The notes under the pieces are model-generated. The model was given only the letters and a program-made list of their open reading frames with translations, had not been told where the DNA came from and ran no database searches. Shown here in pieces: positions 1-64,000 of a stretch of 64,000 nucleotides of DNA. The position numbers and the translations under genes are program-made. This stretch comes from an uncultured Ruthenibacterium sp. (GTDB lineage: Bacteria > Bacillota > Clostridia > Oscillospirales > Ruminococcaceae), in contig CALXBN010000036.1 of assembly GCA_944386555.1 (NCBI GenBank), forward strand, positions 1-64,000, read 5' to 3'. Within the stretch, counting starts at the first letter, position 1; each line of letters opens with the position of its first letter.

Positions 1-422
1 CTGCCATCCAGGAAGCAGACACCGCCATTGAAAATCTCTGGAAGGCGTTGGAGCGGGGACAGGCGGCCGACATGATTACTGAGCGGATTGAAAAACGCCA
101 GCACGAAAAAGAGGAACTGCAAGCGCAGTTGGCTGTCGAGATGGCAAAGCAGGTGACTCTGACAGCACCCCAGGTTAGAGCCTATCTCTACTCGCTCAGG
201 CAAGGAGACAAGAATGACGAGAACATCAGGCGTGGAATCATTAATATCTTCCTCCGGGCGGTATATTTGTATGATGACCGGTTCACCTTGGTTTTGAACG
301 GCAGCGACACTCCGATCACAATTGATGACATCCTGCTGGACGAGATCGAGGAGGGGCTTGAGGGTGACCTGACCAGCTGCGAAGGGTGTTCATCGTTGGT
401 TGCGGACGCTCCACCAGACTGA
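1..422 (+). CDS. Large serine recombinase, C-terminal fragment (cut by window edge)
   Basis: The reading frame is open from the first bases (codons begin at position 3) to a TGA at 420-422, so only the last ~139 residues are visible. The sequence is charged and predicted helical (ITERIEKRQHEKEELQAQL), followed by a section ending in VYLYDDRFTLVLNG. This resembles the coiled-coil and C-terminal segment of large serine recombinases, which integrate and excise conjugative or phage-like elements. The catalytic N-terminal resolvase domain and the zinc ribbon lie outside the window. A TTG at 48 is not a convincing start because the frame continues upstream. Assignment rests on the overall pattern only; a strong terminator follows directly. 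Confidence 0.6.
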   Translation, partial: AIQEADTAIENLWKALERGQAADMITERIEKRQHEKEELQAQLAVEMAKQVTLTAPQVRAYLYSLRQGDKNDENIRRGIINIFLRAVYLYDDRFTLVLNGSDTPITIDDILLDEIEEGLEGDLTSCEGCSSLVADAPPD

Positions 423-424
423 GT

Positions 425-460
425 CCGGGACGCAATTTGCGTTCCGGGCTTGTTTTTTTT
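425..460 (+). terminator. Rho-independent terminator after the recombinase
   Basis: An inverted repeat with arms CCGGGACGCAA and TTGCGTTCCGG (425-448) is followed by an eight-T run at 453-460, three bases after the recombinase stop codon. Confidence 0.85.
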
Positions 461-508
461 CGGAAATGGAGAAGTATCTTAGCGCATTTTGATGGAAGGA
501 TATCTATT

Positions 509-547
509 AAAAAGGCTGTGAGGGAATCATTTCCTTCACAGCCTTTT
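509..547 (-). terminator. Terminator of the lipoprotein gene (minus strand, possibly bidirectional)
   Basis: The arms AAAAAGGCTGTGAGGGAA and TTCCTTCACAGCCTTTTT surround a short loop. On the minus strand the stem ends in a T run, just downstream of the lipoprotein stop at 563. The plus strand also has a T run, so it may work both ways. Confidence 0.8.
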
Positions 548-562
548 TCTTTTTATCTAAGT

Positions 563-1414
563 TTACTTATTTGCAAAATACACATAGTACATAATATCGG
601 CAGAAGTATCATCACTGTGCGTTCCGTCGGGATATGATGTCAGTTCGAACAGATAATTCTCATATCCCTTTACCATTGTAAATAAAATCTGGAAAGAGTA
701 GGTGTTTCCGACAGAAAACCGCATATCGGACGGGTTATTTTGAAGGTCGAAGTTATTTGTGCCAAGGGCAAGATAAACGCTTGTTCCATCGGCAGAAGGT
801 ATTCCGCCGCCGCCGATATTGTTTTCTGAAAAGTTCATAGTAGGCTCTGTGATGCCATACTCCGGAGATGGGTAATCGCCAGGCACATAAACCTCGTAGT
901 CAAGCACGCACCATTCGACATCAGAGGGAACCTGATAATCTTCGCTCGAAAGGTCTATCTGATAATATGAACCGTTCGCGTTGCTCCGGTCTACTGCATC
1001 CTGTACATAGGCGGCATCCTCTGAGGATGTAGTAACGTTTGTTACGCGTACATATACGTTATGATATGTTTCGTCTTGTACGGAATAGTTGGCTATTGTG
1101 GCCCACTGGCCAACCGGAACCGGTGATTCTTCGGTAGCGGTGCTTCCGTCGATGGCGGAAGAAATGTCTGGTTCGCTTCCGGATGCAGGCATTTCGGAAG
1201 AGGCGTCAGGCTCTTGCGCAGGTTCCTGGGAGGCGTCAGATTCGGACGTTTCTGCTTCGGAAGCCGGTGGCTCTGAGCTTACATCGCTTGTTCCGAAAGA
1301 TTCGGAGCTAACAGAAGCAGGTTCCTGGCTGGCCCCGCTTTCGCCGCCGCAGGCAGTGAAAGCAAACAAGAGAACCGCTGCAAGCAATGCTGCAATGACC
1401 CTTTTCCTTTTCAT
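563..1414 (-). CDS. Putative lipoprotein of unknown function
   Basis: A 283-residue exported protein. The start at 1414 is chosen because AAGGAGGAAC lies just upstream on the minus strand; an upstream in-frame ATG has no ribosome site. Residues 1-22 form a lipoprotein signal peptide (basic start, hydrophobic core, lipobox FTAC with Cys22). A low-complexity Ser/Glu/Ala/Pro linker (about residues 25-100) is followed by a C-terminal domain of about 180 residues with no motif I recognise. It is probably anchored on the outer face of the membrane. The DNA is visibly less GC-rich than the following genes and lies between a recombinase tail and AT-rich spacer, which suggests acquired DNA. Function unknown. 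Confidence 0.8.
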   Translation of the reverse strand: MKRKRVIAALLAAVLLFAFTACGGESGASQEPASVSSESFGTSDVSSEPPASEAETSESDASQEPAQEPDASSEMPASGSEPDISSAIDGSTATEESPVPVGQWATIANYSVQDETYHNVYVRVTNVTTSSEDAAYVQDAVDRSNANGSYYQIDLSSEDYQVPSDVEWCVLDYEVYVPGDYPSPEYGITEPTMNFSENNIGGGGIPSADGTSVYLALGTNNFDLQNNPSDMRFSVGNTYSFQILFTMVKGYENYLFELTSYPDGTHSDDTSADIMYYVYFANK

Positions 1415-1515
1415 GATATAGTTCCTCCTTTTACCATATACCAAATACCGATGTTTCTTGTTTCTCAGGTCTGGTTAAAAATACTCCCTGTCCATATTGT
1501 GCTTATCACAATTTT

Positions 1516-1545
1516 ATCATAGCAATGGGGCGAAATTTATAGAAA
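1516..1545 (-). promoter_or_regulatory. Possible promoter of the lipoprotein gene
   Basis: On the minus strand a -10 box TATGAT (1516-1521) lies 18 bp from a weak -35 box TTTCTA (1540-1545) in an AT-rich spacer. The remaining spacer to 1701 shows no other gene or clear signal. Confidence 0.35.
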
Positions 1546-1701
1546 TACATTTTGAAACAAATGAGACTGTTTCAGCCTTTCTTGATGAATGCCCCGCCTT
1601 CTGCCGGGAATATCAAAAATGAACAGCTCCATTGCCCAAAACTTCTGCCCGCATTTTTTATAAAAGGGAATACATAATGTGGCTGCCTTATCCGTTCGGA
1701 T

Positions 1702-3048
1702 TTACGCGGCCAGATAAGTATCCATATAATCAAAATAATAAGCCCAGTCTTCGGGGGTGATATCATGCCAGCCCGGGCGGCAGTGATACCCCATGGACTC
1801 GGTGAAGAAGGATTCACCGGCCGCAGGCTGGGTTTGTCCGTCCGACAACACATCGTCCCCGATGACGTCCATCCCGCACAAACTGAAAGCGGGCCGGCTG
1901 GCCATCAGGCTGTTCCAGGCGCCCTGGGGGTCGGCCCACAAATCGCCGTCGGCACAGGCCACATACACCTTCCGGGGCGCAATGCATGCCAGCAGCAGGT
2001 GCTGATCCACAGGCAGGCCGTCTACATCCTCCGTATGGGCTTTGTACTGGCTGCAAAACCAGTGGGGGAAGAGCGCATTGATGGACTGGATGGTTTCGCC
2101 GCGGTTGCCCCGGGTCAGGCTGGCGCCGGTGTTGCCGGAATCATTGCTGATCACCAGGGCGATGCGCTCATCGTTGGCACCGGCCCACACGGCGGCTTTG
2201 CCCAGGCGGCTGTGGCCCACGTCGGCAATGCGGGCAGCATCCACGGCTTCATCCTGCACCAGATAGTCCACACCGCGCATGATTCCAAAAGCCCAGGCGC
2301 CCACAGCTTTGAATTCCGGCTCGTCAAACAAGCCGATCACCCGGCTGTCATAGCTGTCGGCGTTATCGGGGGCGAAATCGTTGCAGTACATGGTGGCGAC
2401 GCCGTATCCGCGGGCCACGGCTTCCTCCACGACCCAGCGCCCGGCCTTTGAGCCGCGCTCACCGGCCAGGGTCTCTTCATCGCCCTCGTAGGCGTAAGAG
2501 GGCAGAATGGCCGGGTCATCCAGCACGGTATGGTTGCCGTTGAAGTTCAGGCCTACCACTACGGGTACAGGGCTGTCTGCGTCGGCAGGCAGATACAGCA
2601 GCATCAGCGCATCACTGCTGCCCTTGTCAGTGGTGACAGTAATCTTCACCTGCCGGCGCAGAGCCTTGCCGTCCAGCGCTTCGCCTTCCTCCACGGTTTC
2701 AAAAGCGGTTTCAAACCCATTCCTGGGCAGGGTGCCATATACGTTTTCCTCAAACAGCGCCAGCACCTCATCCCGGCGCGCGGCCAGCTGCTGTTCCGTT
2801 TCCACCGGGGCCCCGCCGGCCGTGGTCAGAACGGCCGGCAGGGTGGCGTAATCCCGCTGGCCGCCGATCACATACGCCCGCATGGAATCGGACAGCTCCA
2901 TTTGGAAATTGCTGGTGATGGCCACCAGGTTGGGCCAGGGCAGCAGGCTGTGCAGGTACAGCACCAGCGCCCCGGCCGCCAAAACAACCAGCAGCACCAG
3001 CCCCAGGGGAATAAACCACCAACGGAACCGCTTTTTCTTTTCCGTCAT
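1702..3048 (-). CDS. Membrane-anchored CE15-type glucuronoyl esterase
   Basis: A 448-residue protein with one N-terminal membrane segment (about 11-34) and an extracellular alpha/beta-hydrolase domain. The signature VGHSRLGKAAVWAG places the nucleophile at Ser280, and GWHDITPEDWAYYFDYMD supplies the His (His428). The SNDSGNTGASLTRG stretch also matches CE15 esterases. Members of this family cleave esters between 4-O-methyl-glucuronic acid on xylan and lignin alcohols. The gene follows a sugar isomerase-like gene by 55 nt and shares its promoter, consistent with plant polysaccharide use. The N-terminal anchor suggests the enzyme stays on the cell surface. The exact substrate is inferred from family resemblance; a related acyl or xylan esterase activity is possible. 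Confidence 0.78.
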   Translation of the reverse strand: MTEKKKRFRWWFIPLGLVLLVVLAAGALVLYLHSLLPWPNLVAITSNFQMELSDSMRAYVIGGQRDYATLPAVLTTAGGAPVETEQQLAARRDEVLALFEENVYGTLPRNGFETAFETVEEGEALDGKALRRQVKITVTTDKGSSDALMLLYLPADADSPVPVVVGLNFNGNHTVLDDPAILPSYAYEGDEETLAGERGSKAGRWVVEEAVARGYGVATMYCNDFAPDNADSYDSRVIGLFDEPEFKAVGAWAFGIMRGVDYLVQDEAVDAARIADVGHSRLGKAAVWAGANDERIALVISNDSGNTGASLTRGNRGETIQSINALFPHWFCSQYKAHTEDVDGLPVDQHLLLACIAPRKVYVACADGDLWADPQGAWNSLMASRPAFSLCGMDVIGDDVLSDGQTQPAAGESFFTESMGYHCRPGWHDITPEDWAYYFDYMDTYLAA

Positions 3049-3103
3049 ACTGTTACACTTCCTTTGCGCTTTGCGGCAATTCGGAGAGGTATCCGGGCGC
3101 GGG

Positions 3104-3961
3104 TCACAGCCAGCTGCCGTACCCCATTTTGATCAGATTATCCCGGCTGGTGCGCAGGCAGTCCCATACGTCACGGCCGTAGCAGTTATCCTGTTCAATC
3201 AGGAAATACTCACTGCCGCTGGCCAGGCCCTCTTCGATGATGGCGGGCATATCCAGTGAGCCCTCGCCCACTTCTGCGTATTGCTCCACATCGCCGAAGA
3301 TCTGGTAAAATTGGGAAGGAGGCAAAGCGGGATCCGGCACCAGGCCGATGCGGTAATCTTTCAGATGCAGCAGCCGGATGCGGCCGGCAAAACTGCGGAT
3401 GTAAGCCACCGGGTCCACGCCGCCACGCCACATCCAGTGGCTGTCCAGCTCGAAGCCCATAGCCTGGGTGCGCTTGCGCATATGGGTCAGGATCGGTTCG
3501 CCGTCCAGACGGTAGAACTCCATGCTGTGGGCATGGTAATACAGGTCGATGCCCAAAGGCTTGAGCTTCTGTGCAAACCCCTCACAGATATCCGTCATCT
3601 CCAGCATCAGCTCAGGGGATGCCGCATAAGACATCGGCAGCATGCCGATGCGCAGGATGGCGCAGTCCACCGCGCGGCAGTCTTCCACGATTTTTTCAAA
3701 ATTGTGGCGCAGCGTGTCGCCGGGATATTTGTACTGGGCCGAAATGTCGTCCAGACCGCAGGACATCGCCGCCACCTTGACGCCGAAATCCCGCTGGGCC
3801 TTCGCCAGGGCCTCTACATTTTCCTGGGTCATGTCGATCTGGGAGACTTCTACCGCATGAAACCCAAGGTCGGCCACTTTCCGCATCACGGCGTAGATGC
3901 CTTTTTCGGCAATCTCCCGCTTGAGCATCATCATCTGTACGCCAATGGTTCCCTTATCCAT
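3104..3961 (-). CDS. Sugar phosphate isomerase/epimerase-like TIM-barrel protein
   Basis: A 285-residue protein of the xylose isomerase-like TIM-barrel family. The segments DLGFHAVEVSQ near the N terminus, FELDSHWMWRGG (Asp and His as metal ligands), LLHLKDYRIG and EVGEGSLDMP near the end are typical. Such enzymes use a divalent metal to isomerise or epimerise sugars or inositols in the cytoplasm. The ATG at 3961 is preceded by AAAGGAC on the minus strand. First gene of a two-gene operon with the CE15 esterase, behind a good promoter. The substrate cannot be told from sequence; a sugar acid or pentose released from glucuronoxylan would fit the neighbour. Confidence 0.75.
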   Translation of the reverse strand: MDKGTIGVQMMMLKREIAEKGIYAVMRKVADLGFHAVEVSQIDMTQENVEALAKAQRDFGVKVAAMSCGLDDISAQYKYPGDTLRHNFEKIVEDCRAVDCAILRIGMLPMSYAASPELMLEMTDICEGFAQKLKPLGIDLYYHAHSMEFYRLDGEPILTHMRKRTQAMGFELDSHWMWRGGVDPVAYIRSFAGRIRLLHLKDYRIGLVPDPALPPSQFYQIFGDVEQYAEVGEGSLDMPAIIEEGLASGSEYFLIEQDNCYGRDVWDCLRTSRDNLIKMGYGSWL

Positions 3962-4003
3962 CAGAACACGTCCTTTCCACTATTGTAAAGTACTGTTTAT
4001 ATT

Positions 4004-4032
4004 ATTGTAGCATTTGCTCCGCGGAAAAGCAA
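4004..4032 (-). promoter_or_regulatory. Sigma-A-type promoter of the isomerase-esterase operon
   Basis: On the minus strand, -35 TTGCTT (4027-4032), 17 bp spacer and -10 TACAAT (4004-4009), about 43 nt upstream of the start codon. Confidence 0.7.
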
Positions 4033-4170
4033 AGCAAATGGTGGAAATTCAACAATATCACGAATATATTGGTCAATATGCACAAAATCGGAGCGGACAG
4101 CCGCGGCAGTGCGGCGGACGATGCAGGAGGAAAAACGAAAAAATTCTGCGATTTATTTCACAAACCCCGT

Positions 4171-4199
4171 TGCAAGCGGCACGGTTTTCATTTATAATA
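4171..4199 (+). promoter_or_regulatory. Promoter of the OadG-like gene
   Basis: TTGCAA (4171-4176), exactly 17 bp, then a perfect TATAAT (4194-4199). The spacer from 4033 to 4170 shows nothing else recognisable. Confidence 0.8.
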
Positions 4200-4236
4200 A
4201 GAAAAGATATTGGAACCCAAAAGGGAGGATATTGTT

Positions 4237-4689
4237 ATGGGTATTTCCCCGTTTACAAGCGCCGGCCTGCTGAGCATCTTCCTGGTGGAGCCCTCTTGGC
4301 CCACTGTGGTGGTCGCCGGCATCGTGCTGGTGTTGGCTGTGCTGCTGGTGCTGTATCTGCTGATCGTGCTGGAAGGTGCGGTGTTCCGCTCGGCGGGCCG
4401 CAAATCCGCTGAGGCTGTGCCTGCACCTGTTGTGCCGGCGCCTGCTGCGCCTGCGCCCGTGGCGGCCGCACCCGCTCCTGCTGTGGCGGCTGGAATCCCC
4501 GGCGAAGTGGTAGCAGCCATTGCCGGTGCCCTGGCTTGCATGGAGCCGGAAGGCGTCCGCTATGCCGTGCAGAGCATTGCCCCCGCAGCTGTGCCGGCTC
4601 CGGCGGCAGCGGCTGCGCCCGTGCACGCCCGTACCGGACGCAGTGCCTGGGCCCAGGCGGGCATTGCCGCCAATACCCAGCCGTTCTGA
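4237..4689 (+). CDS. OadG-like (sodium pump decarboxylase gamma subunit) membrane protein
   Basis: A 150-residue protein with an N-terminal membrane segment (about 20-45), a short basic patch, then a long Ala/Pro linker (about 60-90), a small C-terminal segment (GEVVAAIAGALACMEPEG) and another Ala/Pro stretch. This layout fits the gamma subunit of sodium-translocating decarboxylases, which anchors the soluble carboxyltransferase/biotin parts to the membrane beta subunit. The ATG at 4237 follows AAGGGAGG; the upstream TTG at 4210 has no ribosome site. It has its own promoter and terminator, so it is monocistronic. The beta subunit lies far away at 57641 with its own tiny gamma-like gene, so the partner of this protein is uncertain. 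Confidence 0.6.
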   Translation: MGISPFTSAGLLSIFLVEPSWPTVVVAGIVLVLAVLLVLYLLIVLEGAVFRSAGRKSAEAVPAPVVPAPAAPAPVAAAPAPAVAAGIPGEVVAAIAGALACMEPEGVRYAVQSIAPAAVPAPAAAAAPVHARTGRSAWAQAGIAANTQPF

Positions 4690-4719
4690 GGCATTGTGCC
4701 GCTTGCCCGGCAAAGATCC

Positions 4720-4749
4720 AAAAGCCGTCCCGACCGACGGCTTTTTCTT
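4720..4749 (+). terminator. Terminator after the OadG-like gene
   Basis: Arms AAAAGCCGTC and GACGGCTTTT around a six-base loop, followed by TTTTCTTT. Confidence 0.8.
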
Positions 4750-4764
4750 TTGGCCCGCAAAGCC

Positions 4765-4794
4765 TTTACCGCATGGGGTCAAGTGTGCTATACT
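4765..4794 (+). promoter_or_regulatory. Promoter of pcrA
   Basis: TTTACC (4765-4770), 18 bp, TATACT (4789-4794). It lies directly behind the preceding terminator and about 30 nt before the helicase start. Confidence 0.6.
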
Positions 4795-4826
4795 TACAAC
4801 GAATATAATCAAGTATGAGGGAACCC

Positions 4827-7352
4827 ATGAACGAGACATTGTCTGCGCAGTTTGAGCGCCTGCGCAAAACGTATATGGAAAGCTGCTTTGGCCGGTTGAA
4901 CCCGGTACAGCTGCAGGCGGTATTTGCCACTCGGGGGCCGCTGCTGATTTTGGCGGGAGCGGGCAGCGGAAAAACCACTGTCCTGGTGAACCGAATTGCC
5001 AACCTGATCCGTTTCGGCGACGGCTACAGCGCGCCGGCTCCGGCAGGCATCACCGGGGAGGATGTGGCCAGGCTGCAGCAGATTGTGGAAACCGGCGGCC
5101 GGCCGGATGAGCGCCTGGAGAAGCTGCTGGCCCACTGGCCGGTGTATCCGTATCACATTTTGGCCATTACTTTTACCAATAAAGCGGCGGGAGAGCTGAA
5201 AAACCGCCTGTCCGACATGCTGGGCCAGGCGGGGCAGGAGGTGAATGCCTCCACATTCCATTCGGCCTGTGTGCGTATCCTGCGCCGGGAGGCTGAGCGC
5301 TTGGGCTTTCCCCGCAGCTTTACCATCTATGACACCGATGACCAGCAGCGCGCCATGAAAGAAGTGTACAAGCAGCTGAATGTGGACGACAAGTTCCTGC
5401 CGGTGAAATCCGCTATGGGGGCTATTGGCCGGCTGAAGGATCAAATGATCAGCCCCAAAGACGCACTGGCCACAGGCAAAGATGTGCGCAGCGGCCTGGT
5501 GGCCAGGGTGTACGAAGCCTACCAGAAGCGCCTGCAGAAGGCCGGTGCCTTTGACTTTGACGACCTGATCTATTTCACCGTGTGCCTGCTGCAGGATTTC
5601 CCCGATGTGCGGGAATATTATCAGGACCGCTACCGCTACATCCTGGTGGACGAATATCAGGATACCAGTGTGGCCCAATTCCAGCTGGTGTACCTGCTGG
5701 CGGGGCCCGAGCGCAATGTGTGCGTGGTGGGCGATGACGACCAGAGCATCTACCGCTTCCGGGGAGCAACCATTGAAAATATCCTGAATTTCGAGCAGCA
5801 TTTTCCCGGTGCACAGCTGATCCGCCTGGAGCAGAACTACCGCTCCACCGCGAACATCCTGAATGCGGCCAACTGTGTTATCCGCCACAACCAGGCCCGC
5901 AAGGGCAAAACCCTGTGGACGCAGAACGGAGAGGGCGCGCAGATCCTCCACTACGAGGCGGACAGCGAGCTGGACGAGGCCGCGCACATCGCATCTGTCA
6001 TCGGCCGGCATGTGCGCGAGGGCGCCCGCCTGCGGGACCATGCGGTGCTGTACCGGATGAACGCCCAGTCCGGCCCGGTGGAGAACTACTTTGCCCGGGC
6101 GGGCATCCCCTACAAAATTGTCGGCGGCCAGCGCTTTTACGACCGCAAAGAAATCAAGGATATGCTGGCCTACATGAGCATCGTGGCCAACCCGCAGGAC
6201 GATCTGCGCCTGCGGCGCATTATCAACGAACCTGCCCGCAAAATCGGCGCCGCCACCGTGCAGGCGGTGGCGGATTTGGCGGCCGGGCGTGCGGGGGCCA
6301 TGCTGGATGTGATCGCTCATCTGGAGGAATACCCCCAGCTGCACAGGGCCTCCTCGGCGCTGGGCGGCTTTTACAGGGTGTATACCCAGCTGCGGGCAGC
6401 CGCAGACAGCCTGCCGTTGGATGAATTCACGGCGCAGGTGATGGAAATCACCGGCTACCGCGCAATGCTGGAAGCCGCCGGGGAAGAAGGGCAGACTCGC
6501 CTGGAAAATATCGGCCAGCTGGTGTCCAGCGTGAAAACCTATGCCGACCAGCGCGGTCCTGAAGCCAGCCTGGCGGGCTTCTTGGAAGAAGTGGCGCTGA
6601 TCAGCGATATTGACAGCTACAATGAGGACGCCGACGTGGTGGTGCTGATGACCATGCACGCAGCCAAGGGCCTGGAGTTCGACTACGTGTTCATCGTAGG
6701 CCTGGAGGAGGGGATCTTCCCCAGTGAGATGAGCCGCTATTCCGAGGAGGATTTGGAAGAGGAGCGGCGGCTGTGCTATGTGGGCATCACCCGGGCCAAG
6801 AAGGAGCTGTATCTGTCCAGCGCCCACGCGCGGATGCTGTTTGGACAGACCAAGCACAACAAGCCCTCCCGCTTTTTGGAGGAGATCGACCCACGGCTGA
6901 TCCGGCATGAGGAAAGCGCATCCGCTGTCCGGATGCGGGCTGCCCGGGAGGCATACCTGCAGCGCCAGAACGCCTATCTGGACCGCAGCTACAACCGTGG
7001 CGTATCCGCCTCAGGCAGCTGGAACGGCGCAGCCTACGCTGCAGCCGGGCGCAGCACGCCGGCGAGTTCCGCCCGCCCGCGCGCGGCTGCGGCGGGTGCG
7101 CCGGGGCGCAGTTTTGGCCCGGCATCCTCCATTCGCGCTAGCCAGGCCGCCGGCGGGCCTGGCGCTGGGCGCAGCAGCGGGCCGGCGCCCTATCAGTCCG
7201 GCGACCATGTGGAGCACAAGGTCTTCGGCCGGGGTACCGTGCTGAAGGTGACGCCCGTGGGCGGAGACCACATTGTGGAGATCCGCTTCGACACCGCCGG
7301 TGTGAAAAAAACCATGGCCAATTATGCGCCGCTGCGGCGGCTGGATGAGTGA
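4827..7352 (+). CDS. pcrA: ATP-dependent DNA helicase PcrA/UvrD family
   Basis: An 841-residue superfamily 1 helicase that unwinds DNA 3'-5' in repair and replication restart. Walker A GAGSGKT, motif Ia TFTNKAA, motif II VDEYQDT, motif III GDDDQSIYRFRGA, LEQNYRS, TMHAAKGLEFDYVF and YVGITRAK are all intact. The C terminus ends in GDHVEHKVFGRGTVLKV, the small domain that in PcrA contacts RNA polymerase, preceded by a low-complexity Ala/Gly/Ser linker (about residues 715-775). About 38 extra residues lie between motifs I and Ia compared with Bacillus PcrA. The start at 4827 is preferred because GAGGGAA precedes it; the ATG at 4815 lacks a ribosome site. Confidence 0.95.
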   Translation: MNETLSAQFERLRKTYMESCFGRLNPVQLQAVFATRGPLLILAGAGSGKTTVLVNRIANLIRFGDGYSAPAPAGITGEDVARLQQIVETGGRPDERLEKLLAHWPVYPYHILAITFTNKAAGELKNRLSDMLGQAGQEVNASTFHSACVRILRREAERLGFPRSFTIYDTDDQQRAMKEVYKQLNVDDKFLPVKSAMGAIGRLKDQMISPKDALATGKDVRSGLVARVYEAYQKRLQKAGAFDFDDLIYFTVCLLQDFPDVREYYQDRYRYILVDEYQDTSVAQFQLVYLLAGPERNVCVVGDDDQSIYRFRGATIENILNFEQHFPGAQLIRLEQNYRSTANILNAANCVIRHNQARKGKTLWTQNGEGAQILHYEADSELDEAAHIASVIGRHVREGARLRDHAVLYRMNAQSGPVENYFARAGIPYKIVGGQRFYDRKEIKDMLAYMSIVANPQDDLRLRRIINEPARKIGAATVQAVADLAAGRAGAMLDVIAHLEEYPQLHRASSALGGFYRVYTQLRAAADSLPLDEFTAQVMEITGYRAMLEAAGEEGQTRLENIGQLVSSVKTYADQRGPEASLAGFLEEVALISDIDSYNEDADVVVLMTMHAAKGLEFDYVFIVGLEEGIFPSEMSRYSEEDLEEERRLCYVGITRAKKELYLSSAHARMLFGQTKHNKPSRFLEEIDPRLIRHEESASAVRMRAAREAYLQRQNAYLDRSYNRGVSASGSWNGAAYAAAGRSTPASSARPRAAAAGAPGRSFGPASSIRASQAAGGPGAGRSSGPAPYQSGDHVEHKVFGRGTVLKVTPVGGDHIVEIRFDTAGVKKTMANYAPLRRLDE

Positions 7353-7420
7353 ACGGCCGTGCGCTGCGCGGCCATTCCCCGCGGGGAACGGCCTCTGCAA
7401 CGCAAGAAAGGGAGATTTCC

Positions 7421-8224
7421 ATGAATGTAAAGCTTATTGCCTATACGCCTGAACCGGAAAAAGTGGTTGCTGCCGCTGCCAAACTGTGCTACTCCAACGC
7501 ACGGATCGATGATCTGCTGGACGGTTTGACACCAGAGAAAAGCCGGGAATTTGTGCAGCGCCTGGCCAGCATGGGGCATGAAAGCCCTACTGAGCACGTC
7601 AGCTTTACTTTTGCCATAGAGGGGGTGTCCCGGTCTCTGCTGGCGCAGATCACCCGCCACCGCATCGCTTCTTACAGCGTGCAGAGCCAGCGCTATGTGA
7701 ACCTGCACCAGTTCGACTATGTGCTGCCTCCGGAATTGGCCGGCGACGCCGAGGTCGAGGCGGCCTTCCGCCAGGCGATGGAGGAAGAGGCGCAGCACTA
7801 CCAGCGCATCACCGGGATTTTGAAGGAAAAGCACAAGGCAGCCTTTCTGGCACAGGGAAAGGACGAAAAGACGGCGGCCCGCATGGCGGAAAAGAAGGCC
7901 ATTGAGGACGCCCGGTTTGTACTGCCCAACGCTTGCACCACCAAGATGGTGGTGACCATGAATGCCCGCAGCCTGCACAATTTCTTCCGCCACCGCTGCT
8001 GCAACCGGGCTCAGTGGGAGATCCGCGCCCTGGCCGATGAGATGCTGCGCCTGGTGTACCGGGTGGCGCCCAGCCTGTTTGTGAATGCAGGCCCCTCCTG
8101 CGTGAAGGGGCCGTGCCCTGAAGGCGCCATGTCCTGCGGACAGGCGGCCCAGGTGTGTGAGCGTTACGTGCAGCTGAAGCAGGAGGCGGCGGGGCAGGCA
8201 AGAGCGGCGGAAACAGAGGCCTGA
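7421..8224 (+). CDS. thyX: Flavin-dependent thymidylate synthase ThyX
   Basis: A 267-residue enzyme that makes dTMP from dUMP using FAD, methylenetetrahydrofolate and NADPH. The ThyX signature RHRIASYSVQS (Arg-His-Arg-X7-Ser type) is intact, and a second conserved stretch SLHNFFRHRCCNRAQWEIR is present near residue 180. The start is the ATG after AAGAAAGGGAG; the upstream frame overlapping the end of pcrA has no ribosome site. The gene is followed by a thymidylate kinase-like gene, so the two together could take dUMP to dTDP. Confidence 0.95.
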   Translation: MNVKLIAYTPEPEKVVAAAAKLCYSNARIDDLLDGLTPEKSREFVQRLASMGHESPTEHVSFTFAIEGVSRSLLAQITRHRIASYSVQSQRYVNLHQFDYVLPPELAGDAEVEAAFRQAMEEEAQHYQRITGILKEKHKAAFLAQGKDEKTAARMAEKKAIEDARFVLPNACTTKMVVTMNARSLHNFFRHRCCNRAQWEIRALADEMLRLVYRVAPSLFVNAGPSCVKGPCPEGAMSCGQAAQVCERYVQLKQEAAGQARAAETEA

Positions 8225-8329
8225 CGGCACTGTAAAGCTGAGTAGCTTTGCGGAGGGAGATCACGGGAATGCGCTGTAAGGCTGTATTCCTTTACATGTA
8301 AAAGTGGGACAGACGGGGAGGAAATGCCG

Positions 8330-9013
8330 ATGGACAAGGGCACGCTGATCGTGCTGGAAGGGCTGGATGGCAGCGGGAAAGCAACCCAGGCCCAGCTGCT
8401 GTTTGATGCGCTGCACGCGCTTGGCCGCCCGGTGCGGAAAGTCACTTTCCCTGATTATGACAGTGATTCCAGTGCCCTTGTGAAGATGTATTTGCGCGGT
8501 GAGTTCGGTGCCCATCCCGGCGACGTGAACGCCTATGCGGCCAGCTGCTTTTACTCGGTGGACCGGTATGCCAGCTACAAAACGGACTGGGGTGCCTTTT
8601 ATCGAAGCGGCGGTTTGATAGTAGCCGACCGCTACACCACGTCCAATGCCGTGCACCAGTGCGCCAAATTGCCGCCTGGCCAGTGGGACGCCTATCTGGA
8701 CTGGCTGTTTGATTTTGAATACGGAAAAATCGCGATTCCCAGCCCGGATTTGGTGGTGTATCTGGATGTGGACCCCCAGGTGTCCCAGCGGCTGATGAGC
8801 CAGCGCTACCACGGCCATGAGGAGCAGAAGGATATTCATGAGCGGGATGCTGCGTATCTGTCCCACAGCCGCCAGGCTGCCTTGTACTGTGCCCGGAAGC
8901 TGGGCTGGCAGATGGTGCCCTGCTGCCGGGAAGGGCAGATGCGCACCCGGGAGGAAATTCATCAGGATGTATGGAAGCTGGCCGGCCCGCTGGCGGATTT
9001 CGCCGCAGACTGA
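8330..9013 (+). CDS. Thymidylate kinase-like protein (altered P-loop)
   Basis: A 227-residue P-loop kinase of the thymidylate kinase family, expected to convert dTMP to dTDP. It has IVLEGLDGSGK at the N terminus, VADRYTTSNAVHQ (the DR[YF] nucleoside-binding motif) and PDLVVYLDVDP. Oddly the P-loop reads GSGKATQ: the residue right after the Lys, normally Ser/Thr that binds magnesium, is Ala. The ATG at 8330 sits 8 nt from GGGGAGG; the ATG at 8324 would be too close. Placed after thyX, which supports a role in dTTP supply. It may be a second copy beside a standard Tmk elsewhere in the genome, or a related nucleotide kinase. Confidence 0.75.
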   Translation: MDKGTLIVLEGLDGSGKATQAQLLFDALHALGRPVRKVTFPDYDSDSSALVKMYLRGEFGAHPGDVNAYAASCFYSVDRYASYKTDWGAFYRSGGLIVADRYTTSNAVHQCAKLPPGQWDAYLDWLFDFEYGKIAIPSPDLVVYLDVDPQVSQRLMSQRYHGHEEQKDIHERDAAYLSHSRQAALYCARKLGWQMVPCCREGQMRTREEIHQDVWKLAGPLADFAAD

Positions 9014-9025
9014 CCGGAGACTGAA

Positions 9026-10537
9026 ATGAGGTGCAGTATGGAAGAAGAACGCAGACAGCCCACTGCGCAGGAGCTGACGGAATATGCCCGCAAGCTGGCG
9101 CAGCTGACGGCCCGCATCAGCCAGATGACGCCCGCCCAGCGGGAAAAGTATGCGGAAAAAATTGCCCAGGTAAAGCACCGGGTCTCCAGGCTGACCCCGG
9201 CCATGCGCCAGGCCTACAATGACGAGCTGGTGCATCTGGGCCTTCTGGATGCGCAGGAAGGGCCTTCCCGCCCGGCCCCGGCCGTTTCGCCGGCAGAAGC
9301 TTATCAGACCGGCCTGGATGATCAAGGGCGCGCCGACGAGGAAGCTGCCCGCGCCGCAAAGCCGGCGCAGGTTTCTGCGCAACAGGAAAAGCCGCAGGAA
9401 GAGGAGGAGCCGCAGGAAGAGGACGCCGCCGATGTGCCTGTACTCCGCAAAAAGGGGCGCAAAGGCTGCCTGGCCGTGCTGCTGGTGGCGCTGGTACTGT
9501 TCGGCGCGGTGTGCGGCGCCGGTGTGTGGACTTTCAATGAAGTGGACGGCCACCGGGGCCGCAACTCCGTCACCACCACGGTCACCATCAGCCAGGGTTC
9601 CAGCCCCCTGGCTATTGGCAGCGCCTTACAGGAGAGCGGGATCATCCGCTCGGCCCGGGCGTTCCAGATCTATGTGCGCCTGACAAATGCGGCAGCTTCG
9701 CTGCAATACGGCAGTTTCCAGCTCAGCAGTACCATGAGCTATGGCGAGATTGTCCAGGCCCTGCAGGTGGCAAACGATACCCGGGACACTGTTACCGTTA
9801 CGTTCCCCGAGGGGAACACCGCAGTGCAGTACGCCCTGCGCATGGAGGAAGCGGGCCTGTGCAGTGCCCAGGAATTCCTGGATGTGGCCAACAACGCCGA
9901 CTTCAGCCAGTTCAAATTCTGGAGCCTGCGCCAGGAGGACCCGCTGCAGTTCATGAAGTGCGAGGGCTATCTGTTCCCCAATACTTACGAGTTCTTTGTG
10001 GGCGACGACGTGTACAACATGGTGGAGAAGCTGTACGCTGAATTTGACGCCCAATTTACCGAGGAGATGTACGCCCGGTGTGAAGAGCTGAACATGACGC
10101 TTACCCAGCTGGTCACGCTGGCCAGCCTGGTGCAGGAGGAAGCGGGCAACGATCAGAGCAAAATGGTCTCGGCCGTATTTCACAACCGGCTGGAACAGGG
10201 GATGACCCTTGGCAGCAATGTGGCTTGGTATAAGGAGATCCCGGACGACAACAACTATATCTATGACACCCTGGCCGGCCCCTACGGTTATGGCAGCTGG
10301 AACGCTATCCCAACCGAGGTAGGCGAGGCGTACGATACCTACACCCATGCCGGCCTGCCTGTGGGGCCGGTGTCCAATCCCGGCCTGGTGGCAATTGAAG
10401 CCGCCCTGTGGCCTGAGGAAAACTGTGAATATCTCTATTTCCAGACGGATACCCTGGGCAATTATCACTACGCCACCACTCTGGAAGAGCACAACCGCAT
10501 TACCCAGGAACTGGAGGCCCAGGGCATTCGGCCGTAA
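9026..10537 (+). CDS. mltG: Endolytic murein transglycosylase MltG (YceG-like)
   Basis: A 503-residue membrane protein. A long charged cytoplasmic N-terminal region (about 1-140, rich in Glu/Gln/Ala) precedes one membrane segment (about 147-170) and an extracellular YceG domain. The motif LTQLVTLASLVQEEAG carries the catalytic Glu region, EGYLFPNTYEF and the terminal AGLPVGPVSNPGLVAIEAAL and YLYFQTD segments are typical. MltG cuts nascent glycan strands and sets their length. An alternative start at 9038 (preceded by GAGGTG) would shorten it by four residues. The extended cytoplasmic tail is longer than in Escherichia coli. Confidence 0.92.
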   Translation: MRCSMEEERRQPTAQELTEYARKLAQLTARISQMTPAQREKYAEKIAQVKHRVSRLTPAMRQAYNDELVHLGLLDAQEGPSRPAPAVSPAEAYQTGLDDQGRADEEAARAAKPAQVSAQQEKPQEEEEPQEEDAADVPVLRKKGRKGCLAVLLVALVLFGAVCGAGVWTFNEVDGHRGRNSVTTTVTISQGSSPLAIGSALQESGIIRSARAFQIYVRLTNAAASLQYGSFQLSSTMSYGEIVQALQVANDTRDTVTVTFPEGNTAVQYALRMEEAGLCSAQEFLDVANNADFSQFKFWSLRQEDPLQFMKCEGYLFPNTYEFFVGDDVYNMVEKLYAEFDAQFTEEMYARCEELNMTLTQLVTLASLVQEEAGNDQSKMVSAVFHNRLEQGMTLGSNVAWYKEIPDDNNYIYDTLAGPYGYGSWNAIPTEVGEAYDTYTHAGLPVGPVSNPGLVAIEAALWPEENCEYLYFQTDTLGNYHYATTLEEHNRITQELEAQGIRP

Positions 10538-10550
10538 TCCGCATCCCGCC

Positions 10551-10579
10551 AGCAGCCGCCGCAAAGGCGGCTGCTTTTT
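10551..10579 (+). terminator. Terminator or attenuator between mltG and trhP
   Basis: Arms AGCAGCCGCC and GGCGGCTGCT with loop GCAAA and a five-T tail, 13 nt after mltG. The next start codon is only 19 nt further, so partial read-through is possible. Confidence 0.7.
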
Positions 10580-10597
10580 ATGGAAAGGAAGCTGTCC

Positions 10598-11821
10598 ATG
10601 AAAAAACCGGAGCTGCTCTCTCCCGCAGGGGATCCCGAGCGCCTGCAGTTTGCCGTGCGCTACGGCGCTGATGCCGTCTATTTCGCCGGAACTCAGTTCG
10701 GCATGCGCGCCGCCCCCAAAAACTTTACGCCTGATCAGATCGCCGAGGGGGCCGCTTTTGCCCATGTTCACGGCAAGCGCGCTTACCTCACGCTGAACAC
10801 CACCCCGACCAATGCCGAAGCGGCCCGCCTGCCGGATTTTATCCGTACCGTGCGGGATACCGGCGTGGACGCCTTGATCGTAGCCGATCTGGGCGTGCTC
10901 AGTGTGTGCAAGCGCTGGGCTCCGGATATTGACATCCATTTTTCCACACAGGCGGGAATTGCCAATTATCTGGCAGCCAATGCCGCTTATGATCTGGGGG
11001 CCAAGCGGGTGGTGCTGGCACGGGAGCTGAGCCTGCAGGACATCGCTGTCATCCGGGACCATACGCCGGCTGATCTGGAGCTGGAAGTCTTTGTTCACGG
11101 GGCCATGTGCATGTCTGTTTCGGGGCGGTGCCTGCTGTCTCAATATCTCACCGGCCGCAGCGCCAACAGCGGCCGGTGCACGCAGCCCTGCCGGTGGAAG
11201 TGGGCCCTGGTGGATGAAGAACAGCGGCCGGGCCGCCGCTATCCAATCGGGGAAGGGCAGGAGGGCGCCTACATCCTCAATGCCGACGACCTGTGCACCG
11301 CTCCTTTTATCGACCAGATCTGCAAGGCCGGTGCCGACAGCCTGAAGATCGAGGGGCGCGCCAAAAGCTTCTACTATGTGGCTTCCGTCACTTCGGCCTA
11401 TCGCCGTGCCCTGGACGCCTATTTTGCCTGCCCGGAACACTTCGCTTGCCCCGAGGACGTGCTGGATGAACTGACCCGCACTTCTCACCGGCGCTACTCC
11501 ACCGGCTTTTTCTTCGGCCCGGAAGGGGCTACCCAGAATGCTGCGGCCGGCGGCTATATCCGCCGGTGGGAGCCGGTGGCCGTGGTAGAGCGCTGGGAAA
11601 ATGGCTTTGCAGCCTGTACCCAGCGGGGGAAATTTACCTTGGGCGATACGCTGGAAGCCCTGACGCCGGAAGGGAAAATGATCTCTTTTACGCCGCAGGT
11701 CATTTTCAATGAGGAGGGGCTGCCGATCGAATCGACCCCGCATCCGATGATGCGTTTTGCCGTTCCGTCAGAAACGGCGCTGCCGCCCTATACAATTTTG
11801 CGCCGGCAAAGTGCGCAGTAA
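10598..11821 (+). CDS. trhP: U32-family tRNA hydroxylation protein TrhP (YegQ-like)
   Basis: A 407-residue protein of the peptidase U32 family. It starts KPELLSPAGDPERLQFAVRYGADAVYF and carries the family signature EVFVHGAMCMSVSGRCLLSQ with further conserved Cys in SGRCTQPCRW, plausibly iron-sulfur ligands. The C-terminal part (RRYSTGFFFG, then a small beta domain) matches the TrhP/YegQ branch, which takes part in prephenate-dependent hydroxylation of wobble uridine in tRNA (5-hydroxyuridine). The ATG at 10598 follows AAGGAAG; the earlier ATG at 10580 lies inside the terminator tail. Naming it TrhP rather than the rRNA-specific RlhA paralogue is by overall length and single-copy look. Confidence 0.8.
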   Translation: MKKPELLSPAGDPERLQFAVRYGADAVYFAGTQFGMRAAPKNFTPDQIAEGAAFAHVHGKRAYLTLNTTPTNAEAARLPDFIRTVRDTGVDALIVADLGVLSVCKRWAPDIDIHFSTQAGIANYLAANAAYDLGAKRVVLARELSLQDIAVIRDHTPADLELEVFVHGAMCMSVSGRCLLSQYLTGRSANSGRCTQPCRWKWALVDEEQRPGRRYPIGEGQEGAYILNADDLCTAPFIDQICKAGADSLKIEGRAKSFYYVASVTSAYRRALDAYFACPEHFACPEDVLDELTRTSHRRYSTGFFFGPEGATQNAAAGGYIRRWEPVAVVERWENGFAACTQRGKFTLGDTLEALTPEGKMISFTPQVIFNEEGLPIESTPHPMMRFAVPSETALPPYTILRRQSAQ

Positions 11822-11888
11822 ATGATGGTGCCGCCGCAGACAGCCGCCGGGAACGGCTGCGGGCCACAGGCGGGACTGCCGGGAAAAT

Positions 11889-11934
11889 GGAAGAGCCTGC
11901 CGTCTGCTTTTTACAGACGGCAGGCTCTTTTGCG
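11889..11934. terminator. Bidirectional terminator between convergent genes
   Basis: A long hairpin (arms AAGAGCCTGCCGTCTG and AGACGGCAGGCTCTT) with T-rich tails on both strands lies between trhP (plus) and the MFS gene (minus). Confidence 0.85.
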
Positions 11935-11993
11935 TTTTCGGAAGCCCGAAAGCGCGTCAAGGCGGGCCTGTGCCCTATGGCACAGAAGCCGGA

Positions 11994-13163
11994 TCATTTT
12001 CCGGCGGCCGATGGGATCACCCGGTTGATCCGCTCGCTGGCCCAGATCATCAGTACCAGAAGCACCAGCTGAACGGCAGGCATCACATACAGCGTCAGCG
12101 GTCCGCTCAGTGCGCCTGCCAGCGTGGGTACCAGGCTGCTGCCCACATAGGCGCAGGCCATCTGCAGGCCCATCATGCTTTGGGCAACTTCTTTGCCGAA
12201 GCGCCGGGGCGTTTCGTGCAGCATACAGGGATAAATGGGCGCGCACCCCAGGCCAACCAGCCCCAGGCCGGCCAGGGACAGGGCGGTGGGCAGGGGAAGG
12301 GCTGTCAGCAGCACACCGGCCAGGCACAGCCCCTGCCCCACACGAATCAAATTGCAGTTGGACATCCGCGCCGTGGCAAAGCCTGTCAACAGCCGCCCCA
12401 GCGTTACCCCCAGGAAGAACAGCGAGGTGCCCCGCGCCGCCGCTTCCGCCGTCAGGCCCCGGGTGGTGGTCAAAAAGCTGGCCGCCCACAAATTGGTGGT
12501 GGTCTCTATGCCGCAATAGCAGAAAAAGGCCAGCACTGCGGGTTTGGCCAGCGGCAAGCGCAGGGCGGCCCGGGCCGTCAGGCCGCTGGCGGGCGCACCA
12601 TCCCCCATGCTTTCCGTGCGCTTTTTCCACAATGGCAGCGTGCAGAAAAGCACAGCCGTCAAACACAGCTGAATCACGCCGACCAAACGGTACCCGCCCC
12701 GCCAGTTGCCGTTCTGCGCCAGGAACAGCGACATAATGGCAGGTCCTGCGGTGGCGCCGATTCCCCAAAAACAGTGCAGCCAGCTCATATGGCGGGCGGC
12801 ATAATGCAGCGCCACATAATTGTTCAGCCCGGCATCTACTGCGCCGGCGCCCAGGCCCAGGGGCGCCGCCAGCAGGCACAGCCACCAAAAGCCGGGCGCC
12901 AGAGAAAAGCCCACCAGTGCGCAGGCGGTCATCAGTACGCTGATGGCTGTCAGTTTTCCGGTGCCCAGCCAGCGCACCAGGCGGTCGGTCATCAGGCTGG
13001 AAATAATGGTGCCGCCGGTGACGATGCAGCTGATCACACCGGCGCCTGCCAGAGGGGAAGCGATGTCCAGGTGCAGGGCAGGCCAGGCGGAACCCAGCAG
13101 GGAATCCGGCAGGCCCAGGCTGATGAAGGTGATGTAGATCAGAATCAGAAAAAACGTTGCCAT
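11994..13163 (-). CDS. Major facilitator superfamily transporter
   Basis: A 389-residue polytopic protein with about 12 predicted membrane segments in two halves, separated by a basic loop (WKKRTESMGDG, about residue 180). The GHxxxR-like loop after TM2 reads LMTDRLVRWLGTGK. It opens with IYITFISLGLPDSLLGSAWP, seen in sugar and drug exporter branches of MFS. The gene is 49 nt behind a ROK repressor and is probably co-transcribed, so the substrate may be a carbohydrate (inference). AAAGGGG precedes the ATG. Confidence 0.85.
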   Translation of the reverse strand: MATFFLILIYITFISLGLPDSLLGSAWPALHLDIASPLAGAGVISCIVTGGTIISSLMTDRLVRWLGTGKLTAISVLMTACALVGFSLAPGFWWLCLLAAPLGLGAGAVDAGLNNYVALHYAARHMSWLHCFWGIGATAGPAIMSLFLAQNGNWRGGYRLVGVIQLCLTAVLFCTLPLWKKRTESMGDGAPASGLTARAALRLPLAKPAVLAFFCYCGIETTTNLWAASFLTTTRGLTAEAAARGTSLFFLGVTLGRLLTGFATARMSNCNLIRVGQGLCLAGVLLTALPLPTALSLAGLGLVGLGCAPIYPCMLHETPRRFGKEVAQSMMGLQMACAYVGSSLVPTLAGALSGPLTLYVMPAVQLVLLVLMIWASERINRVIPSAAGK

Positions 13164-13212
13164 AAAAGATGACCCCTTTGTTTTATGTGTACAGGCAGCA
13201 TACCCGTGCTGC

Positions 13213-14223
13213 CTACGGCAGGCAGAAGCCCAGCGGGGCTTCCAGCAGTTCCAGCGCCGAACGGATCATGCCGGCCTGAATGTCCTGCGCAAAGTGATGG
13301 CTGAAGGCAATTTCAGGCGGATGGATCAGCCAGTGGCCGCAGCGCCGGCGCACGCCCTCCAGCAGGTCGTCTGTCACCGGCGGTCCGGTCAGCACAGCGG
13401 CCTGAGGATCGGCGATCGCGCAGGACAGGGCCGTCATGCGTGCCAGTGCGTCGCAACGGGCCTGGGCCGGCGCATCGGCCAGGCTGTGCCAGTCGATGTT
13501 CAGCGGCAGGCGGCCTACTTCACCGGCGGCGCTGCTGCAGCCCCGCCACAGCCGGCCGTTCAGGTACAGCCCCACCCCTGGCGCAAATCCTGGCGGGAAA
13601 TACAGGTAGGCCAGGCTGTCCGTCTGCGGATGGCGGGCCACCCAACCCAGTGCGGCTGCGTTGGCGTCGTTTTCAAAGGCGACGGGCAGGCGAAACTGCT
13701 TGCGGTAGAATTCGGAAAAGCGTGTGCCCAGCAGCGCCGAAAAATCGCTGGCGGCCATTCCCAGCCGGGCATCATGTTCGGTGCCGGGCATGGAAAAGCC
13801 AATGGCGGCTACAGCGGGGAACCGGTTCAGCGCCTGCTGAACCAGTGGGACAAAGCTGTCCAGAGCGATGCGGGTCAGGGGAAACGTCTGTTCCCACAGC
13901 ACCTGTCCCAGCAAATCGGCCACAGCAGTCTGGGCCAGCGCGCCGCCTGCGTCGGCCCGGGCGCATATTACGGCCGCACAGGCGTGGATTTCATTGAATT
14001 CGTAGCACTGGCTGGGCCGCCCGCCGCCGGAGGGGATCAACGGCCCTTTCCGGGCACGGCCGTCGGTTACCAGATGGGCCAGGATACCCCCCACCGTCAT
14101 CACGGAAAGTCCCGTTGCCAAAGCCAGCTCCTGAGCGGTTCCCCGGCGGGCTTCCCGCAGGGCACTGTATACCAGGGCGGTATTATGGCGTTTGGCTACC
14201 GGTGCCGATACCTTGCTGCGCAT
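13213..14223 (-). CDS. ROK-family transcriptional repressor
   Basis: A 336-residue protein with an N-terminal winged helix-turn-helix (about 10-65; GTAQELALATGLSVMTVGGIL) and a ROK domain. The sugar-binding stretch ENDANAAALGW and the glycine-rich PGVGLYLNGRLWRG are present, followed by SSAAGEVGRLP. The zinc Cys cluster of ROK kinases is missing and the phosphate-binding DxGGT is absent, so it is a sensor rather than a kinase. GAAGGAGGC precedes the ATG. An inverted repeat inside its own promoter suggests autoregulation of the ROK-MFS pair. The ligand is unknown. Confidence 0.85.
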   Translation of the reverse strand: MRSKVSAPVAKRHNTALVYSALREARRGTAQELALATGLSVMTVGGILAHLVTDGRARKGPLIPSGGGRPSQCYEFNEIHACAAVICARADAGGALAQTAVADLLGQVLWEQTFPLTRIALDSFVPLVQQALNRFPAVAAIGFSMPGTEHDARLGMAASDFSALLGTRFSEFYRKQFRLPVAFENDANAAALGWVARHPQTDSLAYLYFPPGFAPGVGLYLNGRLWRGCSSAAGEVGRLPLNIDWHSLADAPAQARCDALARMTALSCAIADPQAAVLTGPPVTDDLLEGVRRRCGHWLIHPPEIAFSHHFAQDIQAGMIRSALELLEAPLGFCLP

Positions 14224-14240
14224 GGCAGAGCCTCCTTCGT

Positions 14241-14268
14241 AAAATACTTTTTAAAATGGTTTTATCAA
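14241..14268 (-). promoter_or_regulatory. Promoter with overlapping operator-like inverted repeat
   Basis: On the minus strand, TTGATA (14263-14268), 16 bp, TATTTT (14241-14246). The perfect inverted repeat TAAAA-CCA-TTTTA (14252-14264) lies in the spacer and would be a natural site for the ROK protein. Confidence 0.6.
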
Positions 14269-14314
14269 GTGGCATCATATCATGTGCAGCCGGCGCTGTC
14301 AAGAAAAAAGCTGC

Positions 14315-14339
14315 AAAAAAGCCCCGGCTGTACCGGGGC
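14315..14339 (-). terminator. Terminator of the DUF4364 gene
   Basis: On the minus strand GCCCCGG and CCGGGGC arms around a short loop are followed by TTTTTT. Confidence 0.8.
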
Positions 14340-14395
14340 GATGAGGGCGCTGCGGCCCGCAGGAATGTATGGGGTTGTGCAGGGGAAAGCGCCGG

Positions 14396-14980
14396 TCAGA
14401 TCTGCACTTCGCTGGAAAGCTGCAGGATCTGCTGGTCATGCCCGGTAAAGGCCGCCAGCACCAGCTTGTAGATCTCGGCTCCGTTTTCAATGAACTGCTG
14501 TTTGGCCAGATGGGCGCTCTCACGGTCCGGCATGAAGATGGACATGCTGAACACGGTGCTGCCCATATCCTCGATGCGGCAGTGCAGCATGTAGCCGTCG
14601 CCGGCCTTTTCCGTTTCCACCAGGTGCTGGGCCGATTTGCGGGCAAACTGCTGCGCGCGAATCACTGCCCGGCTGGCAGCTTCCCGCACGCTGCGGGGCA
14701 CGTCGTTCTGCAGCGTATCGGCAACTTCACACCCTTCCGGCAGCACGTGGTAACGACCGGTTTCGTCCTGTTCCAGCAGGCCTTGGTCGCACAGGTCGCC
14801 CAGGTTGGCTGCCAGCTCGAAGTAGTTCACCAGCTCTTCACTCAGCAGCGCGCTCTCCAGCTCCTCACGGGACAAGGGCGAGGGCGCATTTTTCACCAGA
14901 TAACACAGCAGGATACGGATTTCGGTGGATGTGGTCAGCCCGCCGGGCCTGACGCCGCCGGTAAACGCATTCCCAGGCAT
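14396..14980 (-). CDS. DUF4364 family protein
   Basis: A 194-residue protein. The N-terminal half (STEIRILLCYLVKNAPSPLSREELESALL, then FELAANLGDLCDQGLLEQDETGRYHV) reads as a winged helix, and the whole resembles the DUF4364 family of clostridial proteins, whose role is not established. The C-terminal half (about 115-194) is an alpha/beta region. The start at 14980 follows AAAGGAGGC; the longer frame from 15019 has no ribosome site. It has its own promoter and terminator. A DNA-binding role is plausible but not shown. Confidence 0.75.
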   Translation of the reverse strand: MPGNAFTGGVRPGGLTTSTEIRILLCYLVKNAPSPLSREELESALLSEELVNYFELAANLGDLCDQGLLEQDETGRYHVLPEGCEVADTLQNDVPRSVREAASRAVIRAQQFARKSAQHLVETEKAGDGYMLHCRIEDMGSTVFSMSIFMPDRESAHLAKQQFIENGAEIYKLVLAAFTGHDQQILQLSSEVQI

Positions 14981-15037
14981 GGAACGGCCTCCTTTCGGCT
15001 TAAAATCACGCCGGGTCAAATCTTGGATACTGCTGTT

Positions 15038-15066
15038 ATTTTACCCCAAACGAGGGAAAAAGTAAA
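15038..15066 (-). promoter_or_regulatory. Promoter of the DUF4364 gene
   Basis: On the minus strand, TTTACT (15061-15066), 17 bp, TAAAAT (15038-15043), about 57 nt before the start codon. Confidence 0.65.
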
Positions 15067-15126
15067 GAAACCCGGCCGGGAATCTTTCCCTGACAAAAGG
15101 GCGCGGGGCTGTGCGGGCCGGGAGAT

Positions 15127-15161
15127 CGGGCCGTTTTCAGGCTGACAGTTCAAACGGCCCG
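15127..15161 (-). terminator. Hairpin after the S1-domain gene, terminator-like
   Basis: Ten-base arms CGGGCCGTTT and AAACGGCCCG lie downstream of the S1 gene on the minus strand, but no T run follows, so termination is uncertain. Confidence 0.4.
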
Positions 15162-15199
15162 CGGGGCAGGCCGCCTGTGGGAGGCATCCGTGAAGGAGA

Positions 15200-16105
15200 T
15201 CAATGGAATACCGTCTCGATGCGCCGAGGCGCGCCGGGAGGCGAAAACTGCCAGCAGTCGATGTGGCCGCTGCGGATGGCGTACTGCAGCGGGAAGCGGA
15301 ATTGCTCATCTTCCAGCGCGTGCAGGATCACCAGCTTGATTTTCATGCGCTGCGGCAGGATGCTTTTGATGTAAACGCTCACCAGCTGGCCTGTGCGCAG
15401 GCCCTCCGCGGGTTCGGCCAGCCCGGCCAGATTGGGCGCCAGCTCCACAAAGACGCCGTATTCCTCTACACTGCGCACAACACCGATTACCGTTTCACCC
15501 GGGGCAAAGCGGGCGGCATTTTCTTCCCAGGTGCCCAGCAGTTCCCGCATGGTGAGCACCAGGCGGCCCTCGGTATCCCGGCTCTTCACGGCGCATAAAA
15601 TATCCTGGCCTACCTTTACCCTGTCGGCCGGGGAGGCGATGCGGGAGACGGACATGCAGTCGATGGGAAGCAGCGCCGCAATGCCGCACCCCACGTCGCA
15701 AAAGGCGCCGAACGGCTCGATGTGGGTCACCCGGGCCGGCAGTGTGTCCCCGGGCTGCAGCATATCCAGATAGCGGCTTTTGCACAGGCGCTGCGCCGCA
15801 GTGCGCGACACGGTCACGGGCCCTTCCTCAGGCACATCCGTCACAGTGAAGCACACCGGCCGTCCAACCCGTGTGATCAGGGCAATGTCCCGCACTTTGC
15901 CTTCCTGTACGCCATCTGCGCACTCTTCATAGGGCATTACCAGGGGGATCTCCCCCATTGACAGGTGTAATGCTTTGTCCGGGCCGAAGCTCAGCGCCCG
16001 TGCCTCCAGAATGGCGCCGCCTTGCCGGGCGCGGCGCAGAAACTCCCGTGTGGGCCGCTGTGGGGCGCGGCGCACGCCCTCTGCCTGAAATTCCATTTTC
16101 ATCAT
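15200..16105 (-). CDS. Tandem S1 RNA-binding domain protein
   Basis: A protein of about 301 residues. After an N-terminal region of about 115 residues, GDTLPARVTHIEPFGAFCDV begins a first S1 domain and GETVIGVVRSVEEYGVFVELAP a second, shorter one. S1 domains bind RNA; proteins of this size in clostridia are related to ribosomal protein S1 but their role is unclear. Three in-frame ATGs (16105, 16102, 16096) follow GAAGGAAGG, so the exact start is ambiguous within three residues. Transcribed divergently from the DUF951 gene. The much longer open frame on this strand is a by-product of the prfA sequence opposite it. Confidence 0.8.
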   Translation of the reverse strand: MMKMEFQAEGVRRAPQRPTREFLRRARQGGAILEARALSFGPDKALHLSMGEIPLVMPYEECADGVQEGKVRDIALITRVGRPVCFTVTDVPEEGPVTVSRTAAQRLCKSRYLDMLQPGDTLPARVTHIEPFGAFCDVGCGIAALLPIDCMSVSRIASPADRVKVGQDILCAVKSRDTEGRLVLTMRELLGTWEENAARFAPGETVIGVVRSVEEYGVFVELAPNLAGLAEPAEGLRTGQLVSVYIKSILPQRMKIKLVILHALEDEQFRFPLQYAIRSGHIDCWQFSPPGAPRRIETVFH

Positions 16106-16152
16106 CCTTCCTTCTTTCGCTGTTCCGCGCGCAGGGCGCAGTGGTAAAATAT

Positions 16153-16178
16153 ATGTGAACACATGCGCAAATATTTGC
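16153..16178. promoter_or_regulatory. Two palindromes between divergent S1 and DUF951 genes
   Basis: ATGTG-AA-CACAT (16153-16164) is followed by the perfect 12-base palindrome GCAAATATTTGC (16167-16178), which overlaps the -35 box of the plus-strand promoter. They could be operator sites. Confidence 0.35.
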
Positions 16179-16203
16179 TTCACGCCTTCTTTTGATATAT
16201 AAT
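16175..16203 (+). promoter_or_regulatory. Promoter of the DUF951-prfA-tsaC-coaE operon
   Basis: TTGCTT (16175-16180), 17 bp, perfect TATAAT (16198-16203), about 30 nt before the first start codon. Confidence 0.8.
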
Positions 16204-16234
16204 ACAGTTGCATCAATGAAAAAGTGGGAGAAAT

Positions 16235-16426
16235 ATGGATATTCAACTGAACGATCATATCATTACAAAAAAGCAGCATCCCTGCGGCGGCAGTGAATTC
16301 CTGGTGCTGCGTGTGGGCATGGATTTCCGCATCCGCTGCACCAAGTGCGGTCGGGAAGTGATGGTGGCCCGCAGCAAAATCGAGAAGAATATCAAAAAGG
16401 TGATCCGGGACGGGCAAGTACTGTAG
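16235..16426 (+). CDS. DUF951 family protein
   Basis: A 63-residue protein typical of DUF951 in length and sequence. It has conserved Cys in KKQHPCGG and RCTKCGRE that could bind zinc, and a basic C-terminal half (ARSKIEKNIKKVI). GGGAG precedes the start. In Firmicutes DUF951 genes often lie next to translation or chromosome-maintenance genes; the function is unknown. First gene of a tight operon. Confidence 0.85.
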   Translation: MDIQLNDHIITKKQHPCGGSEFLVLRVGMDFRIRCTKCGREVMVARSKIEKNIKKVIRDGQVL

Positions 16427-16471
16427 CATGGCCGCTTTTACATGCGTGAAAACGGAAAGGAGCCTGTACAG

Positions 16472-17563
16472 ATGCAACTTGGCCGACAGCTGCAGTCGGT
16501 GCGCAGCCGATACGAGGAGATTGCGCGCCAGCTGCAGGAACCTGCGGTGGCGGCCGACGGCGCCCGCTACCGAAACCTGATGAAAGAATACAAGGAACTG
16601 ACGCCGCTGGCCCAGGTCTACGATGCCTATGAAGCGGTGTGCCGGGCCGGGGACGAGGCCCGTGCGCTGCTGGAAGAGGGCGGCCTGGATGAGGAGCTGA
16701 AGCAGCTGGCCCGGGCCCAGCTGGAAGAAAGCACAAGCCGGGCCCAGGCGCTGGAGGGCCGGCTGAAAGTGCTGCTGCTGCCCAGAGATGCAAGGGATGA
16801 GCGCAGCGTGATCGTGGAGATCCGCGCCGGCGCCGGCGGTGAAGAGGCGGCGCTGTTCGCCCACAGCCTGCAGCGTATGTATGCGCTGTATGCCCAAAGC
16901 CGCGGCTGGAAAGTAGAGCTGCTGAACGAAAACGCCACGGAATTGGGCGGCGCCAAGGAAGTGAGCTTTTCCGTGGAGGGGCAGGGGGCGTTCAGCCGCA
17001 TGAAGTATGAAAGCGGCGTGCACCGGGTGCAGCGTGTCCCGGAAACCGAAACCCAGGGGCGCATCCACACATCCACGGTCACTGTGGCGGTGATGCCCCA
17101 GGCCGAGGAGGTGGAAGTGGTGCTGGATCCGGCCGATTTGAAAATCGACACTTTCCGCTCCTCCGGTGCCGGCGGCCAGCACGTCAATAAAACATCCTCG
17201 GCCATCCGTGTCACCCATCTGCCCACGGGGCTGGTGGTGGAATGCCAGGATGAGCGCAGCCAGTATAAAAACAAAGAGAAGGCGCTGAAGGTACTGCGCA
17301 GCCGTCTGCTGGCCCGGGAACAGGCCCGGCGGGACGCCGAACTGGCCGCCCGGCGCAAGAGCCAGGTGGGCACCGGCGACCGTTCCGAGCGCATCCGCAC
17401 CTATAATTTCCCTCAGGGCCGTGTGACGGACCACCGCATCGGCCTGACACTTTACAAATTGGACGCTGTGCTGGACGGCGCCCTGGACGAGATCATCGAA
17501 CCGCTGATCACCGCCCACAGGGCACAGCAGCTGAAAGCGGCCGGAGAGGAAGGAGACATATGA
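16472..17563 (+). CDS. prfA: Peptide chain release factor 1
   Basis: A 363-residue release factor that reads UAA and UAG and triggers peptide release. [10 protein letters not shown] carries the catalytic GGQ, and [12 protein letters not shown] has the P-x-T type stop-codon motif of RF1 rather than the SPF of RF2. The C-terminal [20 protein letters not shown] is also typical. The start at 16472 follows AAGGAG; an earlier ATG at 16442 lacks a ribosome site. The stop overlaps the next ATG by four bases. The expected prmC methyltransferase gene is not adjacent. Confidence 0.96.
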
Positions 17564-18579
17564 ACACCCAGCTGTTGCCTGCCGGCGAGGAGAGCATCCG
17601 CCTGGCGGGGCGGCTGCTGCGGCAGGGCCAGGTGGTGGGCTTTCCCACCGAGACGGTTTACGGTCTGGCTGCCAGCAGTTTTGACGGCGCAGCCGTCCGC
17701 AAAATTTTCCAGGCGAAGGGACGCCCTCAGGACAATCCGCTCATCTCCCACATTGCCGGCTGGGAGATGCTGGATGGCCTGTGGGCCGAAGTGACGCCTC
17801 AGGCGCGCAGGCTGGCCCAGGCTTTCTGGCCCGGGCCGCTGTCCATCATCCTGCCGCGGGGAGGCCGCATTGCCGATGAGGTGTGTGCCGGGTTGCCCAC
17901 GGCTTCGGTGCGTTGGCCCAGCGACCCGGTGGCCCAGGCGGTCATCCGGGCAGCGGGTGTGCCGCTGGCCGCGCCTTCGGCAAACCGTTCCGGAAGCCCC
18001 AGCCCCACCACGGCTCAGGACGTGCTGGACGATATGGATGGCCGCGTGCCCCTGATCATCGACGGCGGCCCGTGCACGGTAGGCGTGGAGTCCACCGTGA
18101 TCTCCCTGGCGGGAGAAGTGCCCGTGCTGCTGCGCCCGGGCTACATTACCAAAGAACAGGCGGAAGCCGTGCTGGGATGCGAGGTGGTTTTGTCCGACGC
18201 GGTTCTGCACAAGCTGAAGGAGGGTGAGCGGGCTGCCTCGCCGGGTATGAAATACAAGCACTATGCCCCCAACGCCCGTGTAGTCATCATAAAGGGCAAC
18301 TTTGCGGCATACCGTTCTTATGTAGCCGCACACAGCGGCCCGGGGGTGTTTGGCCTGTGTTTTGCCGGGGAGGAAGCATACCTGCCTGTGCCCTGTGTAG
18401 TTTACGGCGCCGAGGGGGACGAACCCAGCCAGGCCCGGGCTTTGTTCAGTGCCCTGCGCCGATTGGACGAGCGGGGCGCGCAGGTGGCTTATGCCCGCTG
18501 CCCCCACGAAAGCGGCGTGGCCCTGGCTGTGTACAATCGCCTGCTGCGCGCCGCCGGCTTTCAGGTAGTCACGGTATGA
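17560..18579 (+). CDS. tsaC: L-threonylcarbamoyladenylate synthase (TsaC with Sua5 domain)
   Basis: A 339-residue enzyme that makes threonylcarbamoyl-AMP from threonine, bicarbonate and ATP for t6A at tRNA position 37. [23 protein letters not shown] and [12 protein letters not shown] form the YrdC domain (about 1-205). The linker [11 protein letters not shown] leads into the C-terminal Sua5 domain (about 220-339). It overlaps prfA and coaE by 4 bp each (ATGA), so the three are translationally coupled. Confidence 0.93.
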
Positions 18580-19214
18580 GCGCGGGCAGCTGTCTGGTGG
18601 TGGGCGTCACTGGGCGCTCGGGCTGCGGGAAAAGCACCGTGTGCGATGCAATGCGCAAGGCTGGCCATACGGTCCTGGACGGAGACCGGGTGGCCCGCCG
18701 GATCACCGCGCCCGGCTCGCCGGTGCTGGCCCGGCTGGCGGAGGCTTTCGGTGCGGATATTTTGGATGAAAGCGGCGCGCTGCGCCGCCGCCTGCTGGCG
18801 GACCGCGCGTTTGCTACGGCTGAGGGGACCCGCACCCTTACGGACATCACCCATCCGGCCATCATCCACACGCTGCTGGACGGTGTGGAACAGGCGGCTG
18901 CTGCGGGCCGGCTCCTGTGTTTTGTGGACGGCGCAGCCATCGTGGGCCAGCCGTTCCAGCCTTATTGCGACCGCATTGTGGTGGTTACGGCCCCGCGGGA
19001 AGATTCCGTCGCGCGCATCTGCGCGCGGGACGGCATCAGCCGACAGGCTGCCTGCCGCCGGCTGGATGCCCAAACGCCGGAGGCGGTGCTGCGGAATGCG
19101 GCCGATTATATCATTGAAAACAGCGGCAGTTTGGAGCATCTGCACCGCCAGGTGCAGCGCGTTCTGGATGCCCTGCAGAAGGAGAGCCATGAACAAGGCC
19201 ATACAACCGCGTAG
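18576..19214 (+). CDS. coaE: Dephospho-CoA kinase
   Basis: A 212-residue P-loop kinase that performs the last step of coenzyme A synthesis. The P-loop GRSGCGKST, the DGDRVARRI segment and the DITHPAIIHTL and CDRIVVVTAP segments fit CoaE. The start is the ATG overlapping the tsaC stop (ATGA). Its 3' end overlaps the following lytic transglycosylase gene by 26 nt. Confidence 0.92.
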   Translation: MSAGSCLVVGVTGRSGCGKSTVCDAMRKAGHTVLDGDRVARRITAPGSPVLARLAEAFGADILDESGALRRRLLADRAFATAEGTRTLTDITHPAIIHTLLDGVEQAAAAGRLLCFVDGAAIVGQPFQPYCDRIVVVTAPREDSVARICARDGISRQAACRRLDAQTPEAVLRNAADYIIENSGSLEHLHRQVQRVLDALQKESHEQGHTTA

Positions 19215-19785
19215 ACGCCGCCTGCTGGCACTGCTGTGTGCCGGTGTGCTGCTGGCACTGTCGGTGCTGTTTCTCAGCGATGGCGTTACAGCACTGCAGC
19301 GCCTGGCTTATCCGCGCAAGTACAGCCAGCTGGTCGGCTATTATGCGCAGAAATACGACCTGGATGAAAACCTGGTATATGCCGTTATCCGCACGGAAAG
19401 CGGCTTTGACCCCGAGGCGCAATCCAGCGTGGGGGCGCTGGGCCTGATGCAGATCACTGAGGAGACGTTTGCGTGGATCAAATCCCGCATCGCCCCCAGC
19501 GAGACGCTGACGTTCCGAAACCTGGTGGAGCCGGAGACCAACATCCGCTTCGGCGTCTATCTGCTGGCTTACTGTCTGGACCGCTATGGCGGCGACGTTT
19601 CTACGGCTGCCGCCGCGTATCACAGCGGCATCGGCCTGGTGGACGGCCTGGCGGAACAGCCGGATTATTCGGATGACGGTGTCACCCTGCATACATTCCC
19701 CTACGCCCAAATGCGCCATTATGTGCGCAAGGTAACCCAAAACTATGCCAAATACACCGCGCTTTACGCGCAGGATGTATCATAA
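19189..19785 (+). CDS. Membrane-anchored lytic transglycosylase (SLT domain)
   Basis: A 198-residue protein with a basic N terminus, one membrane segment (about 11-31) and an extracellular SLT domain. The catalytic Glu lies in VIRTESGFDPEAQS, followed by VGALGLMQI and AAAAYHSGIG, as in family 1 lytic transglycosylases that cleave peptidoglycan glycan strands. AAGGAGAG precedes the start, which lies within the end of coaE. Pairing with coaE is common in clostridia. Confidence 0.92.
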   Translation: MNKAIQPRRRRLLALLCAGVLLALSVLFLSDGVTALQRLAYPRKYSQLVGYYAQKYDLDENLVYAVIRTESGFDPEAQSSVGALGLMQITEETFAWIKSRIAPSETLTFRNLVEPETNIRFGVYLLAYCLDRYGGDVSTAAAAYHSGIGLVDGLAEQPDYSDDGVTLHTFPYAQMRHYVRKVTQNYAKYTALYAQDVS

Positions 19786-19851
19786 AAGCCGAAGGTCCCG
19801 TGGCTGTTGAAAGCCTCGTGACCCGGAAAAGCCCGAAAAGGAGACGTGAAT

Positions 19852-21258
19852 ATGAAAAAGACAAAAGGATCGGAGCTGGCCGAGAAGCTGACCTTCACCC
19901 AGCCCCACATTGCGGACGCCGCCCCCAAGGCGGTGGAAAAGGCCCAGGCCTTCTGCGAAGACTATAAGGCCTTTCTGGATGCGGCGAAAACCGAACGCGA
20001 AGCCGTCAAGGAGATTGAGCGCCGCCTGCGCAAGGCCGGCTATCAGCCGCTGGACCGTACCGCCAAAAAGCCCTATAAGCCCGGTGACAAAGTGTATTAC
20101 AATAACCGCGGCAAGTCTATCCTGGCGGCCACCATCGGTAAGGAGGACCTGGAGGCCGGTGTGCGGCTGATGATCGCCCACATTGATTCTCCCCGGCTGG
20201 ACCTGAAACCCAACCCGCTGTATGAGGACACAGACCTGGCCCTGTTCAAAACCCATTATTACGGCGGCATCCGCAAATACCAGTGGGGCGTCACGCCGCT
20301 GGCGCTGCACGGCGTTGTGGCCAAAAAGGACGGCGAGACCGTAGAGGTGCATGTGGGCGAGGAAGCCGGCGACCCGGTGTTCTGCGTCACCGACCTGCTG
20401 CCCCATCTGGGCGCCGAGCAGAGCAAGCGGCCTTTGAGCGAGGGGCTCAAAGGGGAAGAGCTGAATATCCTGGTGGGGTCTTTGCCCTATGAGGACGAAG
20501 ATGTGAAAGAACGCGTCAAGCTGCAGACTCTGGCGCTGCTGAATGAAAAGTACGGCATCACCGAGCGTGACTTTGTACGTGCGGAGATCGAGGCCGTGCC
20601 CGCCTTCAAGGCTTCCGACGTGGGGTTTGACCGCAGCATGATCGGCGCTTATGGCCACGATGACCGGGTGTGCGCCTATACCGCCCTGCGCGCAGAGATC
20701 GATACGGAGAACCCCAAATTTACCAGCGTGTGCGTGCTGACCGACAAAGAGGAGATCGGCTCCATGGGCACCACCGGCCTGAACAGCGATTACGTGTTCC
20801 ACTTCCTGGGTTATCTGGCGGATATCCAGGACGGCAATTACAAGCTGATGCTGCAGAACTCCAAGTGCCTGTCCGCTGATGTCAGCGCCGCATTTGACCC
20901 CACTTTCCCGGATGTCATGGAAAAGCGCAATGCTTCTTTCCTGAATAAAGGCGTCTGCCTGACCAAGTACACCGGTGCCCGGGGCAAATCCGGCACCAAC
21001 GACGCCCCGGCGGAGCTGATGGGCTTCGTGGCCGACATCCTGGACGATGCGGGCGTCATCTGGCAGACCGGCGAATTGGGTAAAGTGGATGCCGGCGGCG
21101 GCGGTACGGTGGCCCAGTATGTGGCAAACCGGGACATCGACACCGTGGATATCGGCGTGCCTGTGCTGGCGATGCACTCCCCGTTTGAAGTGGTGGCCAA
21201 ACTGGATGTGTATATGACCTATAAGGCTTTTGCGGCGTTTAAAGCCAGTAAGAAATGA
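19852..21258 (+). CDS. M18 family zinc aminopeptidase
   Basis: A 468-residue cytosolic aminopeptidase of the M18 (aminopeptidase I) family, which removes acidic or neutral N-terminal residues. MIAHIDSPRLDLKP supplies metal ligands, DKEEIGSMG the catalytic Glu region, and the end VLAMHSPFEV the last His. The ATG at 19852 is 9 nt from AAAAGGAG; a GTG at 19846 is too close. A terminator follows. Confidence 0.92.
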   Translation: MKKTKGSELAEKLTFTQPHIADAAPKAVEKAQAFCEDYKAFLDAAKTEREAVKEIERRLRKAGYQPLDRTAKKPYKPGDKVYYNNRGKSILAATIGKEDLEAGVRLMIAHIDSPRLDLKPNPLYEDTDLALFKTHYYGGIRKYQWGVTPLALHGVVAKKDGETVEVHVGEEAGDPVFCVTDLLPHLGAEQSKRPLSEGLKGEELNILVGSLPYEDEDVKERVKLQTLALLNEKYGITERDFVRAEIEAVPAFKASDVGFDRSMIGAYGHDDRVCAYTALRAEIDTENPKFTSVCVLTDKEEIGSMGTTGLNSDYVFHFLGYLADIQDGNYKLMLQNSKCLSADVSAAFDPTFPDVMEKRNASFLNKGVCLTKYTGARGKSGTNDAPAELMGFVADILDDAGVIWQTGELGKVDAGGGGTVAQYVANRDIDTVDIGVPVLAMHSPFEVVAKLDVYMTYKAFAAFKASKK

Positions 21259-21349
21259 TGCATTCCGCCCCCGCGGGAAGATCTCCCAAAGGACTGGGCA
21301 CTGCGGAACATACCGCCCTTGGCGGACAGTTCCGGTACCGGTGCAAAAC

Positions 21350-21387
21350 AAAAAGCGCGGCACTCTCCCGGGGGTGCCGCGCTTTTC
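21350..21387 (+). terminator. Terminator after the aminopeptidase gene
   Basis: Arms AAAAGCGCGGCAC and GTGCCGCGCTTTT close a strong hairpin with a short T tail. Confidence 0.8.
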
Positions 21388-21513
21388 GATCTGCGCGAGG
21401 TTTTGAGAAGAGTGTCCGCGTATTGGAAAGGATGAAGAAGCGGCAGATTTATATGGAAAATCAGACGAAAAAACGGAAAAAGGCGTGAGTTTTTCTTTTT
21501 TGCGAAGAAGGGC

Positions 21514-21542
21514 CTGACAAAACAGGCATCCTGTGCTATAAT
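21514..21542 (+). promoter_or_regulatory. Promoter upstream of the Spo0A operon
   Basis: CTGACA (21514-21519), 17 bp, perfect TATAAT (21537-21542). The leader to the first start codon is about 125 nt and AT-rich. The stretch 21388-21513 holds no gene I would support. Confidence 0.7.
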
Positions 21543-21672
21543 GCGTATAGAAATTGTTGGTTTTTATTGGTTGCTTTTGTGTGTTGTGTTTTATACACTA
21601 AGAGAGGAAATTATTGCCAAATTTTCGGGAATCATTTCTTATACTATCAAATCTGCACAGGAGGAACCGGTG

Positions 21673-22002
21673 ATGAACACCAACGATCAATTGCATGTGC
21701 ACGTTTTATCCGACTTGGGCGTGCTGCAGACAGGCGCTTCTCTGCAGTATGGCCTGTGCGGTGAAGACGGACAGCCCCTTGGATGGGGCGTATGGATAAA
21801 GCGGACAGGCACCCGCCCGGACAGCGCCAGCGCACCGGGACTGCTTGTCTGCCGTGCAGCGGCTGCCCTTTTGGCGCAGTTTCTGTGGGAGAATTGTGTG
21901 GAGCCTGCGGCTTTGGCGGGCATCGCGGCAGATCTGCGGGAATCGGGTGTTCTTCATCGCTTGGATCTGCAAGCCTGCGGGGGAAAAGGGGAGCGTCAAT
22001 GA
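21673..22002 (+). CDS. Small conserved-looking protein upstream of spo0A, unknown function
   Basis: A 109-residue soluble protein. The start at 21673 follows AGGAGG; the longer open frame starting at 21541 is AT-rich promoter leader. It has a beta-rich first half (LHVHVLSDLG, SLQYGLCGEDGQPLGWGVWIKR) and a helical second half (AAAALLAQFLWEN, AALAGIAADLRE). No catalytic motif is recognised. It overlaps the spo0A-like gene by four bases (ATGA), so it is translated together with it and may act in the same pathway (inference). Confidence 0.7.
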   Translation: MNTNDQLHVHVLSDLGVLQTGASLQYGLCGEDGQPLGWGVWIKRTGTRPDSASAPGLLVCRAAAALLAQFLWENCVEPAALAGIAADLRESGVLHRLDLQACGGKGERQ

Positions 22003-22742
22003 GCCGAAAACTGCGTGTGTTGGTAGCGGATAATGACCGGGCTTTTGCTGAAGCGCTGCGGCTTTATATCAGCAGTCTGGAAGATATGGAGTGCGTGGCC
22101 TGCGCATACAACGGGCAGGACGCGCTGTGCCATGTGGAAGATCTGCAGCCCGACGCCGTGGTGCTGGACGTGAATATGCCGTATTTGGACGGGGTGGATT
22201 TTATGAAAGCGCTGTGCCTGATGCCACAGGCCAGGCGCCCCGCCGTGTATGTGGTGACCGCTTACGCCGACCAGGTGGGCCTGTGCCGCCAGCTGATGGG
22301 GCTGGGGGTCCGTGCATGCCTGGAAAAGCCCTACCCGTTTGAGCTTCTGTGTGAACGCATCCGCGACGGTTTCCTGACGCCGGGCCAGACATATGCCCGC
22401 CAGGTGGAGCGTACCGTAATGCATGTCATGCTGGGATTTCGGGTATCCGACAAGGGTGTGGGGTATAAATATATGCAGAACGCCCTGCAGAAGGCGATCC
22501 TCAAAGGGGACAGCGCCTGGCTGCTCAAGGATATTACCGTGGAGATTGCCCGCAGCAACAACACCAGCGAGCTGAATGTGGAGCAGGCCCTGCGGGGCAT
22601 GGTTTCAAAAATCTATCAGGAACATTCGCCGGAACTGCAGGATCTGCTGCACGCGGCCTGCTGTGATAACGGCCGGCAGATGTCCTGCCGGGATTTTGTG
22701 GCCCGCATGGCCCGGGCCATCCAGCTGAAATACGGTTTGTAA
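21999..22742 (+). CDS. spo0A: Spo0A-like response regulator with divergent DNA-binding domain
   Basis: A 247-residue protein with a receiver domain (1-125) and a Spo0A-type effector (about 135-247). The receiver is complete: acidic residues Asp11 and Asp13, phospho-acceptor Asp57 in VVLDVNMPYLDG, Thr87 and Lys110 in EKPYPFE. The effector has VSDKGVGYKYMQNALQKAI, aligning with the Spo0A start of that domain, and ends ARAIQLKYGL. The region where Bacillus subtilis has the recognition helix SRVERAIRHAIEVAWSRGN reads LNVEQALRGMVSKIYQEHS instead, so DNA specificity may differ. Spo0A starts sporulation in Firmicutes. It overlaps the preceding gene by 4 bp and a soluble histidine kinase follows after 38 nt. 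Confidence 0.85.
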   Translation: MSRKLRVLVADNDRAFAEALRLYISSLEDMECVACAYNGQDALCHVEDLQPDAVVLDVNMPYLDGVDFMKALCLMPQARRPAVYVVTAYADQVGLCRQLMGLGVRACLEKPYPFELLCERIRDGFLTPGQTYARQVERTVMHVMLGFRVSDKGVGYKYMQNALQKAILKGDSAWLLKDITVEIARSNNTSELNVEQALRGMVSKIYQEHSPELQDLLHAACCDNGRQMSCRDFVARMARAIQLKYGL

Positions 22743-22780
22743 GGCCCGCCAACGGGCTGCAGAGAGGGGGAATACCCTGA

Positions 22781-24070
22781 ATGGATGATTTCATCGAACA
22801 CGAGCTGCAGCGCTATCAGCACCGTGCAGCCTGTGCGATACAGCCCGGGGAACAGGTGGCCTGTGCCAGAGAGGCCCTTTTGACGATGCTGTGCGCCCAA
22901 AGTGCCGCCTTGTACCTGTACAGAAACGGCGGCCTGATGCGTGCCCATGTCCTGGAGGACGGCGGCTGCCGGCTGGAGGATTCGCCAGAAGATTGGCGCT
23001 GCCTGCCGGAGCAGGCACAGGTCTATCCATATGAAGAACAGGGGACACGCCTGCGGTGCGTGTGCTTGGCCCTGGGGCAGCAGTGGAGCGCCCCGGGGTT
23101 TTGGTGCATCCGGGGGCTGGCGGTTCCGTTGAAGGAAGAGGTTGTGCAGGGGGTGCAGCAGGTGTGCCGTGCGCTGGAGCGGCGGTTACGTGAAATGCTG
23201 CCCGATTTGCGGGATGATTGGAAGGAGCGGAAAGAAGACTTGCTTCCCCGGGACGCGCTGTCGGTCCTGGCGCATCAGCTGCAGGGACATCTGGCCGGTG
23301 CACTGGGCGGCGTGCAGGTGCTTCAGCACCGGATGATGCTGTCGCCGGACGGCGCTGGCTGCGGTGCGCTGCTGACGGCGATGGAGAAAAATCTGTACGA
23401 AATGCTGCGCTTGACCGCCAATGTGCTGGAGGCGGGGCGCCTGGAATTGCATCCGCTGCAAGAGGCCCCGTCGCTCTTTTCTGCGCAGGAGTGCCTGTGC
23501 AGCTTGGCCGGGGAGATCGGCCCGTATGCCGAGGCAGCCGGCGCCAGGCTGCAGATGCGCGGCGTGCACGGGCAGGACTTCCAAATGTATATCAACCGCC
23601 GCGCGCTGGAGCATATCCTGCTGGAACTCATCGGAAATGCACTGAAATACACGCCCGCCCCGGGCGGCTGCGTGACAGTGGAAATGCGCCGTACCGGAGA
23701 TTGGGCCCGTTTCTCCGTTTCCGACAACGGCCCGGGCATCCGTCCGGAGGACCGGCCGCATCTGTTTGAAAAATACTGGCGCTCGCCCGAGCTGGCAGCC
23801 AGCCGGCCCGGAACAGGGCTGGGGCTGTATATTGCGCGCAGCCTGGCGCAGGGCCTGGGCGGCACACTGCAGGGGAAAAACCGCCCGCAGGGCGGCGCGC
23901 AGTTTGTGCTGCGCCTTCCGCTGTGTCCGCAACCGGGTGAAGAAGGAGAAGCGGAGATGATGCGCACGCCTCCCTCCGGCTACTATGATGCCGGTGAGCG
24001 GCGGGCGATGGTTCGCCGTGAAATGGCCCAGCTCTCCGAATGGCCCGGTCTTCCCGGCAAATCTGATTAA
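22781..24070 (+). CDS. Soluble sensor histidine kinase beside spo0A
   Basis: A 429-residue kinase with no membrane segment. An N-terminal region (about 1-150) could be a GAF-like sensor. A histidine-containing helix follows (SVLAHQLQGHLAG, His165 the likely phospho-site, without the usual Pro after it). The ATPase domain is complete: N box ELIGNALKYTP (Asn286), SDNGPGI, HLFEKYW and GTGLGLYIAR. A short charged tail follows. Its place directly after the Spo0A gene makes it a candidate direct Spo0A kinase, like the orphan sporulation kinases of clostridia (inference). The start is preceded by GAGGGGGAA. Confidence 0.85.
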   Translation: MDDFIEHELQRYQHRAACAIQPGEQVACAREALLTMLCAQSAALYLYRNGGLMRAHVLEDGGCRLEDSPEDWRCLPEQAQVYPYEEQGTRLRCVCLALGQQWSAPGFWCIRGLAVPLKEEVVQGVQQVCRALERRLREMLPDLRDDWKERKEDLLPRDALSVLAHQLQGHLAGALGGVQVLQHRMMLSPDGAGCGALLTAMEKNLYEMLRLTANVLEAGRLELHPLQEAPSLFSAQECLCSLAGEIGPYAEAAGARLQMRGVHGQDFQMYINRRALEHILLELIGNALKYTPAPGGCVTVEMRRTGDWARFSVSDNGPGIRPEDRPHLFEKYWRSPELAASRPGTGLGLYIARSLAQGLGGTLQGKNRPQGGAQFVLRLPLCPQPGEEGEAEMMRTPPSGYYDAGERRAMVRREMAQLSEWPGLPGKSD

Positions 24071-24086
24071 ATTACTGTGAAAAAAC

Positions 24087-24115
24087 TTTACTTTGCCGCC
24101 GAAATCATGTAAAAT
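24087..24115 (+). promoter_or_regulatory. Promoter of the pyrH-polC cluster
   Basis: TTTACT (24087-24092), 17 bp, TAAAAT (24110-24115). A second TATAAT lies a little downstream near 24133 without a clear -35. Confidence 0.65.
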
Positions 24116-24190
24116 ATGGACGGGTCAGTGTTTTATAATGCAGGCCCCATGACAGTTTGTTTAAAATCAATCCTTCAAGGCGGTGGCTGT

Positions 24191-24898
24191 ATGGCAATCA
24201 AGTACAAGCGCGTTTTGCTGAAGCTCAGCGGCGAGGCCCTCAGCGGCGATAAGGGCTTTGGCCTGGATGTGGATACGGTGACCCGTATCTGCCAGGGGAT
24301 CAAACAGGCCCATGAATTGGGGGCGCAGATCGCCATTGTGGTGGGCGGCGGCAATTTCTGGCGCGGCCGCTCCTCCGGGGAGATGGAGCGCACCCGGGCC
24401 GACCAGATCGGCATGCTGGCTACGACCATGAATGCCCTGGCGGTGGCCGATGCACTGGAGCATCTGGGCCTGGCAGTTCGGGTGCAGACTGCCTTGAATA
24501 TGCAGCAGGTGGCCGAGCCGTATATCCGCAACCGCGCGATCCGCCATTTGGAGAAGGGGCGTATTGTGATCCTGGCCTGCGGGACGGGCAACCCGTTCTT
24601 TTCTACCGATACCGCCAGCGCCCTGCGCGCAGCCGAGATCAATGCCGACATCATCTTCAAGGCAACGATGGTGGACGGCGTGTACGACAAGGATCCCAAA
24701 AAGTATCCGGACGCCAAGAAGTATGATACGCTGTCGTTCAGCCGTGTCCTGAACGACCAGCTGGCCGTGATGGATTCCACCGCCGCCACCATGTGCCGGG
24801 ACAATGGCCTGCCCATTCTGGTATTCGATATCCTGCACCCGGAAAATATCGCCAGGGCCGTGCGCGGCGAGGCCATCGGCACCCTGGTAACGGAATAA
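24191..24898 (+). CDS. pyrH: UMP kinase
   Basis: A 235-residue bacterial UMP kinase of the amino acid kinase fold, making UDP from [41 protein letters not shown] and [17 protein letters not shown] are typical. The start at 24191 follows GGCGGTGG; the earlier frame from 24116 is promoter leader. First gene of the conserved cluster running to polC. Confidence 0.96.
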
Positions 24899-24950
24899 GC
24901 GGCTGCCGCCGGCGCAGCCGTAACATATACGAAGAAAAGAGGAAACGACC

Positions 24951-25505
24951 ATGAGTGCAGAGACCAAGGCTTTTGAAGAGAGAATGAACAGCGCGGTGCG
25001 CCATCTGGAAAAAGAGCTGGCCGCCGTGCGTGCGGGCCGGGCCAATCCCGCCGTGCTGGATAAAGTGACCGTGGATTATTACGGCACCCCCACCCCTATC
25101 AACCAGATCGCTGCTGTGGCTGTGTCCGAGGCCCGTGTGCTCACCATCAGCCCCTGGGATGCCTCCATGATGCGCGCCATTGAAAAGGCCATCCTGTCCA
25201 GCGACATCGGCATCAATCCCACCAATGACGGCCGGGTGATGCGCCTGGTGTTCCCGGCGCCCACCGAGGAGCGGCGCAAGCAGCTGGTCAAAGACGTAAT
25301 GAAAATGGGCGAAGAGGCCAAGGTGGCCGCCCGCAATGTGCGCCGGGACGCGATGGACAAATTCAAAGCCATGAAAAAGGCCGGCGAGCTGACCGAAGAC
25401 GATCAGAAAGACCGCGAGGAAGAGATGCAGAAGATCACCGATAAGATCACCAAGCAGATCGACAAGGTGTGCGACGAAAAGCAAAAGGAGATCATGGAGA
25501 TCTGA
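24951..25505 (+). CDS. frr: Ribosome recycling factor
   Basis: A 184-residue protein of standard RRF length that, with EF-G, splits ribosomes after termination. LEKELAAVRAGRANPAVLDKV, YGTPTPINQIAAV and the C-terminal helical EDDQKDREEEMQKITDK match the two-domain RRF. AAGAGGAAAC precedes the start. Confidence 0.97.
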   Translation: MSAETKAFEERMNSAVRHLEKELAAVRAGRANPAVLDKVTVDYYGTPTPINQIAAVAVSEARVLTISPWDASMMRAIEKAILSSDIGINPTNDGRVMRLVFPAPTEERRKQLVKDVMKMGEEAKVAARNVRRDAMDKFKAMKKAGELTEDDQKDREEEMQKITDKITKQIDKVCDEKQKEIMEI

Positions 25506-25521
25506 CTCTTCGCCGGGGTGC

Positions 25522-25547
25522 ATGCCGCGCGCGCTTGCGCGCGGCAT
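25522..25547 (+). terminator. Strong GC hairpin between frr and uppS
   Basis: Eleven-base arms ATGCCGCGCGC and GCGCGCGGCAT with loop GCTT. Only a weak T-rich tail follows, so it may be an attenuator, processing site or partial terminator inside the operon. Confidence 0.5.
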
Positions 25548-25585
25548 TTCCTTTGCTTGTACTGCGAAAGGGGGCGTGCTGAGGC

Positions 25586-26299
25586 ATGCAGGCCAACAAA
25601 AGCGCGGCCAAGGGCCTGTCCATCGGCATCATTATGGACGGCAATGGCCGCTGGGCAAAAAAACGCGGCTTGCCCCGCACCGCCGGCCACAAAAAAGGGG
25701 CCGAGGTGTTCCGGGACATTATCCGCTACTGCAACGAGCTGGAGATCGCCAGCGTCACCTTCTATGCCTTCTCCACCGAGAACTGGGCCCGTCCGGAGGC
25801 TGAAGTGCGGGCCATTCTGGCGCTGTTCGGCGAATATCTGAATATGGCATACGACTACCAGAAGGAAAACAACCGCGTTGTGTTTTTGGGAGACCGCAGC
25901 CCGCTGCCGGGCAAGTTCCAGGCCCAGATGGCCGATATTGAAGAAAAGACCCAAAACAACACGGGCACGATCCTGAATGTGGCCGTCAATTATGGCGGCC
26001 GACAGGAGATTGTATATGCGGCCCGCCGCCTGGCCCGGCAGGTCCGGCAGGGCGCCCTGGCCCCGGAAGATATCGACGAGGCGCTGTTCGGGCAGAACCT
26101 GTACACCGCCGGCCAGAAAGACCTGGATTTTGTGCTGCGCCCCTCGGGGGAGATGCGCCTGTCCAATTTCATGCTGTGGCAGGCTTCCTATGCGGAGTTC
26201 ATCTCCATGGATGTGCTGTGGCCGGATTTTACCCGAAAGGATCTGGACCGGGCCATCGACGAATTCAACCACCGCAGCCGCCGCTTCGGCGGGCTGTGA
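25586..26299 (+). CDS. uppS: Isoprenyl transferase (undecaprenyl diphosphate synthase)
   Basis: A 237-residue cis-prenyltransferase that builds undecaprenyl diphosphate, the wall carrier lipid. IIMDGNGRWAKKRGLPRTAGHKKGAE holds the catalytic Asp and diphosphate-binding residues; FYAFSTENWARP, RPSGEMRLSNFMLWQ and the WPDF segment are all intact. It sits between frr and cdsA, as in other Firmicutes. Confidence 0.96.
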   Translation: MQANKSAAKGLSIGIIMDGNGRWAKKRGLPRTAGHKKGAEVFRDIIRYCNELEIASVTFYAFSTENWARPEAEVRAILALFGEYLNMAYDYQKENNRVVFLGDRSPLPGKFQAQMADIEEKTQNNTGTILNVAVNYGGRQEIVYAARRLARQVRQGALAPEDIDEALFGQNLYTAGQKDLDFVLRPSGEMRLSNFMLWQASYAEFISMDVLWPDFTRKDLDRAIDEFNHRSRRFGGL

Positions 26300-26311
26300 G
26301 AAGGAGAGCTT

Positions 26312-27157
26312 ATGAAAGTGCGCGTGATCACCTCGGTGGTGGGGCTGGGCATCCTGGCCTTGGTGCTGTGCTTTTTTGATACCATTCTGTTCAATCTGGC
26401 CCTGGCCGCTGTGGCGCTTATTGCCGTCCACGAGGTGTACATGGCCTTTTCCCTGAAGGCACCCTGGGTGTATGGCCTGTTTGCCGCGGCTACCTTGCTG
26501 GTGATGCTCAACGACGGCCGGCCGCTGCCGCTGGCACTGCGCATGCCCTCGGTGCTGTTCCTGCTGGCGCTGTGTCTGGCGGGAAGCGTGATCGTCCGCT
26601 CGCAGGAGCTCAGCTTCGCGAAGGTGGGCGGTATGGCCCTGTTTTCGGGGCTGATCTGGGCATGCTTCTGGTCCATGCTGTATGTGCGCGCCCACTTTGC
26701 CCATCACGCGGACGCCATTTACTTTCTGGTGCTGGGCTTGGGTTTTGCCTGGGGCGGCGATACCTGCGCTTTCTTCGCGGGCCATGCGTTCGGCAGGCAT
26801 AAGCTGGCTCCGGTGGTCAGCCCGCACAAAACCGTGGAGGGCGCCGTGGGCGGTGTCCTGGGCGCCATGGCGGTGGGCGTGGCGATCACCGCTGTCTATT
26901 TGGCCTGCTGGGACAGCCCGCTGCAGCAGGCGGCCGACAGCCTGTGGCTGTATCTTGTCATTGCGGCGGCCGGCCTGGCGGGCGGTGTGCTGGGGATTCT
27001 GGGGGATCTGACGGCCAGCGTTGTCAAGCGGCAGTGCGGCATCAAAGATTACGGCACGATTTTTCCCGGGCATGGCGGTATCCTGGACCGTTTTGACAGC
27101 GTGCTGTTTGTTATCCCGTTTTTGGCGCTGCTGCTGTCGGCGGCGTTTAATTTCTGA
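26312..27157 (+). CDS. cdsA: Phosphatidate cytidylyltransferase
   Basis: A 281-residue polytopic membrane enzyme making CDP-diacylglycerol from phosphatidate and CTP. It has about eight membrane segments. The signature region VSPHKTVEGAVGG and DLTASVVKRQCGIKDYGTIFPGHGGILDRFDS near the C terminus is complete. GAAGGAGAG precedes the start. Confidence 0.95.
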   Translation: MKVRVITSVVGLGILALVLCFFDTILFNLALAAVALIAVHEVYMAFSLKAPWVYGLFAAATLLVMLNDGRPLPLALRMPSVLFLLALCLAGSVIVRSQELSFAKVGGMALFSGLIWACFWSMLYVRAHFAHHADAIYFLVLGLGFAWGGDTCAFFAGHAFGRHKLAPVVSPHKTVEGAVGGVLGAMAVGVAITAVYLACWDSPLQQAADSLWLYLVIAAAGLAGGVLGILGDLTASVVKRQCGIKDYGTIFPGHGGILDRFDSVLFVIPFLALLLSAAFNF

Positions 27158-27223
27158 TGGACGGCTTCCTTTGCGCTTGGCCGGAAGGTTGCCGTGCAGA
27201 GCATTGTGGAAGGAGGCATTGCC

Positions 27224-28372
27224 GTGAAACGCGTTATCCTGTTGGGCAGCACCGGGTCCATTGGCACCCAAAGCCTGGAGGTGATCCGCGCCCAGGGTTA
27301 TGCCGTGGCCGGCCTGGCCGCCCACAGCAACATTGATCTGCTGCAGAGGCAGATCGCCGCATTCCACCCTGCGGCCGTGGCTGTTACCGACGAAAGCGCC
27401 GCAGTGCGTCTGGAGGCGCGCCTGGCGGGTACAGCCGGCGCGCCGCGGGTTTTGAAAGGGGCCGAAGGCCTGCGAACTTTGGCCGCCGGCCAGCAGGCAG
27501 ACATCGTACTGAACGCAGTGGTGGGCATCGCCGGCCTGCCGGCCACGCTGGCCGCCCTGGAAGCAGGCCGGGATGTGGCCCTGGCCAACAAGGAAAGCCT
27601 GGTTACCGGCGGGTATCTGGTCACCCGGGCGGCTGAGGAGAACGGGGCCAGGCTGCTGCCGGTGGACAGCGAGCATTCGGCGATCTTTCAGTGCCTGCAG
27701 GACGCATATTCCGCCAAAAGTTTGAAAAAAATACTGCTGACTGCTTCCGGCGGGCCTTTTTTTGGCCGCACCAAAGATCAGCTGGCAGACGTCACCAAGG
27801 CGGATGCACTGCGCCATCCCAACTGGAATATGGGCGCCAAGATTACCATCGACTCTGCTACACTGATGAACAAGGGGCTGGAGCTGATCGAGGCGGTATG
27901 GCTGTTCGGCCTGCCGCCGGAGAAGGTGCAGATCGTTGTTCAGCGCCAGAGTATCATTCACTCTATGGTGCAGTTCTCCGACAATTCCGTTTTGGCGCAG
28001 CTGGGCGTGCCCGATATGCGTATCCCCATCCAGTATGCCCTCACCTGGCCGCTGCGGGGCGGGGCGGTGGCGCCGGAGCTGGATTTTGCGCATCTTGGCT
28101 CCATTACGTTCGACACCGCCGATGAAGCGACCTTCCGGTGCCTGGCAGCCTGCAAAAAGGCCATTGCCAAGGGAGGGCTGGCCCCCTGCGCGGCCAATGG
28201 CGCCAACGAAGAGGCCGTGCGCCTGTTTTTGGAGGACAGGATCCCGTTTTTGAAAATCGGGGAGCTGGTGGAAGGCATTGTGGACCGTGAGGCTTACGGC
28301 GGGGCCTACGACATCACCGATGTATATGAATGTGACCGCATGGCCCGTGCATACGTATTATCGCACCTGTGA
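27224..28372 (+). CDS. dxr: 1-deoxy-D-xylulose 5-phosphate reductoisomerase
   Basis: A 382-residue enzyme of the non-mevalonate isoprenoid pathway. The NADPH-binding motif ILLGSTGSIGTQSL, NKESLVTGG, LPVDSEHSAIFQCL and LTASGGPFFGR are intact. The GTG at 27224 is the start because AAGGAGG lies 8 nt upstream; the longer frame has no ribosome site. With ispG and uppS nearby it supplies isoprenoids for wall carrier lipid. Confidence 0.96.
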   Translation: MKRVILLGSTGSIGTQSLEVIRAQGYAVAGLAAHSNIDLLQRQIAAFHPAAVAVTDESAAVRLEARLAGTAGAPRVLKGAEGLRTLAAGQQADIVLNAVVGIAGLPATLAALEAGRDVALANKESLVTGGYLVTRAAEENGARLLPVDSEHSAIFQCLQDAYSAKSLKKILLTASGGPFFGRTKDQLADVTKADALRHPNWNMGAKITIDSATLMNKGLELIEAVWLFGLPPEKVQIVVQRQSIIHSMVQFSDNSVLAQLGVPDMRIPIQYALTWPLRGGAVAPELDFAHLGSITFDTADEATFRCLAACKKAIAKGGLAPCAANGANEEAVRLFLEDRIPFLKIGELVEGIVDREAYGGAYDITDVYECDRMARAYVLSHL

Positions 28373-28424
28373 CCGGGTATTCTTTGGGCTGATTTGAACC
28401 GTTGCGGCAGAAAGGTGGTACGAT

Positions 28425-29456
28425 ATGGATTCTTTTTTGCTGACGGTGGTGGCTGCGGTGTTGGTTTTCAGCGCCGTCATCCTCATCCACGAGCTGGGCC
28501 ATTTTCTGGTAGCCAAGGCCAGCGGCATCAAAGTGAATGAGTTCTCTTTGGGTATGGGGCCGCTGCTGTTCAAATTTCAAAAAGGCGAAACGCAGTACTC
28601 CGTGCGGCTGCTGCCTGTGGGCGGCTATGTAAGCATGGAGGGCGAGGACGAGGACAGCCCGGATCCGCGCTCGTTCCAGCGCGCGCCCGTGGGCCGGCGC
28701 ATTTTGGTGACGGTGGCCGGCGCGGTGATGAACCTGCTGCTGGGCTTTGCGGTGCTGATCGCCGTGGTCTGTATGCAGGATTCCATTCTCAGCCGCACGG
28801 TGGGCGCCTTTTACCCCGGCGCCGCCACCGAGGCCCAGGGCTTGCAGGTAGGCGACACCATCCTGGCGGTGAACGGCCGGCGCTGCTTTATTGCCAACGA
28901 CGTCAGCTATGAATTCGCACGCACCCAGAACGCCACTGCGGACCTGACGGTGCTGCGGGACGGCAAAAAGGTGGAACTGAAAGGGATCCAGTTCGACACC
29001 CGTACCGATGAAGATGGATACACCTACATGGTCATCGACTTTATGGTGTATCCGGCGGAGAAAACGCCCCTGAACGTGATCAGCGAGGCCGGCCGCTGGA
29101 CGCTGAGCTTTGCGCGGATGGTGGCGCTGAGCCTGGGAGACCTGCTCACGGGACGGGCGGCCATCAACAATCTGTCGGGTCCGGTGGGGATTGTGCAGGC
29201 CATCGGCGAGGCCACCAGCTACGGGCTGGATTCTCTGCTGCTGCTGCTGGCGCTGATCACCGTGAATCTGGGCGTGTTCAACCTGCTGCCCGTGCCCGCG
29301 CTGGACGGCGGGCGGCTGATCTTCCTGCTCATCGAGGCAGTCCGGCGCAAGCCAGTGCCGCAGAAATACGAGATCGCCGTGAACGCGGCGGGCTTTGTGC
29401 TGCTGATTGGCCTGATGTGTTTTGTTACGTTTAATGACATCACCCGCCTGCTGTAA
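28425..29456 (+). CDS. rseP: RIP metalloprotease RseP
   Basis: A 343-residue site-2 membrane protease. Zinc site HELGHF lies in the first membrane segment (about residues 20-25), a PDZ domain spans about 110-185, and NLLPVPALDGGRL near residue 285 supplies the third zinc ligand. RseP-type enzymes cut membrane-embedded anti-sigma factors and signal peptides. GAAAGGTGG precedes the start. Its position between dxr and ispG is typical of Firmicutes. Confidence 0.94.
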   Translation: MDSFLLTVVAAVLVFSAVILIHELGHFLVAKASGIKVNEFSLGMGPLLFKFQKGETQYSVRLLPVGGYVSMEGEDEDSPDPRSFQRAPVGRRILVTVAGAVMNLLLGFAVLIAVVCMQDSILSRTVGAFYPGAATEAQGLQVGDTILAVNGRRCFIANDVSYEFARTQNATADLTVLRDGKKVELKGIQFDTRTDEDGYTYMVIDFMVYPAEKTPLNVISEAGRWTLSFARMVALSLGDLLTGRAAINNLSGPVGIVQAIGEATSYGLDSLLLLLALITVNLGVFNLLPVPALDGGRLIFLLIEAVRRKPVPQKYEIAVNAAGFVLLIGLMCFVTFNDITRLL

Positions 29457-29489
29457 GGTGTGGGAAGTACAGGGAAAGGACGGCGCGCC

Positions 29490-30590
29490 ATGAGACGCAA
29501 AACCAGGGAAGTAAAAATCGGCGGCATTGCCATCGGCGGCGAAAACCCGGTGGCGGTGCAGAGTATGCTGAATGTGCCCGTGGAGGATATCCCGGGCAAC
29601 GTGGCCCAGGCAAAACGCCTGGAGGCCGAAGGCTGCCAGATCATCCGCGTCACCGTGCCCACGCCCGCCGATGCGGCAGTGGTGCGCGCGCTGAAAGCGG
29701 CGGTGAACATGCCGGTGGTGGCGGATATCCATTTTGACTATAAAGCGGCCCTGGCTGCCATCGAGGCCGGGGCCGACAAAATCCGCCTGAATCCGGGCAA
29801 CATCGGCTCGGAGGATCGGGTGGAGCAGGTGGTGCGCGCGTGCAAGGAACGGGGCGTGCCCATCCGCATCGGCGTCAACGGCGGCAGCCTGGAAAAGCAT
29901 ATCCTGGAACAATACGGCGGCGTAACGCCGCAGGCGCTGGTGGACAGCGCACTGTACCATGTGCGCCTTCTGGAAAAGCATGATTTTCATGACATTGTCA
30001 TTTCCATCAAATCTTCCAATGTGCCCGTTGTGGTGCAGGCCTACCGGCTGCTGAGCCGCGTGTGTGACTATCCGCTGCATGTCGGCGTCACCGAAGCGGG
30101 CACCTACCGCATGGGGCTGATCAAATCCGCCATGGGCATCGGCACCCTGCTGATGGAGGGCATCGGCGATACCATCCGCGTGTCCCTCACCGATGACCCC
30201 GCTAAGGAGGTGCAGGCCGGCTTTGACATCCTGCGGGCGGCGGGCCATGCTGTGCCCGGGCCCGAGGTGATCAGCTGCCCTACCTGCGGGCGAACCAGCA
30301 TCGATGTGGCCGGTATCGCCGATGAGGTGGAACGGCGCCTGCGCGGCTGCCGCGCTTCCATCAAAGTGGCGGTGATGGGCTGTGTGGTCAACGGCCCGGG
30401 TGAGGCCAGGGAGGCCGATATCGGTATTGCCGGCGGCCGGGACTGCGCCATGCTGTTTGTCAAGGGCCGCCAGGTGCGTATGCTGCGGGGGGATATTGTG
30501 GGCCAGCTGGTGGAGGAAGTGTACGCGCTGCTGTCCGGTGGGCAGCAGCGTGAAGATGTGGACGGAATGCAGGGTGCATTGAGCGAATGA
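29490..30590 (+). CDS. ispG: (E)-4-hydroxy-3-methylbut-2-enyl-diphosphate synthase
   Basis: A 366-residue iron-sulfur enzyme of the non-mevalonate pathway. It starts RKTREVKIGGIAIGGENPVAVQSM and carries the cluster Cys in SCPTCGRTS and MGCVVNGPGEA. The start at 29490 follows GGAAAGGA; the frame from 29460 has no ribosome site. The stop overlaps the polC start by 4 bp (ATGA). Confidence 0.96.
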   Translation: MRRKTREVKIGGIAIGGENPVAVQSMLNVPVEDIPGNVAQAKRLEAEGCQIIRVTVPTPADAAVVRALKAAVNMPVVADIHFDYKAALAAIEAGADKIRLNPGNIGSEDRVEQVVRACKERGVPIRIGVNGGSLEKHILEQYGGVTPQALVDSALYHVRLLEKHDFHDIVISIKSSNVPVVVQAYRLLSRVCDYPLHVGVTEAGTYRMGLIKSAMGIGTLLMEGIGDTIRVSLTDDPAKEVQAGFDILRAAGHAVPGPEVISCPTCGRTSIDVAGIADEVERRLRGCRASIKVAVMGCVVNGPGEAREADIGIAGGRDCAMLFVKGRQVRMLRGDIVGQLVEEVYALLSGGQQREDVDGMQGALSE

Positions 30591-33500
30591 AACCGTTGCT
30601 GACGCAGCTTTGGCCGCAGTTTTCGGCGGACAGCGATTTTATGGCCAGCTTTTCCGGCGCGTTGGTGGAGCGCGTGGAGGCCGACCGAAGAAACAAGATC
30701 ATTACAGTGGTGTACCGTACGGTGCAGCCTGTGCCCGGCAGCCAAAGGGCACGGCTGGCCGCCTCTCTCGAACCGCTGTTCCCGGGCTTTGCCGTAAAAC
30801 TGCAGGGCCTGTTTGATTATGACTGCCTGACACCTGGCGCCGTGCTGGATCTGGCCGAGGAGCTGAAGGAAGAAGGGCTGCCGATCAATGGCTTTTTGAC
30901 AGGCGCCACCGCCGAATTTACCCGGGAAGCCATTGACATACATGTAAAAAACGGAACCGAGCTGCTGAACCTGATCGAATTCACGCGCCATCTGGCGGAA
31001 CTGATCGAAGCGCGCACTGCGGTAAAGCCGGCGGTGCGGCTGATCGGAGATGAGGCCATCGTGGCGGAAGAAGTGGAAAGGGCCATCCTGAAAAAGGCCC
31101 CGCCGGTCAAGCAGTATGAAAAGAAAAAAGGCCCTGTGCTGAAGGTGGACGGGCTGGATCTGGAGGATGCCCCGGCCAAGGTGGTGGCGGGCCATACCTT
31201 CCAGCCCGGCGGCTTTGCCAAGCTGTCGGACCTGGGCGGCCAGAGCGCCGGTAAGGTGACGATTTGGGGTGATGTGTTCGCTACGGAACTCAAGGGCAGC
31301 TTCAACAAGATCTATACCATTTCCCTGACGGATTACACGGGTTCCATCAATTTGAAAGTCCGCATGAAGATGGATGAAAACAGTACTGCCTGGGATGAGG
31401 TCGGCGCCGGCGATACGCTGATTGTCAAAGGGGACTGTGCCTACGACAAATATGAACGGGATTATGTGGTGTATCCCTACGACGTGCTGAAGGTAGTGCG
31501 CCGCCCCCGCACGGACAGCGCTCCGGAAAAACGGGTGGAGCTGCATCTGCACACGCGGCTGTCCACCATGGACGGCTTCTGCGACCCAAAGGCCATTGTG
31601 AACCTGGCTCACCGCATGGGCCACCGGGCTGTGGCCATCACCGATCACGGCGTGGTGCAGGGCTACCCGGAAGCCATGCTGGCGGTGGATGACATCCATA
31701 AAAAGGATCCGGACTTCAAGCTGATCTACGGCTGCGAGGCGTACTTCGTGGACGACATGGTGCCCGTGGTGTACGGCCGCGGGGACGGGCCCATGAGCCA
31801 GTCTTTCGTGGTGTTCGACCTGGAAACCACCGGCCTGTCACCCACGGACTGCCGCATCACCGAACTGGGGGCCGTGGTGGTGGAAAATGGCCGGATCACC
31901 GAAAGCTATAACGCCTTTGCCAATCCCGGCTGCCATATTCCGGAGGAAGTTACCCGCCTGACGGGCATCACCGATGAGATGGTGGCCGGCGCCGACGACC
32001 AGGAGACCGCCGTGCGCAAATTTCTGGAATTTGCTGCCGGACGGGTGCTGGTGGCCCACAATGCCCATGGTTTCGATATCCGCTTCCTCAAGGCGGCGGC
32101 TGAACGCTATGGCCTGCCGTTTGCCAATACTTATCTGGACACGCTGCCCTTGGCGCAGACACTGTACCTGGGACTGCACAATTATAAGCTGGACACCATC
32201 GGCAAATACCTGGAGATCCCCCCTTTTGAGCATCATCGCGCCTGTGACGATGCCCGTGCCCTGGCACAGATCTTTGTGAAAATGATCGAGGATCTGGAAC
32301 TGCGGGGCGTCAAACGGCTGGAGAAAGTGAATACGGGCTTGGGCAGCACCCGGGCACTGGCCAAAAAGAACTACCATCTGATCATCCTGGTGAAGGACCA
32401 GGCGGGCATGAAGAACCTGTACCGCATTATCTCCGCTGCCCACATGGACTATTTCTTCAAAGTGCCCCGGGTGCCCCGCAGCCTGCTGAATAAATACCGC
32501 CAGGGCCTGTTGATCGGGTCAGCCTGCGAGGCCGGGGAGCTGTACCGGGCCATCGTGGACGGCCGCAGTTTTGCAGAACTGAAAGAGATTGCCGCCTATT
32601 ACGATTTCTTGGAAGTTCAGCCGCTGGGCAACAATGAATACATGCTGCGGGAGCACATTGTGGATTCCATGGAGCAGATCCAGGAGTTCAATAAGACGGT
32701 GATCCGTCTGGGGGAAGCGCTGCATAAACCGGTGGTGGCCACCGGTGACGTGCACTTCACCAACCCGGAGGATGCCGTTTACCGCGCGGTGCTGCAGGCG
32801 GGCAACGGTTTTGCGGACGCAGACAACCAGGCGCCGCTGTACTTTCGGGATACAGAAGATATGCTCAAGCAGTTCAGCTACCTGCCCAAGGAAAAGGCCT
32901 ATGAGATCGTCGTCACCAACCCCAACAAGATCGCCGATGTCATCAGCGGCGACGTGCGGGCCATCCCCAGGGGGCTGTACACGCCCAGCATCGAGGGGGC
33001 GGACGAATCCCTGCGGGAGGATACCCTGCGCAACGCCAAAGCCCGCTACGGCGACCCGCTGCCCGAGCTGATCCAAAAGCGGCTGGACCGTGAACTGGAC
33101 TCCATCATCAAGCATGGCTTCGCCGTGCTGTACGTCATCGCCCAGCGCCTGGTGCTGAAGAGCGAGGAGTACGGCTACCTGGTGGGCTCCCGGGGGTCCG
33201 TGGGTTCGTCGGCCGTGGCCCACTTCTCCGGCATTTCCGAAGTGAACAGCCTGCCGCCTCACTACCTGTGCCCTGAATGCCACTGGAGCGAGTTCTACAC
33301 CGACGGCTCCGTGGCCGACGGCTTTGACCTGCCCGACCGCAACTGCCCCAAGTGCGGCGCCAAGTGCATTGTGGATGGCCACGACATCCCCTTCGAGACC
33401 TTCCTGGGCTTCGACGGCGACAAGGAACCGGACATCGACCTGAACTTTTCCGGTGATGTACAGAGCCGCATCCACCGCTACACCGAAGATATTTTCGGAA

Positions 33501-34867
33501 AGGACCATGTGTTCAAAGCGGGCACCATCAGCGGCCTGCAGGATAAAACGGCTTACGGCTATGTGAAGAAATACCTGGAAGAGCGAGGCCGGACGGTGAA
33601 CCGCGCCGAGGAAAACCGCCTGGTGCACGGCTGCGTGGGTGTCAAGCGCACCACGGGCCAGCACCCCGGCGGTATGGTGGTGGTGCCCAGCAACTATGAT
33701 GTATACGATTTCTGCCCCGTGCAGCACCCCGCCGATGACAAGGACAAAGGCGTCATCACCACGCACTTTGAGTTCAAATACCTCCATGACACCATCCTGA
33801 AGCTGGACGAGCTGGGCCACGATGTGCCCACGATGTACAAGTATCTGGAGGACATGACGGGCATCAAAATGACCGATGTGCCAATGAACGACCAGAAAGT
33901 GATTTCACTGCTGATTTCACCCGAGGCCCTGGGCGTCACGCCGGAGCAGATCGACAGCCAGACAGGCACATTCGGTATCCCGGAGATGGGCACTAATTTT
34001 GTGCGCGGCATGCTCATCGAAGCCCAGCCCAAAAGCTTTTCCGACCTGATCCAGATCTCCGGCCTGTCCCACGGCACTGACGTGTGGAACGGAAACGCCC
34101 AGGATTTGATCCGCGACGGCGTGTGCACCATTTCTGATGTGATCGGCACCCGTGACAGCATTATGACCTATCTGCTGCACAAGGGGGTGGAACCCAAACA
34201 GGCATTTACCATTATGGAGCTGACCCGCAAGGGCAAAGTGGCCAAAGGCGGTTTCCCCGAGGGCGTGGAGGAAATGCTGCGGGCCCACGATGTGCCCGAA
34301 TGGTATCTGGACAGCTGCAAGAAGATCAAGTACATGTTCCCCAAGGGCCACGCCGTGGCCTACCTGATGGCTGCTGTCCGCCTGATGTGGTTCAAGGTGT
34401 ATCACCCGCTGGCGTTTTATGCCACCTACTTCACCGTGCGCGGCGAGGACATCGATTATGAAGCCGCGGTGGGAGGCGTGAAAGTGGCCAAACTGCACCT
34501 GAGAGAGGTGAATGCCCGGCTCAAAGAGGAGAAAAAGGCCAAAGACGAAGATATCCTGGCCAGCTTGCAGATCGTCAACGAGATGCTGCAGCGGGGTTAT
34601 GAGTTTTTGCCTGTGCGCGTGGGCAAAAGCCGTGCCAAAGTATATGCCATCGAGGACGGCAAAATCCGTCTGCCCTATATGGCCCTGAAGGGCCTGGGAG
34701 AGAGTGCCGCCACTGCCCTGGAGCAGGCTACTCTGGGCGGGCAGGAGTACCTGTCCGCAGATGAGCTGCAGGCGGCCACCGGCGCTTCCAGCGCCATCAT
34801 GGAACTGCTGGATTCCATCGGCGCGCTGGGGGATATGCCGCGGTCCAACCAGGTCTCGTTTTTCTGA
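30587..34867 (+). CDS. polC: DNA polymerase III alpha subunit, PolC type
   Basis: A 1426-residue replicative polymerase of the Gram-positive PolC type. Order: N-terminal domains, an OB fold (GKVTIWGDVFATELKG, about 220), a PHP domain (VELHLHTRLSTMDGF, about 317) interrupted by a DEDDh proofreading exonuclease (FVVFDLETTGL, about 406), a zinc motif CPECHW...CPKCG, and the polymerase core with PDIDLNFSGD (about 949) holding catalytic Asp residues, then GLQDKTAYGYVKKYLEERG. The C terminus ends in NQVSFF, a beta-clamp-binding-like end. It is coupled to ispG by a 4-bp overlap. Confidence 0.97.
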   Translation: MKPLLTQLWPQFSADSDFMASFSGALVERVEADRRNKIITVVYRTVQPVPGSQRARLAASLEPLFPGFAVKLQGLFDYDCLTPGAVLDLAEELKEEGLPINGFLTGATAEFTREAIDIHVKNGTELLNLIEFTRHLAELIEARTAVKPAVRLIGDEAIVAEEVERAILKKAPPVKQYEKKKGPVLKVDGLDLEDAPAKVVAGHTFQPGGFAKLSDLGGQSAGKVTIWGDVFATELKGSFNKIYTISLTDYTGSINLKVRMKMDENSTAWDEVGAGDTLIVKGDCAYDKYERDYVVYPYDVLKVVRRPRTDSAPEKRVELHLHTRLSTMDGFCDPKAIVNLAHRMGHRAVAITDHGVVQGYPEAMLAVDDIHKKDPDFKLIYGCEAYFVDDMVPVVYGRGDGPMSQSFVVFDLETTGLSPTDCRITELGAVVVENGRITESYNAFANPGCHIPEEVTRLTGITDEMVAGADDQETAVRKFLEFAAGRVLVAHNAHGFDIRFLKAAAERYGLPFANTYLDTLPLAQTLYLGLHNYKLDTIGKYLEIPPFEHHRACDDARALAQIFVKMIEDLELRGVKRLEKVNTGLGSTRALAKKNYHLIILVKDQAGMKNLYRIISAAHMDYFFKVPRVPRSLLNKYRQGLLIGSACEAGELYRAIVDGRSFAELKEIAAYYDFLEVQPLGNNEYMLREHIVDSMEQIQEFNKTVIRLGEALHKPVVATGDVHFTNPEDAVYRAVLQAGNGFADADNQAPLYFRDTEDMLKQFSYLPKEKAYEIVVTNPNKIADVISGDVRAIPRGLYTPSIEGADESLREDTLRNAKARYGDPLPELIQKRLDRELDSIIKHGFAVLYVIAQRLVLKSEEYGYLVGSRGSVGSSAVAHFSGISEVNSLPPHYLCPECHWSEFYTDGSVADGFDLPDRNCPKCGAKCIVDGHDIPFETFLGFDGDKEPDIDLNFSGDVQSRIHRYTEDIFGKDHVFKAGTISGLQDKTAYGYVKKYLEERGRTVNRAEENRLVHGCVGVKRTTGQHPGGMVVVPSNYDVYDFCPVQHPADDKDKGVITTHFEFKYLHDTILKLDELGHDVPTMYKYLEDMTGIKMTDVPMNDQKVISLLISPEALGVTPEQIDSQTGTFGIPEMGTNFVRGMLIEAQPKSFSDLIQISGLSHGTDVWNGNAQDLIRDGVCTISDVIGTRDSIMTYLLHKGVEPKQAFTIMELTRKGKVAKGGFPEGVEEMLRAHDVPEWYLDSCKKIKYMFPKGHAVAYLMAAVRLMWFKVYHPLAFYATYFTVRGEDIDYEAAVGGVKVAKLHLREVNARLKEEKKAKDEDILASLQIVNEMLQRGYEFLPVRVGKSRAKVYAIEDGKIRLPYMALKGLGESAATALEQATLGGQEYLSADELQAATGASSAIMELLDSIGALGDMPRSNQVSFF

Positions 34868-34919
34868 AAAGGGCATGGCTGCGCCGCCCGGTGCATTCCA
34901 CAACAGGCGGCGCTTTCCC

Positions 34920-34948
34920 TTGCACAAAACCACAAAAAGTAGTATACT
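34920..34948 (+). promoter_or_regulatory. Promoter of the miaB-ricA-mutSL operon
   Basis: TTGCAC (34920-34925), 17 bp, TATACT (34943-34948). The leader to the miaB start is about 50 nt. Confidence 0.75.
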
Positions 34949-35004
34949 CAAACAGTATATGGAATCCATGCGGGCATCGCCCTGCAGGAAAGGGGGAGGA
35001 ACCC

Positions 35005-36381
35005 ATGAACCCTGTCAATTTTACGCGAAACGAACACGCGGCCGCTGTGCTGGCCGCTTATTATGAGACGCCGCCCATGGCCTATGTCCACTCTTTCGGC
35101 TGCCAGCAGAACGTGAATGACGGCGAAAAGATCCTGGGCATCCTGATGGATCTGGGCTGCGGCCAGGCCCAGCGGCTGGAGGATGCAGACATCATTGTAT
35201 TCAACACCTGCGCCGTGCGTGAACATGCCGAACAGCGCGTGTTCGGCAATGTGGGCGCGCTGAAAAAGCTGAAGGAGCAAAACCCCCGGCTGATGATCGC
35301 TGTGTGCGGCTGTATGCCCCAGCAGGCCCATGTGGTGGAAAAATTCAAGCATAGCTATCCCTTTGTGGACATCGTCTTCGGCACCGGCGCCATCGACCGC
35401 CTGCCGGAGATGATCTGCCAGCGCATCGAAGGGCACAAGCGTGTGATGCGTCAGCCGGAGGAGCGCACGGACATTGTGGAGCATATGCCCATCCGCCGTG
35501 ACTCTGCCTTCCGGGCGTGGCTGCCCATCATGTACGGGTGCGACAACTTCTGTTCGTACTGCATTGTGCCCTATGTGCGCGGGCGCGAGCGCAGCCGCCG
35601 CAGCGCCGATATCCTGGCCGAGTTCCGGCAGCTGGTGGCCGACGGCTACAAGGACATCACCCTGCTGGGCCAGAATGTGAACAGCTATGGCAAGGGCCTG
35701 GGCGAAGAGCTGGATTTTGCCGATCTTCTGGCAATGCTGGCCGCCGTGCCCGGTGATTACCGCATCCGCTTCATGACCAGCCATCCCAAGGATGCCACGA
35801 AAAAGCTCATTGACACCATGGCGTCCAGCGACCATATCGCGAAACATCTGCACCTGCCGGTACAGTCCGGATCGGACACGATCCTGCAGGCGATGAACCG
35901 CAGGTACACGGCGGCCCGGTACTTGGAGCTGATAGATTATGCAAAGCAGACCATACCGGAAATGACCTATTCCAGCGATATCATCGTGGGATTCCCCGGG
36001 GAGACGGAAGAGGATTTCCGTCGGACGGAAGAGCTGGTGCGGCGTGTGGAATATATGCAGCTGTTCACCTTTATTTACTCCAAGCGCGCCGGCACCCCGG
36101 CCGCCCGCCTGCCGGACCCCACGCCTCATGCCGAAAAGGCCGCGCGCATCGCCCGTCTGGTGGCCATCCAGGACGCCGTAGTGGAAAAACTGACGGCTGC
36201 CCTGGTGGGCACGGAAGTGCAGGTGCTGGTGGAGGGGCCTGGCCGCACGCCGGGTGTCTTTACCGGCCGTTTGGACAACAATATGGTGGTGGAGGTGCCC
36301 GGCCCCGCGCCGGTGGGGCAATTTGCTTTCGCCCGCATTGAAAGCGCCAAGGGCGCCGTACTGAAAGGCCGGCTGGTGTAA
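35005..36381 (+). CDS. miaB: tRNA-2-methylthio-N6-dimethylallyladenosine synthase
   Basis: A 458-residue radical-SAM methylthiotransferase that adds the 2-methylthio group to i6A37 of tRNA. The N-terminal cluster Cys lie in HSFGCQQN, FNTCAVRE and AVCGCMPQ; the radical-SAM motif is GCDNFCSYCIVPYVRGRE; a C-terminal TRAM domain follows. The start at 35005 follows AAAGGGGGAGG; an upstream frame from 34891 overlaps the promoter. miaA, which makes its substrate, lies five genes downstream in the same run. Confidence 0.96.
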   Translation: MNPVNFTRNEHAAAVLAAYYETPPMAYVHSFGCQQNVNDGEKILGILMDLGCGQAQRLEDADIIVFNTCAVREHAEQRVFGNVGALKKLKEQNPRLMIAVCGCMPQQAHVVEKFKHSYPFVDIVFGTGAIDRLPEMICQRIEGHKRVMRQPEERTDIVEHMPIRRDSAFRAWLPIMYGCDNFCSYCIVPYVRGRERSRRSADILAEFRQLVADGYKDITLLGQNVNSYGKGLGEELDFADLLAMLAAVPGDYRIRFMTSHPKDATKKLIDTMASSDHIAKHLHLPVQSGSDTILQAMNRRYTAARYLELIDYAKQTIPEMTYSSDIIVGFPGETEEDFRRTEELVRRVEYMQLFTFIYSKRAGTPAARLPDPTPHAEKAARIARLVAIQDAVVEKLTAALVGTEVQVLVEGPGRTPGVFTGRLDNNMVVEVPGPAPVGQFAFARIESAKGAVLKGRLV

Positions 36382-36465
36382 GTCCGGTACGTCCGCCTGA
36401 AAAAGGGCCCGGGAAGGGCCGGGCTGCAGGCGGCATCAACAAAAATGCAAAGGAGACTGAAGATT

Positions 36466-36882
36466 ATGGCAAAAGATGCAATCACCCTGTTCAAAGAGGC
36501 TGCCGTTCAGCTGCAGCATGAAGAGGCCTACCTGGCTTTGTCGCATGCACTGAAAATGAACGATGAAGACGAGGCGCTGCAGCAGCTGATCGGGGACTTC
36601 AATCTGGCGCGCATCGATTTGAACAGCGAGCTTTCCAAACCGGCCGCGGAAAAAGATCAGGACAAGGTGGCACGCCTGAATGACCGCGTCAGCGAACTGT
36701 ACAACCAGATCATGGCCAACGAGAGCATGGCTGTGTACAATGAAGCCAAGGGAGAAGTAGAGCAGATCATCAGCCATATCAACGCCATTGTCAACACAGC
36801 CATCAACGGCGGAGATCCCATGACGGTAGAGCAGCCCAGCGCCTGCACGGGTTCCTGCGCTTCCTGCGCCGGCTGCCACTGA
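36466..36882 (+). CDS. ricA: YlbF/YmcA-family protein, RicA-like, with Cys-rich tail
   Basis: A 138-residue helical protein of the YlbF/YmcA family. In Bacillus subtilis YmcA (RicA) forms with YlbF and YaaT a complex that binds 4Fe-4S clusters and helps RNase Y process mRNAs. Here the C terminus ends in CTGSCASCAGCH, four Cys that could hold such a cluster. Position right after miaB matches the Bacillus miaB-ymcA order, so RicA is preferred over YlbF. AAGGAG precedes the start. Assignment of RicA versus RicF is by gene order only. Confidence 0.78.
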   Translation: MAKDAITLFKEAAVQLQHEEAYLALSHALKMNDEDEALQQLIGDFNLARIDLNSELSKPAAEKDQDKVARLNDRVSELYNQIMANESMAVYNEAKGEVEQIISHINAIVNTAINGGDPMTVEQPSACTGSCASCAGCH

Positions 36883-36933
36883 GCAGGACGGGCCCAAGCG
36901 GGAAGTTGAACAAAAGAAGGAAACGGTGAAATT

Positions 36934-39543
36934 ATGGCGGCACTGTCCCCGATGATGCAGCAATATTTTGAGATGAAAAAGCAGCATCCAGACAAGATCC
37001 TGTTTTTCCGTCTGGGCGATTTTTACGAGATGTTTTTTGATGATGCCATTTTGGCATCCAAAGAACTGGAGCTGACCCTCACAGGCCGCGACTGCGGCCA
37101 GGAACAGCGGGCACCCATGTGCGGTGTGCCCTTCCACTCCTATGAAGGCTATGTGGCCAAACTGATCGCCAAAGGATACAAAGTTGCCATCTGCGAACAA
37201 ATGGAGGATCCCGCCCAGGCCAAAGGCCTGGTAAAGCGGGATATTGTGCGCGTGGTTACCCCTGGCACCGTTATTGAGAGCAGCATGCTGCAGGATGACA
37301 AAAACAATTATATTGCCAGCCTGTATCTGCACGAAGGCAGGGTGGGCGTGTGCTTCGCGGACGTCTCCACCGGCACTGCTCATACAACGATCCTTGCCGG
37401 CGACAAACTGGATATCCAGATCATCTCTGAACTGTGCCGCTACACCCCCAGCGAGGTGCTGTTCAATACCGCCCTGCTGAACTGCAAGGCCGTCACCGCC
37501 TACATCAAGCAGCAGCTGGGCTGCGCAGTGGAACTGGCCGAGGAGGAGCGGTATGACCCTGCAGCCTGCCGTTCTGCCCTGCAAAACCAATTTGGCCCGG
37601 CATATGAACAGGCCACCGGCCGGCGCTGGGACGACGAGGCGTCTCTGGCTTTGGCGGTGCTGCTGGGCTATCTGGCCGAAACCCAGAAAAAAGGTGTAGA
37701 GCGGCTGAAGACCGTAGATAATTACGCTGAAGCACAGTTCATGCAGCTGTCTCCGGTAACTCGTGCCAATTTGGAACTGACGGAGACCATGCGCGGCAGG
37801 GAGAAAAAAGGCACGCTGCTGTGGGTGCTGGACAAGACCCAGACGGCCATGGGCAAGCGCCTGCTGCGCAGCTGGATCGAACAGCCTCTGGTAAGCGTGG
37901 CGGCCATCAACAGCCGTCTGGATGGCGTAGAGGAACTGCTGGCTGCCACGATGGCCCGGCAGGATCTGCGTCAGGCACTGGGGTATGTGTTCGATTTGGA
38001 ACGACTGATGACCCGTGCCGTCTATGGTTCGGCCACGCCCCGGGAGATATACGCCCTGGCATCTACCTGCGCCCAGCTGCCCCAGATCCGCCGCCTGGCC
38101 GGAAGCTTTTCCTGCGAGGAATTGTCGGGGATCCTGGCGGATCTTGATGAGCTGGCTGATGTGCGGGAGAGGATCTTCGCCGCGGTGGATGAAAACGCCC
38201 CGGCTCTTTTGAAGGACGGCGGCGTCATCAAGGCGGGCTACAGCCAAGAGGTGGACGAGCTGCGGGATATCATGGCCGGCGGCAAGGGCTTTTTGGGCGA
38301 GATGGAAGCAAAGCTGAAGGAAGAAACCGGTATCCGCACATTGAAGATCGGCTACAACCGGGTGTTCGGCTATTATATCGAAGTCAGCAAATCTTTCACA
38401 AGCCAAGTGCCCGAGACCTTTGTGCGCAAGCAGACCCTGACCAATGGCGAGCGGTACATCACCCCCGAACTCAAAGAGCTGGAAAACAAGATCCTGGGTG
38501 CCGGTGAGCGCCTGGCCGCGCTGGAGCGCCAGCTGTTCGACGAATTGCTGCACGCTGTCAGCGCACAGCTGCCTCGCATCCAGCGCACGGCCGGCGCTCT
38601 GGCCCGTCTGGATGTCCTGTGCAGCCTGGCCGAGACGGCGGCCAACAACAATTATGTGCGCCCGGCCGTGGATGCCGGTGACCGGCTGGTGATCCGTGAA
38701 GGCCGCCATCCGGTGATTGAACAGATGCTGAAGGGCAATTTGTTCGTGCCCAACGATACCGTGCTGGACTGCGGTGAAAACCGCTGCCTGATCATTACCG
38801 GCCCCAATATGGCCGGCAAGTCCACCTATATGCGCCAGACGGCGCTGATTGCCCTGATGGCGCAGATCGGCTCTTTTGTTCCGGCGGCCAGCTGTGAGAT
38901 GGGGGTGGTGGACGCCATCTTTACCCGGGTGGGCGCTTCGGACGATCTGGCTGCGGGCCAGTCGACCTTTATGGTGGAGATGACCGAGGTGGCCGATATC
39001 CTGCGCAGTGCTACGCCCAAAAGCCTGGTGGTCCTGGACGAGATCGGGCGCGGCACATCCACTTTTGACGGCATGAGTATTGCCAGGGCGGTAGTGGAGC
39101 ATATTGCGGACCGCGATGCAGACTTGGGGTGCAAAACCTTGTTCGCAACCCATTACCACGAGCTGACCGATTTGGAAAACAGTGTGGACGGGGTAAAAAA
39201 CTACAACATTGCCGTCAAAAAGCGCGGGGATGACATCACCTTCCTGCGGCGTATCGTCCGCGGCCCGGCAGATGACAGCTACGGTATCCAGGTGGCGAAG
39301 CTGGCTGGCCTGCCGGACTGCGTCACCGACCGTGCCAAGCAGATCCTGAAGGTGCTGGAGGCCAACGCCCCCGACGCCAACCGGGTTACCCAGCTGGACT
39401 TCGACGCCGTGGAGCACTTTGCCCAGGCCGAAGTGCCCGGCGAGCTGGTGGAAAAGCTGCAGGCAACTGATATTGAGACCCTGACGCCGCTGGAGGCGCT
39501 GAATTTCTTGTACGAGCTGAAAAAGACGCTGGCCGAGGCGTAA
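36934..39543 (+). CDS. mutS: DNA mismatch repair protein MutS
   Basis: An 869-residue mismatch recognition ATPase. The mismatch-contacting Phe-X-Glu is in FRLGDFYEMFFDD near the N terminus. The C-terminal ATPase carries ITGPNMAGKSTYMRQ (about residue 623), STFMVEMTEVADIL and LVVLDEIGRGTSTFDG, then ATHYHELTDLE. Length and domain order are standard. It is followed after 28 nt by mutL. Confidence 0.97.
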   Translation: MAALSPMMQQYFEMKKQHPDKILFFRLGDFYEMFFDDAILASKELELTLTGRDCGQEQRAPMCGVPFHSYEGYVAKLIAKGYKVAICEQMEDPAQAKGLVKRDIVRVVTPGTVIESSMLQDDKNNYIASLYLHEGRVGVCFADVSTGTAHTTILAGDKLDIQIISELCRYTPSEVLFNTALLNCKAVTAYIKQQLGCAVELAEEERYDPAACRSALQNQFGPAYEQATGRRWDDEASLALAVLLGYLAETQKKGVERLKTVDNYAEAQFMQLSPVTRANLELTETMRGREKKGTLLWVLDKTQTAMGKRLLRSWIEQPLVSVAAINSRLDGVEELLAATMARQDLRQALGYVFDLERLMTRAVYGSATPREIYALASTCAQLPQIRRLAGSFSCEELSGILADLDELADVRERIFAAVDENAPALLKDGGVIKAGYSQEVDELRDIMAGGKGFLGEMEAKLKEETGIRTLKIGYNRVFGYYIEVSKSFTSQVPETFVRKQTLTNGERYITPELKELENKILGAGERLAALERQLFDELLHAVSAQLPRIQRTAGALARLDVLCSLAETAANNNYVRPAVDAGDRLVIREGRHPVIEQMLKGNLFVPNDTVLDCGENRCLIITGPNMAGKSTYMRQTALIALMAQIGSFVPAASCEMGVVDAIFTRVGASDDLAAGQSTFMVEMTEVADILRSATPKSLVVLDEIGRGTSTFDGMSIARAVVEHIADRDADLGCKTLFATHYHELTDLENSVDGVKNYNIAVKKRGDDITFLRRIVRGPADDSYGIQVAKLAGLPDCVTDRAKQILKVLEANAPDANRVTQLDFDAVEHFAQAEVPGELVEKLQATDIETLTPLEALNFLYELKKTLAEA

Positions 39544-39571
39544 AGCCTGCAGCGGAAAAGGGGAGAGGCAA

Positions 39572-41611
39572 ATGGCAAAAATTCAGGTGCTCAGCCCGCA
39601 TACCGCGGAGCTGATTGCCGCCGGCGAGGTAGTGGAGCGGCCCGCCTCCGTGGTGAAGGAGCTGGCCGAAAACGCGGTGGATGCCGGTGCGCGGCATATC
39701 GCCGTATCCATCGAGCGGGGCGGCGTCTCCCTGATCCAGGTGTCGGACGACGGGAGCGGCATCGAGGCCGAGTATCTGCCCACCGCCTTCCTGCGCCACG
39801 CCACCAGCAAGATCCGGACGGAGGATGATCTGGAGAACATCACCACCCTGGGCTTTCGCGGCGAGGCGCTGCCCTCCATTGCCGGCGTGGCCCGGGTAGA
39901 GGTGCTGACCAAAACCCCTCGGGACGAGTTTGCGTGCCTGTACCGCATCGAAGGCGGCCGCGAACTGGGCATGGAGGCCGGTGCGCGCCCGGTGGGCACC
40001 ACCTTCACCGTGCGGGATCTGTTTTATAATGTCCCCGCCCGTATGAAGTTTCTGAAAAAAGACCAGAGTGAGGGGAACTATGTCACCGATGTGATGACCC
40101 ACATGGCCCTGTCCCATCCGGAGATCGCCTTCAAGTTTGTCCGTGAGGGCAGGCTGCAGTTTCAGACACCCGGTGACGGGGATCTGCGCAGCGCTGCTTC
40201 GGCCGTGCTGAACCGGGACTTTGCCCGGGAGCTGCTGGAGACCGAACATACACAGGGCGGCTATCGGGTGACAGGGCTGGTGACGCCGCCGAAAAACTGT
40301 CGGGCCAGCCGTGCGATGCAGTTCTTTTTCATCAACGGCCGCTTCGTGAAAAACCGCACCATGATGGCTGCTCTGGAGGCTGCCTATAAGGGCACGCTGA
40401 TGCAGGGCAAATTCCCGGGCGGGGTTTTGATGCTGCAGATGCCGGCCCAACTGGTGGATGTGAACGTCCATCCGGCCAAGACGGAGGTGCGTTTTGCACG
40501 GGAGAAAGAAGTGTTCGACGCGGTGTACGCCGCGGTGAAAGCGGCTCTGAGTGCGCCGGGCAGCCTGGAAGAACCGTTCTCCTTTTCGGGCAGCGGCCAG
40601 CAGGTGCCGCCGCCGGTGCATCCGGTCCAGGTTACTGACCCCTTTGCGGTGCGTCGGGCGCCTTCGCCGCAGCCCCGGCAGGCCGATGTCAAACCGGTGG
40701 CAACCGTGCTGCCGGACATTGCGGAGGATTACGGCTTTTGGCGGGACAAGGTCAAGCCTATGCCCATTCCCGACGCCGGCAGCGGGCCTGTGTATCTCGC
40801 CACGGCGGCGAAGGCGCCGTATGTCCCTCCGGCCAGCGCCCATACGCCCATTACGCCCGAGATGAAAGCCCGGGCCAGGGCGGCTCAGCGGCGCATGCAG
40901 GGGCTGGATGTGGAGCCGGACAGCGGGGAAGAAGCCCTGCCGTCCGTTCCGGTGAAGGCGAAGGCACAGGCAGGCCCTGCCGAAAATGAGCCGCCGGTGC
41001 AGCCGGTGCAGACGGTTTTGCCCGGCGCAGTGCCGCTGGAGGAAAATCTTCGGTTCGTGGGCGAAGTATTCGGCACCTATATCATCGCCCAGCGCGGCAA
41101 AGAGCTTTGTTTTATTGACAAGCACGCGGCCCATGAGCGGATTCTGTACGAGAAACTGGCGGAAAACTACGGCCGTGTGGACAGCCAGCTGCTGATGCAG
41201 CCGGTGGTGGTGCAGCTTTCCGCCGATGAAAAAAACGCATTGCTGGCCGCCAAAGAATTGCTGGCTGACAGCGGGATCGAACTGGATGATTTTGGTGCGG
41301 GCACTGTGGCAGTTCGCACCGTGCCGGCCGATGTGGTGCCGGCTGACGTAGAGGACCTGGTGGTGGATGTGGCCGGCCGGCTGCTGGCAGACCCCCGCCA
41401 GACCGTGAGCGAAAAAACGGAATGGGTGCTTCACTCCATTGCCTGCCGAGCAGCCGTCAAGGCTGGGGATAAAACCCATCCCACCCGGCTGCTGCAGTTG
41501 GCGCAGGCGGTGCTGGACAGGAAGATCCCGCCTTTCTGCCCCCATGGGAGGCCGGTGGCGCTGCGGGTTACATTAAAGGAGCTGGAAAAACAGTTTGGCA
41601 GACAAGGTTAG
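39572..41611 (+). CDS. mutL: DNA mismatch repair protein MutL
   Basis: A 679-residue protein with an N-terminal GHKL ATPase (ELAENAVDAGA, VSDDGSGI, TLGFRGEALPSIA), a long Pro/Ala linker (about 335-490) and a C-terminal dimerisation domain. The motif IDKHAAHERILYEKL (about 515) and FCPHGRP near the end are the metal-binding residues of the endonuclease, so it should nick DNA like other non-methyl-directed MutL proteins. Its 3' end overlaps the miaA start by 17 nt. Confidence 0.95.
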   Translation: MAKIQVLSPHTAELIAAGEVVERPASVVKELAENAVDAGARHIAVSIERGGVSLIQVSDDGSGIEAEYLPTAFLRHATSKIRTEDDLENITTLGFRGEALPSIAGVARVEVLTKTPRDEFACLYRIEGGRELGMEAGARPVGTTFTVRDLFYNVPARMKFLKKDQSEGNYVTDVMTHMALSHPEIAFKFVREGRLQFQTPGDGDLRSAASAVLNRDFARELLETEHTQGGYRVTGLVTPPKNCRASRAMQFFFINGRFVKNRTMMAALEAAYKGTLMQGKFPGGVLMLQMPAQLVDVNVHPAKTEVRFAREKEVFDAVYAAVKAALSAPGSLEEPFSFSGSGQQVPPPVHPVQVTDPFAVRRAPSPQPRQADVKPVATVLPDIAEDYGFWRDKVKPMPIPDAGSGPVYLATAAKAPYVPPASAHTPITPEMKARARAAQRRMQGLDVEPDSGEEALPSVPVKAKAQAGPAENEPPVQPVQTVLPGAVPLEENLRFVGEVFGTYIIAQRGKELCFIDKHAAHERILYEKLAENYGRVDSQLLMQPVVVQLSADEKNALLAAKELLADSGIELDDFGAGTVAVRTVPADVVPADVEDLVVDVAGRLLADPRQTVSEKTEWVLHSIACRAAVKAGDKTHPTRLLQLAQAVLDRKIPPFCPHGRPVALRVTLKELEKQFGRQG

Positions 41612-42527
41612 TATTTTGGTGCTGTGCGGCCCCACTGCTACAGGCAAAACGGCGCTGGCTGCCGCGCTGGCCCGCAGGCTGGGCGGCGAAGTGGTGGGGG
41701 CCGACTCCATGCAGGTATATCGCGGCCTGCCCATTGGTACGGCGGCGCCCACGGCCGGGGAGATGGACGGCGTGCCTCATCACCTGATTGGCTTTTTGGA
41801 CCCGGCGCAGCCGTTTTCGGTGGCTGATTATGTGCGCCTGGCATCGGCCTGTGTTGCGGATATCTGCGCCCGGGGCCGTGTCCCCATTGTGGCCGGCGGA
41901 ACGGGGCTGTATCTTTCCAGCCTGGTGGAGGGGCTGCGCTTTGCCGGCGAAAAAGCGGCACCAGGCCTGCGGGAAGAACTGCAGCAGCGCCTGGCCCGGG
42001 AGGGCATCGCCCCGCTGTACGCCGAACTGCAGCAAATTGACCCGGCCTATGCCGCTACGCTGCATCCCAATAACCATGGGCGGGTGCTGCGTGCGTTGGA
42101 ACTGTACCGGCAGACGGGGCGCACCATGTCCTGGCAGCTGGCCCATTCCCGCCCGGCAGAACATCCCTATCATGCGCTGCTGTACGGGCTGGATTTCCCA
42201 CAGCGAAGCCAGCTGTATGCGCGCATCAATGCCCGGGTGGATGCTATGATGGATGCCGGCCTGCTGGAAGAGGCGCGCGGGGTGTATGCACATCGCGGGG
42301 CCTACCGAACGGCAGCCCAGGCAATTGGCTACAAAGAGTTTTTTCCGTATTTTGAAGGCGCGGCACCTTTGGAAAGCTGTGTTGAACAACTCAAGCAGGC
42401 CACCCGCCGATATGCCAAACGGCAGCTGACCTGGTTCCGCCGTATGGCAGGGCTTCGCTGGGAACAGGCGGCCGATCCCACTGCGGCGGAGCGTATTGCG
42501 GCAGCCTGGCGGGAATGGCACGCGTAG
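41595..42527 (+). CDS. miaA: tRNA dimethylallyltransferase
   Basis: A 310-residue enzyme that adds dimethylallyl to A37 of tRNA, providing the substrate of MiaB. P-loop CGPTATGKT, DSMQVYRGLPIGTAAPT and VAGGTGLYL are complete; C-terminal QATRRYAKRQLTWFRR is typical. The start is a TTG within the end of mutL, about 12 nt after AAGGAG. Confidence 0.94.
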   Translation: MADKVSILVLCGPTATGKTALAAALARRLGGEVVGADSMQVYRGLPIGTAAPTAGEMDGVPHHLIGFLDPAQPFSVADYVRLASACVADICARGRVPIVAGGTGLYLSSLVEGLRFAGEKAAPGLREELQQRLAREGIAPLYAELQQIDPAYAATLHPNNHGRVLRALELYRQTGRTMSWQLAHSRPAEHPYHALLYGLDFPQRSQLYARINARVDAMMDAGLLEEARGVYAHRGAYRTAAQAIGYKEFFPYFEGAAPLESCVEQLKQATRRYAKRQLTWFRRMAGLRWEQAADPTAAERIAAAWREWHA

Positions 42528-42554
42528 CCGGCAAGGAGAGGAGCGATAGACCCA

Positions 42555-43787
42555 GTGAAACCCAGACGGAAGCGCAGCCTGGGAAAATGGCTGGCGCTGG
42601 TGATGCTGTGCATTCCCATTGTTTATATTGCCCTGCAGGTGTTTCAGCGGGCAACCCGCTCTTACACGGTGCAGGCGGCGGTGGCTTACCGTATGGCGGA
42701 CACTTTGACCTGCGACGGCGTGCTGGGTACGCAGGAGGCCGAAATTCCCTGGACGCCCGACTCCGGAACATTGAGCTATGTGGCCTACAACGGCGAGCGC
42801 GTGTCTGCCGGCACGACGGTGGCCCAGGTATTTGCCAGTGAACAGGCGGCCGAGAGTTACGCAAGGTATCAGCAGCTGCAGCAGGAACTGGATGTGCTGG
42901 AAGAATCCCAGGCCAGCCTGGAGACATACTCGCTGGATATTGAAGCGCTGACGCGGCAGCGCCTGTACGATGTGTACGATGTGCTGGATGCCGTGGACAG
43001 CGGCAGCTATACGGCCGTGCCGGAACTGCGCAGCGATCTGCAGCTGACGCAGAACAAAATCCTGGCGGGAACCGGCGCTGCCACCGACTTTTCGTCCCGC
43101 ATCAGCGAATTGACGGCACTGCGGGACGCGGCGCTGTCCGCAGGAGATTCGACACCGGTGACAGCCCCGGCGGCCGGGTACTTTGTCTCCGGCCAGGATT
43201 CCGAGCAAAAGCAGTTTGCCATCGAACAGCTGGACGCCATGACGCCGGCTGAGCTGCAGGAGGCTGCGGCACAGCCCGCCCGTGAAAACGACGCATCGGT
43301 GGCAGGTAAACTGGTGCTGGATTATCACTGGCGCTTTTATACCGCCGTCAGTGCCGAAGACGCAGAAAAGTTTGCGGTGGGGGACAGCCTGACACTGTCC
43401 TTTCACAATCTCTCCAGCGAGGAGTTCCCTGTTGAAGTGGAAAGCGTCGCCTTGGACGAAGAAACCGGTCTTGCCAAGGTGGTGCTGCTGTGCAATTACA
43501 TCAATGGCACGGTTGTCACCCAGGAGCAAGCCCAGGCAACAGTTGCTTTCCAAGTATATGAAGGCCTGCGCATCCCGGCGCAGGCCCGCCATACGGTGGA
43601 AGGGCAGAACTGTGTCTATGTCAAATTTGGAGATCGCGCTTACCAGTGCCCCATTGAGATCCTGTATGAAGATGACGACTACATTCTGGTTTCATCCGAT
43701 TACGAGGCCGGTGTCAACGAACTGGAGCTGTATGACGAAGTGATTGTGGAAGGCATGGATCTGTATCACGGGAAAGTGCTGGATTGA
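42555..43787 (+). CDS. HlyD-like membrane fusion protein upstream of sepF
   Basis: A 410-residue protein with a basic start, a membrane anchor (about 11-30) and an extracellular part. YRMADTLTCDGVLGTQEAEIPW and GTLSYVAYNGERVSAGTTVAQVF resemble the barrel-sandwich halves of HlyD/RND adaptor proteins; a helical hairpin lies at about 95-150 and a beta-rich C-terminal half follows. No transporter partner is adjacent. Genes of this type often sit before sepF in clostridia, hinting at an envelope or division role (inference). The GTG start is preceded by AGGAGAGGAG. Confidence 0.72.
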   Translation: MKPRRKRSLGKWLALVMLCIPIVYIALQVFQRATRSYTVQAAVAYRMADTLTCDGVLGTQEAEIPWTPDSGTLSYVAYNGERVSAGTTVAQVFASEQAAESYARYQQLQQELDVLEESQASLETYSLDIEALTRQRLYDVYDVLDAVDSGSYTAVPELRSDLQLTQNKILAGTGAATDFSSRISELTALRDAALSAGDSTPVTAPAAGYFVSGQDSEQKQFAIEQLDAMTPAELQEAAAQPARENDASVAGKLVLDYHWRFYTAVSAEDAEKFAVGDSLTLSFHNLSSEEFPVEVESVALDEETGLAKVVLLCNYINGTVVTQEQAQATVAFQVYEGLRIPAQARHTVEGQNCVYVKFGDRAYQCPIEILYEDDDYILVSSDYEAGVNELELYDEVIVEGMDLYHGKVLD

Positions 43788-43838
43788 GGCGCTTTTTTGA
43801 AAAATTTGGTGCAAATGCGTGAAACCCGGCGGGAACGA

Positions 43839-43867
43839 TTGACAATTCTACGGAAAAATAGGATAAT
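43839..43867 (+). promoter_or_regulatory. Promoter of the sepF-ylmH-divIVA operon
   Basis: Perfect -35 TTGACA (43839-43844), 17 bp, GATAAT (43862-43867). Confidence 0.8.
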
Positions 43868-43938
43868 AAAACCATTAGCAGCCGTGCCCGGGGGTGGATA
43901 TGCCTTATGCAGGGGCGGCATATCAAAGGAGAGTCAGC

Positions 43939-44391
43939 ATGGGAATGTTCGATAAAATCAAAGGCATGATGGGTGTGCCGGAGTCCGGCGATTATGATGA
44001 AGGCGATATGGAGTACGCCGAGGACGATGCCGGCTACGGTGAGCAGGAAGAGTACCGCGGCGAACAGGAAACTGCCGGCAAGCGCGGCAACAAGGTGGTC
44101 AATATCAATTCCACCATGCAGCTGCAGGTGGTTTTGGTGAAGCCGGAGCGCTTTGACGATGCTTCCGCCATTGCGGACCATCTGAATGCCAAGCGCACGG
44201 TGGTGCTGAACCTGGAATCTACCAGCAAGGAGATTTCCCGCCGTCTGGTTGATTTCCTTTCCGGCGTAGCTTACGCCAACAATGGGCAGATCAAACGAGT
44301 GGCGGCCAGCACCTTCATCATCACGCCGTATAACGTGGATATCATGGGGGATTTGCTGGATGAGCTCGAGAGCAACGGCGTCTTCTTCTGA
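43939..44391 (+). CDS. sepF: Cell division protein SepF
   Basis: A 150-residue protein. An N-terminal amphipathic stretch (MGMFDKIKGMMG) for membrane binding and an acidic linker precede the SepF core (VVLVKPERFDDASAIADHL, then KEISRRLVDFLSGVAYANNG). SepF links FtsZ to the membrane during septation. The start follows AAAGGAGAG. The downstream ylmH start lies inside its 3' end. Confidence 0.94.
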   Translation: MGMFDKIKGMMGVPESGDYDEGDMEYAEDDAGYGEQEEYRGEQETAGKRGNKVVNINSTMQLQVVLVKPERFDDASAIADHLNAKRTVVLNLESTSKEISRRLVDFLSGVAYANNGQIKRVAASTFIITPYNVDIMGDLLDELESNGVFF

Positions 44392-45175
44392 CACCGCACC
44401 GCGCAGGCGGGGATATATTCCGCCGGCCGATGAAGAAGAGCGGGTGCTGGTGCGCCATGTGGCGGATTTGTGCCGGGCGGCCCAGTATGGCCGCGGCGCG
44501 CGTGCCACGGGCTTTCTCAATGACCGGCAGCAGGATCTGGCCCGGGCGGGCATGTCCGGCTATGCGGGCTGTGCCCGCTTTTGGGGAGGCTATCCGGAAG
44601 CAGAACGCTGCGTGCTGGCCCTGAACGGCGAAAAAGAACCGCAGGATGAGGACTTCGGTATCGTCTGCCTGCAGGTGACGCCGACGCCGTCGCCTGCAAA
44701 ACTGACCCATCGGGATTATCTGGGCGCTTTGCTGGCGCTGGGGATCAAGCGCGAAGGAATAGGCGATATTCTGGTGGATTCCGCCGGCGGCGCCCGGGTC
44801 TATGTCCGTGGTGCGGCGGTACAGCTGGTTCAAAACCAGCTTGCCGGCGTAGGGCGGGCATCGGTGCGGGTGGAACCCGTGCAGGAAGACGCAGGCCGTG
44901 CTGCGGCGCCGGCAGCGGAGGAACAGCGGACCACGGTGCCTTCGCTGCGGCTGGATGCTGTTTTGTCCGCCATGCTGCACATTGGGCGCACGGCGGCGGC
45001 AGCGCTGGTACGCGGCGGTGCCGTGAGCGTCAACCATGTGCAGACAGATCGCGCACATTACGAGATTTTCGAAGAGGATGTTATTACGGTGCGTGGCCGC
45101 GGCAAATACCGTGTGTGCCAGGCGGGAGCGCACAGCAAAAAGGGGCGGATTATTCTGTCCTACCGCCAATATTGA
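44360..45175 (+). CDS. ylmH: YlmH-like S4-domain RNA-binding protein
   Basis: A 271-residue protein. The first part (VRHVADLCRAAQYGRGARATGFLNDRQQDLA, then HRDYLGALLALGIKREGIGDI) is typical of YlmH, and an S4 domain (LRLDAVLSAMLHIGRTAAAALVRGGAVSVN) lies at about 190-250. YlmH binds RNA and has been linked to ribosome-associated rescue in Firmicutes. The ATG at 44360 overlaps sepF by 32 nt, with GGGGG about 10 nt upstream; the true start could vary slightly. Gene order sepF-ylmH-divIVA is conserved. Confidence 0.88.
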   Translation: MSSRATASSSDTAPRRRGYIPPADEEERVLVRHVADLCRAAQYGRGARATGFLNDRQQDLARAGMSGYAGCARFWGGYPEAERCVLALNGEKEPQDEDFGIVCLQVTPTPSPAKLTHRDYLGALLALGIKREGIGDILVDSAGGARVYVRGAAVQLVQNQLAGVGRASVRVEPVQEDAGRAAAPAAEEQRTTVPSLRLDAVLSAMLHIGRTAAAALVRGGAVSVNHVQTDRAHYEIFEEDVITVRGRGKYRVCQAGAHSKKGRIILSYRQY

Positions 45176-45189
45176 AAGGGGCTTTCTCT

Positions 45190-46038
45190 ATGAATGTGGA
45201 CGACATCCGGAATGTGGTATTTGACAAGGCCATGCGTGGTTACCGCATGGAAGAAGTGGATGCGTTCCTGGCCCAGGTGGCCTCGGAATTCGAAAAGCTG
45301 AACAAAGAAAAAGAGGATCTTGAGAAGAAGCTGTATATTCTGGCCGAAAAGGTGGATCAGTACCGCAACGATGAGGATACCCTGAAAACGGCCCTTCTGA
45401 ACGCCCAGCGCATGGGTGAGAGCGTGATCTACGAAGCACGGCAGAAGGCGGAAACCATTGTGTACGAGGCCAACACCAAGGCCAGCCAGGCTAAGGATGA
45501 GGCAACACAGCATGTGGCGGATATGGAGATGCAGCTCAACCGCCTGAAGGCGGAGGTAGCCAATTTCAAAGGCAGCGTGCTGACTCTGTATCGCCAGCAC
45601 ATCGAACTGCTCAGCCAGATCCCCGGGGAGGAGCGCGCCCCCAAGCGCGAGGCCGCAGCGGCCCCGGTGGTGGATGCCCAGGGCAAACAGCCGGCGCCGG
45701 AGCAGAAAAAAGCCCAGGCGCCCGCGCCCGCATCGGCGGAACGGCCGCAGGATGCTTCGGCCCGCGCCGAAAGCAAAAAACAGCGCCCGGCCCGCGGCAA
45801 GACGCAGCCGGAGAAGCAGGAAGACGATTATCACACCATTGCCTTCGATTTTGATGCTGATGAAGCCGGCGACGTTTATGCGGATGACGGCTATGACGGC
45901 GTGGAAGAAGGCTATGATGAAGATCTGGACCTGCCCCGTACGCCCTTTGACGACGAAGAGGACGAAGACGCCGAAGACGAGCTGCGCCCCGCCCGTCCTT
46001 CGGAGCTGGACACCTACCAGGACATCAGCTTGGATTGA
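45190..46038 (+). CDS. divIVA: DivIVA-like cell pole/septum protein
   Basis: A 282-residue protein. The N-terminal lipid-binding domain IRNVVFDKAMRGYRMEEVDAFL is followed by a coiled coil (about 30-145) and a long low-complexity tail rich in Pro/Ala then Asp/Glu (about 150-282). DivIVA marks curved membrane and organises pole and septum proteins. The acidic tail is longer than in Bacillus. AAAGGGG precedes the start. Confidence 0.92.
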   Translation: MNVDDIRNVVFDKAMRGYRMEEVDAFLAQVASEFEKLNKEKEDLEKKLYILAEKVDQYRNDEDTLKTALLNAQRMGESVIYEARQKAETIVYEANTKASQAKDEATQHVADMEMQLNRLKAEVANFKGSVLTLYRQHIELLSQIPGEERAPKREAAAAPVVDAQGKQPAPEQKKAQAPAPASAERPQDASARAESKKQRPARGKTQPEKQEDDYHTIAFDFDADEAGDVYADDGYDGVEEGYDEDLDLPRTPFDDEEDEDAEDELRPARPSELDTYQDISLD

Positions 46039-46073
46039 CCTGAAATAATTGCCGGCCCGGTGCCGGCCAGCAG

Positions 46074-46107
46074 ATAGCGGGGTTTGCGCGCAAACGCCGC
46101 TATTTTT
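46074..46107 (+). terminator. Terminator after divIVA
   Basis: Outer arms ATAGCGG and CCGCTAT enclose inner arms GTTTGCG and CGCAAAC, followed by TTTTT. Confidence 0.8.
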
Positions 46108-46137
46108 GCTTGTCAGGACAGGAAAGGATGAAACGGG

Positions 46138-46716
46138 ATGTTGCTGAATATATTGGTGATCGCGGCGCTGATCGCGCTGGATCAGGCAACCAAATATCTG
46201 GCCACGATGTACTTGGCACCGGTGGGGTCCATGCCTTTGTTTCCCGGTGTAATGGAGCTGCAGTATTATCTCAACGACGGGGCGGCATTCAGCATCCTGT
46301 CGGGTGTAGAAGGCGGTCAGATCATTCTTCTGACGGTCACCGGCGTGGTGCTGGCCGCCATGACGGTATATCTGTTTTGGAAAAAGCCCGCGGGTCTGGT
46401 GCGGGCGGCGTTGCTGCTGACGATCAGCGGCGGCCTGGGCAATTTTATCGACCGTGCGCTCAATGGCGTGGTGGTGGATTTTTTTGCGCCCACGTTCATT
46501 CATTTCGCGGTGTTCAATGTGGCGGATGTATTTGTGTGTACCGGTGTGGGGCTGTTGTTCCTGGCAGTGCTGCTGGAGGAACTGGCCGCCCGGAAGAAAC
46601 CGGAGGGCGGCCAGGCCCCCCAGCAGCCGGCTGCGGATATGGACGGACAAGAGAGCCGGCAGGAGGGCGCAGTACCGCGCGGCACAGAGGAAGGGCGGCC
46701 GGATGGAACGCCTTGA
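46138..46716 (+). CDS. lspA: Lipoprotein signal peptidase (signal peptidase II)
   Basis: A 192-residue aspartic membrane protease with four membrane segments that removes signal peptides from prolipoproteins. LIALDQATKYLA, YYLNDGAAFSIL, GGLGNFIDRALNGVVVDFF and FNVADVFVCTGV carry the conserved residues including both catalytic Asp. A polar Gln/Glu/Gly-rich tail (about 152-192) is longer than usual. It overlaps rluD by 14 nt. No promoter was recognised between the preceding terminator and the start. Confidence 0.94.
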   Translation: MLLNILVIAALIALDQATKYLATMYLAPVGSMPLFPGVMELQYYLNDGAAFSILSGVEGGQIILLTVTGVVLAAMTVYLFWKKPAGLVRAALLLTISGGLGNFIDRALNGVVVDFFAPTFIHFAVFNVADVFVCTGVGLLFLAVLLEELAARKKPEGGQAPQQPAADMDGQESRQEGAVPRGTEEGRPDGTP

Positions 46717-47620
46717 ATTTACCGTGCAGCCCGAAGAGGCGGGGCAGCGGCTGGACAAGCTGGCGGCAGCCCGCTTTCCGCAGATGACCCGCAGCCGCCT
46801 GCAGCAGCTGATGGCAGAGGGGCTGGTACAGTGTTCCGGTATACCGGCGGGCAAAAACACAAAGCCCCGGGCCGGTGATACGGTGTCCATCCGGGTGCCA
46901 CAGGCGCAGCCTGCAGAAATTGTGCCGCAGCCGATCCCGCTTGATATTATCTATGAGGATGACTGCCTGCTGATTGTGAACAAGCCCAAAGGGATGGTGG
47001 TACATCCGGCCCCGGGCAACCCGGACGGCACGCTGGTAAATGCGCTGATGGCGCACTGCGGCGGACAGCTCAGCGGCATCAATGGCCAGCTGCGCCCGGG
47101 CATCGTTCACCGCATCGACAAGGACACCAGCGGCTTGCTGGTCGTGGCCAAAGACAATGAGGCCCATCTGGCGCTCAGCGCCCAGTTTGCCGTTCACAGT
47201 ATTACACGGGTGTACCACACGGTGGTATATGGGGGCTTTTCCGGCCAGGACGGTGCTGTGGAGGGGCTTATCGGGCGCCATCCGGTGGACCGCAAGCGCA
47301 TGGCAGTGGTGCAGAAAAACGGCAAATATGCTTATACAGCCTATCATGTCGAACAGCGCTATCAGGGGTTTACTCATTTGTCGGTGCGCCTGCGCACGGG
47401 GCGCACCCACCAGATTCGGGTGCATTTGGCCAGTATCGGCCATCCGGTGGCCGGCGATGCCGTGTACGGCCCCAAGCAGGTGATTGCCCGGCTGCAGGGC
47501 CAGTGCCTGCATGCGAAAACATTGGGGTTCCTTCACCCGCGCACGGGCCGGTATGTGGAATTTGACAGCCCGCTGCCGGAGTATTTCACGGCATTTACAA
47601 AGCAGCTGCAGCAAATTTGA
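46703..47620 (+). CDS. rluD: RluA/RluD-family pseudouridine synthase
   Basis: A 305-residue enzyme with an N-terminal S4 domain (RLDKLAAARFPQMTRSRLQQLMAEGLV) and a catalytic domain with HRIDKDTSGLLVVAK (Asp is the catalytic base) and RTGRTHQIRVHLASIGHP. It forms pseudouridine in rRNA; RluD-like specificity is by overall resemblance and position after lspA, as in many Firmicutes. Confidence 0.9.
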   Translation: MERLEFTVQPEEAGQRLDKLAAARFPQMTRSRLQQLMAEGLVQCSGIPAGKNTKPRAGDTVSIRVPQAQPAEIVPQPIPLDIIYEDDCLLIVNKPKGMVVHPAPGNPDGTLVNALMAHCGGQLSGINGQLRPGIVHRIDKDTSGLLVVAKDNEAHLALSAQFAVHSITRVYHTVVYGGFSGQDGAVEGLIGRHPVDRKRMAVVQKNGKYAYTAYHVEQRYQGFTHLSVRLRTGRTHQIRVHLASIGHPVAGDAVYGPKQVIARLQGQCLHAKTLGFLHPRTGRYVEFDSPLPEYFTAFTKQLQQI

Positions 47621-47638
47621 AGGAAGGGGGCGTGTGCT

Positions 47639-48484
47639 GTGGCAATCCAGTCGCTGCAGGATATCCTGGTGGTGTCCGACATCGATAATACCCTTTTGTC
47701 CATGGCGCACGGCATGCCCAGTGTCAACCGCACCACCATCGAATTGTTCTGCCGCATGGGCGGCAACTTTACGCTGGCTACGGGGCGCACCAATGAGTCG
47801 GTGCGCCATCATTTGGGAGACTTGCCGCTTACGGCGCCTGCCATTACTTACGGCGGCGCGGTAATTTATGATTTTCAGCATGATTTGCGCATCAAAAACG
47901 CCGTTCTGCCCATGGGCGAGGCGATGCGTGCGGTGGAAGATGTAATGGCACGGTTTCCGGGCATCGGCGTAGAGGTGATGACAGCCGATGGGCATATCTA
48001 TGTGGTGCAGAGCAACGAATATACCCATCGGCATACAGAGTATGAGCGGTTGATTTATACCCTGCGCCCGCTGCAGGATATCCCGCCGCGCTGGAACAAG
48101 GTGCTGTTTGCCTGTGAGCCGCCGCTGATGCCGCAGCTGCGCCATTTTGTGGATGGCCAGCGGTATGAGGGCGTGTATTTCATCGCCACCAACGCCATGT
48201 ATTTTGAGGTGATGCCGGCTGGCGTCAGCAAGGCTTCGGCCCTGGCGGAATTATGCGGATATATGCATATCCCAATGGAAAACACAGTGGTGATCGGCGA
48301 CTATTTCAACGACATCGGTATGATGCAGGCCGCAGGGCGCGCGGTGGCGGTGGGAAATGCTCCTGCCGAGGTGCGCCTGGCAGCGGGTGAAGTGACGGCG
48401 GCCTGTGATGACGGCGGTGTGGCGCAGGTGCTGTACGGGCTTCTGCGGAGGCTGGGGCCGGCACCGGCCCGCAGTGCCCTGTGA
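47639..48484 (+). CDS. Cof-type HAD superfamily phosphatase
   Basis: A 281-residue HAD hydrolase with a type IIB cap. LVVSDIDNTLLS holds the nucleophile Asp, TLATGRTNESV the second motif, SKASALAELC the Lys, and VVIGDYFNDIGMMQAAG the metal-binding Asp. Such enzymes dephosphorylate sugar phosphates, flavin or nucleotide monophosphates; the substrate is unknown. GTG start with GGAAGGGGG upstream. It overlaps the ComEA-like gene by 4 bp (GTGA). Confidence 0.88.
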   Translation: MAIQSLQDILVVSDIDNTLLSMAHGMPSVNRTTIELFCRMGGNFTLATGRTNESVRHHLGDLPLTAPAITYGGAVIYDFQHDLRIKNAVLPMGEAMRAVEDVMARFPGIGVEVMTADGHIYVVQSNEYTHRHTEYERLIYTLRPLQDIPPRWNKVLFACEPPLMPQLRHFVDGQRYEGVYFIATNAMYFEVMPAGVSKASALAELCGYMHIPMENTVVIGDYFNDIGMMQAAGRAVAVGNAPAEVRLAAGEVTAACDDGGVAQVLYGLLRRLGPAPARSAL

Positions 48485-48798
48485 AGCGGTATCTGGCAGC
48501 GCTGGCCGGTGCGCTGTGCCTGCTGCCGGTGCTGCTGATGCTGGAATTCCCAGCCGGCAAATCGCCGGCGGCGGACAGCGCCGCTTTCCCGTATCAGGCG
48601 CAGGACAGGATCGATATCAACAGCGCAGGCGCCGCTGAGCTGGGCCTGCTGCCCGGGATCGGACCGAAACGGGCGGCAGCCATCGTCGCTTACCGCACTC
48701 AGAACGGCCCGTTTCAAACGGCGGAAGAACTGGACGAGGTAGAGGGCATCTCTCCGCGCATGGTGCAGGAGCTTGCCCCTTATGTGACGGTGGGCTGA
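48481..48798 (+). CDS. ComEA-like helix-hairpin-helix protein
   Basis: A 105-residue protein with an N-terminal signal anchor (about 4-22) and a C-terminal HhH domain: IDINSAGAAELGLLPGIGPKRAAAIVAYR and FQTAEELDEVEGISPRMVQEL. In ComEA this domain binds double-stranded DNA outside the membrane during uptake. The N-terminal oligomerisation domain of Bacillus ComEA is missing and no other competence genes are close, so uptake is not assured. Start GTG overlaps the preceding stop. Confidence 0.8.
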   Translation: MKRYLAALAGALCLLPVLLMLEFPAGKSPAADSAAFPYQAQDRIDINSAGAAELGLLPGIGPKRAAAIVAYRTQNGPFQTAEELDEVEGISPRMVQELAPYVTVG

Positions 48799-48839
48799 CG
48801 GCCGTGCCGCAGCCCTGAACCCGAAAGTGAGGTTTTCCC

Positions 48840-51128
48840 ATGGGAGTGAAAGAGCAGACATACGAGTACTTTATCAACCGCGAACTGAGCTGGCTGGATT
48901 TCAACCTGCGGGTGCTGGACCTGAGCAAGGACAGCGCCGTGCCTTTGGGTGAACAGCTGAAGTTCGCCGCCATTTATGGCAGCAACCTGGATGAGTTCTT
49001 TATGGTGCGGGTGGGTTCTTTGTATGATCAGTCTCTGCTGAAAGCCGGCTCCATCGACAATAAGAGCGGCTGGACACCTGCCCAGCAGCTGGATGCCATT
49101 ATGCCCAAGGTGCGCGCCATCCAGCAGCAATGCGACAAACGCGTGGCCAAACTGTACGAACGTGTGGCAGCCTGCGGGTACAGGAAGGTGAACTTCGATA
49201 AGCTGGGCAAAAAGCAGGAGCACTTTTGGAAACAGTATTTCCTGCAGGAAATCTATCCGATGCTCTCGCCGCAGATCATTGACCAGCGCCATCCCTTCCC
49301 GTTTCTGCGCAATATGGGTACATACATCGGTACCCTGCTTAAAGAAAAGAACGCCGCACAGATGTCCTTTGGCATCGTCCCCATCTCCAATCAGTTCCAG
49401 CGCGTGATCTATGTGCAGGATGAGCAGGGGGTCAGCTTTGCCCTGGTAGAGGAAATGATGCTGCATTTTGCAGGGCTGATCTTCGGCAAGCGCGCGGTTC
49501 AGGCGCGCTGCGTGTTCCGGGTGACGCGCAATGCGGATATCAGTGTGGATGAGGGCATGTTTGATCAGGATGTGGATTACCGCACCATCATGAGCGAGCT
49601 GCTGAAAAAGCGCCGCAAGCTGGCGGCGGTGCGTCTGCAGGTATCCGCCAAGGCGGATCACACCATCGTCAGCTTCCTGTGCGGCAAGCTGATGCTCTCG
49701 CCCAAACAGGTGTTTGAGCAAACTGCTCCGCTGGATCTGTCGGTGGCGTCCAAGCTCTCTGCCCGTTTGGCGCAGGACCAGCGCCCCGACCTGTTTTATC
49801 CGCCCCGCAGGCCCATGCTGCCTCCGCCGGGGTTCAACCTGGCCAAGGCGGTGGAATCTCAGGATGTGCTGCTCAGCTATCCGTACCAGAGCATTCGCCC
49901 TTTCATTCAGATGCTGCGGGATGCCGCCCAGGATCCGGACGTGGTCTCCATCAAGATGACGCTGTACCGGGTGGCCCACGAATCGAAAATCATTGAGGCG
50001 CTTATCTCTGCCGCAGAAAACGGCAAAGAGGTGATGGTGATCGTGGAGCTGCGGGCCCGTTTTGACGAGCAGAACAACATTGATTATTCCAAACAGCTGG
50101 AGGAGGCCGGCTGTACCGTCATCTACGGCTTTGAGGAGTATAAAGTCCATTCCAAGCTGACGCTGATCACCAAAAAGCAGGGCAATCAGCTGAAATATAT
50201 TGCTCAGATCGGAACGGGCAACTACAACGAAAAAACCAGCGAACAGTACACGGATCTGTCCTTCATCACCACCGACGCGTCCATCGGCAGTGAGCTGGCC
50301 GGCGTGTTCCACAACTTGGCCATGGAGCGCCTGACTGAGCAGAGTGAAAACCTGCTGGTGGCGCCGCTGCGGTTTAAAACGTTAATGATGGCGGAAATGG
50401 ACCGGGAGATTGAAGCGAAAAAGATGGGCCTGGACGCCTCTATTGTGCTCAAGTGCAATTCCATCAGTGACCGTGAGATCATCGAGAAGATCAGCGAGGC
50501 ATCCTGTGCGGGAGTGCCGGTGCAGATGATTGTGCGCGGCATCTGCTGTATTCGTGCCGGTGTGCCCGGCTATACGGAGAATGTTACGGTACGCAGCCTG
50601 GTGGGGCGTTATCTGGAGCATGAGCGTGTGTATGCCTTCGGCCAGGGCGATGACGAGCGCATTTACATTGCCTCCGGTGATTTCCTCACCCGCAACACCG
50701 AGCGTCGGGTAGAAGTGGGCGTGCGCATCCGGGATCGCCGCCTGACCCGGGAGCTGCGGCGAATGCTGGAGCTGCAGCTGCAGGACAATGTGAATGCCAG
50801 CGAGATGCAGCCGGATGGGAGATACCGGAAAGTAAAGCGTGCCGAAGGCGTGCCGGCGGTGGACGGCCAGCTGGGAATGTATGCTTTGCTGGAGAATGCG
50901 TGGCCCGCAGTGGAGCCGTGCACGGTGCCCGTTGCCGCGGCGCAGGCAGAGCCGGCCCGGACGGCGGCGCCCCGGCCCGGGCGGCGGCAGGCCCGTGCAG
51001 GGCAGGCGCGCCCTGCGGCACATCCTGCTGTGCACCGGCGTCCGGCCGGGCAGACGGGGCATCATGGGCAGCGCCGCCGGCGCAGCCCGCTGGTCAGCGT
51101 GCTGTCACGCATTCTGCACCGCCGATGA
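48840..51128 (+). CDS. ppk1: Polyphosphate kinase 1
   Basis: A 762-residue enzyme that polymerises phosphate from ATP. The N-terminal YFINRELSWLDFNLRVL and FMVRVGSLYDQ, the phospho-His region EEYKVHSKLTLITKK and the IGTGNYNEKTSEQYTDLSF stretch are complete, as is SGDFLTRNTERRVEVGVRI. The last ~70 residues form a basic Ala/Pro/Arg tail absent from most Ppk1 proteins. The start follows GTGAGG. Confidence 0.95.
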   Translation: MGVKEQTYEYFINRELSWLDFNLRVLDLSKDSAVPLGEQLKFAAIYGSNLDEFFMVRVGSLYDQSLLKAGSIDNKSGWTPAQQLDAIMPKVRAIQQQCDKRVAKLYERVAACGYRKVNFDKLGKKQEHFWKQYFLQEIYPMLSPQIIDQRHPFPFLRNMGTYIGTLLKEKNAAQMSFGIVPISNQFQRVIYVQDEQGVSFALVEEMMLHFAGLIFGKRAVQARCVFRVTRNADISVDEGMFDQDVDYRTIMSELLKKRRKLAAVRLQVSAKADHTIVSFLCGKLMLSPKQVFEQTAPLDLSVASKLSARLAQDQRPDLFYPPRRPMLPPPGFNLAKAVESQDVLLSYPYQSIRPFIQMLRDAAQDPDVVSIKMTLYRVAHESKIIEALISAAENGKEVMVIVELRARFDEQNNIDYSKQLEEAGCTVIYGFEEYKVHSKLTLITKKQGNQLKYIAQIGTGNYNEKTSEQYTDLSFITTDASIGSELAGVFHNLAMERLTEQSENLLVAPLRFKTLMMAEMDREIEAKKMGLDASIVLKCNSISDREIIEKISEASCAGVPVQMIVRGICCIRAGVPGYTENVTVRSLVGRYLEHERVYAFGQGDDERIYIASGDFLTRNTERRVEVGVRIRDRRLTRELRRMLELQLQDNVNASEMQPDGRYRKVKRAEGVPAVDGQLGMYALLENAWPAVEPCTVPVAAAQAEPARTAAPRPGRRQARAGQARPAAHPAVHRRPAGQTGHHGQRRRRSPLVSVLSRILHRR

Positions 51129-51157
51129 AAAGCGGCCACTTGTGAATCATCCTTGGA

Positions 51158-51190
51158 AGACGAGGCAGGCGGATTGTGCCTGCCTCGTCT
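51158..51190 (+). terminator. Strong hairpin after ppk1
   Basis: Thirteen-base arms AGACGAGGCAGGC and GCCTGCCTCGTCT. The tail GCGTT has no T run, so classical termination is uncertain. Confidence 0.5.
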
Positions 51191-51267
51191 GCGTTAAAGG
51201 AATGCCTGTTCTTTTTCGCCGGGCACTGTGCATAGTATCAGTGTATAAAGCAGGGAGGAGAATGCGC

Positions 51268-52155
51268 ATGTGGGAAAAGCAAACCGGCACAGCTGAAGCA
51301 AAACGGGCGGACAGGCCGGCCGATACGGTGCACAGCGGCTGCAGGAAGGAACCGCAGGAGGACCGGCTTCTGCTCGTCCAGATCCTTCTGTGCATAGCCA
51401 TCGCTTTGGCCGTGTGGCTGTGCCGTGCAATGGGGGGCACGCTGTACAGCCAGCTGTGCAGCCGGTGCACTCAATGGCTCAGCCAAGGGGTGCAGTTTAC
51501 CACAGAGACGCCCATCGCCCGCTTTGGAGCTGAAACGGTGGAGGTTCTGCGGGACGGTGTGCAGGCAGTGCTGGCAGGGCTGGAACAGACGAAAGAAACG
51601 GCTCGAAGCGCGGCGCAGCCGGCAGCCGATTCATGGCAGACAGCGGCGCAGCAGCCCGGTGCAGTGGCGCTGGCAGCCGGCGGCTTTTGGCATTGGGAAG
51701 GGCAGGAGGCGCCCGAGGGAGCCAGCCTGGAACAGATCACACTGCAGCCGCCGCTGGCGGCGCCGGTGAACGGTGTGGTCACATCCGGCTACGGGTACCG
51801 GAAAAACCCGGTCAACGGTATCGGTGATTTCCATGCGGGTGTGGATATTGCCTGTGCAGAAGGGACACCGGTGGGTGCATGCAGGGAGGGGCAGGTAGCT
51901 TTTACGGGCAGCAATGACGTTCGGGGAAATTATCTGGTAATTCGCCATGGCGGCGGCGTGCAGACACTGTACCAGCATTTGGCGTGCATCGTGGTGCGCC
52001 CGGGCCAGCGCATTGACGCGGGGCAGGAAGTGGGGATGGCGGGCTCTACCGGCCTGTCTACGGGGCCTCATGTGCATTTGGAACTGGAAGTGGGCGGCAT
52101 TTTGTATGATCCGCTGCCCAGTTTGCCCGCGGAGATGCAGGCGCAGACTGCATGA
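51268..52155 (+). CDS. SpoIVFA-like M23 (LytM) domain membrane protein
   Basis: A 295-residue protein with a cytoplasmic N terminus, one membrane segment (about 34-53), a spacer and an extracytoplasmic M23 domain (about 165-285). Zinc ligands are all present: HAGVD (His189, Asp193), LYQHLA (His237) and GPHVH (His268, His270). The start at 51268 lies 7 nt from GGGAGGAG. The next gene, overlapping by 4 bp (ATGA), is a small M50 protease. This pair and topology match SpoIVFA-SpoIVFB, which control SigK activation in the mother cell of sporulating bacteria. A general wall hydrolase is the alternative. Confidence 0.75.
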   Translation: MWEKQTGTAEAKRADRPADTVHSGCRKEPQEDRLLLVQILLCIAIALAVWLCRAMGGTLYSQLCSRCTQWLSQGVQFTTETPIARFGAETVEVLRDGVQAVLAGLEQTKETARSAAQPAADSWQTAAQQPGAVALAAGGFWHWEGQEAPEGASLEQITLQPPLAAPVNGVVTSGYGYRKNPVNGIGDFHAGVDIACAEGTPVGACREGQVAFTGSNDVRGNYLVIRHGGGVQTLYQHLACIVVRPGQRIDAGQEVGMAGSTGLSTGPHVHLELEVGGILYDPLPSLPAEMQAQTA

Positions 52156-52724
52156 GGAAAGAGAATTCGGTGCTTCCGGTGCTGGCCTGTGCAGCTTTGG
52201 CTGCTGGACTTTTGTGGGATCCCATGGGCCTGCTGCGTATGGCATTGCTGTGCAGCGCCGTGCATGAAGCGGGTCATATGTTTGTCTGGCGGCTGTGTGC
52301 CGGGCGCTGGCCTCGGCCGCAGCCTGGGCTGGGCGGCTTTTCTTTGCATGGCGCGCCGCTGTCCGCCGGACAGGAGCTGGCCGTGCTGTGCGCCGGGCCC
52401 GGGGCCAATTTCCTGCTGGCTGCCGCTTTGTGCCTGATGGCCCTGCACCGGGCGCGGTACGGCGTCTACTTCCTGGCAGCGGTCAGCCTGTGCACTGGTC
52501 TGTACAATTTACTGCCCTTTGGCGTGCTGGACGGCGCGCGCATTCTGGAAAACCTGCTGCCGGCCCGCTTCGCCGGGCCTCTGTACCGGGTGCAGCGGGC
52601 GCTGCTGTGGGCCTTCTGCCTGGCGGCCCCGGCGCTGGCCTTCGCGCTGCCCCTGCCCGCCGCTGCCCGGGTGGCGGCCATCCTCGCGCCGGGCTACCTG
52701 CTGGCCCAGGGACGCGCCCGATAA
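52152..52724 (+). CDS. SpoIVFB-like M50 intramembrane metalloprotease
   Basis: A 190-residue polytopic protein. The zinc site HEAGH (His38, Glu39, His42) and NLLPFGVLDGARILE (Asp127) form a complete M50 active site across membrane segments. It lacks the C-terminal CBS domain of Bacillus SpoIVFB. Translation is coupled to the M23 gene through ATGA. In Bacillus the M50 partner of SpoIVFA cleaves pro-SigK; whether this one does is inference. Confidence 0.78.
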   Translation: MRKENSVLPVLACAALAAGLLWDPMGLLRMALLCSAVHEAGHMFVWRLCAGRWPRPQPGLGGFSLHGAPLSAGQELAVLCAGPGANFLLAAALCLMALHRARYGVYFLAAVSLCTGLYNLLPFGVLDGARILENLLPARFAGPLYRVQRALLWAFCLAAPALAFALPLPAAARVAAILAPGYLLAQGRAR

Positions 52725-52769
52725 CAAGCGCCCGGCCCCTTCCGTGAGCGGAAAGGGCCGGGCGCTTGT
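52725..52769. terminator. Long hairpin between convergent genes
   Basis: Arms CAAGCGCCCGGCCC-CTTCCG and CGGAAAGGGCCGGGCGCTTG directly follow the M50 stop. It lies between a plus operon and minus-strand remnants and could end transcription from both sides, though T runs are short. Confidence 0.6.
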
Positions 52770-52775
52770 TGGCTG

Positions 52776-52958
52776 TTACAAAGAGGGCTGGCCGTAAAAG
52801 ATGGACAAAATCTCCCGGAGAGCGGGATAGGCGAGGCGGCGGATCGCCTCGACGGCAGATGCTGCGGCATAGCGCACGACGACGGGCGTATACGCGGCCT
52901 GCCCGCCCTCCAAGTGCAGGAGACCGCCCCGCGCCACGGTTTGCGGCACGGGCACAAT
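52776..52958 (-). pseudogene. Unidentified 60-residue coding remnant
   Basis: On the minus strand, directly after the TAG that ends the ROK remnant and in the same frame, 60 codons stay open to a TAA at 52776-52778. The peptide (IVPVPQTVARGGLLHLEGGQ, then YTPVVVRYAAASAVEAIRR, ending SIFYGQPSL) looks like normal protein rather than random translation. It has no start codon with a ribosome site. Family unknown; probably a leftover of a deleted gene. Confidence 0.4.
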
Positions 52959-53054
52959 CTACGCATCCGCCGCCCTGGCGGCTTCCACCAGGCACGCTGC
53001 GCCGTTCAGGCCGGCGTCGTTGCCCAGCTTGGCGCGCAGCACCGGCGGCGCCGC
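52959..53054 (-). pseudogene. Remnant of a second ROK kinase 3' end
   Basis: The minus-strand codons right after the stop of the zinc-ribbon gene read PPVLRAKLGNDAGL, NGAACLVE and end AADA with a TAG at 52959-52961. This matches the last residues of the intact ROK domain (PPVLRAKLGNDAGL, IGAACLVE) ending at 53827. At DNA level 52982-53048 matches 53856-53922 at 60 of 67 positions by eye, with no gaps. Only the 3' end remains, with no start, so it is a truncated duplicate. Confidence 0.8.
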
Positions 53055-53810
53055 TCAGCGGCAAAGCCGCGCGAAGGCGCGGTCGTCCATCTGCGGCAGT
53101 CGGCGGCGCAGTTCGGCGCGGGCATCGCCGGAAAAGTGAAGCCCTTCTACGCGTCTGTCAAAGGCATCGGCGGTGCAATAGCGGTACGAATACCAGTTCC
53201 TGGCGCATCGTTTCCCCGCGCAGGCGGTGATCAGCAGGTGCTGCAGCAAGAAATTGAACAGCTTGTCAAATGCCTTTGCATCCATGCCCAGGGCCTGGCG
53301 CACTTCAGTTTTGTCGGCAGATTCTCGGGCGGCAATGGCGTTGTACACTTGCTTCGCACCGTCGGGCCAAGCAGGCGTGGGCTTGCAACGCCGCAGCAGC
53401 TGGTAATTGCGCACCGTCAGGCAGATGGCCTGGCCGCCAAACGCTTTGCAGTAAAATACCTCAGCCCGCTCCATCAGTGGGATCAGATCGGCCATATCAA
53501 AGCCCAGGCCGCCGACGGAAGGCAGATGCGGGTTTTCATTGATGAGCAGGAACCCGTTTTCCTCCAGCTTTTCCAGCAAGGCGCGGCTGCGCGCATCACT
53601 GAGGGCGGGGAAGATGGATGGGCGCAGCGCGCGCTGGTACAGGATGCTGCCGCAGTTCCGGCACAAAATGACTTCAACCGGCGAGGAGTCACCCATGACA
53701 TGGGCGCCATAGGCGAATTCATCGGCAAACAAGCGGCCGCCGCCCGTCTGGAGAGCGCGGCCCAGATTGTTCTGCCCGCAGTAAGGGCAGACGGATACGG
53801 GAATCTCCAT
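53055..53810 (-). CDS. Zinc-ribbon protein of unknown function
   Basis: A 251-residue protein. Near the N terminus CPYCGQNN and CRNCGS (about 45 residues apart) form a likely zinc ribbon. The C-terminal part, AKQVYNAIAARESADKTEVRQALGMDAKAFDKLFNFLLQ and then ITACAGKR with NWYSYRY, reads like a winged-helix region similar to that of AlkZ-related proteins. No catalytic motif is recognised. AAAAGGGG precedes the ATG. It lies 16 nt behind the PMI-ROK gene and is flanked by two copies of the ROK 3' end, so it could be lost by recombination. DNA or nucleotide binding is only a guess. Confidence 0.7.
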   Translation of the reverse strand: MEIPVSVCPYCGQNNLGRALQTGGGRLFADEFAYGAHVMGDSSPVEVILCRNCGSILYQRALRPSIFPALSDARSRALLEKLEENGFLLINENPHLPSVGGLGFDMADLIPLMERAEVFYCKAFGGQAICLTVRNYQLLRRCKPTPAWPDGAKQVYNAIAARESADKTEVRQALGMDAKAFDKLFNFLLQHLLITACAGKRCARNWYSYRYCTADAFDRRVEGLHFSGDARAELRRRLPQMDDRAFARLCR

Positions 53811-53826
53811 GCCGGCACGCCCCTTT

Positions 53827-55731
53827 TTATCCGATGTCCGCTGCCCCGGCGGCACCTTCCACCAGGCATGCCGCGCCGATCAGGCCGGCATCATTGCCCA
53901 GTTTGGCGCGCAGCACTGGCGGAACAGGGGCCAGATGGCCGGCGTAGGCATTCCGGCGCACATAATCGTTCAGCGGGTCGGTCAGGGCCTCGCCCTCGCC
54001 GCAGATGCCGCCGGACAGCAGTACCACCTCGGGGCGGAAGATGTTGACGAAATTGGTGACGGCTTCGCCCAGCCAATGGATGTATTGTTCCACCACGGCC
54101 CGGGCGGCATCATCGCCCCGGCGCATGGCCGCAAAGGGAATGATACCGTCCATCTCGCCGCCCTTTTCCGCGCGCATGGCCGCCAGCAGGCTGTCGGGGT
54201 GGGCGTCGGCGGCAGCGTTTGCCTCCCGGATCAGGGCCGTGGCGCTGCAATAGCTTTCGATGCAGCCCTGCCGTCCGCAGGTGCACGGCACGCCGCCGGC
54301 AATCAGTGTAGTGTGCCCCAGTTCCATTCCGCCGGGGCCGCCTTCGAACAGCTTTCCATCCGCAACGACACCGCCCCCCACGCCGGTACCCAGGGTCAGC
54401 AGCACGGCGCTGTCATATCCCCGGGCGGCCCCGGCGCGCACTTCGCCCAGTGCGGCGCAGTTCGCATCATTGGAAATGCGCAGAGGCAAAGGGATATATC
54501 GATGGAATTCCTGGGCGAATGGAACATTTTCCCAGCCCAGGTTGTTGGCAAATACCACCCGCCCGTTTTCCGTGTCGATGGTGCCGGGAATCCCAATACC
54601 CACGCCATCGCAGTCGCCCAGGGTCAGCCCGGCTTTTTCCACGGCCTCCAAGGCTGCGCCGGCCATGTCCTGAACAATGTTCTGCCAGGGTCTGCCGGCG
54701 CGGGTTTCCCGCTTGGCGCGGGCGATGATCTCACAGTCCGTATCGACTACGCCGGCTTTGATGCCTGTGCCGCCCAGGTCGATCCCGATCCGGTAGCGCT
54801 GGGGTTCCACCCGGGTCCACAGAACTTCGCATCGGCCGCTGAATGTGTACGCGCCGGTGTCGGCGCCTACGAACAGGCTGTCACCGGCCCGAAGCTTGAC
54901 GGGATCTTGGCCGTCGGCACATACCTCGGCCTCGCCGGACAACAGCAGCAGGGAGTGGAACGAGGTGCCGTCGGTACAGAAAAGTTCGCGGCCATCCACG
55001 CTCAGCAAATCTACGGTGAAATATTTGCATTTCCCCAGATGGCCGTCAAAGCTGTGCAGGGGGCGGATGGGGTGCAGCGTAGCCACCTGGCACGCCTTTT
55101 CAATGTGCAGTGCCCGGGGGTGGCCGTCGGCGTCTACGCGGCCGTAGTCATATACACGGTAGGTCAGGTTGCTGGTTTGCTGTACTTCCGCTACCAGCAC
55201 GCCGGCGCCAATGGCATGGATGGTACCCGGGGGCAGAAAGAACACGTCGCCGCGATGCACTTCCACTTTGCGCAGATGTTCGCACAAGGTATTGGTGCGG
55301 ATGGCTTCGTCCAGCTGGCGGCGGTTCATGGGATGGGCTACGCCATAGTAAAGGTAGGCGCCCGGTGCGGCATCAATCACATACCACATCTCGGTTTTGC
55401 CATCCTGTGCCTCATGTGCACGAGCAAAGGCGTTGTCCGGATGCACCTGCACGGACAGATTCTTGGCAGCATCGATCAATTTGATCAGAACGGGAAAGTG
55501 CTCGAAGCGTGATGCGGCGCTTCCCGCCGCCTGCGGATGCGCCGCCAGGTAATCTTTCAGTGTCTGCCCCGCAAAGGGCCCGCTGGCAATCACGGATAAG
55601 CCGTCCTCATGGCAGGAGAGTTCCCAGGTTTCCGCCAAAATGGGGCCGTCGAATTACTTGGCATATTTCGTTTTCAGTGTGCTGCCGCCCCACAGGTAAT
55701 CCTTACAGGCAGGGGAAAGCGTGCAGAACAT
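53827..55731 (-). pseudogene. Phosphomannose isomerase-ROK sugar kinase fusion with in-frame TAA
   Basis: From ATG 55731 (AAAGGAGGG upstream, good promoter) the frame reads FCTLSPACKDYLWGG, a normal class I phosphomannose isomerase start, but codon 26 is TAA (55654-55656). The same frame then continues without break for 609 codons. Codons 1-312 form the isomerase (zinc region VQVHPDN, TEMWYV, GTIHAIG). Codons 313-634 form a complete ROK kinase: GIDLGGTGIKAG, NDANCAALGE, LGTGVGGGVV and zinc motif CTCGRQGCIE. A mannose kinase fused to an isomerase would take mannose to fructose 6-phosphate (inference). A single G-to-T change (GAA to TAA) would explain the stop. Restart at the TTG at 55638 is possible but would lose the first 31 residues of the isomerase. 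Confidence 0.75.
53856..53922 (-). repeat. Intact copy of the 67-bp ROK 3'-end direct repeat
   Basis: This copy sits inside the ROK domain; its partner is 52982-53048. Both run in the same direction and flank the zinc-ribbon gene, 874 bp apart. Confidence 0.8.
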
Positions 55732-55766
55732 AAAAGCCCTCCTTTGTGCAGGCAAATAGTATTCTT

Positions 55767-55795
55767 ATCATATCACTTTATGCTTACGTGCGCAA
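55767..55795 (-). promoter_or_regulatory. Promoter of the PMI-ROK operon
   Basis: On the minus strand, TTGCGC (55790-55795), 17 bp, TATGAT (55767-55772), about 36 nt before the ATG at 55731. Promoter and ribosome site are intact although the gene is interrupted. Confidence 0.7.
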
Positions 55796-55870
55796 CCGAT
55801 GCAGCCTGTGGGAACAAATCATAGAAAAATGGATATGGATTTATTGTTTTTTTGCATTTTAAGCTGAAAA

Positions 55871-55913
55871 CGTCAAAAACCGGTTGACGTAGACGGCGGA
55901 AATAAGCTAATAT
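55871..55913 (+). promoter_or_regulatory. Promoter of the yjjG operon with overlapping inverted repeat
   Basis: TTGACG (55884-55889), 18 bp, TAATAT (55908-55913). The -35 box is the right arm of the inverted repeat CGTCAA-7 nt-TTGACG (55871-55889), a possible operator between the divergent genes. Confidence 0.55.
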
Positions 55914-55956
55914 ATACTAGAGGCAGAAGGGCGTATGCGGGAAGGAGAGGGTTCCG

Positions 55957-56694
55957 ATGGCTTATTATCACTGCCTGCTGTTCGATGTGGACGGCACGCT
56001 GCTGGATTTTAAAGCGGCGGAAAACCACGCGCTGCAGGATACGCTGGCTCATTTCGGCCTGCCGCAGACGCAGCAGGTGCTGGCGGCTTACCACACGATC
56101 AACGACAGCCTGTGGGCCGCGCTGGAACGCGGTGAGATCCGCCAGGAAAAACTGGTGGTGCGCCGGTTTGAGCAGCTGCTTCAACAGCTGGACGTCCAGC
56201 TGGATGCCGCCGCCGTCAATGATTATTACCTTTCCCAGCTGGCCGGGCGCAGCGATACATATCCCGAAGTTCATGAAACAATGAACGAATTGGCGGAGGT
56301 GGCCACGCTGGCAGTCGTTTCCAACGGTGTGGAGCGCGTACAGAAAAAGCGTTTGGCACAGGCGGGGCTGGACAAGTATTTTGACGGCTTTTTCGTGTCC
56401 GAGAGGGTAGGGGCTTCCAAGCCGTCCCGCAGGATCTTCGATACCGCTCTGCGCACACTGGGCGTGGAAAACCGGGAAAAGGTGCTGATGATCGGCGATT
56501 CCCTCAAGGCGGATATCGCCGGTGGTGCCGGCGCTGGGTTGGCTACCTGCTGGTGCAATTTTGCCGGCCAGCCGGAGCCGGAGCGGGAGAAGCCGACGCA
56601 CACAATCTGTGATTTGCACGAATTGCTGGAGATTGTGATGGAGCCGGAGGAGCTGGAAAATGTCGGAAATCCGGAAAAAAGACATCGTTTTTGA
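55957..56694 (+). CDS. YjjG-like HAD phosphatase
   Basis: A 245-residue HAD hydrolase with a helical cap. LLFDVDGTLLDF carries the nucleophile Asp, VVSNGVERVQ the Thr/Ser motif, GASKPSRRIFDTAL the Lys and LMIGDSLKADIAGG the metal-binding Asp. The TLLDF with nearby AENHAL pattern is that of YjjG/YfnB nucleotidases, which remove phosphate from pyrimidine nucleotides. GGAAGGAGAGG precedes the start. It overlaps the hydrolase gene by 35 nt. Confidence 0.85.
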   Translation: MAYYHCLLFDVDGTLLDFKAAENHALQDTLAHFGLPQTQQVLAAYHTINDSLWAALERGEIRQEKLVVRRFEQLLQQLDVQLDAAAVNDYYLSQLAGRSDTYPEVHETMNELAEVATLAVVSNGVERVQKKRLAQAGLDKYFDGFFVSERVGASKPSRRIFDTALRTLGVENREKVLMIGDSLKADIAGGAGAGLATCWCNFAGQPEPEREKPTHTICDLHELLEIVMEPEELENVGNPEKRHRF

Positions 56695-57607
56695 TTCCGC
56701 CGACGGGCGCAGCTGCGTAAAAGGGTATTTTTACACCTGTCCGTCCGTTTCGCCGAGGGCAGTGCTTCAAATTTCCCACGGTATGTGTGAATACATCGGG
56801 CGCTATGAAGATTTTGCCGGTTATATGGCACGCTGCGGCTATGTTGTGTGCGGGAACGATCATTTGGGCCATGGGGCCACCAGCGACGGGCCGGGCGGCA
56901 TGGACGGCTTTTTTGCCGAAAAGGACGGCGGGACGTATGTCCTGCAGGACCTGCACACCATGAACGGGTTGGCAAGCAGCCGGTTCCCGGGCCTTCCTGT
57001 GATCCTTCTGGGCCACAGTATGGGCAGTTTTTTTGCCCGGATGTATGCTGCGGCCTGGCCGGACACCATTGCGGCACTGGCGCTCAGCGGCACCGGGGGG
57101 CCCAATCCACTGGGCAAATTGGGGCTGCTGCTGACCAATGTCCTGGCCGGTCTTAAAGGCCCGCGCTACCGCTCCCTGCTGATCAACAATCTGGCGTTTG
57201 GCCAGTATCTCAAGCGGGTGGAGCATCCCCGCACACCCTATGATTGGATCACCCGTGATACAGCCGTGGTGTCTGCCTACGCAAAAGACCCGAAATGCAC
57301 TTTTGTATTTACGGTCAGCGCGTTTCACGAACTGATGGCGGTCCTGGATGCCGTCAGCAGTCAGGCATGGGCGGACAAGCTTCCCAAGGACCTGCCGGTG
57401 ATGCTGTTCAGCGGAGATATGGATCCGGTGGGGGATTACGGCAAAGGCGTGCGCACCGTGTACGAAATGCTGTGCAGGGCCGGCCTTCGGGACGTGAGCA
57501 TCCGGTTGTATGCGGGCGGCCGCCATGAGATGCTCAACGAAATCAATCGGGATGAGGTATATACGGACATCCGCACCTGGTGCGATGCCCGTGTATCTCA
57601 GAAATAA
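56660..57607 (+). CDS. Alpha/beta hydrolase (monoacylglycerol lipase-like)
   Basis: A 315-residue alpha/beta hydrolase of the serine aminopeptidase S33 group. LQISHGMCEYIGRYEDFA gives the oxyanion region, LLGHSMGSFFAR the nucleophile Ser, SGDMDPVG the Asp and GGRHEMLNEI the His. The segment NDHLGHGATS is typical of lysophospholipase and monoacylglycerol lipase relatives. Cytoplasmic, no signal peptide. Substrate not determinable. Confidence 0.85.
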   Translation: MSEIRKKDIVFDSADGRSCVKGYFYTCPSVSPRAVLQISHGMCEYIGRYEDFAGYMARCGYVVCGNDHLGHGATSDGPGGMDGFFAEKDGGTYVLQDLHTMNGLASSRFPGLPVILLGHSMGSFFARMYAAAWPDTIAALALSGTGGPNPLGKLGLLLTNVLAGLKGPRYRSLLINNLAFGQYLKRVEHPRTPYDWITRDTAVVSAYAKDPKCTFVFTVSAFHELMAVLDAVSSQAWADKLPKDLPVMLFSGDMDPVGDYGKGVRTVYEMLCRAGLRDVSIRLYAGGRHEMLNEINRDEVYTDIRTWCDARVSQK

Positions 57608-57640
57608 AAAGATTTATTTGGAAGAGGAGAAGGAATTCAA

Positions 57641-58810
57641 ATGGCTTTTATTGATGCACTGTTTGGTAACCTGCTCTCGATGGATCCCATGTCACTGGGC
57701 AAAATGCTGGTGATGTGGGCCATTGGCGGCATCCTGATCTACCTGGCGATCAAGAAAGAAATGGAACCCAGCCTGTTGCTGCCCATGGGCTTCGGCACTA
57801 TCCTGGTGAACCTGCCCATGTCCGGCGCCATCACACAGGTGTATCCCACCGGCGAAGAGGAGGGTGCGCTGAGCGTCCTGTTTGATGCCGGCATTGCCAA
57901 CGAGCTGTTCCCGCTGCTGCTGTTTATCGGTATCGGCGCCATGATTGACTTCGGCCCGCTGCTGAGCAATCCCAAATTGCTGCTGTTCGGCGGCGCTGCT
58001 CAGTTCGGCATCTTTGTTACCCTGACGCTGGCCTGTGTAGTCAACATGATTTTCCCGGGCATGTTCAGCCTGCAGGATGCCGCCAGCATCGGCATCATCG
58101 GTGCGGCCGACGGCCCCACGGCTATTTTTGTCAGCAACTATTACGGCAGCCAGTACCAGGGCGCCATCATCGTGGCGGCCTACAGTTACATGGCGCTGGT
58201 GCCCATGATCCAACCGCCGGTCATCCGCATGGTCACTACCAAGAAAGAGCGGCTGATCCGCATGCCGTATGAGCCCAAAAACGTTACCAAGACCGTGCGC
58301 ATCCTGTTCCCCATCGTGGTAACCGCTATCGCCGGCCTGGTTGCCCCGCGCAGTGTGGCACTGGTGGGCTTCCTGATGTTCGGCAACCTGCTGCGCGAGT
58401 GCGGCGTGCTGAACAGCCTGTCCGAGACGGCGCAGAACGCACTGGCCAACCTGATTACCATTATGCTGGGCATCACCGTAGCCACCAAAATGCAGGCGGA
58501 TCAGTTCCTGACGGCCGGCACATTGATGGTCATCGCCCTGGGCCTGTTCGCCTTTGTGTTCGACACCGTGGGCGGTGTGATGTTTGCCAAGTTCCTGAAC
58601 CTGTTTGCCAAAGAAGGCAAGAAAATCAACCCCATGATCGGCGCCTGCGGCATTTCCGCATTCCCCATGTCCAGCCGTGTGGTACACAAGATGGGCCTGC
58701 AGGAAGATCCGCAGAACTTCCTGCTGATGCACGCTGCGGGCGTGAACGTGGGCGGCCAGATCGCCAGCGTGATTGCCGGCGGCCTGATCCTGAACCTGAT
58801 TGCCCGCTGA
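57641..58810 (+). CDS. Sodium-translocating decarboxylase beta subunit (OadB-like)
   Basis: A 389-residue polytopic membrane protein with about nine to eleven membrane segments. IGAADGPTAIFVSNYY carries the sodium-site Asp, and VGGVMFAKFLNLF and GISAFPMSSRVVHKMG are conserved in beta subunits of oxaloacetate, glutaconyl-CoA and methylmalonyl-CoA decarboxylases. The subunit couples decarboxylation to sodium export. A tiny gamma-like gene follows after 40 nt, but no alpha or biotin-carrier gene is adjacent, so the acid used is unknown. GAGGAGAAGG precedes the start. Confidence 0.92.
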   Translation: MAFIDALFGNLLSMDPMSLGKMLVMWAIGGILIYLAIKKEMEPSLLLPMGFGTILVNLPMSGAITQVYPTGEEEGALSVLFDAGIANELFPLLLFIGIGAMIDFGPLLSNPKLLLFGGAAQFGIFVTLTLACVVNMIFPGMFSLQDAASIGIIGAADGPTAIFVSNYYGSQYQGAIIVAAYSYMALVPMIQPPVIRMVTTKKERLIRMPYEPKNVTKTVRILFPIVVTAIAGLVAPRSVALVGFLMFGNLLRECGVLNSLSETAQNALANLITIMLGITVATKMQADQFLTAGTLMVIALGLFAFVFDTVGGVMFAKFLNLFAKEGKKINPMIGACGISAFPMSSRVVHKMGLQEDPQNFLLMHAAGVNVGGQIASVIAGGLILNLIAR

Positions 58811-58850
58811 GTTTCGCCGCATGATTGCTGCACAATAAGGAGGAATAGTA

Positions 58851-58967
58851 ATGGATCAAGTGATTCAGTCCCTGTGGGTTATGCTGATGGGCATGGTGGG
58901 CATCGTTTTGGTGATGGCCATCATCAGCCTGGTGGTTACGCTGCTGAACAAAATGTTCTCCAAATAA
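58851..58967 (+). CDS. Small OadG-like subunit (38 residues)
   Basis: A 38-residue single-membrane-segment protein (MDQVIQSLWVMLMGMVGIVL, then AIISLVVTLLNKMFSK). AAGGAGGAAT precedes the ATG. Size, sequence pattern and place right after OadB mark it as a minimal gamma subunit, with the Pro/Ala tail of normal OadG missing. A terminator follows, so it ends the operon. Confidence 0.8.
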   Translation: MDQVIQSLWVMLMGMVGIVLVMAIISLVVTLLNKMFSK

Positions 58968-59024
58968 AACCGCCTTGTTTCAGGCGGCGCAGTGCTGCTG
59001 CGCGCCTGTGCCGGTAAAATTCAT

Positions 59025-59059
59025 AAAGGCCGCCGCGCTTCGGTGCGGCGGCCTTTGTT
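59025..59059 (+). terminator. Terminator after the OadB-OadG operon
   Basis: Arms AAAGGCCGCCGC and GCGGCGGCCTTT around loop GCTTCGGT, with a short T-rich tail TTTGTT. Confidence 0.75.
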
Positions 59060-59079
59060 GGGTAAGGGAGGTGCCTGCT

Positions 59080-61158
59080 GTGCGCCGGCTGTTTTTTATA
59101 TGGAAGGACGGCTTTTTGGCAGGTAAACAGTGCCTGTGTGCCGCCGGCCTGCTGGTCTGGCTGGCCCTGGTATGTTTGTCCGGCGGCAGCACGGCCGATG
59201 CCGGGCTCATTGCGCTGTGCGCCGCGCTGTACCTGTATTTCCCGGGCTGCTTGTTCGCGCGGCTGTCCGGGGTGCAGCCGCTTCTGGCGGTGGGCCGCGC
59301 CCCGCTGGCTATTCTGTACGGCACGGGCTTTTTTGCGGCGCTGGCCTGTGTGTGTATCCGGTTGAATTGCCTGTGGCTGCTGCGGATGCTGCCGCCGATT
59401 TTGGCGGCAATTGATCTGCTGGCAATGGAAAAACTGGATCTGCGCGCGGCTTGCCTGAGGGTGAAAAGCAACGGGGACTTCTGGTGCCGGGCCGCGCTGT
59501 GGGGCGTTTTGACGGCGCTGTTTGCCCTGATGGTGTCGGTAAAGAACGCCCATCCATCGGCGGCAGGGGCCATCGTACCCAATCAGGATGTGCTGTGGAA
59601 CATCGGCAACGCCGAGTCTTTTGCCCTGGGCTTTCCGCCGCAGGATATTCGCTTTTCCGGCATCCGGCTCTCTTATCACTATCTCACCGAGCTGGTATGG
59701 GGGGCACTGAGCATCGTGTCCGGTGTGTCCTGCTGGGACATCATCACGCTGTACGGCGGGCCTTTGGTGCTGGCGGCACTGGTGTGCTGTGTTTATGCGC
59801 TTGGTATGCAGTTTTATGCCGGGAACCGAAATAAAGCGCTGGCTTTTGTGGCCAGCCTGTTTCTGTTTAACTGTGCCAGTCTGGGCACGGCACTGCGCAA
59901 CGGAACCGGGATCTTCGGCAACACCAATCTGATGCACCTGATCACCAATGTGAACAGCCAGGCTACGGCGCTGATCTTCATCAGCCTGTTTGCTGTTTTG
60001 CTGTTCGCGATGGCGGCGCGCGGATTTGACGTAGGGCTGCGCTGTCTGGCCACCTTTCTGTGCTGTGCGGTGATGATGTGCTTTGCCAAGGGGCCGGCGG
60101 CAGCCATTGCAGTGTGCAGCTTTGTCATCACCATGGGCTTTGTGCTGACCCGCCGGCCTCGGTGGATGCAGGCCCTGGCCAGCCTGGCGGGCGTGGCAGT
60201 GGTGTTCGTCCTCATTTACCGGTTTGTCTTTTCCTCGGGGGCCAACAACAGTGTGCACCTGGGCATCAAGACTCTGGAGGCTTCGCCGGTATACGCGGCA
60301 TTGGCCGGGGTGCGCGGATTCAATGCCGTTACCTGGTGGGTGTGCGCGGTGCTGGCCTGCGTGGGGCAGTGCCTGTGTATGCAGCCCTTTCAGTTCCCGT
60401 TGTACCTGCGCGGCCTTTGGCGGGACCTGCGCGGCCTTTGGCGGCTGCCGGCGCCCCGGCTGTTTGCCAACGGTATGGTGGCCGGCGGCTGGCTGGCATA
60501 TTTCCTCTTCTGGCATCCTTCGTCCAGTCAGCTGTATTTTGCCCTTATCGCCATCTTTTTTATGAACCTGCTGGCGGTGGACCAGCTGCCCGCTGCGGCT
60601 GCAGGGCTGAAAAGGGGCCTGCTTGCCAAATGGGCGGCTGTGGGCGGCGCTGTGGGCCTTGCCACCACGCTTGTACTTGTGGTAAACTTTACAGGCAGCG
60701 GTGTGCGGCAGCTGGGGCGGAACTTGGACCTCATCTCCAAATATCCCTATGTGAGCACCGCTACGGCGGGGGATGAGGCAGCGGCCGATTGGCTGCGGGC
60801 GAACACGCCCAAGGACGCCGTATTTGCAACGAACCGCATCCACAGCATGGCCGGCGCGTCCGACGGGATTTCCAGCCTGTATACGGCGCTGTCAGGCCGG
60901 CAGGCTTATATGGAAGGTTACACCTATGCCGTCACCAACATGGGGGTATCCCAGCAGCTGTTGACAGAAAAGCAGACAATAAACGGTGCGCTTTTCTCGG
61001 CAGATACACCGCCTGAACAGGCCGCGGCACTGTGCCGGGAGCAGGGAATCGACTATCTGGTGTTTTCTGCACAATACCCCGGCCAGACCAGCCAGCTGTC
61101 AGCCTTTGCGCTGGTGTACGAAAACCCTGATGTGCAAATTTATCAGTTGAGTGAGTAG
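59080..61158 (+). CDS. Large polytopic membrane protein, glycosyltransferase-like
   Basis: A 692-residue protein with many membrane segments over the first ~560 residues and a soluble C-terminal domain (from about DEAAADWLRANTPKDAVFATNRI to the end). This shape and the C-terminal pattern GIDYLVFS resemble GT-C fold glycosyltransferases and YfhO-like proteins, but no catalytic motif is certain. The GTG at 59080 lies 7 nt from GGAGGTG. A 21-bp tandem duplication encodes LRGLWRDLRGLWR near residue 445. It is 2 nt before the ABC-F gene. Confidence 0.65.
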   Translation: MRRLFFIWKDGFLAGKQCLCAAGLLVWLALVCLSGGSTADAGLIALCAALYLYFPGCLFARLSGVQPLLAVGRAPLAILYGTGFFAALACVCIRLNCLWLLRMLPPILAAIDLLAMEKLDLRAACLRVKSNGDFWCRAALWGVLTALFALMVSVKNAHPSAAGAIVPNQDVLWNIGNAESFALGFPPQDIRFSGIRLSYHYLTELVWGALSIVSGVSCWDIITLYGGPLVLAALVCCVYALGMQFYAGNRNKALAFVASLFLFNCASLGTALRNGTGIFGNTNLMHLITNVNSQATALIFISLFAVLLFAMAARGFDVGLRCLATFLCCAVMMCFAKGPAAAIAVCSFVITMGFVLTRRPRWMQALASLAGVAVVFVLIYRFVFSSGANNSVHLGIKTLEASPVYAALAGVRGFNAVTWWVCAVLACVGQCLCMQPFQFPLYLRGLWRDLRGLWRLPAPRLFANGMVAGGWLAYFLFWHPSSSQLYFALIAIFFMNLLAVDQLPAAAAGLKRGLLAKWAAVGGAVGLATTLVLVVNFTGSGVRQLGRNLDLISKYPYVSTATAGDEAAADWLRANTPKDAVFATNRIHSMAGASDGISSLYTALSGRQAYMEGYTYAVTNMGVSQQLLTEKQTINGALFSADTPPEQAAALCREQGIDYLVFSAQYPGQTSQLSAFALVYENPDVQIYQLSE
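60404..60444 (+). repeat. 21-bp tandem duplication inside the membrane protein gene
   Basis: ACCTGCGCGGCCTTTGGCGG occurs at 60404 and again at 60425, 21 bp apart, adding seven residues in frame. Confidence 0.85.
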
Positions 61159-61160
61159 CG

Positions 61161-63062
61161 ATGTTATTACAAGTACAACATTTGAAAAAGTATTTTGGCG
61201 CCGATGTATGCCTGGAAGATATCAGTTTTTCTCTGGACAGCCAGGATCGCGTGGGTGTCATCGGTGAAAACGGCGCGGGCAAGACCACGCTGATCAAGTG
61301 CATCACCGGCGAATATGATCCCGATGAGGGCGAGCTGGCTTTCGCACGGGGTACAGCGGTGGGATATCTGGAGCAAAACAGCGTACTGGATCCCTCCCGC
61401 ACGGTGTACGGGGAAATGGAGCATGCCTTCCAGCCTGTATTGGACGCCATGGCGGAGATGAAGCTTCTGGAAGCCCGGATGGCCCAGACGCCCGGCGATG
61501 ATGCCCTGATGGAGCGCCATGGGCAGCTGCAGGCCGTGGTGGATGCTGCCGACGGTTACAATATGGATACCCAGATCAAAAAGATCCTCTCCGGTATGGC
61601 ATTTCCGCCGGAGACCTATCAGAAAAGTGCGGCTGTGCTCTCCGGCGGTGAGCACACCCGCCTGTGCCTGGCCAAGCTGCTGCTGCAGAAGCCGGATTTG
61701 CTGATTCTGGATGAGCCCACCAACCATCTGGACTTCGCCACAATGGAGTGGCTGGAAAACTATTTGAAAACTTATCCCGGTGCGATCCTGGTAGTCAGCC
61801 ATGACCGTTATTTCCTGGACGCGGTGTGTACGCGGATCTTCGAGCTGGAAGATCACGGCCTCACTGCCTATAAAGGCAATTATTCGGCCTACCTTCCCCA
61901 GAAGGAGGCAGCCGTGGCGCTGCAGCAAAAGCAGCACGAAGCCGACATGGAAAAGGCGGCCAAGCTGGAAGATTATATTGCCCGGAACCTGGTGCGGGCA
62001 TCCACGACCAAAATGGCCCAGAGCCGCCGCAAGCAGCTGGAGAAGATGGAAATCACCCAGGCACCCAAGACCCGCCATACGGAGCTGAAATTCCGCTTTG
62101 AATTTGATGTAACACCCTACAGCGAGATCCTCACAGCCAAAAATATCGGTGTGGCGCTGGGCGGCCGGCAGCTGATCGAACACCTGGATTTGCAGATAAA
62201 ACGCGGCCAGCGGCTGGTGATCGCCGGGCCCAACGGCGCGGGCAAATCCACCCTGCTGCGGGTTTTGGATGGAAAACTGCGCCCGCAGCAGGGCCTGGTG
62301 CGCCTGGGGGCCGGCGCCAAGCCCAGCATTTTTGAACAGCAGCAGCTGCGCCGGGGCGGTACCGTGATCAGCGCCATTTGGGACAAGTATCCCCGTATGA
62401 CAGAGCTGGATGTGCGCAGCCATCTGGCCAAGCTCAATTTCCGCGGCGAAGATGTGTTCAAGCCCTGTGCGGCGCTCTCCGGCGGCGAGCTGGCCCGCTT
62501 GCGCTTTGCGGAGATCCTGCTGGAGCGGCCCAATCTGCTGTTCCTGGACGAGCCCACAAATCATTTGGATATCTATACACGGGAGAGCCTGACGGCAGCT
62601 TTGGCGGCCTATGAGGGCACTTTGCTGCTGGTAACCCATGACCGTTATCTGATGAACAGCCTGGCCTGCCCGATCCTGTATCTGGAAAAAGGCAAGGTGT
62701 CTTTCTTCGACAGCTACGACGCTCTGATGCACCGGGGCGAGGCGGCCAAGGTTCAGCCTGCTGAAAAAAAAGAGACAGCCCGGCCTGCCTACGGCAAGGA
62801 ACAGCGCCGCCGCCGCGCCCAGCTGCGGGAGCGTGTGAAAGCCCTGGAGGACGAATTGGAGCAGCTGGCCCTGAAAATCATGGAGCTGGAAGAACAGGTG
62901 AACAACCCGGAGGTGCTGCGGGATCACATCCGCCTGCAGGAAGTGTGCGACGCGCTGGATGATGCGCGTTTCCGTCAGGAAGAGGCGCTGGATGAGTGGC
63001 AGCAGGCCGCTGAGGAACAGGAAGCTTGGGAACAGCAGGAGGCAGAGGAGGGCAGGGCCTGA
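61161..63062 (+). CDS. ABC-F family ATPase
   Basis: A 633-residue protein with two ATP-binding cassettes and no membrane segments. First: GENGAGKTT, LSGGEHTRLCLAKLL, LILDEPTNHLD; second: GPNGAGKST, LSGGELARLRFAEIL, LFLDEPTNHLD. The linker (about 240-310) is charged and helical, and a C-terminal coiled coil (about 550-630) follows. ABC-F proteins act on ribosomes as translation factors or in antibiotic protection. Which one is not clear. It ends at a terminator. Confidence 0.92.
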   Translation: MLLQVQHLKKYFGADVCLEDISFSLDSQDRVGVIGENGAGKTTLIKCITGEYDPDEGELAFARGTAVGYLEQNSVLDPSRTVYGEMEHAFQPVLDAMAEMKLLEARMAQTPGDDALMERHGQLQAVVDAADGYNMDTQIKKILSGMAFPPETYQKSAAVLSGGEHTRLCLAKLLLQKPDLLILDEPTNHLDFATMEWLENYLKTYPGAILVVSHDRYFLDAVCTRIFELEDHGLTAYKGNYSAYLPQKEAAVALQQKQHEADMEKAAKLEDYIARNLVRASTTKMAQSRRKQLEKMEITQAPKTRHTELKFRFEFDVTPYSEILTAKNIGVALGGRQLIEHLDLQIKRGQRLVIAGPNGAGKSTLLRVLDGKLRPQQGLVRLGAGAKPSIFEQQQLRRGGTVISAIWDKYPRMTELDVRSHLAKLNFRGEDVFKPCAALSGGELARLRFAEILLERPNLLFLDEPTNHLDIYTRESLTAALAAYEGTLLLVTHDRYLMNSLACPILYLEKGKVSFFDSYDALMHRGEAAKVQPAEKKETARPAYGKEQRRRRAQLRERVKALEDELEQLALKIMELEEQVNNPEVLRDHIRLQEVCDALDDARFRQEEALDEWQQAAEEQEAWEQQEAEEGRA

Positions 63063-63069
63063 ACTGCCG

Positions 63070-63104
63070 GGCGCGAAGCGCGGGCGTTTCGCGCCTTTTC
63101 TTTT
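63070..63104 (+). terminator. Terminator after the ABC-F gene
   Basis: Arms GGCGCGAA and TTCGCGCC followed by TTTTCTTTT. Confidence 0.75.
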
Positions 63105-63142
63105 CCAATATCCCTGATAGAGCCGGGAACCGCTGCGTTTTG

Positions 63143-63171
63143 TTGATTATTCAGCTGGAATGGTGTAAAAT
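63143..63171 (+). promoter_or_regulatory. Promoter of the terminal polysaccharide gene
   Basis: TTGATT (63143-63148), 17 bp, TAAAAT (63166-63171). Confidence 0.7.
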
Positions 63172-63220
63172 ATAATAGATCTTTCGTCGTTCCGGGAATG
63201 TACAAAGTTTGGTGATTGAT

Positions 63221-64000
63221 TTGAAAAATTACTTGGCTGAATTTGCCCAGCGGTTTCGCAAACAGATTTTGATCGTGTTTGACGTGATGGTGGTGACGAT
63301 GTCATATCTGCTGCCCTGGGTACTCATCCAGGGCCGCACGTCCTTTACTGATCACAACAGCCTGCTGATTGCCAGCTGCTTTTTCTTTGTATGCTGCTAT
63401 GAGATCGTCTACGGTTTAATGGGCATGTACGACAGCCTGTGGCGCTATGCCGAAATTGTGGAGTTCTTCCGACTGTGTGTGGCTTCGGTGACGGCTGTGG
63501 CCATCTTTGTGGCGGGAACGCTGCTGATGTGGGGCATCGAGCGTCGGGTACCCATTTCGGTATATTTCATCAGCGCGCTGTTTGCCTCATCGCTGACGCT
63601 GTATTCGCGCCTGACTTACCGCATGTACCGCAATACCACCCTGGCCAAGCGCAGGGTGGCCCGCCGGCGCACACTGATGATCGGCGCAGGTGATGCGGCC
63701 AGTACGCTGCTGCATGAAGTGGCCAAGAACAAGGCGCCGGACATGAACATCATCTGCTGTGTGGACGACGCGCCGGAAAAGGTGGGCCGTTCCATCATGG
63801 GCGTCAAAATCATGGGAACTACCGCCGACATCCCCCAATTGGTGGAGCAATGCGAGATTGAGACCATTCTGCTGGCCATTCCCACCGTGGACGATGAAAA
63901 TCGCCGGCGGATCCTGAGCATCTGCAACAAAACCAAGTGCAATGTGCGCATTCTGCCGGATATCGTGAAGATGATTTCCGACGGAAAAGATTTCCTTTCC
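63221..64000 (+). CDS. CapD/PglF-type nucleotide-sugar dehydratase, N-terminal part (cut by window edge)
   Basis: The frame from TTG 63221 stays open for 260 codons to the window end. Four membrane segments (about 15-125) are followed by a CoA-binding-like domain: RRTLMIGAGDAASTLLHEV, CCVDDAPEKVGRSIMGVKIMG and ETILLAIPTVDDENRRRIL. This matches the N-terminal half of membrane-bound UDP-N-acetylhexosamine 4,6-dehydratases (CapD, WbpM, PglF) that start capsule or glycan sugars. GGTGA lies 5 nt before the TTG; a GTG at 63212 is an alternative without a ribosome site. The catalytic domain lies beyond the window. Confidence 0.85.
   Translation, partial: MKNYLAEFAQRFRKQILIVFDVMVVTMSYLLPWVLIQGRTSFTDHNSLLIASCFFFVCCYEIVYGLMGMYDSLWRYAEIVEFFRLCVASVTAVAIFVAGTLLMWGIERRVPISVYFISALFASSLTLYSRLTYRMYRNTTLAKRRVARRRTLMIGAGDAASTLLHEVAKNKAPDMNIICCVDDAPEKVGRSIMGVKIMGTTADIPQLVEQCEIETILLAIPTVDDENRRRILSICNKTKCNVRILPDIVKMISDGKDFLS

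Follow-up and report, generated by a model that had tools for sequence, protein, structure and literature searches.

Is a compact pair of overlapping genes in an uncultured Ruthenibacterium sp., encoding a single-pass LytM (M23) protein and a very small M50 membrane protease, the spoIVFA-spoIVFB unit of a sporulation pathway? The pair lies in a stretch of 64,000 nucleotides (positions 1 to 64,000 of contig CALXBN010000036.1, hereafter the window), and a preliminary description made from the letters alone had likened it to spoIVFA-spoIVFB and proposed a role in sigma-factor control in the mother cell. We addressed the question with profile and structure searches on the two proteins and their genome, and with comparisons across a family sample of 119 genomes from 118 genera. 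In the open-licence literature we found nothing on SpoIVFB in Ruminococcaceae or Oscillospiraceae, nor on a LytM/M50 pair in Ruthenibacterium sporulation.

The LytM/M50 locus and its conservation

As read from the sequence, the stop codon of the LytM gene (TGA, 52153-52155) shares an ATGA with the start codon of the M50 gene (ATG, 52152-52154). The LytM gene has two in-frame ATGs, at 51262 and 51268, and we favour the latter because the relatives within the genus begin at or near MWE. The inverted repeat upstream of the pair (Table 1) probably marks the end of the ppk1 transcript. Two other frames of the window deserve mention: the polyphosphate kinase frame (window 48840-51128, + strand) runs to 762 residues, 93 of them beyond the final Pfam match, which stops at 669, and is Arg/Pro-rich in its last part, and a 603-aa frame on the - strand (53827-55638) is an apparent fusion of a mannose-6-phosphate isomerase part (PF20511 1-81, PF21621 203-273) with a ROK sugar kinase (PF00480 284-594).

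Table 1. Features of the LytM/M50 locus (window coordinates).
Feature	Position	Strand	Remark
Inverted repeat with arms of 11 bp, in the gap that separates ppk1 from the LytM/M50 pair	51159..51189		read from sequence
Candidate promoter GTTCT-N18-CATA	51208..51234	+	pattern upstream of the LytM gene
SpoIVFA-type LytM (M23) protein gene	51268..52155	+	alternative start 51262
SpoIVFB-type M50 intramembrane protease gene, 190 aa	52152..52724	+	without interdomain linker/CBS domain
Inverted repeat directly 3' of the LytM/M50 pair, terminator-like	52723..52770		read from sequence

The M50 gene is present in 9 of the 11 genomes of the genus, including all 8 of good quality, and a LytM gene lies directly upstream of it in 9/9 loci; the pairing is therefore more than chance. 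Searching named genomes gave 6 loci, every one from near relatives; the assemblies carry the labels Ruthenibacterium, Subdoligranulum, Faecalibacterium sp. UBA1819 and uncultured Clostridia bacterium. The CATA motif starts the -10 element of mother-cell σE and σK promoters, while GTTCT differs from the B. subtilis -35. A GTTCT-N17/18-CATA pattern precedes the LytM gene in 8/9 genus loci, and its single occurrence in the window (0.44 expected) is not significant alone. Beyond the genus the GTTC-box pattern is rare (4/83 family loci, 0.8 expected) and an ATA-type σE-like pattern occurs in 13/83 (2.2 expected), counts for which start positions are uncertain and which missed the window's own site, where the ORF is extended upstream; the genus loci were recounted with the right starts.

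Across the family the M50 profile is bimodal, with 106 genomes scoring at least 76 bits and the next matches at most 55. Upstream of these 106 M50 genes we found a LytM gene in 66 loci, a gene for a small single-TM protein without LytM (52-197 aa) in 18 and no partner in 20, the latter two classes being assigned by eye; partners below 35 aa would escape these counts. The remaining 2 loci (G055, G061) lie at contig edges and were excluded, leaving 104/106 scored. In all, 84/104 scorable loci have a LytM or small TM gene ahead of the M50 gene, and the LytM domain is optional, since it is missing in 18 of the 84 partners. Two LytM partners separated from the M50 frame by gaps of 237 and 249 bases (G016 and G124) were retained in these counts. 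Partner and M50 frames overlap in 69/84 cases, 32 of them by exactly 4 bases, although the overlaps may be overstated because ORF starts were taken as the first possible start codons.

An M50 protease without linker or CBS domain

The two proteins bear out the preliminary description, which had seen a single-pass LytM protein with a full set of zinc ligands, coupled by an ATGA to a minimal M50 protease without a CBS domain. The M50 protein matches PF02163 (Peptidase_M50, 49.5 bits, cut-off 27.2) over its LDG half, carries HEAGH (HExxH) and LDG, whose aspartate belongs to the M50 active site, and ends together with its last membrane helix; no CBS domain was found in it by Pfam profile search. 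A pattern search recovered HExxH and the DG motif in 104 of the 106 family M50 proteins. The AF2 model of the M50 protein (pLDDT 92.4, pTM 0.84) matches the SpoIVFB-fold membrane domain: the superposition on SpoIVFB 8vjm (Z 14.5, 175 residues, rmsd 3.2) covers chain residues 13-198 of 288 and stops there, the interdomain linker and the CBS domain being missing. The site-2 protease core fold is shared with mjS2P (3b4r), which ties with SpoIVFB (Z 14.6), ranks first in Foldseek and belongs to the CBS-domain-defined group, and with RseP, which has PDZ domains. A profile built from seven genus sequences scores RseP (39.7 bits) and mjS2P (34.2 bits) above SpoIVFB 8vjl (26.7 bits over profile positions 11-186).

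A quick tree was built in which the 106 family proteins were joined by 11 ScpA-linked M50 proteins and by 20 SpoIVFB-type proteins found outside the family (picks from the best-scoring among the matches listed, two of them, G196 and G397, from the window's order), a set without RseP. The ScpA-linked paralogues form one clade (100*), the family forms a separate clade (1 change, support 89) and the 20 outside proteins require 2 changes. A position outside SpoIVFB had been named as grounds for abandoning the assignment; within the sampling of this quick tree the M50 protein appears to stand with the SpoIVFB-type proteins, apart from the ScpA-linked paralogue. Another M50-like membrane protein of the same genome (L004, G000:C49:28185-28472) has 410 aa, a HEAGH motif and an extended C-terminal part.

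The short chain is a property of the family, where the median length of the M50 frame is 196 aa. Two longer frames occur in G117 (257 aa) and G081 (368 aa), the latter with an over-extended start, as its HExxH motif lies far in. Eleven frames measure only 138-158 aa (G056, G022, G067, G035, G030, G119, G018, G090, G026, G064, G037); several of these stop just after the LDG helix and would be still smaller site-2 protease cores, and that of G037 is broken by a stop. The SpoIVFB-type proteins sampled outside the order have 283-319 aa in 18/18 cases, and in the three long ones that we checked the SpoIVFB match extends to chain residues 269-285, C-terminal part included; the two from the order have 196 and 205 aa. 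Another family of the class has one short M50 protein (193 aa, HEMFH and LDG), so the absence of the CBS domain may be older than the order.

In B. subtilis SpoIVFB the CBS domain alone is described as dispensable in vivo (PMC6242693), while the enzyme lacking both linker and CBS domain gave no processing (PMC6242693, PMC11486902), a point against the SpoIVFB reading: the short M50 protein must grip its substrate in another way, if it grips it at all. Because its chain stops at the position corresponding to residue 198 of the 288 in SpoIVFB, we do not place it in site-2 protease group 3, defined in these sources by a C-terminal CBS domain (PMC11486902, PMC6242693).

The LytM protein, its transmembrane module and BofA

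The LytM protein matches PF01551 (Peptidase_M23, 97.3 bits, cut-off 28.7) and has a single hydrophobic stretch over its full length; its predicted architecture places a short tail in the cytoplasm and the LytM domain on the extracytoplasmic side, with a single transmembrane segment and its juxtamembrane module in between. The extracytoplasmic LytM-like domain expected of SpoIVFA is thus present, with its active-site set complete (H191, D195, H239, H270 and H272, numbered from the ATG at 51262) and not degenerate. All five residues are intact in 65/66 LytM partners of the family, including 53/53 from BofA-positive genomes, and the set is complete in 2/13 SpoIVFA-position proteins from outside the family (G353 and G196, the latter from the window's order). 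In Bacilli the SpoIVFA LytM domain is described as presumably inactive (PMC3533761). C. difficile SpoIIQ sets a precedent for an intact zinc-binding LytM domain in sporulation (PMC4982068). The conservation of the active site across the family suggests that its LytM domain binds zinc, perhaps with peptidase activity, and that of the pair is possibly active as an enzyme.

Galperin et al. (2012, PMC3533761) regarded the LytM proteins that clostridia have in the spoIVFA position as non-orthologous displacements. We compared the TM regions of the 53 LytM partners from BofA-positive genomes with those of the 13 outside SpoIVFA-position proteins and found that they align over 44 columns (hhalign, 84.1 percent, E 7.5e-6). 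The outside set includes one protein from the window's order (G196) and three that look bacillar (G149, G193 and G321, the last because its M50 neighbour matches B. subtilis SpoIVFB at 281 bits). Reversed controls gave 2.0 and 1.9 percent, and 24 M50 transmembrane windows gave at most 3.2 percent. Compared with the TM regions of the 18 LytM-less partners, the same 53 gave 97.2 percent (E 3.4e-11); between LytM-less and outside modules the match is weak (15 percent, E 0.0017), controlled by TM windows only (E at least 0.091). By eye, the TM segment opens with a Gln in nearly all partners from BofA-positive genomes. Contrary to the displacement view (PMC3533761), we conclude, with the reservation that the alignment spans only 44 columns, that the TM module is homologous to SpoIVFA, and since it aligns with SpoIVFA-position proteins outside the family, we argue for orthology with an optional LytM domain.

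The presence of a partner, and of this module, goes together with BofA, where "no BofA" means not detected, as the Pfam search missed the B. subtilis control. BofA was detected in 67/84 loci with a partner versus 4/20 without (Fisher 9e-7). With the module cut at 8 bits it was detected in 65/74 at or above versus 6/30 below (4.9e-11), and with the cut at 15 bits in 59/68 versus 12/36 (6.7e-8); kinship is ignored in all three tests, and the module profile, being trained on BofA-positive partners only, favours BofA-positive genomes. LytM partners in BofA-negative genomes score at most 0.8 bits in 7/13 cases, versus 0/53 under 11 bits in BofA-positive genomes; these seven lowest scorers are also short (170-216 aa), yet the likewise short G085 (184 aa) retains the module. 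Kinship-aware tests had too little power, with 6 and 7 supported pairs on the SpoIVB tree (65 rows) and 2 and 3 on the M50 tree; across the 6 pairs on supported branches of the SpoIVB tree, BofA changed in the same direction in 2.1 and in the opposite one in 0.0, at a median p of 0.5. A mechanism for the correlation is offered by B. subtilis, where the SpoIVFA TMS is reported to crosslink to the C-terminal region of BofA (PMC12632252).

Sporulation partners, competing readings and meaning

The preliminary description had advised a genome search for pro-SigK, SpoIVB and BofA, and all were found. SigK matches NF004471 (271 bits, cut-off 252) and falls below the cut-off of TIGR02846 (about 260 bits, cut-off 298.65), a shortfall shared by 116 of the 119 family genomes; its N-terminus, MLGAFISFIASHILYFALHLESSSFPKPLS, is a hydrophobic pro-sequence, as in all of the best 30 SigK loci of the family. 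SpoIVB (361 bits, cut-off 305) is encoded beside Spo0A (247 bits, cut-off 200), and SpoIVA is complete (681 bits, cut-off 460), so that the absence of sigK and the late sporulation genes, which would have counted against the idea, was not observed. The BofA gene (C36:78309-78527) lies on the same contig as the pair, about 26 kb downstream; its product matches PF07441 (51 bits, cut-off 26), scores 37.7 bits with the NCBIfam BofA model (cut-off 53.35) and reads NLLAGYTGVALALNYVT...GAPG, with N-x12-N-x2-T in the spacing of B. subtilis N48/N61/T64, residues reported as required for SpoIVFB inhibition (PMC9042235), and GAPG in the place of the GxPG turn described for BofA (PMC12632252). Contig C47 encodes a further single-pass LytM protein of 295 aa (L286, G000:C47:33689-33982), which lacks the middle histidine of the active site and is, by its architecture, a candidate SpoIIQ.

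The pro-σK N-terminus is likewise bimodal in the family (96 genomes score at least 72 bits, and the following match drops to 58.6), and among the 119 genomes 91 have both it and the M50 type, 15 the M50 type only, 5 pro-σK only and 8 neither; at a completeness of at least 90 these numbers are 76, 6, 1 and 7. Such co-occurrence is expected of a protease and its substrate, and a loss of sporulation as a whole yields the same pattern. Of the 96 N-terminal matches, 24 lie in open frames of only 77-169 aa (for example G092:C70, G109:C64, G045:C10 and G076:C69), which would fit a sigK gene interrupted by skin-like elements; some are near contig ends.

With these partners, and with a TM module shared with SpoIVFA-position proteins, the proposal of a spoIVFA-spoIVFB-like pair with a sigma-factor role is supported, and we regard it as highly probable that the pair is this bacterium's spoIVFA-spoIVFB unit. 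By analogy with B. subtilis, the M50 protein is predicted to cleave the pro-sequence off pro-σK as an intramembrane protease of the mother cell, the TM module of the LytM protein would keep it inactive together with BofA, and SpoIVB made in the forespore would cut the LytM protein outside the membrane to relieve the inhibition. The pair and its genome agree with the B. subtilis SpoIVFA-SpoIVFB-BofA complex in gene order, in an M50 membrane domain with HExxH and LDG, in the joining of a single TM segment to a LytM domain, in the N/N/T residues and GxPG-like turn of BofA, and in the presence of SpoIVB and pro-σK. Unlike that complex, the pair lacks the interdomain linker and CBS domain, has a complete rather than degenerate LytM set and adjoins ppk1. 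With the displacements described for clostridia (PMC3533761) it shares a LytM protein in the SpoIVFA position, and it differs from them as described there in a TM module that aligns with SpoIVFA-position proteins.

The LytM protein might instead be SpoIIQ or another forespore or engulfment peptidase, with the M50 gene behind it by chance. Single-pass LytM proteins with intact zinc-binding motifs, like the one here, do act in C. difficile engulfment (PMC4982068), and there is a weak match to the NCBIfam SpoIIQ model; at 38.3 bits, however, this is far below the cut-off of 250, and we reject SpoIIQ identity. C. difficile SpoIIQ is described as a forespore protein that pairs with SpoIIIAH and is not coupled to an M50 protease (PMC4982068). 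A LytM or small TM gene stands ahead of the M50 gene in most family loci, and the C47 protein is available as candidate SpoIIQ. We give this reading a slim chance.

It also strikes us as improbable that the M50 protein is a general site-2 protease acting on another substrate, such as an anti-sigma factor of vegetative cells, and that the LytM protein serves it as a sensor of the envelope. The M50 profile does score RseP and mjS2P above SpoIVFB, 15 of the 106 M50-type genomes have no detected pro-σK N-terminus, and a survey counted spoIVFB in 56 non-sporeformers (PMC12632252). Yet RseP has a separate gene in the window (28425-29456; TIGR00054 264 bits, cut-off 147.55), on which ground RseP identity is rejected; moreover, 8 genomes lack both M50 type and pro-σK, and several of the 15 M50-only genomes are incomplete, the sigK match of G032 beginning at a contig end. 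A decaying sporulation relic without present function would agree with the small genome (2.2 Mb) and the reduced protease, but we dismiss it as very improbable, since the M50 motifs are kept in 104/106 and the LytM set in 65/66 family proteins and SpoIVA is complete.

If the pair is the spoIVFA-spoIVFB unit, a SpoIVFA-type regulator, reported missing in most Clostridia, is present here with a complete, enzyme-like active site. The family offers as candidates LytM-bearing and LytM-less partners with one TM module, and partnerless lineages that are mostly without detected BofA. Its SpoIVFB-type proteases, naturally lacking the linker and CBS domain whose removal inactivates the B. subtilis enzyme, provide a minimal enzyme for tests of substrate engagement. 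Tentatively, and with considerable doubt, we suggest that SpoIVFA in this family was overlooked, not missing: a TM module co-inherited with BofA and a competent LytM peptidase would let one protein gate SpoIVFB and cut or sense peptidoglycan between the two membranes, the protease would engage pro-σK without a linker, and σK activation would follow the state of the cell wall. Should the LytM domain be active, the spore checkpoint may read the cell wall.
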